DNA of 36,659 nucleotides from positions 1 through 36,659 of the forward strand of contig JADQCC010000275.1 of the NCBI GenBank assembly GCA_016278295.1, written 5' to 3'. Positions 1-36,659 of the stretch are shown here, one piece after another. The DNA comes from Roseovarius sp. (GTDB lineage Bacteria; Pseudomonadota; Alphaproteobacteria; Rhodobacterales; Rhodobacteraceae). The notes below the pieces were generated by a model. That model was given only the letters and a program-made list of their open reading frames with translations. It did no database searches and was not told the DNA's origin. Every line of letters begins with the position of its first letter. Position 1 is the first letter of the stretch. The position numbers and the translations under genes are program-made.

Positions 1-7
1 ATGTTGG

Positions 8-538
8 TCATGGCTTGCCTTTTCCTTTTGCTATGGTCGTTTCAAAGAGTGCGATATTTTCCGGACTGTCCCACTCGGCCGGACCGGAGAGGCGGCCCAG
101 TTCGCGGCCCTGCCGGTCGATCAGGATGGTCGTCGGCAGGCCCGCCACGGCAAAGGCCGCCATGACGCGGATGTCCTCGGCGAGATACATGCCCAGATGC
201 GCGATCCCGATCTCGTCGTAGAAGCGGCGCACCGGGCCGAGCCCCGCCCGGTCGATGGAGAGCGGCAGAACATGAAAATCCGCCCCGCCAAGACGCGCCT
301 GCAATCTGTCCAGCGTCGGCATCTCGTCGCGGCAAGGCGGGCACCAGGTGGCCCAGATGTTGAGCAACACGACCCTGCCACGGAAATCGGCGAGCGTCAG
401 GTCGCGCCCGTCGCCGTCCACGAAGGGGGGCGAGAGCATGTCTCGCGGGCTGCCCCGTAGCGGCATGACCGGGCGCGCGGCGACCGGGGTGGCGAGGGCC
501 GCCGCGGCCGTGGCGACAAGAAAGTCCCTGCGTTTCAT
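8..538 (-). CDS. TlpA-family periplasmic thiol:disulfide oxidoreductase
   Basis: 176 aa, Tat/Sec-like N-terminus (MKRRDFLVATAAAALA), thioredoxin active site WATWCPPC, LPTTILIDRQG. Confidence 0.85.
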   Translation of the reverse strand: MKRRDFLVATAAAALATPVAARPVMPLRGSPRDMLSPPFVDGDGRDLTLADFRGRVVLLNIWATWCPPCRDEMPTLDRLQARLGGADFHVLPLSIDRAGLGPVRRFYDEIGIAHLGMYLAEDIRVMAAFAVAGLPTTILIDRQGRELGRLSGPAEWDSPENIALFETTIAKGKGKP

Positions 539-1107
539 TGGGTTGCCTCCGCCTGTAGCGCCCGAACCACGGGCATGATTTCGGTTTCCAGGATATGCCT
601 GTTGAACGGGCCGACATGTTTCATCGCGATGCGGCCTTCGGCGTCGATCACGTAGGTTTCGGGCACGCCATAGACCCCCCAGTCGATGGAAACGCGGCCA
701 TTCCGGTCCGCCCCGATACGGGTAAAGGGATTGCCCAGCTCGTCAAGAAACGCGAGCGCGGCGCCCGGTGCGTCCTTGTAGTTGATGCCAAAGATCGGCA
801 CTTCGCCGGTCTCGGAAAGCGCCACCAAGAGCGGGTTCTCGGCGCGGCACGGCACGCACCAGGACGCCCAGACATTGACCAGCGACACCTGTCCCGTCAG
901 GTCGGCGGTGGCGAATCCGTCGCTGCGCCCCTCGACGGGCGGCAGATCGAATTCCGGCACCGGCTTGCCGATCAGGGTCGAGGGCAGCCGATCGTCATTG
1001 TTCCAGAGCCCCCAGTAGAAGGCGGCGCCAAGCCCGGCGAAGATCGCCACGGGCAGCACCATCAGCGGGGAAGCCCGGTTTCTCCGCGATGTCGTCTGCG
1101 GGCTCAT
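535..1107 (-). CDS. CcmG/DsbE-like thiol:disulfide interchange protein
   Basis: 190 aa, N-terminal TM, PEFDLPPVEG..., active site WASWCVPC, GVYGVPETYVID typical of DsbE; overlaps the downstream TlpA gene by 4 nt. Confidence 0.85.
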   Translation of the reverse strand: MSPQTTSRRNRASPLMVLPVAIFAGLGAAFYWGLWNNDDRLPSTLIGKPVPEFDLPPVEGRSDGFATADLTGQVSLVNVWASWCVPCRAENPLLVALSETGEVPIFGINYKDAPGAALAFLDELGNPFTRIGADRNGRVSIDWGVYGVPETYVIDAEGRIAMKHVGPFNRHILETEIMPVVRALQAEATQ

Positions 1108-1583
1108 GACCCGCCCTCGTCATTGGCTGTCACCTCGGCCTGAAAGCCGCGTGCACGCTCGGGCCAGGTGCTCTTGATAAAGGCCAGCACAGCGGCGATC
1201 CCGTCGTCGGACAGGGCCCCCTCGAAGCCCGGCATGTCGCTCTCGTAGCCGGGCACGACGGCGCTGACGCCCAGCTTGGTGATCGTGAACAGCTGGCGGT
1301 CGGCGTGGTGCCAGGTATGACCGCTCGTATCATGCGGCGGTGCGGGCATTCGTCCGCTGGCCTTGCGGCGTTTCCAGTCGGGTTCACCCCCCAGATCGGC
1401 CCCGTGGCAGGACGCGCAATTGGCCGCGTAAAGCTCTTGCCCGCGCGCGACCTGTCCGGCCGTCACCGGCGCGCCGAGAAAGCTCAGCCCGTCCGGCACA
1501 TCCTGGCCGTCGGCAGTGACCACCCAGGCCGTCGAGCCAATCGCCGCTACGAGCCCCGCCGCGAAGAGACCGGGGCGGGTCAT
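1104..1583 (-). CDS. class I cytochrome c (signal-anchored)
   Basis: Internal start MTRPGLFAAGLVAAIG in the 1104..1805 ORF; haem motif CASCH, distal Met (MPGFEGALSDD). The upstream part of the 233-aa ORF overlaps another gene and is probably not translated. Confidence 0.8.
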   Translation of the reverse strand: MTRPGLFAAGLVAAIGSTAWVVTADGQDVPDGLSFLGAPVTAGQVARGQELYAANCASCHGADLGGEPDWKRRKASGRMPAPPHDTSGHTWHHADRQLFTITKLGVSAVVPGYESDMPGFEGALSDDGIAAVLAFIKSTWPERARGFQAEVTANDEGGS

Positions 1584-1756
1584 GCAGGCTGCCGCAGATA
1601 CTTGACCAGCGCTACCATCGCGAGGACGAGTACCGCGACAAACAGCAGCATGACAAGGCCTCCGCCCATCATCAATCCCATCATGGGGCCACCCATCATC
1701 TGGCCAATGCAATCGCCGATGAAGCCCGTGCCGGGGCCGCCTACAGTTCCGTTCAT
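1580..1756 (-). CDS. 58-aa Met/Gly-rich small membrane protein
   Basis: Not in ORF track. Reading: MNGTVGGPGTGFIGDCIGQMMGGPMMGLMMGGGLVMLLFVAVLVLAMVALVKYLRQPA*; ATGA overlap with the cytochrome c start; upstream AGGAGA RBS. Confidence 0.65.
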   Translation of the reverse strand: MNGTVGGPGTGFIGDCIGQMMGGPMMGLMMGGGLVMLLFVAVLVLAMVALVKYLRQPA

Positions 1757-1801
1757 GTCTGTCTCCTTTTGGTGGTCGTGGTGAAACCGGCGCGCCGCCG
1801 G

Positions 1802-2281
1802 TCATTCATCGGAATAGACCGCCACGCCGTCCGGCCCGAAGGCATAGGTGCGCAGGGTACCTGTCTTTGACGGTGCCATCCCCGGCGCATTGGCGGGCAT
1901 GCCCGGCAGGGTGATGCCGGTGATGTCGGGGCGTTCGTCCAGCAGCCGCTCGATGATTTCGGACGGGACGAGGCCGCTGACGACGTAACCGTCGATCATG
2001 GCGAGGTGACAGCCGATGCCACGCTCGGGCACACCCATCTCGACCGACCTTTGGTCGAAATCCCGGTCGTCGATCACGTTGACCGCGAAGCCCTCGGCGC
2101 GCAGGTATTCGGCATAGGCGTCACAGCAGCCGCAGCCGGGGCTGCGCCAGATGGTGACCGGCTCCGCGCCCTGCGCGACGGCGGATGCGACGACAGGTGA
2201 CGGGGTCTCGCGATCGGTCGCGATATAGGCGGCCGTGGCCGCGCCTGTGATCCCCAGCGTGATGGCAAGTATCTTTTTCAT
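1802..2281 (-). CDS. DUF411 family metal-binding protein
   Basis: Start MKKILAITLG; WRSPGCGCCDAYAEYLRAEGF, GCHLAMIDGYVVSGLVP motifs of DUF411. Confidence 0.85.
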   Translation of the reverse strand: MKKILAITLGITGAATAAYIATDRETPSPVVASAVAQGAEPVTIWRSPGCGCCDAYAEYLRAEGFAVNVIDDRDFDQRSVEMGVPERGIGCHLAMIDGYVVSGLVPSEIIERLLDERPDITGITLPGMPANAPGMAPSKTGTLRTYAFGPDGVAVYSDE

Positions 2282-2297
2282 GATCGGTGTTCCTTTC

Positions 2298-3233
2298 TCA
2301 GAGCACGGCAAGGGTGGCCCAGGTGGTGCCCCCGTCCCGGCTGTGTTTCAGTTCGGTATTGGTGGCGGCGGCGATGTGGTCGGGGTCTGCCGGATCAACG
2401 GCAAGCGCCTGTGCGTGCAGACTGGACCTGTTTTCCCAGGCAACGCCGCCATTGGCGGAGACCCAAAATCCCGAAGGCAGGGCCGCGTAGAGCCGTTCCG
2501 GCGCGCTATGAGCCGAGACCAGCGCGCTGACGGGTTCGCCCTTTGGCAACGGGGCCTCTGGCGCGGAGGGCGTGCCCGCGACCAGCGCATCCATCGCGTC
2601 GCCCGCCACCACGTCCTGCCAGCGGCAGAAGCAGTCGGGCACGCGGGTCACGCCCTGATCGGTCCCGGCGTAGATCCAGATACCGCCCATACCGCTGGCG
2701 AGATTGACCGAAGCGAGGGTCAGAATCTCGCGCTCGGCCTCGGCAAGCCAGGGACGGTCCATGACGAAAGACCAGTTGGTCCCTGCATCCTCGCTGCGCC
2801 ATAGCCCGTCCTCCGCGAGCGCGGCATAGATCGTGTCGGGTGCACCCGCCGCAACGGCGAGCGCCGTGACCTGAGTTCGAGGCAAGCCGCCCGAGGCAGT
2901 AGCCCATGTCCGGCCACCATCCTCGGACCGGTCCAGCCCGCTGCCCTCCAACGCTGCGAAAAGCCGCCCCGGACGGTCGGGGTGACAGGCCAGTACCCGG
3001 ACCGGGTTACGCGGTTCGGGCAGGAGGGTTGCGTCGCCGAACGGATCAAACCGCCGGAGCTGCGCACCGGTGACGACAAGCGCATCACCGTCGAAGGTCA
3101 GAGCAGAGGCTGACGTGCCACCGGCCCGCGCCCACCGCATTGGCAACAGCCCGGTGGCGGCCACACCGCCAAGCATGAAAAGAACGCTGCGCCGTCCGAG
3201 CGGCGATCCGGTCTCTGTGTACACGTTCATCAT
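2298..3233 (-). CDS. BNR/sialidase-like repeat periplasmic protein
   Basis: Tat-like GRRSVLFMLGG; repeated SEDGGRTW / SEDAGTNW / SRDGGTTW BNR motifs. Confidence 0.75.
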   Translation of the reverse strand: MMNVYTETGSPLGRRSVLFMLGGVAATGLLPMRWARAGGTSASALTFDGDALVVTGAQLRRFDPFGDATLLPEPRNPVRVLACHPDRPGRLFAALEGSGLDRSEDGGRTWATASGGLPRTQVTALAVAAGAPDTIYAALAEDGLWRSEDAGTNWSFVMDRPWLAEAEREILTLASVNLASGMGGIWIYAGTDQGVTRVPDCFCRWQDVVAGDAMDALVAGTPSAPEAPLPKGEPVSALVSAHSAPERLYAALPSGFWVSANGGVAWENRSSLHAQALAVDPADPDHIAAATNTELKHSRDGGTTWATLAVL

Positions 3234-3243
3234 CGCGTTCCCC

Positions 3244-4689
3244 TCAAGCCACACGGATCACGCCCATCATCCCGCCCGCCTGATGCTCGAGGATGTGGCA
3301 ATGAAACATCCAGTCGCCCGGATTGTCGGCGACGAAGGCGATCTCGACGCGGTCCCGCGGGGCCATCAGCACCGTGTCCTGCCATTCGCGATGCGCCGTG
3401 GGCGTCCCGTTGCGGCTGATCACGCGGAAGGAATGGCCGTGCAGGTGGATCGGGTGGTGAAACGCCGTGGCGTTGGTCATGGCGATGACGTGGGGGACAT
3501 CGCGTTCCAGCACCAGCATCGGGTCGAGGATATGTCCTTCGGCCGCGATGCCGTTGACGAACCAGATGCCGCCATCGTGCATCCGGTTTATCATGCCGCC
3601 CATGCCACCGCCGCCATCGCCAAGGCCCATCTCGGACTCGACCATCCCGCCCATCATGCCGCCGGTGAAGGTCACGTCGTGACGGCGGGCACGGGCGATG
3701 TTGGGCTCGGGCAGCGGATTGGGTGCCAGCGCCATGCCCCAGTCGGGTGGCGCATCGCGCAGGGGTGTCTCGGAACAGGCCAGATCGACCACTTCGAAAT
3801 TCCGGTCCGAAAAGAACCGGTCGATGATCGTCACCGTCTCGCCCGGTGCGCCCGTCATGTCGAGTATCAGATCGACCCGCATGGCCGGGCCGATCACCAC
3901 CCATCCGCGCGCATCCTGCGGCGTGTGCGGCGTGACCGGCTGCCCGTCAAGCGCGATGACCTGCGGTGCCAGATCGCCGAAGTCCAGCGCGAAGATGCGG
4001 GCATTGGCGGCGTTGATCAGGCGTAGCCGGATCCGTTCGCCCGCCTGTACTGGCACCGCATCCGGTACGCGCCCATTGATCGTGACCGTGTTGCCCAGCC
4101 GCCCGGCATGGCTCATGTCGTGAAACCCGCCGAAATCCTCGGCGATCCCGGCCTCCTGGGTCAGCCGCCAGTCGTCCAGCACCCATACCATCTCGCGGTC
4201 CACACGCGGCGGGTCCGCCTCCTCGATGATCAGAGGGCCATAGAGCCCGCGCCCGACCTGCTCGAAGCTGCGCTGGTGCGGGTGATACCAGAAGGTGCCG
4301 GCATCCACGGCGTCGAATTCGTAGGTGAAGGTCTCACCGGGCGCGATCGGGGCCTGCGTCAGATGCGGCACGCCGTCCATGACGTTCGGCACACGCAGCC
4401 CGTGCCAGTGCACAGTAGTTTCCTCGACCAGCGCGTTCTCGACGTCGATGCGCAACCGGTCGCCCTGCCGAACCCGGATTTCGGGGCCGGGCACGGTGCC
4501 GCCATAGCACCAGACGTCGCTCTCGCCCCAGGGCTCCGGGACCAGCCTCGCCCGCCCCGGTGCGGCGCGCAGAGTGAAGAAATTCGGACTGCCCGCCCAT
4601 GTGGGACGCATGGAAACTGCCGCACCAGCCGCAGCACTACCGGCCAGAAAGCCGCGGCGCGACAGCGCCGGTGTGAATGTCGATTTCAT
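3244..4689 (-). CDS. multicopper oxidase (Tat-exported)
   Basis: SRRGFLAG Tat motif; HWHG, HPHQ, HPIHLHGHSF, HCHILEHQAGGMM copper sites; Met/Gly-rich insertion (GGMMGGMVESEMGLGDGGGGMGGMINRM). Confidence 0.92.
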   Translation of the reverse strand: MKSTFTPALSRRGFLAGSAAAGAAVSMRPTWAGSPNFFTLRAAPGRARLVPEPWGESDVWCYGGTVPGPEIRVRQGDRLRIDVENALVEETTVHWHGLRVPNVMDGVPHLTQAPIAPGETFTYEFDAVDAGTFWYHPHQRSFEQVGRGLYGPLIIEEADPPRVDREMVWVLDDWRLTQEAGIAEDFGGFHDMSHAGRLGNTVTINGRVPDAVPVQAGERIRLRLINAANARIFALDFGDLAPQVIALDGQPVTPHTPQDARGWVVIGPAMRVDLILDMTGAPGETVTIIDRFFSDRNFEVVDLACSETPLRDAPPDWGMALAPNPLPEPNIARARRHDVTFTGGMMGGMVESEMGLGDGGGGMGGMINRMHDGGIWFVNGIAAEGHILDPMLVLERDVPHVIAMTNATAFHHPIHLHGHSFRVISRNGTPTAHREWQDTVLMAPRDRVEIAFVADNPGDWMFHCHILEHQAGGMMGVIRVA

Positions 4690-4826
4690 GTGTCTGTCTC
4701 ATCTGATCTCTACCATCGGGGTTTGCGCAGGGTTTGTGCGATCGAGTGTGTCCCGAAACCGTTCAGGTCCAGCAGACACAGGCCGACGGTCACGGAGACG
4801 CTGTGCTCAGCGACCGTGGCGTCGGA

Positions 4827-5174
4827 TCAGATGAGGGGGCGAGGTGGGAACGGATCTGGCGGGGCACGCAGACCATGCGGCACGCTCACGCTCAGGGGCC
4901 GGTCGTGACGGAGGGCCGGCATCATATATTCAAAAGACGCAGCCGCCGTCAGGGCCATCGCGCCGGGTGCAGTGCAATCGAGTTGGCACAACGCCCGGTC
5001 CGCAGCACCTTCGTCATCTGTCGGACAGCCCTGGCAGTCCTCCAGTGCCATCGCGCCGCCATCCATCGCGGCCATGTCCAGCGCCATATCATTGGCGCTC
5101 ATCGCATGCGCGATGTTGCTGACGGAAAAGACCGCGAGAAATGCCAGTAGCAGGATGGATGAAAGGCGGCGCAT
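4827..5174 (-). CDS. secreted Cys/Met-rich small protein in copper cluster
   Basis: Signal peptide MRRLSSILLLAFLAVFSVSNIAHA then CQGCPTDD...CQLDC, C-terminal DPFPPRPLI. Confidence 0.65.
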   Translation of the reverse strand: MRRLSSILLLAFLAVFSVSNIAHAMSANDMALDMAAMDGGAMALEDCQGCPTDDEGAADRALCQLDCTAPGAMALTAAASFEYMMPALRHDRPLSVSVPHGLRAPPDPFPPRPLI

Positions 5175-5269
5175 ACGGAGAAGATAGGCTGAAGAGGGAG
5201 AGCTGTCCAGCCAGGAGCCTGCGACCTTTCGCGCTGCGACAATTGGAACATTGGAGGGGATGACGTGCA

Positions 5270-5440
5270 TCAGCCAGGCTCATTATGTGGAACAACAGCC
5301 CGATCCTCGCGGATCGGGTAATCTGGCCGATGACCGCCTGCGCGGCTTTTGATGAGGTGGCCGAACGTGGTGCGCATTGCCTTCAGTTCGGTGGTCTTTG
5401 CGGGCAGTCCCGTGATCCGCGCGGCATTTCCAATATTCAT
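5270..5440 (-). pseudogene. cueR: degenerate cueR (MerR-family copper regulator) remnant
   Basis: 56-aa ORF MNIGNAARITGLPAKTTELKAMRTTFGHLIKSRAGGHRPDYPIREDRAVVPHNEPG*: CueR N-terminus fused in frame to CueR C-terminus; starts 11 nt past copA stop. Confidence 0.75.
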
Positions 5441-5451
5441 GCACGCACCTT

Positions 5452-7968
<2,517 letters not shown>

Positions 7969-8001
7969 AATCCCGGCCTTCCGTATTGCAAGGTTCCTCC
8001 T

Positions 8002-8032
8002 CACATAGGGATTCCCGTAACTGGAAGGTCAA
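8002..8032 (-). promoter_or_regulatory. MerR/CueR-type promoter of copA
   Basis: On - strand: TTGACC-[TTCCAGTTACGGGAATCCC, 19 bp]-TATGTG; 19-bp spacer and CCTTCCAGTTAC half-site resemble CueR operators. Confidence 0.6.
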
Positions 8033-8151
8033 GCCGTATCGTTGCTTAAAATTTGGACGAGGGAACGGGAGGAGACCTCAAACGTGGCAGGTTCGTCATA
8101 AAAGGAACCTGTTCTATTGCGCGCTGTGTTGCTGCGCTGCAGAAACGGCTC

Positions 8152-8736
8152 ATGCAGAATCGGCTTACAGTCGTCGTGGTGGAAGAAGATCGTGACCGCG
8201 TGATCGGGATCGTCGATGCTCTCAGCGAGACCGGCGACTGCGATGTCTACGTGATCGGCAACTACACTGGCCTCGCCCGCAAGATCGCCGAACACGCCCC
8301 AGACATCGTGCTGATCGACATCGACAACCCCACCCGCGACATGATGGAGGAACTGACACTGGCCTCTGGTCCGCTGGACCGTCCCGTCGCGATGTTCGTC
8401 TCCGGCGCCGCGGGGGGGCTGGCACAGAAGGCCATCGAGGCGGGCGTGTCCGCCTATGTCGTGGACGGGCTTGCACCCGAGCGGGTCAAGCCGGTTATGA
8501 ACACCGCCATCGCGCGGTTCCGCATGGTCCGGCAGATGCGGCATGAATTGGCCGAAACGCGCCGCGCATTGGAGGAGCGCAAGGTGATCGACCGCGCCAA
8601 GGGCTTGCTGATGAAGGCCAAGGGCATCGACGAGGACGCGGCCTATGCCCTTCTGCGAAAGACGGCGATGGACCAGGGCCGCAAGGTGGCCGACGTGGCC
8701 GAGGCGCTGGTCACCGCGGCGGGCCTTCTGGGATGA
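8152..8736 (+). CDS. nasT: NasT-like ANTAR-domain response regulator / antiterminator
   Basis: Receiver-like N-terminus and C-terminal ANTAR (ALEERKVIDRAKGLLMKAKGIDEDAAYALLRKTAMDQGRKVADVAEAL). Confidence 0.88.
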   Translation: MQNRLTVVVVEEDRDRVIGIVDALSETGDCDVYVIGNYTGLARKIAEHAPDIVLIDIDNPTRDMMEELTLASGPLDRPVAMFVSGAAGGLAQKAIEAGVSAYVVDGLAPERVKPVMNTAIARFRMVRQMRHELAETRRALEERKVIDRAKGLLMKAKGIDEDAAYALLRKTAMDQGRKVADVAEALVTAAGLLG

Positions 8737-9902
8737 GACGCGTCACCATCCCCGTCGCCTACATGCCGCTCGTGGACGCGGCCCCCCTGATCATCGCGCA
8801 GGAACTGGGCTTTGCCGAGGCCGAGGCCATCGGGCTTGACCTCATCGCCGCGCCATCATGGTCGTCGTTGCGCGACATGCTGGGGTTTGGCCGCGTCGAC
8901 GCGGCGCATATGCTCTCGCCCGTGCCCGTGGCCATGCGGTTGGGACTGGGCGGCATGGGCGTCTCGCTTGCGGCGGTCTGCGTGCTGTCGGTCAATGGCG
9001 ACGTGATCGGTATCGGCCGCCCGCTGGAGGAGAAGCTGCGCGCATCTGGATTCGGCTTCGACTTCGAGGACGCCCGCACCGCCGCCACCGCGTTGCAGAA
9101 CGCGCGCCGGGACAAGCTGGTCCTTGGCGTGCCTTTCCCCTTTTCCATGCATGTCGAGCTCCTGCGCTATTGGGCGGAACGCACCGACCTGGGCGTCGAC
9201 AGCATTGAGATCCGCACCGTCCCGCCCCCGCTCATGGCCGAGGCGCTGGAGGCCGGCGATATAGACGCCTTCTGCGTAGGCGAGCCCTGGGGCTCGGTCG
9301 CGGTGGACCGGGGCGTCGGTGCGCTGCTCCTGCCGGGCCGGGCGATCTGGCAGGGCGCCCCGGAAAAGGTGCTGGCCACTCGCAGCGACTGGGCCGAGAC
9401 GGAACCGGACCTGCTGGGCCGACTGATCCGCGCCGTCTGGCAGGCCAGCCGCTGGCTCGCCAAACCTGACAGCCGGATCGCGGCGGCGGAGATCCTGTCG
9501 CGCAAGGGATATCTCGACCTTCCCCCGGAACTGATCGATCGGGCGCTGTCCGGCCGGATGATCCTGTCGGGGCACGGCGAGCAGCGGCAATGCGACGGTT
9601 TCCTGCGCTTTCACGGCGCCGCCGCCACCTTCCCCTGGCGCAGTCAGGCGAAATGGATAGCCCACCGACTGGCAAAGGCCCACGGGCTGGGCCCCGACAC
9701 CGACGCCGCGGCTTCGGTGTTCCGCGCGGATCTCTACCGGCAACACATGACCCAAACCGATGCGGACCTGCCCGGTGCATCGGCAAAACTGGAGGGCGCG
9801 ATTCGCCACCCCACCGCCGTCGCCTCCACCCGTGGAGCGTTGAACCTGCTGCCGGACCGTTTTTTTGATGGTGCAATTTTCGACCCGGATGCGCCGGAAT
9901 GA
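8733..9902 (+). CDS. nasS: NasS-like nitrate/nitrite sensor (NrtA/CmpA family, no signal peptide)
   Basis: YMPLVDAAPLIIAQELGF..., DAAHMLSPVPVAMRLGLG, GEPWGSVAV; ATGA overlap with nasT; no export signal. Confidence 0.82.
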   Translation: MRRVTIPVAYMPLVDAAPLIIAQELGFAEAEAIGLDLIAAPSWSSLRDMLGFGRVDAAHMLSPVPVAMRLGLGGMGVSLAAVCVLSVNGDVIGIGRPLEEKLRASGFGFDFEDARTAATALQNARRDKLVLGVPFPFSMHVELLRYWAERTDLGVDSIEIRTVPPPLMAEALEAGDIDAFCVGEPWGSVAVDRGVGALLLPGRAIWQGAPEKVLATRSDWAETEPDLLGRLIRAVWQASRWLAKPDSRIAAAEILSRKGYLDLPPELIDRALSGRMILSGHGEQRQCDGFLRFHGAAATFPWRSQAKWIAHRLAKAHGLGPDTDAAASVFRADLYRQHMTQTDADLPGASAKLEGAIRHPTAVASTRGALNLLPDRFFDGAIFDPDAPE

Positions 9903-9969
9903 TCGCTTTTTAATCATTCAGAACGCCAGCACCGCCCTTTTCCACTTCTCCGGCGAAAGCTCTGGCCGC

Positions 9970-10118
9970 CTTCGCTGCAAAGCGGCATAAAGATATCCGA
10001 CGGTGCGCAACGGGGTGTGCCGTCCCGAATTCCTCCCAATGACAGGGATAATCTGAGCAAGGTCGCTCGCTTTCCGCCGACGCATGTTGGGGGACAGTGG
10101 ACGGCCTTTTGCATTTTT
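9970..10118 (+). promoter_or_regulatory. candidate ANTAR-target antitermination leader upstream of nrtA
   Basis: 10-bp stem with hexaloop AACGGG (9999-10024), weaker upstream hexaloop AAAGCG (9979-9984); alternative pairing GCCGTCC(10019-10025)/GGACGGC(10099-10105) followed by CTTTTGCATTTTT. Confidence 0.55.
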
Positions 10119-10162
10119 GCCCGGCTCCTCCTCCTCTGGACTTGGGCACATCGAAAGGACAA

Positions 10163-11533
10163 ATGATGAAAAAGTTCCTTCTCGGCCTTGCAGCCTCCAC
10201 CGCCCTTGTCGGCCCGGCGCTGGCCGACATGCTCGACCTTGAAAAGGATGAACTGACCTTCGGTTTCATCAAGCTGACGGACATGGCCCCGCTGGCCGTG
10301 GCCTATGAACAGGGCTATTTTCTCGACGAGGGCTTGTTCGTGACGCTGGAAGCGCAGGCCAACTGGAAAGTGCTGCTGGACGGCGTGATCGACGGACAAC
10401 TGGACGGTGCGCATATGCTGGCCGGCCAGCCGCTGGCCGCCACAATCGGCTTCGGCACAGAGGCGCATATCGTCACGCCGTTTTCCATGGACCTGAACGG
10501 CAACGGCATCACCGTGTCGAACGAGGTCTGGGAAAAGATGCTGCCACATATCCCCAAGATGGATGATGGCCGCCCGCAGCACCCGATTTCGGCCGAGGCG
10601 CTGGCCCCCGTGGTCGCGGAATACAAGGCCGAGGGCAAGCGCTTCAACATGGGCATGGTCTTTCCGGTCTCGACCCATAATTACGAGCTGCGCTACTGGC
10701 TGGCCGCCGGTGGCCTTCATCCGGGCTATTACAGCCCCGAGAACGTGACCGGGCAGATCGGCGCCGATGTGTACCTGTCCGTCACCCCGCCGCCGCAGAT
10801 GCCCGCCACGCTGGAGGCCGACACGATCCACGGCTATTGCGTGGGCGAGCCGTGGAACCAGCAGGCGGTGTTCAAGGGCATCGGCGTGCCGGTCATCACC
10901 GACTACCAGCTGTGGAAGAACAACCCCGAAAAGGTGTTTGGCATCACCGCCAAGTTCGCCGAGGACTATCCCAACACAACGCTGGCCATCACCAAGGCAC
11001 TGATCCGCGCGGCGATGTGGCTGGACGAAAACGACAACGCCAACCGTCCCGAAGCCGTCGAGATCCTCAGCCGCCCGGAATACGTGGGCGCGGATTACGA
11101 CGTGATCGCCAACTCCATGACCGGCTTCTTCGAGTTCGAAAAAGGCGACAAGCGCGACATTCCCGATTTCAACGTCTTCTTCCGCTACAACGCGACGTAC
11201 CCGTTCTATTCCGATGCCGTTTGGTACCTCACCCAGATGCGCCGCTGGGGCCAGATTGCCGAGCCGAAACCTGACAGCTGGTACGACGAGGTCGCCAAAT
11301 CGGTCTACAAGCCCGAGATCTACCTCGAAGCAGCCCGGCTGCTGGTCGATGACGGCCTCGCCAACGAAGAAGATTTCCCTTGGGACAGCGATGGCTACAA
11401 GGCCCCGACCCCGGCGGGCGATATCATCGACGGCATCGCCTATGACGGCAAGGCACCCAACGCCTATCTCGACAGCCTGCCCATTGGGCTTAAGGGCGAG
11501 CAGATCGTCGTGGGCACCAAGGTCGAGGGCTGA
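10163..11533 (+). CDS. nrtA: nitrate ABC transporter substrate-binding protein
   Basis: Start [21 protein letters not shown] signal; [41 protein letters not shown] NrtA/CmpA motifs. Confidence 0.9.
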
Positions 11534-11560
11534 CCAAAGCGCGTATCACCCAGACAGCGC

Positions 11561-11581
11561 GCCCCGGGCGAAGACCGGGGC
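11561..11581. repeat. intergenic GC hairpin between nrtA and nrtB
   Basis: GCCCCGG-GCGAAGA-CCGGGGC, perfect 7-bp arms. Confidence 0.7.
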
Positions 11582-11607
11582 CTCCCCCTCATATCCAGGA
11601 AACGCAG

Positions 11608-12684
11608 ATGACAACCGTCGATCCGAATTTCACAGAGACCGCCGACCGCGAAGCGCGGCGCGCGCGGCTCTTCACCCGCATCAACGCTGCCGACAAATGG
11701 TTCCAGATGCTGGGGCTGAGCTGGGCGACGCCGGTTCTGAAGGCTGCCGCCGGCGACAATCCGAAGGCACAAGCAAAGGAAATCTGGCGCCTGCTGGCAG
11801 TGCCGCTTTTGGCCATCGCGGCCTTCCTGCTGCTCTGGGGCATGCTTGCGCCCAAGGTCGAAACCTCGCTTGGCGTGGTGCCGGGGCCGGCGCAGGTCTG
11901 GGAAGAGGCCGTCAACCTGCACGAGGATGCCCGGGCCAAGGCCGGGAAGCGTGCCGAGTTCCAGGCCAAGGTGGACCAGTTGAACGAACGCCTGGTCGCC
12001 AACGGGCAGGAACCCAAGGAACGCGCCTATACCGGTGCGCCGAGTTATTATCAGCAGATATGGACGTCGATCCAGACGGTCTTTTTCGGCTTCCTTTTGG
12101 CGACGTTGGTGGCCGTGCCACTTGGGATTCTCGCAGGGCTTTCGCCCACGGCCAATGCCGGCCTCAACCCGTTGATCCAGATATTCAAGCCGGTCTCGCC
12201 GCTGGCGTGGCTGCCGATCGTGACGATGATCGTCTCGGCACTTGCGGCGACGGAGGGCGGGCTATTCCCCAAAAGCTTCATCATTTCTGCGGTGACCGTG
12301 ACGTTGTGCTCGCTCTGGCCCACGTTGATCAACACGTCGCTTGGTGTGGCCAGCATCGACAAGGACCTTGTGAATGTCTCGAAGGTGCTGAAGATGAATA
12401 CTTATACCAAGATCACCAAACTGGTGCTGCCCTCGGCCCTGCCGCTGATTTTCACCGGGCTGCGGCTGAGCCTGGGGGTGGGCTGGATGGTGCTGATCGC
12501 GGCTGAAATGCTGGCCCAGAACCCGGGCCTGGGCAAGTTCGTCTGGGACGAGTTCCAGAACGGATCCTCCTCCAGCCTCGCCAAGATCATGGTCGCCGTG
12601 CTGACCATCGGCATCATCGGCTTCCTGCTGGATCGCGTGATGTACGCGCTGCAATCGCTCTTTACCTTCACGAACAACCGGTGA
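11608..12684 (+). CDS. nrtB: nitrate ABC transporter permease
   Basis: 358 aa, multiple TMs, EAA-like region (DLVNVSKVLKMNTYTKITKLVLPSALPLIFTGLRLSLGVGWM). Confidence 0.9.
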   Translation: MTTVDPNFTETADREARRARLFTRINAADKWFQMLGLSWATPVLKAAAGDNPKAQAKEIWRLLAVPLLAIAAFLLLWGMLAPKVETSLGVVPGPAQVWEEAVNLHEDARAKAGKRAEFQAKVDQLNERLVANGQEPKERAYTGAPSYYQQIWTSIQTVFFGFLLATLVAVPLGILAGLSPTANAGLNPLIQIFKPVSPLAWLPIVTMIVSALAATEGGLFPKSFIISAVTVTLCSLWPTLINTSLGVASIDKDLVNVSKVLKMNTYTKITKLVLPSALPLIFTGLRLSLGVGWMVLIAAEMLAQNPGLGKFVWDEFQNGSSSSLAKIMVAVLTIGIIGFLLDRVMYALQSLFTFTNNR

Positions 12685-12727
12685 GCCGCGCTCAAGCAGC
12701 GAAGCGGTAGCGCAAAAGGACAACTTC

Positions 12728-14407
12728 ATGAGCATTCTCAAACTCGACAATGTCAGTCAGAGCTTCGGCACCGGCCTGCACGTCACCCACGTGCTCAAGG
12801 ACATCGACCTCGACGTCAAGGAAGGCGAGTTCCTCGTGCTGCTGGGGTTCTCCGGGACCGGCAAGACGGCCCTGATAAGCCTGATGGCGGGGCTGGAAAG
12901 TCCCACCAAAGGCAGCATCACTTTCAAGGGCGCGCCCGTCACCGGCCCGGGGCCGGAGCGTGGCGTGATCTTTCAAAGCTACTCGCTCATGCCGTGGCTG
13001 ACCGTGAACGGCAATGTCGGCCTGGCGGTGGACGCCGTCTTCCCTGGCCTGTCGCGGGCCGAAAAGGCGGCGAAGGTTGCGCATTACGTGGACATGGTGG
13101 GGCTGTCCCACGCCGCCACGCGCCGCCCGGCAGAGCTTTCGGGTGGCATGCGCCAACGGGTCAATGTCGCCCGTGCCTTGGCGATGAACCCCGAAATGCT
13201 GCTGCTGGACGAGCCGTTGTCGGCGCTCGACGCGCTGACGCGCGCCAATCTTGCCGACGAGATCGAGCATATCTGGCAGGCGGACCAGAAGACCTGCGTA
13301 CTGATCACCAATGACGTGGACGAGGCGATCATCCTTGCCGACCGGATCATTGCGCTGAACCCCGAAGGAACATTGGGCGAAGAGTTCATGGTGACCATTC
13401 CGCGCCCGCGTAACCGGATGGAGATGAACACCGACGACACGTTCAAGCGCCTGCGCGCCGACGTGACCAAGTACCTGATGGATGTCGGGATAGAGGCCAA
13501 AATCGAAGGCACCCGCAACCTGCCGGACGTGACCCCGATCCACGGTCTGCCCGCTGCCATCAAGGACGCGCAGAAGGGCCTGATCGACGATCACTTTCTC
13601 GATTTCAGCCAGTTGCACAAGGTCTATCCCACACCCAAGGGGCCGCTGACGGTGGTCGAGGATTTCGACCTCAAGATCGAGCGGGGAGAGTTCATTTCCC
13701 TGATCGGGCATTCGGGTTGTGGCAAGTCCACCGTACTGACCATGGCCGCAGGGCTGAACGGCATTTCCAAAGGCGCGATCAAGCTGGATGGCCGTCACGT
13801 GGAGGGCGCCGACCCGGAGCGCGCGGTGGTCTTCCAGTCGCCCAACCTGTTTCCGTGGCTGTCAGCGCGCGGGAACTGCGCTATAGGCGTTGACAAGGTC
13901 TATCCCCGCGCGAGCCAGGCCGAACGGCAGGACGTGGTGGAATACTACCTGGAACGTGTCGGCCTTGCGGACGCGATGGACAAGCCCGCCTGCGATATGT
14001 CCAACGGTATGCAGCAACGCGTCGGTATCGCGCGGGCCTTTGCTCTGTCTCCCAAGCTGCTGCTGCTCGACGAGCCCTTCGGGATGCTCGACAGCCTGAC
14101 CCGCTGGGAATTGCAGGAAGTGCTGATGGAAGTCTGGTCGCGTACCAAGGTCACCGCGATCTGCGTCACCCATGATGTGGACGAGGCGATCCTGCTGGCC
14201 GATCGCGTGGTGATGATGACCAACGGCCCGCAGGCTACGATCGGGCGGATCACCAAGGTGGATCTGCCCCGGCCCCGGACCCGCAAGGCCCTGCTCGAGC
14301 ATTCGAATTATTACGCCTACCGGCAGGACGTGCTGGATTTCCTGGAAAAGTACGAACACGGAGCAAAGCCCAAGTCACCGGCCCCCAAGGCCATAGCGGC
14401 GGAGTGA
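12728..14407 (+). CDS. fused double-ATPase nitrate ABC transporter ATP-binding protein
   Basis: Two ABC domains in one 559-aa ORF: GFSGTGKTA...LSGGMRQRV...LLLDEPLSALD...TNDVDEA and GHSGCGKST...MSNGMQQRV...LLLDEPFGMLD...THDVDEA. Confidence 0.92.
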   Translation: MSILKLDNVSQSFGTGLHVTHVLKDIDLDVKEGEFLVLLGFSGTGKTALISLMAGLESPTKGSITFKGAPVTGPGPERGVIFQSYSLMPWLTVNGNVGLAVDAVFPGLSRAEKAAKVAHYVDMVGLSHAATRRPAELSGGMRQRVNVARALAMNPEMLLLDEPLSALDALTRANLADEIEHIWQADQKTCVLITNDVDEAIILADRIIALNPEGTLGEEFMVTIPRPRNRMEMNTDDTFKRLRADVTKYLMDVGIEAKIEGTRNLPDVTPIHGLPAAIKDAQKGLIDDHFLDFSQLHKVYPTPKGPLTVVEDFDLKIERGEFISLIGHSGCGKSTVLTMAAGLNGISKGAIKLDGRHVEGADPERAVVFQSPNLFPWLSARGNCAIGVDKVYPRASQAERQDVVEYYLERVGLADAMDKPACDMSNGMQQRVGIARAFALSPKLLLLDEPFGMLDSLTRWELQEVLMEVWSRTKVTAICVTHDVDEAILLADRVVMMTNGPQATIGRITKVDLPRPRTRKALLEHSNYYAYRQDVLDFLEKYEHGAKPKSPAPKAIAAE

Positions 14408-14411
14408 ACGC

Positions 14412-16844
14412 ATGAGACAGAAACTGGTTATCATCGGGGCCGGCATGGCCTCGGGCCGGGTAATCGAGCACCTGGTCGAGCAGAGCCCGGACGCCTTTGA
14501 CATAACGCTTTTCAACGCTGAGCCGCGGGGCAACTACAACCGGATCATGCTGTCGCCGGTGCTGTCGGGCGACAAAACCTACGACGAGATCGTGACCCAT
14601 GACGCGGACTGGTACGAGACCCACGGCGTGACATGCCGGTTCGGCGAGCACGTGGTCGGCATCGACCGCGACCGCAAGATGGTCGAAGGCCAGAACAGCA
14701 GTGTGCCGTATGACAAGCTGATCATCGCGACCGGATCGGCCCCCTTTATCATCCCGGTCGAGGGCAAGGGCCTGCCGGGGGTCATCACCTACCGCGATCT
14801 GGACGATACCAACGCGATGATCGAGGCCGCGCGGCATGGCGGCAAGGCGGTGGTGATCGGGGGCGGTTTGCTGGGTCTCGAGGCCGCGGCGGGACTGGCC
14901 GAACGCGGCATGGAGGTGACCGTGCTGCACCTGATGGGCCACCTGATGGAGCGGCAGTTGGACGAAGCTGCCGGATACCTGTTGCGGCGGGATATTGAAA
15001 AGCGCGGGATCACCATTCGCACCCGGGCCTCGACCGCGGCCATCCTGGGCAAGGACCGTGTGGAGGGCGTGCTGCTGGAGGACAATACCGGGTTTGAAGC
15101 CGATCTTGTCGTCATGGCCGTCGGTATCCGGCCAGAGACGCGGCTGGCCAGCGATGCCGGCCTGGAGGTCGCGCGCGGGATCGAGGTGAACGCGCAGATG
15201 CAGAGCCTGAGTGACCCGGACATTTACGCCGTCGGGGAATGCGTGGAGTTCGGCGGGCATCTCTTTGGCCTTGTCGCGCCACTTTACGACCAGGCAAAGG
15301 TGCTGGCGCGGTCGCTGCTGGATCAGCCCGACGCCTTTGTCGTCAAGGATATCGCCACCAAGCTGAAGGTTACCGGGTGCGACCTGTTTAGCGCCGGTGA
15401 CTTTGCCGAGGCGGAGGGCCGCGAGGACATCGTCTTTCGCGACCCGGCGCGGGGCATCTACAAGCGTCTGGTGATTGAGGATGACCGGCTGATCGGCGCG
15501 GTCATGTACGGAGACACCGCGGACGGGAACTGGTTCTTCGGGCTAATCAAGGACGGCACCGAGATCGGCGAGATGCGCGAGACGCTCATATTCGGCCCGG
15601 CCTACCAGGGAGGGTCTGCCACGGACCCTCTCTCAGCCGTTGCAGCATTGTCGCGTGATGCGGAGATTTGCGGCTGCAACGGCATTTGCAAGGGCACCAT
15701 CGTGGACGCCATCGCGGGCGGGGCGACCGACCTCGGCGCGGTGAGGGCGCAGACCAAGGCCAGCGCCTCCTGCGGGACCTGCGCGGGGCTGGTGGAACAA
15801 TTGCTGCAGGTGACGCTGGGCGGTGATTTCCAGATGCCCACGGAGCAGCCGATCTGCGGGTGCTGCGACCTCAGCCACGAGGATGTGCGCCGCCTGATCA
15901 AGAGCCAGGAGCTGAAGAGCCAGGAGGCGATCTGGCAGGAACTGGGGTGGAAGACCCGAAACGGTTGTCACATCTGCCGTCCGGCGGTGAATTTCTACCT
16001 TCTGGCAGACTGGCCGCTGGAATACCGCGACGATCCGCAAAGCCGCTTTGTCAACGAGCGCAAGCACGCCAACATCCAGAAGGACGGCACGTTCAGTGTC
16101 GTGCCCCGGATGTGGGGCGGCGTCACCAACGCGGCCGAGCTGCGCGCCATCGCCGACGCGGCCGAGAAATACGACGTGCCCACCGTCAAGGTCACGGGCG
16201 GCCAGCGCATCGACCTGCTGGGCGTCAAGGGCGAAGACCTGCCCGCCATCTGGAACGACCTGAACAAGGCCGGGCTGGTTTCGGGACACGCCTATTCCAA
16301 GGGGCTGCGCACGGTGAAGACCTGTGTCGGGACGGATCACTGCCGCTTTGGCACGCAGGACAGCACCGGGCTGGGTGTGAAGCTGGAACAGATCCTGTGG
16401 GGGGCCTGGACGCCGCACAAGGTAAAGCTGGCAGTGTCGGGCTGCCCGCGCAACTGCGCCGAGGCCACCTGCAAGGACGTTGGTATCGTCTGTGTCGATA
16501 GCGGATACCAGGTGGGTGTCGCTGGGGCTGCGGGCATGGACGTGAAGGAAACCGAACGCCTTGTCGATGTGGCGACCGAGGCCGAGGCCATCGAGTGGAT
16601 CACCGCCTTTGTCCAGCTTTACCGCGAGAACGCCAAGTATCTCGACCGGCCTTACAAGTGGGTCGCCAAGGTCGGGCTGGACTGGGTCAAGGAGACGCTG
16701 GCCAGCGCGGAGGAGCGCGCGCGGCTGGTGGAGGCGTTCGAGCTGTCGCAGTCGATCTATCGCAAGGATCCCTGGGCCGAGCATGCGAAACAGGCCGAGC
16801 GGTTCCAGCCGGTGGCCGACCTGACACTGGAGGCCGCTGAGTAA
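14412..16844 (+). CDS. nirB: assimilatory NAD(P)H nitrite reductase large subunit
   Basis: FAD/NAD domains, two BFD-like [2Fe-2S] regions (CGCNGICKG...CGTCAG; CGCCDLS...CHICRP), siroheme motif SGCPRNCAEATCKDVG. Confidence 0.95.
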   Translation: MRQKLVIIGAGMASGRVIEHLVEQSPDAFDITLFNAEPRGNYNRIMLSPVLSGDKTYDEIVTHDADWYETHGVTCRFGEHVVGIDRDRKMVEGQNSSVPYDKLIIATGSAPFIIPVEGKGLPGVITYRDLDDTNAMIEAARHGGKAVVIGGGLLGLEAAAGLAERGMEVTVLHLMGHLMERQLDEAAGYLLRRDIEKRGITIRTRASTAAILGKDRVEGVLLEDNTGFEADLVVMAVGIRPETRLASDAGLEVARGIEVNAQMQSLSDPDIYAVGECVEFGGHLFGLVAPLYDQAKVLARSLLDQPDAFVVKDIATKLKVTGCDLFSAGDFAEAEGREDIVFRDPARGIYKRLVIEDDRLIGAVMYGDTADGNWFFGLIKDGTEIGEMRETLIFGPAYQGGSATDPLSAVAALSRDAEICGCNGICKGTIVDAIAGGATDLGAVRAQTKASASCGTCAGLVEQLLQVTLGGDFQMPTEQPICGCCDLSHEDVRRLIKSQELKSQEAIWQELGWKTRNGCHICRPAVNFYLLADWPLEYRDDPQSRFVNERKHANIQKDGTFSVVPRMWGGVTNAAELRAIADAAEKYDVPTVKVTGGQRIDLLGVKGEDLPAIWNDLNKAGLVSGHAYSKGLRTVKTCVGTDHCRFGTQDSTGLGVKLEQILWGAWTPHKVKLAVSGCPRNCAEATCKDVGIVCVDSGYQVGVAGAAGMDVKETERLVDVATEAEAIEWITAFVQLYRENAKYLDRPYKWVAKVGLDWVKETLASAEERARLVEAFELSQSIYRKDPWAEHAKQAERFQPVADLTLEAAE

Positions 16845-16867
16845 TGCAGCGCGCCCGGAACTCAGGC

Positions 16868-16884
16868 CCCGGGTCGAGCCCGGG
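16868..16884. repeat. intergenic GC hairpin between nirB and nirD
   Basis: CCCGGG-TCGAG-CCCGGG. Confidence 0.65.
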
Positions 16885-16921
16885 ACGCGGGCCGCAAAGC
16901 TGTCACCGGAAAGGACAGAAC

Positions 16922-17251
16922 ATGAGCTGGATCGATATCTGCGCCATTGACGACATTCCCCTGCGCGGGGCGCGCAAGCTGAAGACCGAACTGGGCTGTG
17001 TCGCCGTTTTCCGGACGGCCGAGAACGAGGTATTTGCCGCGTCTAACACCTGTCCGCACAAGGGCGGGCCGCTGTCCGAGGGGATCGTGCATGGTCAATC
17101 CGTGACCTGCCCGCTGCATAATTGGGTGTTCGATCTCAATACAGGCCAGGCGCAGGGAGAGGACGGGCAGATCGATACCTTTCCGCTGCGGGTCGAGGCG
17201 GGGCGCGTCCTGATAGACGGGACGGGCCTTTCGGGCCGGAGTGCTGCGTGA
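16922..17251 (+). CDS. nirD: nitrite reductase small subunit (Rieske-like)
   Basis: Start MSWIDICAIDDIP; CPHKGGPL...CPLHNWVF. Confidence 0.92.
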   Translation: MSWIDICAIDDIPLRGARKLKTELGCVAVFRTAENEVFAASNTCPHKGGPLSEGIVHGQSVTCPLHNWVFDLNTGQAQGEDGQIDTFPLRVEAGRVLIDGTGLSGRSAA

Positions 17252-19881
17252 TGGACGGGGCGGAGCAGCCCTGGACCCGCTCCACCTGCCCTTATTGCGG
17301 GGTGGGGTGCGGCGTACTGTTGCGCGCAGACGGCTTGGGCGGCCTGGAGGTGCAGGGCGATGCGGCCCATCCGGCGAACCTGGGCCGGTTGTGCTCCAAG
17401 GGATCGGCCCTGGCCGAGACGGTCGGGCTGGATCACCGGCTGCTGGCCCCGCGCGTGGGTGGAGAGGATACAAGCTGGGACGCGGCGCTGGACCTGGTGG
17501 CGGCCCGCTATTCCGACACCATCGCGCGGCACGGGCCGGACAGCGTGGCCTTCTACGTCTCGGGGCAACTGCTGACCGAGGATTACTACGTTGCCAACAA
17601 GCTGATGAAGGGGTTCATCGGGTCAGCCAATATCGACACCAATTCCCGGCTCTGCATGGCTTCGTCCGTGGCCGGGCACAAGCGGGCGTTCGGGACAGAC
17701 ACGGTCCCGGGCACCTACGAGGATATCGACGAGGCCGATCTGGTCGTACTGGTCGGCTCGAACCTCGCATGGTGTCATCCGGTGCTGTACCAGCGGCTTT
17801 TGGCGGCGCGGAAGAAGTGCGGCACGCGGATCATCGTGATCGACCCGCGCCGCACGGCCAGTTGCGACGGTGCAGACATGCATCTCGCGTTGGAGCCGGG
17901 ATCGGACGTGGCGCTGTTCAACCGGCTTCTGGCCGAGATCGGGAAAGGTGGCGCGGTGGACTCTGCCTTCCTGGCCCATACGAAGGGGTTCGACGCGGCG
18001 CTGGAGGCCGCAGCGAGCGATGACGCCTCCGTCACCGGCCTGAGCGAGGCGCAGATCACCGCGTTCTGCCATCTCTGGATGCGCACGGAGCGTGTCGTGA
18101 CAATTTATTCGCAAGGGGTGAACCAGTCGATCACTGGCTCGGACAAGGTCAACGCGATCCTGAATTGCCACCTGGCCACGGGGCGGATCGGCAAGCCGGG
18201 CTGCGGGCCGTTGTCGGTGACCGGGCAACCCAACGCCATGGGCGGGCGAGAGGTGGGCGGGCTGGCCAACATGCTGGCCTGCCACCTCGACCTGGAAAAC
18301 CCGGATCATCGCGGTGCCGTGCGCAGTTTCTGGGACGCACCACACATGCCCGACGCGCCGGGGCTGAAGGCGGTGGACATGTTCCGCGCGGTGGGCGACG
18401 GGCGGATCAAGGCGCTGTGGATCATCCACACCAATCCTGCCGTGTCGATGCCCGAGGCCGATGCGGTGCGGGACGCGATCGCGGGGTGTGACTTCACCGT
18501 GGTCAGCGACATCACCGCCGAGACGGATACCGCGCGGCTGGCGGACGTGTTGCTGCCTGCTTGTGCGTGGGCCGAGAAGGAAGGCACGGTCACGAATTCC
18601 GACCGCACCATCAGCCGTCAGCGCAGCGTCCTGCCCGCGCCGGGAGAGACGCGCCCGGACTGGGATATCCTCGCGGAGGTCGGGCAGCGCATGGGCTTCG
18701 TCCGCGCCTTCGACTATGGCAGCGTGTCCGAGATTTTTCGGGAATATGCCACCCTTTCGGGCATTGCCGGGCAGTTTGGGCGGGATTTCGACATCTCGGC
18801 GCTATCGGGCATTGATGATCGGGCCTATGATGCGCTGGAGCCGCAACGCTGGCCGATCACCGCGACGCGCAAGGGTGGACGGTTCTTTGGCGACGGGAGG
18901 TTCTTTCACGGCGAGGGCAAGGCGCGGTTGCTGCCGGTGACGTGGCGGCCACCAGCCGCACGGACCGACCCGCGCTTTCCCTTCCGTCTCAATACCGGGC
19001 GAACGCGGGATCAGTGGCACACCATGACGCGCACCGCGCTGAGCCCGCGCTTGTCGGCGCATCTGGCCGAGCCGTTCCTGGAAATTCATCCCGCGGACGC
19101 GACACGGCTGGAGATCGACACCGCCGATCTCGTCACGGTTACCAGCCCCACGGGCCGGGCCATCCTGCGGGCGCGGGTCACCGACGCGGTTACACCTGGC
19201 CAAGTCTTTGCGCCCATGCACTGGACGGGCGAGACCGCGCCCTCGGGCCGGATCGACGCGCTTGTCGCTGCCGTCACCGATCCCGTTTCGGGACAGCCTG
19301 AGAGCAAGGCGGGCGTGGTGGCCGTGGCACGCCTTGACGCGGCGTGGTACGGGTTCGCCGTTTCGGCCAAACCGATGGCCTTGCGGGCCGATTACTGGGC
19401 GCTGGCGCGGACGCAGGCCGGTTATCGCGCCGAATTGGCGGGGTGTGCGGAGGTCGCGGACTGGGAAGTCGAGGCGCGCAGGCTTTTCGCCGCGCCGGAT
19501 GCCGCGGCCGCCATGATCACGGATGTGCATCGCGGCATCGCGCGGGTTGTCCTGCATGAGAAGGGGGTGATCGCCGGGGTGCTTTTCATTGCGCCCGGGC
19601 CGGTTGTCGTGACGCGCGATTACCTTGCCACGCTGCCCGGGACGGAGGGGCCCGATGCGCTGACGGGGCGGCTGCCGATGGATGTGCCCAATCCCGGTCC
19701 TGTTCTGTGTTCGTGTTTCGGGATAGGCGTGAACACGATCGTCGAGGCGGTGGAAACCAAGGGTGCGGTGAGCGTCGAGGCGATAGGCGAGTTGTTGGGG
19801 GCAGGCACGAATTGCGGCTCCTGCCGTCCCGAAATTGCGGAGTTGCTGCAAGGTGTGACCACGCGCGCGGCGGCGGAATGA
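17251..19881 (+). CDS. nasA: assimilatory nitrate reductase catalytic subunit with C-terminal BFD-like domain
   Basis: STCPYCGVGCGVL Fe4S4 motif, molybdopterin oxidoreductase domains, C-terminal CSCFGIGVNTI...CGSCRPEIAELL. Confidence 0.93.
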   Translation: MDGAEQPWTRSTCPYCGVGCGVLLRADGLGGLEVQGDAAHPANLGRLCSKGSALAETVGLDHRLLAPRVGGEDTSWDAALDLVAARYSDTIARHGPDSVAFYVSGQLLTEDYYVANKLMKGFIGSANIDTNSRLCMASSVAGHKRAFGTDTVPGTYEDIDEADLVVLVGSNLAWCHPVLYQRLLAARKKCGTRIIVIDPRRTASCDGADMHLALEPGSDVALFNRLLAEIGKGGAVDSAFLAHTKGFDAALEAAASDDASVTGLSEAQITAFCHLWMRTERVVTIYSQGVNQSITGSDKVNAILNCHLATGRIGKPGCGPLSVTGQPNAMGGREVGGLANMLACHLDLENPDHRGAVRSFWDAPHMPDAPGLKAVDMFRAVGDGRIKALWIIHTNPAVSMPEADAVRDAIAGCDFTVVSDITAETDTARLADVLLPACAWAEKEGTVTNSDRTISRQRSVLPAPGETRPDWDILAEVGQRMGFVRAFDYGSVSEIFREYATLSGIAGQFGRDFDISALSGIDDRAYDALEPQRWPITATRKGGRFFGDGRFFHGEGKARLLPVTWRPPAARTDPRFPFRLNTGRTRDQWHTMTRTALSPRLSAHLAEPFLEIHPADATRLEIDTADLVTVTSPTGRAILRARVTDAVTPGQVFAPMHWTGETAPSGRIDALVAAVTDPVSGQPESKAGVVAVARLDAAWYGFAVSAKPMALRADYWALARTQAGYRAELAGCAEVADWEVEARRLFAAPDAAAAMITDVHRGIARVVLHEKGVIAGVLFIAPGPVVVTRDYLATLPGTEGPDALTGRLPMDVPNPGPVLCSCFGIGVNTIVEAVETKGAVSVEAIGELLGAGTNCGSCRPEIAELLQGVTTRAAAE

Positions 19882-20018
19882 GCCTTGCCGTACATGTCCG
19901 TGCGCTTGGGCGCGGACCGGGCCGATCGCGCAGCCCGACGCGGAAGAAGGCGCAGGGCGCCATGCGCCTGATGCTCCATTCTGGCGCGATCTTGGGGTGC
20001 GGGACGCATATCGGGTGA
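19878..20018 (+). pseudogene. truncated 5' end of a glycosyltransferase/TrpD2-like gene
   Basis: 46-aa ORF with ATGA overlap to nasA: MSLAVHVRALGRGPGRSRSPTRKKAQGAMRLMLHSG...*; resembles the N-terminal helical domain of anthranilate-phosphoribosyltransferase-like proteins, then stops. Confidence 0.45.
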
Positions 20019-20082
20019 AGTCTGTTTTCAGTCTTGCCTAGCAATTTTCTATTTTGATAGGTATAGTCGTGCCAATCAAAAC

Positions 20083-21114
20083 ATGGAAATGATAGGCATG
20101 ATCCCACTCAGCAGCATCGCGATGAGCGCCTATACCGATCTGGTGCGGCTCCTGAAGGATGACGCCTTGTCCGGTGTGGAGGGCAAGCCGACCCTGAAAG
20201 AGCGCGGTGAAAAGGGCTACTGGTATGCGGTCCGTCGTGTCGGCACAGAGATGCGGTTTGTCTATATTGGCGAAGACAGCGATGAGACGCGCGCGCGCAT
20301 TGACCGTATCGAGGAACTGCGCGCGACCGCAAAGGACCGACAGGCAGAGCGCTCGCGGCTGGTTCGGCTCTTGCGCGCCGAAGGCATGACGCCCACTGAC
20401 CGGGCGACTGGCTCCATCCTCTCTGCCATGGCGGCCGCGGGGACATTCCGGCTGGGCGGCACCATCGTCGGAACGAATGCGTTCCGGCTCTATGAAGGCG
20501 AGCTTGGTATCCGCCTGCCTCTCGGCGGTATGGCCAACACCGGCGATATCGACATCGCGCAATTCGAGAAGCTCAGCGTCGCGTTGCAGGATCAGGTCGA
20601 TCCGGGTCTGGCCGAAACCTTCTCGGCGCTGAAGTTCGACCCGGTCCCCGGGCTCGACAAGGGCCGGACCTGGCGGTGGGCGCAAGGCGGGAGTGGCCAG
20701 CTGGTCGAGTTCCTGACACCGGCCTTTGGGGACGAGACCATCCGCGACCTGCCCGCCCTCGGCGTGGGTGCGCAGGCGCTCAACTATCTCAACTTCCTGA
20801 TCGCCGAGCCGATTTTTGCCGCGGCCCTCTATCGGTCCGGGGTGCTCGTACAGGTGCCGCGCCCGGAACGCTACGCGATCCACAAGCTGATCATCGCCGA
20901 TCGGCGGCGCGACGGCGCTGGCAACCTCAAATCCGCCAAGGACCGGGAGCAGGCGGCCTTCCTGGTCGAAGCGATGGCCGAGGACCGGCCCGATGATCTG
21001 TTTCGGGCCTACACCACTGCAATGAAGATTGGCCCGCGCTGGCGCGAGCGCATTGGCAATTCGCTGAAGCGCTTGCCGGAGACGAAGGCCATCCTCGAAA
21101 GCCTGGGCGAATAA
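20083..21114 (+). CDS. GSU2403-type nucleotidyltransferase-fold protein
   Basis: LGGTIVGTNAFRLYEGELGIRLP...NTGDIDIAQFEKLSVAL nucleotidyltransferase signature (DxD). Confidence 0.75.
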   Translation: MEMIGMIPLSSIAMSAYTDLVRLLKDDALSGVEGKPTLKERGEKGYWYAVRRVGTEMRFVYIGEDSDETRARIDRIEELRATAKDRQAERSRLVRLLRAEGMTPTDRATGSILSAMAAAGTFRLGGTIVGTNAFRLYEGELGIRLPLGGMANTGDIDIAQFEKLSVALQDQVDPGLAETFSALKFDPVPGLDKGRTWRWAQGGSGQLVEFLTPAFGDETIRDLPALGVGAQALNYLNFLIAEPIFAAALYRSGVLVQVPRPERYAIHKLIIADRRRDGAGNLKSAKDREQAAFLVEAMAEDRPDDLFRAYTTAMKIGPRWRERIGNSLKRLPETKAILESLGE

Positions 21115-21250
21115 TCGGCCTTGCCAACTTGTTTTCACCCGCTCGAATGCGGCCTGATCCGCACCCGTCAGGCGGCTATTTCGCGTGCATGGCCGTTCCA
21201 AAGATCGAAGGCATCGGACCGGGCGGGGCGGTACGATTTGGCGATGAGAC

Positions 21251-21433
21251 GGCAGCGGCGGTGAGCGGGCCGCCGCCATGTATACCCTCATCGTCACGGC
21301 CAAAATGAACGACATCGCCCCGCAGGCGTGGCTCGCCGGTGTTCTCGCCCGGGTGCCCGACATGCCCGTCTCGCGCATGCACGAACTTCTGCCCTGGAAC
21401 TGGAAACACAGCCTATTCGCCAAAGCCGCATAA
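21251..21433 (+). pseudogene. IS66-family transposase C-terminal remnant
   Basis: Frame reads DGSGGERAAAMYTLIVTAKMNDIAPQAWLAGVLARVPDMPVSRMHELLPWNWKHSLFAKAA*, matching the IS66 C-terminal signature (GGERAA..YTLI.TAK.N...PQAWL..VLAR...LLPW). Confidence 0.8.
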
Positions 21434-21524
21434 CTGCGGCCTATGCGGGATTATTATTTCATATAAATCAATAAATTAGATAACATCCCACACCTCACTT
21501 TTGTCTTCTTGGACACTGTTTTCT

Positions 21525-21616
21525 CTCAAAAGCGGGAGCCGGTTTTGAGCCCCTTGAACATGCGAAATCAAGGAGTGGGAGCGTGTCGCGTGAATGCGAA
21601 TGAACGCGACACGCTC
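21525..21616. repeat. three tandem hairpins (palindromic intergenic repeat)
   Basis: CTCAAAA..TTTTGAG (21525-21549); CCTTGA..TCAAGG (21552-21573); GAGCGTGTCGCGT..ACGCGACACGCTC (21579-21616). Confidence 0.75.
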
Positions 21617-21634
21617 TACTGCGAGGCGCAGGCC

Positions 21635-22108
21635 TCAGTTCACCTTTTCGGCGTCGATCACATCCTGTTCGCGGGCCGTGTCGGCGCTTGCGATGGCAAT
21701 GCGCCGCGGCTTGAGTGCCTCGGGCACCTCGCGCACGAGATCGACATGCAGCATGCCGTCGGCGTGGCTCGCGCCGGTGACGCGCACGTGGTCGGCAAGC
21801 TGGAAGCGCCGCTCGAACGCGCGCGTGGCGATGCCGCGATGCAGGTAGGTGCGCGCGCTCTCGTCGTCCTCGCTCTTGCGGGCCGAGACCACGAGCGCCC
21901 CGTCCTTGACCTCGACCGTCAGGTCGTCCGGGGCAAAGCCCGCGACGGCAATCGAGATACGATAGGCGTCGTCATCGGTTTTCTCGATATTGTAGGGGGG
22001 ATAGCTCGGCTGGCTCATGTCGGTGGCCATCACGCGATCGAGAAGATCGGCGATCTGGTCGAAACCGACGGTGGCCCGATAGAGCGGTGCAAGATCGAAA
22101 TTGCGCAT
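21635..22108 (-). CDS. Hsp20 small heat-shock protein (IbpA-like)
   Basis: YPPYNIEKTDDDAYRISIAVAGFAPDDLTVEVKDGALVV alpha-crystallin domain; GIATRAFERRFQLADHVRV. Confidence 0.92.
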   Translation of the reverse strand: MRNFDLAPLYRATVGFDQIADLLDRVMATDMSQPSYPPYNIEKTDDDAYRISIAVAGFAPDDLTVEVKDGALVVSARKSEDDESARTYLHRGIATRAFERRFQLADHVRVTGASHADGMLHVDLVREVPEALKPRRIAIASADTAREQDVIDAEKVN

Positions 22109-22109
22109 G

Positions 22110-22199
22110 GGTCATCCTCCTTTGAGCGATACCAATGTTGGTGGCCTTCCCGTTGGAGCCAGGCCGGTTGCGCCCCGGCCCGTCATCCGGCTCCGGGGC
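22110..22199 (-). promoter_or_regulatory. ROSE-like RNA thermometer in hsp20 5' UTR
   Basis: - strand GGU-AUC(g)CUC-AAAG-GAGGAU-(g)-ACC hairpin sequesters AGGAGG SD and contains UCGCU (UYGCU motif); preceded by GCCCCGG/CCGGGGC and GGCCT/AGGCC hairpins. Confidence 0.65.
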
Positions 22200-22250
22200 A
22201 TCATGGATTTGGGAAACGCTCGCGTGCCTGTCAAGAGGGGGCGGCGCAGC

Positions 22251-23072
22251 TCAGGGCCGGGCGAAGCGCGCGCCGGTCCCGCGCCGACCCTCGCCCGCCT
22301 GTACCCGTTTGAATCCGGGATTGGCGGTCGCCATGCCGATGGTGGTGGTGCGCAGGTCGTGCTTGAGACCGGCGACGAGATCGGGCAGGTCCATGCCATA
22401 GGAAACGCGTTGGCCCTCCGCGCGGCTGCCGCCGCTCACCAGCGACAGGATGCGCGGACGGCCGCCATGTGGGGCGAGGACCGGCGCGCCGGAAGAGCCG
22501 AAGATCACGTCGCAATCGAACGCCATGATCCCCTCGGCGCGCCACAGCATGTTGCACCGGCGTTGCCAGGACGGGGCGCGGTCGCGGTCACGGCCGTAGG
22601 AGACGACGCTAATCTGCGCGCCGTCGCGGGGCCGGTCATGGATGGCGAAAGGGGCCGCCACGGCGCTGTTGATCGGGGTCGCGAGCCGCAGGAGGGCGGC
22701 ATCGTTGCGGATGTTGGCGACGCTCATGCCGCCGCGCGGGTCATAGCCATCTGCGGCCACGTAGCCCATCACCCCGGACTCGGCGATCACCTTGCCGTCG
22801 CGCAGCCCGGCGCGGAACCGGATCGTATCGGCGGCCACGGGCCGCCCGGAGCGGTCAAAGACGCAATGCGCCGCCGTCAGCACCTGATCCGGTGCGATGA
22901 GCACCCCGGTGCAATAGCCCTCGCGCCCGATATCGATCCGGCCAACGGCTTCCCAGCCAAAGAGATCGTCGCGGTCGGTGAGACGGGTGAGCCCGCTCGG
23001 CTGTGCCACAGTCGCGCCCGCCCACAGGCAGAGCGTCGCCAAAAGTGCAAGTATTCGTCGCGGACCGCTCAT
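22251..23072 (-). CDS. trypsin-like serine protease (exported)
   Basis: Start MSGPRRILALLATLCLWAGATVAQ; LTAAHC, NDAALLRL, GSSGAPV catalytic motifs. Confidence 0.82.
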   Translation of the reverse strand: MSGPRRILALLATLCLWAGATVAQPSGLTRLTDRDDLFGWEAVGRIDIGREGYCTGVLIAPDQVLTAAHCVFDRSGRPVAADTIRFRAGLRDGKVIAESGVMGYVAADGYDPRGGMSVANIRNDAALLRLATPINSAVAAPFAIHDRPRDGAQISVVSYGRDRDRAPSWQRRCNMLWRAEGIMAFDCDVIFGSSGAPVLAPHGGRPRILSLVSGGSRAEGQRVSYGMDLPDLVAGLKHDLRTTTIGMATANPGFKRVQAGEGRRGTGARFARP

Positions 23073-23875
23073 GGCCGGGCGAATTTTGCGCCGGTGTCGC
23101 GCCGGGTGCCGGAGGTGAAGGTCTTGGGGGCGGCGTCCTGAAACACCCCCTGTCCGGCCTCGAGCGCCGTGCGCAAGGTGTCGAGCGGCGCAAGGAGCTG
23201 CGTGCCCAGCGACACCTTGCGGCCCTCGACCTCGGCCATCGCCGAGACCACCGAGACGATCCGTGCGCGCCCGCCCTCGAAGCTGAAGACCGGTGCGCCG
23301 GAGGCACCGAAATCCACATCGCAGGACATGATGAGCACGCCCTGTTGCCGCGCCATCACGTTGCACTCTTGCTGAAGCGACGGGGCCTCGGCGCGGCCCT
23401 TGGCGTAGCTCACCACACCGATGCGCTGGCCCTTGCGGGGGCGGCGGTCGGTCTCGAACGGGGTGACGCGGGTGTTGCGGATCGGGTGATGAAGCTCCAG
23501 CAGCGCCACGTCGTTGCGTACGCGATCCGCGGTCACGTCCGCGTCAAAGAGGTAGTCGGGATGCAGCACCGCGCGGCGCACCGTGCGATAGGCGGCCGCG
23601 CGCCCGTTGCGCCAGCCGGCCTTGAACTCGATTCGTGCTGGATCGATCCGCTCTCCGGTGGTGCGGTCATAGAGGCAATGAGCCGCCGTCAGGACAAGAT
23701 CGGGGGCCACCAGTGCACCGGTGCAGAAGCCGCGCCCGGCGAGTTCGAGCCGTCCCACGGCCTCCCATTCGCGGGCGGCGTCGCCTGCGTCGAGCCGCTG
23801 CAGCGGGCTGTCTTGCGCGGCAAGCTGCGTGGCGAAAAGGGCGAGCAGGGCAAGGCGGGCAAGGGTGCGCAGCAT
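23069..23875 (-). CDS. trypsin-like serine protease (exported), paralogue
   Basis: Signal peptide; LTAAHC, NDVALLEL, GASGAPV; 4-nt overlap with the downstream paralogue. Confidence 0.85.
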   Translation of the reverse strand: MLRTLARLALLALFATQLAAQDSPLQRLDAGDAAREWEAVGRLELAGRGFCTGALVAPDLVLTAAHCLYDRTTGERIDPARIEFKAGWRNGRAAAYRTVRRAVLHPDYLFDADVTADRVRNDVALLELHHPIRNTRVTPFETDRRPRKGQRIGVVSYAKGRAEAPSLQQECNVMARQQGVLIMSCDVDFGASGAPVFSFEGGRARIVSVVSAMAEVEGRKVSLGTQLLAPLDTLRTALEAGQGVFQDAAPKTFTSGTRRDTGAKFARP

Positions 23876-23927
23876 GGTCTCTCCGGCGGTCCGAACAGGT
23901 ATCGGCTAGCAGGTGTTTCGGGCCAGA

Positions 23928-25262
23928 TTATGACCGGGTTGCGCGGAGGATCGGGACACCGTCCATGCCATTTTCCGCCTGCGTCAGTGCGGGTGGCTGC
24001 GGCCCGCCCGTGGCCCAGTCGATGAGCTCGACGGTGTGCACCACCGGAATGCCGGTGCCAGAGCCGATCTGCATCATGCAGCCGATATTGCCGGCGGCGA
24101 TGATGTCCGGGTGCTTGGCCTCGAGCGTGCGGACCTTGCGGTCCTTGAGCTGCCTGGAAATCGCCGGCTGCATGAGGTTGTACGTGCCCGCCGAGCCGCA
24201 GCACAGATGGCTGTCGGCGGGCTCCACCACCTTGAATCCGGCGCGCTTCAGCAGGTCCTTGGGAAAGGTCTTGATCTGTTGGCCGTGTTGCAGCGAACAG
24301 GCGGCGTGGTAGGCGATTGTGAGACCCTTTTCCTCGCCCTCGGGAAGGTCTAGCTGCATCAGCAATTCGCTCACGTCCACCGCGATCCCGCTTACCCGCG
24401 CGGCATCGTCGGCCAATGCTTCGTGGCGGAACATGTGGCCGTAATCCTTGATCGTGGTGCCGCAACCGCTCGTGTTGATGACGATGGCATCCAGCCCTTC
24501 GCCGTCCATCTCGTCCGCCCATGCGCGGATATTCTTGGCTGCGGTTGCGTGGCTCTCCTTGGTCTTGCCCATGTGATGCGTCAGCGCCCCGCAACAGCCC
24601 GCCCCCTCGGCCACCACCACCTCGCAGCCAAGCCGGGTGAGCAGCCGGATGGTGGCGTCGTTGATGTCGGTGTTGAGCGCGCGCTGCGCACAGCCTGTCA
24701 TCAGCGCCACGCGCTTCTGGCGTGCGCCTTGCGCGGCGAAGGTTTGCGGATCGTCGTTGCGGCTGACGGGTGGCACCTGCTTGGGGGCCATCTCCAGCAT
24801 CGCGCGCAGCCGCGCATCGGGCATCAGCCGGGCAAAGGGCCGCCCGATCCTGGCCCCCAGGAGCGCCACGCGAAACCGCATCGGATAGGGCAGGATGCGC
24901 GCCAGGATCCAGCGCAGCACCCGGTCCCCCAGGGGCCGCTTGTAGCGCGCCTCGATATACTCGCGCGCCTGATCGACGAGGTGCATGTAATGCACGCCCG
25001 AGGGGCAGGTCGTCATGCAGGCGAGGCACGACAGACAGCGGTCGATATGCTTGACGGTCTTGTCATCGGGAACGCGGTCGTTCTCGAGCATGTCCTTGAT
25101 GAGGTAGATGCGACCGCGTGGGCTGTCGAGTTCGTCCCCCAGCACCTGATAGGTGGGGCAGGTCGCGGTGCAGAACCCGCAATGCACGCAGGATCGCAGG
25201 ATCTCGTTGGCGCGGGCGATTTTCGGGTCGGCCAGTTGCTCGGGCGTGAACTCGGTCTTCAT
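23928..25262 (-). CDS. glcF: glycolate oxidase iron-sulfur subunit
   Basis: Two ferredoxin motifs CVHCGFCTATCP and CLSCLACMTTCP; CCG motifs (GAGCCGA, HLCCGSAGTYN). Confidence 0.93.
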   Translation of the reverse strand: MKTEFTPEQLADPKIARANEILRSCVHCGFCTATCPTYQVLGDELDSPRGRIYLIKDMLENDRVPDDKTVKHIDRCLSCLACMTTCPSGVHYMHLVDQAREYIEARYKRPLGDRVLRWILARILPYPMRFRVALLGARIGRPFARLMPDARLRAMLEMAPKQVPPVSRNDDPQTFAAQGARQKRVALMTGCAQRALNTDINDATIRLLTRLGCEVVVAEGAGCCGALTHHMGKTKESHATAAKNIRAWADEMDGEGLDAIVINTSGCGTTIKDYGHMFRHEALADDAARVSGIAVDVSELLMQLDLPEGEEKGLTIAYHAACSLQHGQQIKTFPKDLLKRAGFKVVEPADSHLCCGSAGTYNLMQPAISRQLKDRKVRTLEAKHPDIIAAGNIGCMMQIGSGTGIPVVHTVELIDWATGGPQPPALTQAENGMDGVPILRATRS

Positions 25263-25274
25263 TCCGTCCCTCTC

Positions 25275-26402
25275 CTACGCCTCGGCCATCAGGCCGGGAT
25301 TGAGGATGCCGCGCGGGTCGAAACGCTGCCGCAGCCCGGCCTGAAGCGCGGCCACCGGCGCGGCCAGCGGGGGAAAGGCGTCCGTTCCCGCCCCGCGCAC
25401 CCGCGTGGCATGGCCGCCGCGCTGCGCCACGGTCTCCCGTATCTCCGTCCCGCCTGTCCCCTCGGGCATCAGCAGCCAGACAAGGCCCCCGCCCCAGTCA
25501 TAGACTGCCTCGGCGCCCGGCAGGGCGGCGACGATCCCGGGCGCGTCTGTGGGCTTGACCGACAGCCGCCACACGGCGCCCGCGCGCCCGTGAAACGGCT
25601 CGACATCGCGGATATACCGCCAGTCGGCGGCGGTGCGGTCCGGGTCGGTCTCTAGTGTGAAGGTGCCGGAATCCGCTAGCAGCTTTTGCATCTCCCCGGC
25701 CCGATAGGCGACCGAGTCCGCGAACCCTTCGAGCCGGATCATCGTCACCGGTGCGCCATCAAGACCGCGTTGCAGATGCGCGGCACCGCTCACCTCGTAG
25801 GGCGAGCCCAGAGCGCGGCACAGCACCTGAATGGCGGTGGCGTCGTCCAGCCCCTCGCACAAGAGCACGCCGGTTGCGCGCGGGCGCGGCAGCACCTTGA
25901 GCGCCACCTCGGTCAGCACGCCCAGCGTGCCGTAGCTACCGGCCATCAGCTTGACCATGTCGTAGCCGGTCACGTTCTTCATCACCCGCCCGCCATTGCG
26001 GACGATACGCCCCTGCCCATCGACAAAGCGCACACCCAGCAGGAAGTCGCGGCAGGCCCCGGCCTGAACGCGGCGCGGCCCGCTGACATTGGCGGCCACC
26101 ACGCCGCCGATGGTGGGGGTTCCGTCCGTGTCGAGAAGCCCGCGATGGTCCATCGGCTCGAAGGCGAGCCGCTGCCCTTCGGCCTCGAGCGCGGCCTCGA
26201 TCTCCGAGACCGGCGTACCCGCCCGCACCACGAGGGTGAGCGCGCCGGGCTCGTAAAGCTCGATCCCTGCCATCGACGATGTCGAGAGCCGTGCGCCATT
26301 CGATGCCCCGCCGATGGGCCGCGTGCCGCCGCCCTCGATGCGCAGCGGACCCTCGGCCTTCTTGATGATCGTGGCAAGCTCTGCCTCTGTCTCGGGTGTC
26401 AT
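25275..26402 (-). CDS. glcE: glycolate oxidase FAD-binding subunit
   Basis: Start MTPETEAELATIIKKA; LRIEGGGTRPIGG, TIGGVVAANVSGPRR, FLLGVRFVDG. Confidence 0.9.
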   Translation of the reverse strand: MTPETEAELATIIKKAEGPLRIEGGGTRPIGGASNGARLSTSSMAGIELYEPGALTLVVRAGTPVSEIEAALEAEGQRLAFEPMDHRGLLDTDGTPTIGGVVAANVSGPRRVQAGACRDFLLGVRFVDGQGRIVRNGGRVMKNVTGYDMVKLMAGSYGTLGVLTEVALKVLPRPRATGVLLCEGLDDATAIQVLCRALGSPYEVSGAAHLQRGLDGAPVTMIRLEGFADSVAYRAGEMQKLLADSGTFTLETDPDRTAADWRYIRDVEPFHGRAGAVWRLSVKPTDAPGIVAALPGAEAVYDWGGGLVWLLMPEGTGGTEIRETVAQRGGHATRVRGAGTDAFPPLAAPVAALQAGLRQRFDPRGILNPGLMAEA

Positions 26403-26435
26403 GCGGCTTCTTCTTGGTAAAAATACTCTGGGGGT

Positions 26436-26454
26436 CCGGGGGTAAAACCCCCGG
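26436..26454. repeat. intergenic palindrome between glcE and glcD
   Basis: CCGGGGGT-AAA-ACCCCCGG perfect 8-bp arms. Confidence 0.75.
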
Positions 26455-26464
26455 GGGGCGAAGA

Positions 26465-27898
26465 TCAGGCCGCGCGCCGCGCGCCGGAGACGTCGAGTGG
26501 AAACACCTTGGCGGGGTTCAAGAGCCATTTCGGGTCGAACACGTCCTTTACATCCATTTGCGCGGAAAGGTCGTCGGCCCCGTACTGATGCGCCATCAGG
26601 TCGCGTTTCTCGATCCCCACGCCATGCTCGCCGGTGAGGCAGCCGCCGACCTCCACGCAGAGCTTGAGGATTTCCGCGCCGAACGTCTCGCAGGTCTCGA
26701 GATCGCCCGGCTTGTTGGCGTCGAACAGGATCAGCGGGTGCATGTTGCCGTCACCCGCGTGGAACACGTTGGCCACGTCGAGGCCGAACTCGCGGCTCAT
26801 CTCGCCGATCCGGCCCAGCACATGGGGCAGGGCGCTCACCGGGATGGTGCCGTCGAGGCACATGTAGTCGCCGATCTGACCCATCGCGCCGAAGGCGGAT
26901 TTGCGCCCCTTCCAGATCGCCGCGCTCTCTTCTTCCGAACGGCTCTGGCGCAGCTCCACCGGGTCGTGGCGGCGCGCGATCGCCTCGATGAGGCCCAATT
27001 GCTCGTCGATTTCAGGGTCCGATCCTTCGACCTCCACGATCAGCAGTGCTTCGCAATCGGGGTATCCGGCATGGGCGAAATCCTCTGTCGCGCGGATGCA
27101 GGGACGGTCCATGAACTCGATCGCCACGGGCAGCACGCCCGCCTTGATGATGTCGCTCACACAGGCCCCGGCCACCTCGCTCGAATCGAAACCGATCAGC
27201 ACCGGGCGCGCGCCCTCGGGCTTGCGCAGGATGCGTAGCGTCGCCTCGGTCACCACGCCAAGCTGACCCTCCGAGCCGCAGACGAGCCCCAGCAGGTCAT
27301 AGCCCGCGGCATCGAGATGCGCGCCGCCAAGCTCCACCACCGTGCCGTCCATCAGCACCATGGTCACGCCCATCAGGTTGTTTGTGGTCACGCCGTATTT
27401 GAGGCAATGCGCCCCGCCCGAGTTCATCGCGATATTGCCCGCGATGGCGCAGGCAAGCTGCGAGGACGGGTCGGGCGCGTAGAAAAACCCCTCTTCCTCC
27501 ACCGCGCCGGTGACGCTGAGATTGGTGCGCCCGGTCTGTACCCGGATGAAGCGATTGTCGTAATCGGTTTCCAGAACCTCGGTCATCCGCGCCACGCCGA
27601 GGATGACGCTGTCGGCGGTGGGCAGCGCGCCGCCGGCAAGCGACGTGCCCGCACCGCGCGGCACCACCGGCACGCCTATTTCGTGGCAGATGGCCAGCGC
27701 CTCCGCGACCTCTCGCGTCGACGCAGGCAGCAGCACCGCGAGCGGCGGACATTTGTAGGCGGTCAGCGCGTCGCATTCATAGGCGCGTGTTTCCACCGGA
27801 TCCTCGATCACGGAGTCGCGCGGCAAAACCTTGCGCAGGCGCGCCACGAGTTCCGCCTTGCGGGCGAGAATGTCGGGGTTCGGCTCGGGCATCTGCAT
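26465..27898 (-). CDS. glcD: glycolate oxidase subunit GlcD (FAD-linked)
   Basis: VVPRGAGTSLAGGALPTADSVIL, GHGVGI-type (TGEHGVGIEKRD), 477 aa. Confidence 0.95.
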   Translation of the reverse strand: MQMPEPNPDILARKAELVARLRKVLPRDSVIEDPVETRAYECDALTAYKCPPLAVLLPASTREVAEALAICHEIGVPVVPRGAGTSLAGGALPTADSVILGVARMTEVLETDYDNRFIRVQTGRTNLSVTGAVEEEGFFYAPDPSSQLACAIAGNIAMNSGGAHCLKYGVTTNNLMGVTMVLMDGTVVELGGAHLDAAGYDLLGLVCGSEGQLGVVTEATLRILRKPEGARPVLIGFDSSEVAGACVSDIIKAGVLPVAIEFMDRPCIRATEDFAHAGYPDCEALLIVEVEGSDPEIDEQLGLIEAIARRHDPVELRQSRSEEESAAIWKGRKSAFGAMGQIGDYMCLDGTIPVSALPHVLGRIGEMSREFGLDVANVFHAGDGNMHPLILFDANKPGDLETCETFGAEILKLCVEVGGCLTGEHGVGIEKRDLMAHQYGADDLSAQMDVKDVFDPKWLLNPAKVFPLDVSGARRAA

Positions 27899-27910
27899 GG
27901 GCTTCTCCTG

Positions 27911-27937
27911 AAATTGGTAAATCTATATAACCAATTT
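27911..27937. promoter_or_regulatory. dyad operator candidate upstream of glcD
   Basis: AAATTGGT-AAATCTATATA-ACCAATTT, perfect 8-bp arms, 13 bp upstream of glcD start. Confidence 0.55.
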
Positions 27938-28017
27938 GGCCCATCCGCGAGTCCTTTTTTGCCACAAGGCGCGTGGCAGACCTTGCGCAGACACACCGCC
28001 TCGGGCAGTCATCGCAC

Positions 28018-28428
28018 ATGGAGTGGGTCAAGATCATCCATATTCTTTGTGTCATGGGGTGGATGACCTCCATCTTCGCCGTGCCGCGTGCGCTCATCTA
28101 CTGGCGTCGTGAATGGGATCGCCTGGGTGAATTCGGTCCCTTGGGCGACCTGACCATCCGGCTCTATCGTTTCTCGCTCGGCCTCGGCGTCATTGCCATC
28201 GGCACCGGGATTTACCTCGCGAACTGGCTGGGCTGGCCGGGTTGGGCGCATCTCAAGCTGGCGCTGGTGCTGGCGTTGGCGGTGCATTACGGCTGGACCG
28301 GGCGGCTGGTGCTGCGTGCACGCAAGGGCATGTTTACAGAGAGTGACCGATTCCTGCGTATTTTCAACGAAATCAGCGTTCTGGGCGCAATCGCGGTTCT
28401 ATGGGCCGTGGTCGTGCGGCCGTTTTGA
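28018..28428 (+). CDS. CopD/HemJ-like integral membrane protein
   Basis: MEWVKIIHILCVMGWMTSIFAVPRALIYWRR; four predicted TM segments. Confidence 0.6.
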   Translation: MEWVKIIHILCVMGWMTSIFAVPRALIYWRREWDRLGEFGPLGDLTIRLYRFSLGLGVIAIGTGIYLANWLGWPGWAHLKLALVLALAVHYGWTGRLVLRARKGMFTESDRFLRIFNEISVLGAIAVLWAVVVRPF

Positions 28429-28433
28429 ACGCC

Positions 28434-29159
28434 ATGACAGAGATCCTCAACGACGCGCTCGGGCATTTCACGCCGCTCGATCTTGCCGCCTTTCTGATGC
28501 TCGTACTTGCATGGTCGGGGGTGACGCTGCTGATCGAGCACGCGCCGCGCCGGTTTCCCTCGACCTCAAACCTCATGGCGCAGTATCGCCGCGAATGGAT
28601 GGTGCAATTCGTCACCCGCGATCCGCGCATCTTCGATTCGCAGATCATCGGGCAATTGCGGCAAGGCACTTCTTTCTTTGCCTCTGCGACGCTCATCGCC
28701 ATCGGGGGCACGCTGGCGCTGCTGGGCGAGGTGGAGCGGCTGATCGGGCTGGCCGACGACCTGTTGACAGGCACGGCGCCGGTGATCGTGTGGGAGGTCA
28801 AGATCCTCGTGATCGTCGCCTTTCTCACCAACGCCTTTCTCAAGTTCGTGTGGGCGAACCGGCTGTTCGGCTATTGCGCGGTGATGATGGCGGCGGTGCC
28901 GAACGATTCCGCCAACCCGGCGGCGCCGCCGCGCGCGCAAAAGGCGGCCGAGATCAACATCACCGCCGCGCGCGGCTTCAACCGCGGGCTGCGCGCGCTC
29001 TATTTCGCGCTGGCCGCGGCGGCGTGGCTGTTCGGGGCGGCGGCGTTACTGCTCGCGGTGGCGATCACGCTCATGGTGCTGTTGCGGCGCGAATTCGCCT
29101 CGCATTCGCGCGCAGTGCTGATGCGCCCCGAGGGCGATGGGAAAGACACGCGGACGTGA
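28434..29159 (+). CDS. DUF599 family membrane protein
   Basis: LMAQYRREWMVQFVTRDPRIFDSQIIGQLRQGTSFFASATLIAIGG. Confidence 0.8.
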   Translation: MTEILNDALGHFTPLDLAAFLMLVLAWSGVTLLIEHAPRRFPSTSNLMAQYRREWMVQFVTRDPRIFDSQIIGQLRQGTSFFASATLIAIGGTLALLGEVERLIGLADDLLTGTAPVIVWEVKILVIVAFLTNAFLKFVWANRLFGYCAVMMAAVPNDSANPAAPPRAQKAAEINITAARGFNRGLRALYFALAAAAWLFGAAALLLAVAITLMVLLRREFASHSRAVLMRPEGDGKDTRT

Positions 29160-29194
29160 GTGCATTCGCGGCACGGACGGGTATGATGCCGCGT

Positions 29195-29563
29195 ATGAGA
29201 CAGATCGCGTTTACCCTCGCCGCTGCGCTCGCCGTTCCCCTTGCCGCCCCGGCGCTCGCGCACGAGCCCGATATCCTCGGGGCGGTGGCTGCCAAGTCGG
29301 GCATGTCGTGGCGCGTCGATGTCACGCTGGAGCATCCCGATACCGGCTGGGATCACTATGCCGACGGGTGGGAAGTGCTCGATACCAACGGTAACCGGAT
29401 CGGCTACCGGCTGCTGCATCATCCGCACGTGAATGAACAGCCGTTCACGCGCTCGCTCACCGATCTCGACCTGCCCGACGGTACGCTCACGATCCTTATC
29501 CGCGCGCACTGTTCGGTGGATGGCTGGAGCGATAAAACCTTTCGCGTCGATATCGACCCGTGA
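29195..29563 (+). CDS. small periplasmic hypothetical protein
   Basis: Signal peptide MRQIAFTLAAALAVPLAAPALA; 122 aa; in-frame starts also at 29183/29186. Confidence 0.6.
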   Translation: MRQIAFTLAAALAVPLAAPALAHEPDILGAVAAKSGMSWRVDVTLEHPDTGWDHYADGWEVLDTNGNRIGYRLLHHPHVNEQPFTRSLTDLDLPDGTLTILIRAHCSVDGWSDKTFRVDIDP

Positions 29564-29585
29564 TCCCTCATGGGCGCGATCCTGT

Positions 29586-30827
29586 TCAGGGCCGTGCGGC
29601 CTCGATCAGGACGGTGCGGCGATCCTCGGCCAAGAGCCGTAGCCGTCCGCGTGCGTCCACATCGAACGCCATGACCTGTTCAAGCGCGTCAAGCATCCGC
29701 CGTTCCTGTTCCATCAGCGGCTCGGGGCAGGCCATCATGGTGCTGGCCATCGGCCCGAAACGCAGACCCTCGCCCGACAGGCTGAACCCGCCGGCGATAC
29801 GGTTGCAGCCACCGCTTCCCGCCACGCGCCCGGCGTCGAGAAAGTTCAGTGACAGGCGCTCCGGCTCTATCAGTGTGGCATCGCCGAGGGCGGTGACCTG
29901 CCATGCGCCGCCAGTAAGCAGATCGGCAGGATCGCCGCCGCAGCCGCGCAGCACCCGGTCGCCGAGCGCGAGGTGCGCGGTATCGGGATAGGGCATGCCG
30001 GTGGCGTCATCGTGACACAGACGCTCTTCGATGCGCAGGCGGGCGTCGGCCCCGGACAGGTCGAATTCATAGCCGCCGGGCACGGCGCGCGCCTCGGGGC
30101 GGGGCGCCTCTCGCGTGATTTCGCCGTAGTCAGCCACGATTCCGGCGGTTTGTCCGTCAAGCGAGACGTGCCAGCCCGGTTCGTTTCCGCGTGCGCGGTA
30201 GGGGCGTTCGGCGGGCGGCAGCACCTTGCGGCATTCAGGCAGGTCGCGACCGTTGAGCTGCACCATTGCCGCGTCACCCTTGCTCCAGAAGCTCGTGCCG
30301 GGCTCGTCCACGGCGTCATAGCGCCCCCCCGAGGCCGCCTCGACCTGAACCAGGGGAATGTCGCGGCCATCAGCGCGCAGAACCGCCTCGTCACCCAGCA
30401 TGCCCATCGACACGCTCACGTCACCGCAAGTGAAATCCGTGGCGAAGGCGAGTGGGCTCACGGGATCGAGGAACAGATCGCCCAGCGCCACCGGCTCGGT
30501 GCCCGCGGCGAAGGGAACGCCCTCGATGATCCACCTCGGCGCGTCGTTCACCTCGATCAGCGCCCGCACCGTCCCCGATAGCCCGGGCGGCACCTCAACG
30601 GTGAAGCGGCGCGGCATGTCGAGCCCGTCGCCCGCAAACCCGGCCTCGCCCAGCGTTACGCCAAACCGGCCCTCTACCCACACCATCGCCCGCGCACCGG
30701 GTGGCAGGGCGATCTTTTGCTTGTAGGTGAGCGCGCCGGTCACGACGCGTGATTCCGCCGCCTCTTCCGCGGACGACGCGACCGTGCCGACCGTCAGGCC
30801 AAGGGCAAGAGCAAGGAACCGAATCAT
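29586..30827 (-). CDS. multidomain envelope protein (YbaY-like + MliC-like + COG3650-like + META)
   Basis: Start MIRFLALALGLTVG; YKQKIALPPGARAMVWVEG (YbaY), FTCGDVSVSMGMLGDEAVLRADG (MliC), GNEPGWHVSLDG, and META-like GGAWQVTAL...GSGGCNRIAGGF...MACPEPLMEQERRML. Confidence 0.7.
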   Translation of the reverse strand: MIRFLALALGLTVGTVASSAEEAAESRVVTGALTYKQKIALPPGARAMVWVEGRFGVTLGEAGFAGDGLDMPRRFTVEVPPGLSGTVRALIEVNDAPRWIIEGVPFAAGTEPVALGDLFLDPVSPLAFATDFTCGDVSVSMGMLGDEAVLRADGRDIPLVQVEAASGGRYDAVDEPGTSFWSKGDAAMVQLNGRDLPECRKVLPPAERPYRARGNEPGWHVSLDGQTAGIVADYGEITREAPRPEARAVPGGYEFDLSGADARLRIEERLCHDDATGMPYPDTAHLALGDRVLRGCGGDPADLLTGGAWQVTALGDATLIEPERLSLNFLDAGRVAGSGGCNRIAGGFSLSGEGLRFGPMASTMMACPEPLMEQERRMLDALEQVMAFDVDARGRLRLLAEDRRTVLIEAARP

Positions 30828-30900
30828 GACCGCTTCTTTCGAGATGACGCCACGCGCACAGCGTAGCGTCACTCCGGGTTCGGCCAAAGCGACGATTTTT

Positions 30901-32373
30901 CTACACGCTCATGCAGATGTATTTCATCTCGAGGAATTCATCGATGCCGTGGTGGCTGCCTTCGCGGCCCAGGCCCGACTGCTTGACCCCGCCGAACGGA
31001 GCGACCTCGGTCGAGATGATGCCTGTATTGACGCCAACGATCCCGTATTCCAGTGCCTCTGCCACCTTGGCGACGCGGCTGAGATCCTTGGCGTAGAAAT
31101 ACGAGGCGAGGCCGAAGATCGTGTCATTGGCCATGGCGATCACGTCATCCTCGTCCTCGAAGCGGAAGAGCGGTGCGAGGGGGCCGAAGGTCTCGTCGGT
31201 GGCAATCAGCATATCCTGCGTCACATCCGCAAGGATTGTGGGTGGCAGGAAGTGGCCCGGCCCCTGTGCTGGCGTGCCGCCGCCCATCACCACCTTCGCG
31301 CCCTTGGCGGTGGCGTCGGCCACGTGTTCCTTCACCTTCTCGATGGCGTCGGCATTGATGAGCGGCCCCAGCGTTGTGCCGTCCTCGAACCCGTCACCTA
31401 TCTTGAGCTTTTCCACCGCCGCCTGGAGCTTGGCGGCAAAGGCGTCATAGACGCCCGATTGCACGTAGATGCGGTTGGCGCAGACGCAGGTCTGGCCGTT
31501 GTTGCGGAACTTGCACAGGATCGCGCCCTCGACCGCCGCATCGAGATCGGCATCGTCAAAGACGATGAAGGGTGCGTTGCCGCCCAGCTCCATCGAGCAT
31601 TTCATCACCTGGTCGGCGGCCTGCCGCAGCAGGATGCGCCCCACCTCGGTGCTGCCGGTGAACGTGAGCTTGCGCACGCCCGGGTTCTCGCAGAACTCCT
31701 TGCCTACGTCCGAGGCACTCGATGACGGGACGATGTTGAACACGCCCGCCGGGATGCCCGCACGCTCGGCCAGTACGCCCATCGCCGTGGCCGAAAGCGG
31801 CGTTTCCGCCGCGGGTCGCCCGATGAAGGCACAGCCGGCGGCCAGCGCCGGCGCGGCCTTGCGGGTGATCATGGCGTTGGGGAAATTCCACGGCGTGATC
31901 GAGGCGGCGACGCCGATGGGCTGCTTGATGACGGTGATCCGCTTGTCGCGTTGGTGGCCGGGGATGGTCTCGCCATAGATGCGCTTGGCTTCTTCGCCAA
32001 AGAACTCGATGAACGAGGCGCCATAGGCGATCTCGCCCTTGGCCTCGGCCAGCGGCTTGCCCTGCTCGGCGGTCAGGATCACGCCGAGGTCGTGCTGGTT
32101 CTCCATCATCAGGTCAAAGAACTTGCGCAGTACCGCCGCGCGTTCCTTGCCGGTCCATTTGGCCCATTCTTTTTGTGCGGCCTCGGCGGTGGAGATGGCA
32201 TGGGCCACTTGCGCGCGGCTCAGATCGGCGACGTTGGCGATCACGTCGCCGCGGGCAGGGTTGGTGACTTGAAACGTGCCGTTGTCGCCATCCACCCATT
32301 GCCCGCCGATATAGGCCTTCTCCGCCAGCAGGGCGGGATCGTTCAGCATGGATTTCAGGTTGGTCGGGGTCAT
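30901..32373 (-). CDS. gabD: NAD(P)-dependent succinate-semialdehyde dehydrogenase
   Basis: PWNFPNAMITRKAAPALAAGC, MELGGNAPFIVFDDAD, NNGQTCVCANRIYVQ. Confidence 0.92.
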   Translation of the reverse strand: MTPTNLKSMLNDPALLAEKAYIGGQWVDGDNGTFQVTNPARGDVIANVADLSRAQVAHAISTAEAAQKEWAKWTGKERAAVLRKFFDLMMENQHDLGVILTAEQGKPLAEAKGEIAYGASFIEFFGEEAKRIYGETIPGHQRDKRITVIKQPIGVAASITPWNFPNAMITRKAAPALAAGCAFIGRPAAETPLSATAMGVLAERAGIPAGVFNIVPSSSASDVGKEFCENPGVRKLTFTGSTEVGRILLRQAADQVMKCSMELGGNAPFIVFDDADLDAAVEGAILCKFRNNGQTCVCANRIYVQSGVYDAFAAKLQAAVEKLKIGDGFEDGTTLGPLINADAIEKVKEHVADATAKGAKVVMGGGTPAQGPGHFLPPTILADVTQDMLIATDETFGPLAPLFRFEDEDDVIAMANDTIFGLASYFYAKDLSRVAKVAEALEYGIVGVNTGIISTEVAPFGGVKQSGLGREGSHHGIDEFLEMKYICMSV

Positions 32374-32460
32374 GGCGCGGTCCTCTTGCGATGTCGAATG
32401 CTCTCGCAAAGCCAAAGCAGCTTGGGCTAGGAATGTCTAGGGCCAGAGAGGGGCAGAACG

Positions 32461-33246
32461 ATGAGCGAACTGGACGACGCCTATGCGAACGTGCCGAACA
32501 TCCCGGGTGGTGCACAATATCCCGCACGCTGGACCGTGGCGGCAGAGGCGTTTCGCGCACGGCAGGCGGGGCGGGCGGAACTTGGCTTGCCATATGGCAA
32601 GAGCGCGCGGCAGGCGCTCGACCTCTTCCACCCCGAGGGCACGGCGCGGGGCTTGTGCGTCTTTGTGCATGGCGGCTACTGGCTGCGCTTCGACCGCTCG
32701 TTCTGGTCGCATCTCGCGGCTGGGCCGCTGGCGCGCGGCTGGGCAGTGGCGATGCCCTCCTACGATCTCTGCCCCGAGGTGCACATCGCCGACATCACCC
32801 GCCAGATCGCGCAGGCGGTGACGATGGCGGCAGACCGGGTGGCGGGCCCGGTTGCGCTTGCCGGGCATTCGGCGGGCGGGCACCTTGTGGCGCGCATGGC
32901 GGTGCCCGGTGTGCTGCCAGCCGCAGTTGCGGCGCGGCTCCGCCACGTCGTGCCGATCTCGCCGGTCTCTGATCTGCGCCCGCTCTTGCGCACCTCGATG
33001 AACGAACAGTTCCGGCTCGACGAGGCCGCGGCAGAGGCCGAGAGCCCGGTGCTCATGCGCCCCCTTCCAGTGCCGGTCTCGGTCTGGGTCGGCGGCGATG
33101 AATTGCCCGCCTTTCTCGACCAGGCACGCTGGCTGTCCGAAGCGTGGGGCGCGCCGCTCGAGGTCGCGAGAGGCAAGCACCATTTCGACGTGATCGAGGC
33201 GCTGGGCGACCCGGCAAGCGCGATGGTGGCACGGCTCACGGGCTGA
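32461..33246 (+). CDS. alpha/beta hydrolase (arylformamidase-like)
   Basis: FVHGGYWLRFDRS oxyanion motif, GHSAGGH nucleophile elbow, KHHFDVIEAL His. Confidence 0.82.
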   Translation: MSELDDAYANVPNIPGGAQYPARWTVAAEAFRARQAGRAELGLPYGKSARQALDLFHPEGTARGLCVFVHGGYWLRFDRSFWSHLAAGPLARGWAVAMPSYDLCPEVHIADITRQIAQAVTMAADRVAGPVALAGHSAGGHLVARMAVPGVLPAAVAARLRHVVPISPVSDLRPLLRTSMNEQFRLDEAAAEAESPVLMRPLPVPVSVWVGGDELPAFLDQARWLSEAWGAPLEVARGKHHFDVIEALGDPASAMVARLTG

Positions 33247-33334
33247 GCAGCGCGCGCGGCGTTCACGGACTGGCAAGATATCGCTCCAAGATTGGGCGCG
33301 TCCCGAGAGATGCCCCAAAACCCGGAGTGCCCCG

Positions 33335-34621
33335 ATGCAAGATACCTCACCGCGCCTGTCGCTGCCTTTCATCCTGCCCTCGCAGGCACAGAAACACGTC
33401 ACCCATAACGAGGCGCTGACCCGGCTCGATATCGCGGTGCAATTGGCCGTCGAAGGGATGGCCGCGGCCACCCCACCGGCCCTGCCCGGGGCCGGGCAGG
33501 TCTGGGCGCTCGGGCCTTCGCCCTCCGGGGTTTGGGCCGGGCAGGCGGGGATGCTCGCCGCCTTCGTCAACGAAAGCTGGCTGTTCGTCGCGCCGGGCGA
33601 GGGCTGGCTTGCCATCGACAAGAGCGACGGGCGGCTCTTTCGCCATGCGGGCACCGAGTGGGTGCCGCTGTCTTCGCCGGTTCTGGAGAACCTTGACGGG
33701 CTGGGCATCAACGCCGGGTTTGACACCACCAACCGGCTCTCCGTCTCGGCCCCGGCCACGCTTCTTAATCACGAGGGGGCTGGCCATCAGCTCAAGATCA
33801 ACAAGGCCAGCGCGGCCGACACCGCGAGCCTCTTGTTTCAGACGGGCTTTGGCGGGCGCGCCGAGATGGGCACCAGTGGCAACGACGATTTTGCCATCAA
33901 GGTGAGTGCCGATGGCGCGGCATGGGTGACGGCGCTGAGCCTTGACGCCGCCACCGGCCTCGCCACCGGCGCGGCGGTACAGGCGGGCGCGGGCGACGCC
34001 ACGCCGGGGCGGCTCCTGACCACAGGCGCGTTCGGCTGGGGGCAGGACGGGGCAGGGGCCGTGCCGGTGATGGTCGATCTCGACGATCCGGCGCAGCCCG
34101 CGGGCAGCTTTGCCGTGGATGCCACCACCCTTGGCCCGCGCCCCACAGGGGCGACATCAGGGCTGTGCCTGTCGATGCGGCTCGCTGCCGACGATCTCGT
34201 GCAGATATTCATCGGTGCGGATGGCGCGGCACTGGCGTTTCGCACCCGTTCGGGCGGGGCGTGGGGCGCGTGGCAGGCGGTGCAGGGCGCGCACAACGTC
34301 ACCCGCAGCACCGGACCAGATGGCGAGGCGCTGCGCTATCCTGACGGCACGCAGATCTGTCGCCACACGCTCACCCTTGATGCCCCCGACACCGCGCAGG
34401 GCGCGCTCTTTGCCGGGGCGGCGGAAACGGCATGGGGCTATCCCGCCCCCTTCGCGCCGGGCACGCGGCCCACGGTTTCGGCCAGTGCCACCACCGCATC
34501 CGGCGTCTGGATCGCCACGCGCGCGGGGGACGGGACGGCGGGGCACTTGCGCGCGATGGCGGCGCTAAGCCAGCCGGGCGCGCCCGAGGTCACCGTGACG
34601 GCGATCGGGCGCTGGGCGTAG
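33335..34621 (+). CDS. DUF2793 domain protein
   Basis: LPFILPSQAQKHVTHNEAL...QVWALGPSPSGVWAGQAGMLAAFVNESWLFVAPGEGWLAI. Confidence 0.8.
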   Translation: MQDTSPRLSLPFILPSQAQKHVTHNEALTRLDIAVQLAVEGMAAATPPALPGAGQVWALGPSPSGVWAGQAGMLAAFVNESWLFVAPGEGWLAIDKSDGRLFRHAGTEWVPLSSPVLENLDGLGINAGFDTTNRLSVSAPATLLNHEGAGHQLKINKASAADTASLLFQTGFGGRAEMGTSGNDDFAIKVSADGAAWVTALSLDAATGLATGAAVQAGAGDATPGRLLTTGAFGWGQDGAGAVPVMVDLDDPAQPAGSFAVDATTLGPRPTGATSGLCLSMRLAADDLVQIFIGADGAALAFRTRSGGAWGAWQAVQGAHNVTRSTGPDGEALRYPDGTQICRHTLTLDAPDTAQGALFAGAAETAWGYPAPFAPGTRPTVSASATTASGVWIATRAGDGTAGHLRAMAALSQPGAPEVTVTAIGRWA

Positions 34622-34847
34622 CAAGCGTCATGACAACGGCACATGATGCGCACCATTGCAGATATCTCCCGCCCGGCGGCGGTGCCGGGCATTACAGGTT
34701 TTCTGGCGTTGCAACGCCTACAAAAATCAACGTAATCAAGTTTAGATTCTTGAGTGTTTTCGAAAGGAGAGATTCGGCGTCGCCTTCCGCACATATCCTG
34801 ATAAAGTTGACCTTGTTAGTCGCACTATCCAAGGCCACATATCGCAA

Positions 34848-35315
34848 ATGATCACCCACAAGACAAAATATGCGCTCAAATCCCTGATGGTTCTGGCTGA
34901 CGAAAAGGCGGACACAGGCGAGGCGTTGAGGATCGAGGAAATCGCAGAGCGATCCGGCGCGCCCAAGCGGTTCCTGGAGCATATCCTGCTCGATCTCAAG
35001 CGCGCGGGGTTGATCGGCAGCAGGCGCGGGCGCAATGGCGGCTATGAGTTGATCAAGGAGCCGCGCCGCATCTCGATTGCCGAGGTGCTGCGCCTGATTG
35101 ACGGGCCGATGGCCCCGCTGCCCTGCCTCTCGCGCCGCGCCTATCGGCGTTGCGAGGACTGCAAGGATGAACAGACCTGCCGCGTGCGCGCCGTCTTTGG
35201 CGGGTTTTACGCGACTTATATCCTGATGATCGAATCCCTGACGCTGGCTGACCTGCAACGCGACTCCGATCCCTTGGCGCGGTTTTCCGACGTCGCCCGA
35301 GCAGCCGGAGAATAG
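34848..35315 (+). CDS. Rrf2-family transcriptional regulator
   Basis: MITHKTKYALKSLMVLAD, IAERSGAPKRFLEHILLDLKRAGLIGSRRGRNGGYEL; Cys cluster C-x8-C-x2-C-x5-C. Confidence 0.88.
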   Translation: MITHKTKYALKSLMVLADEKADTGEALRIEEIAERSGAPKRFLEHILLDLKRAGLIGSRRGRNGGYELIKEPRRISIAEVLRLIDGPMAPLPCLSRRAYRRCEDCKDEQTCRVRAVFGGFYATYILMIESLTLADLQRDSDPLARFSDVARAAGE

Positions 35316-35323
35316 GATTCCCC

Positions 35324-35351
35324 AATCACGACGGAAATAGGCGTGATTTTT
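35324..35351 (+). terminator. possible intrinsic terminator after rrf2 gene
   Basis: AATCACG-ACGGAAATAGG-CGTGATT followed by TTT (weak U-tract). Confidence 0.4.
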
Positions 35352-35497
35352 CCTTTGCAATACTCGACTAACTCTGTCGTTATTTGGGTGTCAGATGGCA
35401 TCGGCCCGGTCCGCCCCTGAGTGAGTGGTCACGCGTCCCCCCGGCCCTGCCGGTCTGACACGAGATTTGGACACAGGGTTCAGCAAAGGAGACCCCC

Positions 35498-36659
35498 ATG
35501 TATCGCACGATCCAGCAGGGCGCATATGCGCAGGCACAGGGCAAATTCATCCGAAGTCTCGGCGATGGCCGCATCGAGATCGAGACCGGCCAGCGGCGCC
35601 TGATCGGGCGAGCCATAGAGACGAAGCGGGCGGTGGCCGATATTGGCGCGCGCCTCTTGACCAAACCGAGGCTGCGTGGCGGGCTTGTCGCAACCGTCGC
35701 CGCGCTTGGCCTGATGCTCAGCCCGGTCGGAAGCGGCGCGGCCAAAGCGCAGGAGGAGGTGAGCATCCTAAACGTCTCTTATGATCCGACACGCGAACTC
35801 TACCGGGAATACAACGCCTGGTTCAACGACTGGTGGCAGGCACAGGGCAACGGGCCGGTCAAGGTCGAGCAATCGCATGGCGGCTCCGGCAGCCAGGCGC
35901 GCGCGGTGATCGACGGGCTCGAGGCCGATGTGCTGACCCTTGCCGTCGCCAGTGACGTCAACGCCATCGCCAACAAGACGGGCCGGATCGACCCTGACTG
36001 GCGCTCGGAATTTCCCAACGAATCGTCGCCCTATACTTCGGTCCAGGTGTTTCTGGTGCGCAAGGGCAATCCGAAAAGCATCCAGAACTGGGATGACCTG
36101 GTGCGTGACGAGGTCGGCGTGATCACGCCCAACCCCAAGACATCGGGCGGGGCGCGCTGGAATTTCCTGGCCGCCTGGGGGTGGGCCGCCCGGGAATTCG
36201 GCGGCGACGAGGCCAGGGTGCGCGACTATGTCACCCGCCTTTACAAGAATGTTCCCGTGCTCGACAGCGGCGCGCGCGGGGCGACCAACACTTTCGTGCG
36301 CAACGGCGTGGGCGATATCCTCATCACCTATGAGAATGAGGCGCTTCTGGCGCTTCAGGAGCTTGGTCCGGACCAGTTCGAGATCGTGGTGCCGTCGGTG
36401 AGCATCGAGGTGAAGCCGCCGGTCGCGATCGTGGACGAGAATGTCGATGCCCATGGCACGCGCGACGTGGCGACCGCGTTCCTCGAAAAGCTCTATACCC
36501 CCGAGGCACAGCGCATCGCGGCCCAGAACTTCTATCGTCCCTCCGACCCGGATGTGCTGGCCGAGTTCGCCGATCAGTATGCGAAGGTCGATACGTTCTC
36601 GGTGAGCGAGGTGTTCGGCGGCTGGGCCGAGGCGCAGGAGACCTATTTCAACGAAGGCG
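35498..36659 (+). CDS. sulfate ABC transporter substrate-binding protein (3'-truncated by window)
   Basis: Open frame not in ORF track: MYRTIQQGAYAQ...VSILNVSYDPTRELYREYN, QSHGGSGSQARAVIDGLEADVLTLA, NPKTSGGARWNFLAAWGWA; RBS AAGGAG. Confidence 0.9.
   Translation, partial: MYRTIQQGAYAQAQGKFIRSLGDGRIEIETGQRRLIGRAIETKRAVADIGARLLTKPRLRGGLVATVAALGLMLSPVGSGAAKAQEEVSILNVSYDPTRELYREYNAWFNDWWQAQGNGPVKVEQSHGGSGSQARAVIDGLEADVLTLAVASDVNAIANKTGRIDPDWRSEFPNESSPYTSVQVFLVRKGNPKSIQNWDDLVRDEVGVITPNPKTSGGARWNFLAAWGWAAREFGGDEARVRDYVTRLYKNVPVLDSGARGATNTFVRNGVGDILITYENEALLALQELGPDQFEIVVPSVSIEVKPPVAIVDENVDAHGTRDVATAFLEKLYTPEAQRIAAQNFYRPSDPDVLAEFADQYAKVDTFSVSEVFGGWAEAQETYFNEG

Follow-up and report, generated by a model that had tools for sequence, protein, structure and literature searches.

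In the genome of a marine Roseovarius, the gene for the copper-sensing regulator that adjoins the copper pump gene has been reduced to a 56-codon stub, best read from its sequence as a cueR pseudogene, and an intact CueR is encoded on another contig, in a second copper operon that has kept its regulator and lost its pump. The reading that we favour, with a probability of about 0.77, is that the stub is dead, that the two operons have decayed in complementary fashion, and that the surviving CueR probably controls the surviving copA in trans. The window, that is, the whole stretch of 36,659 nucleotides analysed here, is contig C205 of a draft genome of 3.18 Mb (325 contigs, 88.8% complete). Its first 8 kb form a minus-strand copper island with copA, the cueR slot, a Cys-containing secreted ORF, a multicopper oxidase, and BNR-like, DUF411 and thioredoxin-like proteins. 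The features discussed below are, in window coordinates:

8002..8032 (-), CueR-type copA promoter, TTGACC-N19-TATGTG with operator half-site ACCTTCCAGT; relatives with an intact cueR share the layout
5452..7968 (-), intact copA, Cu(I)-exporting P1B-type ATPase, 838 aa from the ATG at 7968 (Pfam and TIGR01511)
5270..5440 (-), cueR remnant, read as a pseudogene; 56 codons plus stop, ATG to TGA, with residues 14-45 matching TIGR02044
5393..5401 (-), deletion junction, sole remaining copy of an imperfect 9-bp direct repeat, GC(C/G)AAGA(C/T)C, from alignment with relatives
5342..5344 (-), CGC, encoding Arg where the first Cu(I) ligand should be (relatives have Cys111, E. coli C112)
5318..5320 (-), TAC, encoding Tyr where the second Cu(I) ligand should be (relatives have Cys119, E. 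coli C120)
4827..5270 (-), Cys-containing ORF with a signal-peptide-like segment, downstream of the stub; its first ATG overlaps the stub's stop (TGATG)
3244..4689 (-), multicopper oxidase (CueO/CopA-type, TAT signal) with Pfam Cu-oxidase domains, syntenic in Roseovarius sp. 217 and Roseovarius sp. A-2

The TGATG stop-start overlap (5268-5272) is common to these same two relatives, both of the window's own genus, and translational coupling across it is possible. Divergent from the copper island, the next 12 kb or so (8053-19881) hold genes of nitrate-assimilation type: an ANTAR regulator, an NMT1-like binding protein, an ABC transporter, nitrite reductase and a molybdopterin oxidoreductase.

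The remnant of cueR

The stub begins 11 bp past the copA stop. When the orthologous region is aligned, the same post-copA slot holds a full-length cueR in four Roseovarius relatives (sp. 217, sp. A-2, G049 and G015) and in one Loktanella, with lengths of 134-137 aa (among the Roseovarius relatives 134, except for 137 in G015). Compared with these, the window lacks exactly 234 bp, or 78 codons, as one in-frame piece: set against the 134-aa relatives, it keeps codons 1-16 and 95-134 and has lost codons 17-94 (134 - 78 = 56 exactly), and the ORF reads MNIGNAARITGLPAKT/TELKAMRTTFGHLIKSRAGGHRPDYPIREDRAVVPHNEPG, the boundary between the two being the deletion junction. In the relatives, the missing 234 bp are flanked by the repeat GC(C/G)AAGA(C/T)C, whose left copy is GCCAAGACC (codons 14-16) and whose right copy is GCGAAGATC or GCCAAGATT (codons 92-94), and of which the window retains one copy. 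Direct-repeat ends of this kind would be typical of slippage, and we infer that a slippage-type deletion between the short repeats took codons 17-94.

What remains cannot, judging by its sequence, act as CueR. The NCBIfam CueR model TIGR02044 recognises the tail only (residues 14-45 on model positions 93-124, E = 0.0014), with a score of 18.7 bits vs a cut-off of 147.4, and a Pfam search of the stub found nothing, MerR included. Its 16 N-terminal residues extend no further than the point where the recognition region starts; with codons 17-94 gone, the N-terminal winged-helix DNA-binding domain of a CueR is no longer complete, its remainder having been lost together with most of the dimer helix. 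The two Cu(I)-ligand cysteines of the C-terminal loop are also absent. In E. coli CueR the Cu(I) ligands are C112 and C120 (PMC9004249), with which Cys111 and Cys119 of the relatives align (PDB 1q05); the equivalent residues of the remnant, 33 and 41, are Arg and Tyr (C111R, C119Y). Both cysteines are present in 82 of 82 intact homologues, although the pattern used to gather that set itself contains both. By position and by sequence the stub is homologous to intact cueR, and it carries a disabling lesion, as is expected of a pseudogene.

These alignments bear out much of what the earlier note had proposed from the window: a CueR-like start joined in frame to a CueR C-terminus directly 3' of copA, an in-frame loss of 70-80 residues (78 were found) that took the DNA-binding and dimer core, and the replacement of C112 and C120 by Arg and Tyr, now confirmed against both the relatives and the E. 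coli structure. The comparison with full-length CueR from related genomes that it had called for is the one given above.

The codons that remain have also changed in an unusual way. Seven of the stub's first 47 residues occur in none of 82 distinct intact CueRs, which themselves carry a mean of 0.63 such private residues and a maximum of 4, and the stub deviates at 5 of the 21 positions conserved in at least 95%. Selection on the protein has therefore been relaxed. At the nucleotide level, the ratio of nonsynonymous to synonymous private changes is 8:5 in the stub vs 25:62 in this genome's copA (Fisher p = 0.024), while a wider comparison set gives 8:2 vs 5:15 (p = 0.006); these are private differences among living sequences only, and the 47-codon test rests on small counts. 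The excess of nonsynonymous changes was absent from every relative compared. Within the limits of such small counts, the remaining codons show the relaxed selection of a pseudogene, and the neighbouring pump is constrained where the stub is not. After the deletion the remaining codons, those of both Cu(I) ligands included, would have drifted, in what we take to be the order of events.

The pump, its promoter and the operon on C52

The window's copA is intact, as the earlier note had stated: it encodes two HMA domains, E1-E2_ATPase and Hydrolase (Pfam) and scores 594 bits with TIGR01511. Its product is the only full-length close match genome-wide, two other long matches being 34% and 39% identical. 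The predicted site upstream is of CueR type, with a 19-bp spacer from -35 to -10 and an ACCTTCC-type operator; a GTG at 8004 falls within the -10 element. The right half-site, GGGAATCCC, is poor, and erosion of the operator was considered and rejected, since the same half-site occurs in G049, where cueR is intact; the window operator matches that of G049 and is no more degenerate.

A search of the genome for a second cueR, which the earlier note had also proposed, found an intact one on contig C52 (C52:3407-3811, minus strand), encoding a CueR of 134 aa with both cysteines that passes TIGR02044 (149.3 bits vs the cut-off of 147.4). In this operon (L039:3407-4036) a CueR-type promoter is followed by a 48-codon ORF, MTGTRQIRGFPDGVTHADVTLADASARIETSGPVPLRDIAAARPAAIG, which is a copA stub, and then by cueR. 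The orthologous place in the relative G033 is flanked by the same sequence (81% identity) and has the same promoter, then a full copA of about 2.5 kb, then cueR; flanks, promoter and cueR are thus alike in the two operons, but copA is full in G033 and a 48-codon stub on C52. The first 86 bases of the C52 stub align with the start of the G033 copA, in an alignment where short gaps of uncertain placement together remove 57 bases, and the remainder is too short to place confidently.

The assembly as it stands holds one CueR-type CopA, in the window, and one CueR, on C52. A genome-wide scan for the CueR-type box gave three sites: the window copA promoter, the C52 cueR promoter, and a match on C81 that lies within a ribonucleotide reductase CDS and was set aside as due to chance. 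A copA tail on C261 was likewise rejected as a second CueR-type copA, being 56% identical to the window CopA and of another subtype with a short LSPMIAAAAMSLSSVSV tail. It belongs to a C-terminal piece of a P1B-type ATPase (L034:1012-1605) that lies in one frame behind the N-terminus of an IS110-like transposase and adjoins a CzcD-like cation efflux gene, and looks like an IS-truncated gene. Nine further tails, apparently of the same subtype (judged in G023 from the upstream stretch only), occur in seven Roseovarius genomes with no adjoining cueR. Because the assembly is incomplete (88.8%), another cueR or copA may be missing from it.

With one operon lacking its regulator and the other its pump, the one intact regulator probably controls the surviving pump at a distance. 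The redundancy provided by the second operon would have made the loss of cueR tolerable, because the window copA has kept its CueR-type promoter unchanged, and the CueR of C52 can probably bind to it; pump from one operon and regulator from the other would then give a copA that is induced by Cu(I) in trans. Control in trans is likely, given the anatomy of promoter and regulator. Of the three options that the earlier note had offered for copA, namely constitutive expression, another MerR protein, or a residual role for the mini-protein, it is another MerR protein that fits best, in the form of an intact CueR behind a CueR-type promoter on C52. Cross-control is not to be taken for granted, since expression in Alteromonas carrying two merR-copA units pointed to separate control, with each copA under its own merR (PMC8478169).

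Alternative readings

A more ambitious version of the same idea is that two separately inherited copA-cueR operons decayed in complementary fashion, forcing cross-operon control by a diverged CueR, and that in-frame collapse was favoured in both operons by the preservation of the next gene's translation. We regard this fuller account as rather doubtful.

Another reading, in our view unlikely, is that cueR is dead and copA lies outside CueR control altogether, being constitutive, weakly expressed from an unactivated promoter with a 19-bp spacer, or governed by a different metal-sensing MerR. The absence of a regulator gene beside copA would agree with this, as would the presence of other MerR proteins with C-terminal Cys pairs on C41 and C180. 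However, the 19-bp promoter keeps the layout and half-sites of relatives that bear cueR, the genome has an intact CueR behind a CueR-type promoter of its own, and the C52 protein, the sole one of these MerR proteins run against TIGR02044, passes the model.

The stub could instead be a translated micropeptide with a role, for example a leader whose translation is coupled through TGATG to that of the downstream ORF overlapping it, in which case in-frame deletions would be favoured. Its frame has stayed open from ATG to TGA despite deletion and substitutions, the stop-start overlap is retained as in Roseovarius sp. 217 and A-2, and the copA stub on C52 likewise ends in an open frame before cueR. 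Yet residues at invariant positions have been lost and the changes in the stub are mostly nonsynonymous, a deletion is in frame once in three by chance alone, and the start assigned to the downstream ORF at the overlap is only a putative one, so that we consider this very unlikely. The least probable alternative is an artefact of assembly or binning, in which the deletion would be spurious or C205 and C52 would not belong to the same genome: the draft is indeed fragmented (325 contigs, 88.8% complete, 1.4% contamination), but a misassembled deletion cannot yield base substitutions scattered across the stub, G015 is among the closest relatives both for C52 and for the window outside its copper genes (81-82% identity), and tetranucleotide usage is similar in the two contigs (r = 0.97, a value little above that between different Roseovarius genomes).

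Distribution and comparison with known systems

Across 60 genomes of the genus, a full CueR follows 69 of the 84 copA tails found; the other 15 comprise ten of the other subtype (C261 and the nine mentioned above), four of CueR type without any stub, and the window. Stubs of cueR were sought beside the other copA genes that have no adjacent full CueR, and none was found in Roseovarius, which leaves the window as the sole case. Beyond the genus, L045 (MAG 'Biocath_Alpha_31', labelled Erythrobacter) carries the sister of the window copA in the tree, followed by only the first 13, decayed, cueR codons and then by unrelated sequence (L045:2242-2320); its genome has CueR-like proteins elsewhere, the best with 52% identity. 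L045 resembles the window in having a collapsed cueR after copA, but its lesion differs, because only 13 codons remain and the downstream sequence is different. In this copA lineage, cueR may have been lost once or twice.

No report of a comparable cueR pseudogene beside copA was found in the literature at the level of titles and abstracts. What is new here is that two copper operons of a single genome have decayed in complementary fashion, the pump being kept in one and the regulator in the other. The case is instructive as an illustration of known processes (deletion between repeats, and pseudogene decay after redundancy) and not a new kind of system. It constitutes a natural experiment on whether a CueR can take charge of a copA that belongs to a different copper operon. 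The authors of the Alteromonas study knew of no reports on the regulation of such tandem copies (PMC8478169). Complementary loss predicts that the C52 CueR controls the window copA, which makes for a specific and testable case, and for annotation it serves as a warning that a copA may be regulated even when no regulator gene lies next to it.

The order of genes in the window is that of the operons of Roseovarius sp. 217 and A-2 (copA, cueR slot, Cys-containing secreted ORF, multicopper oxidase, BNR-like protein, DUF411 protein), where, unlike in the window, cueR is intact. Set against CueR itself (TIGR02044; E. coli, PDB 1q05), the first 16 residues and last 40 codons of the stub align gaplessly to Roseovarius CueR but, unlike CueR, the stub is without 78 residues, a loss that takes in almost all of the winged helix and the greater part of the dimer helix, and without both of the residues that bind copper.
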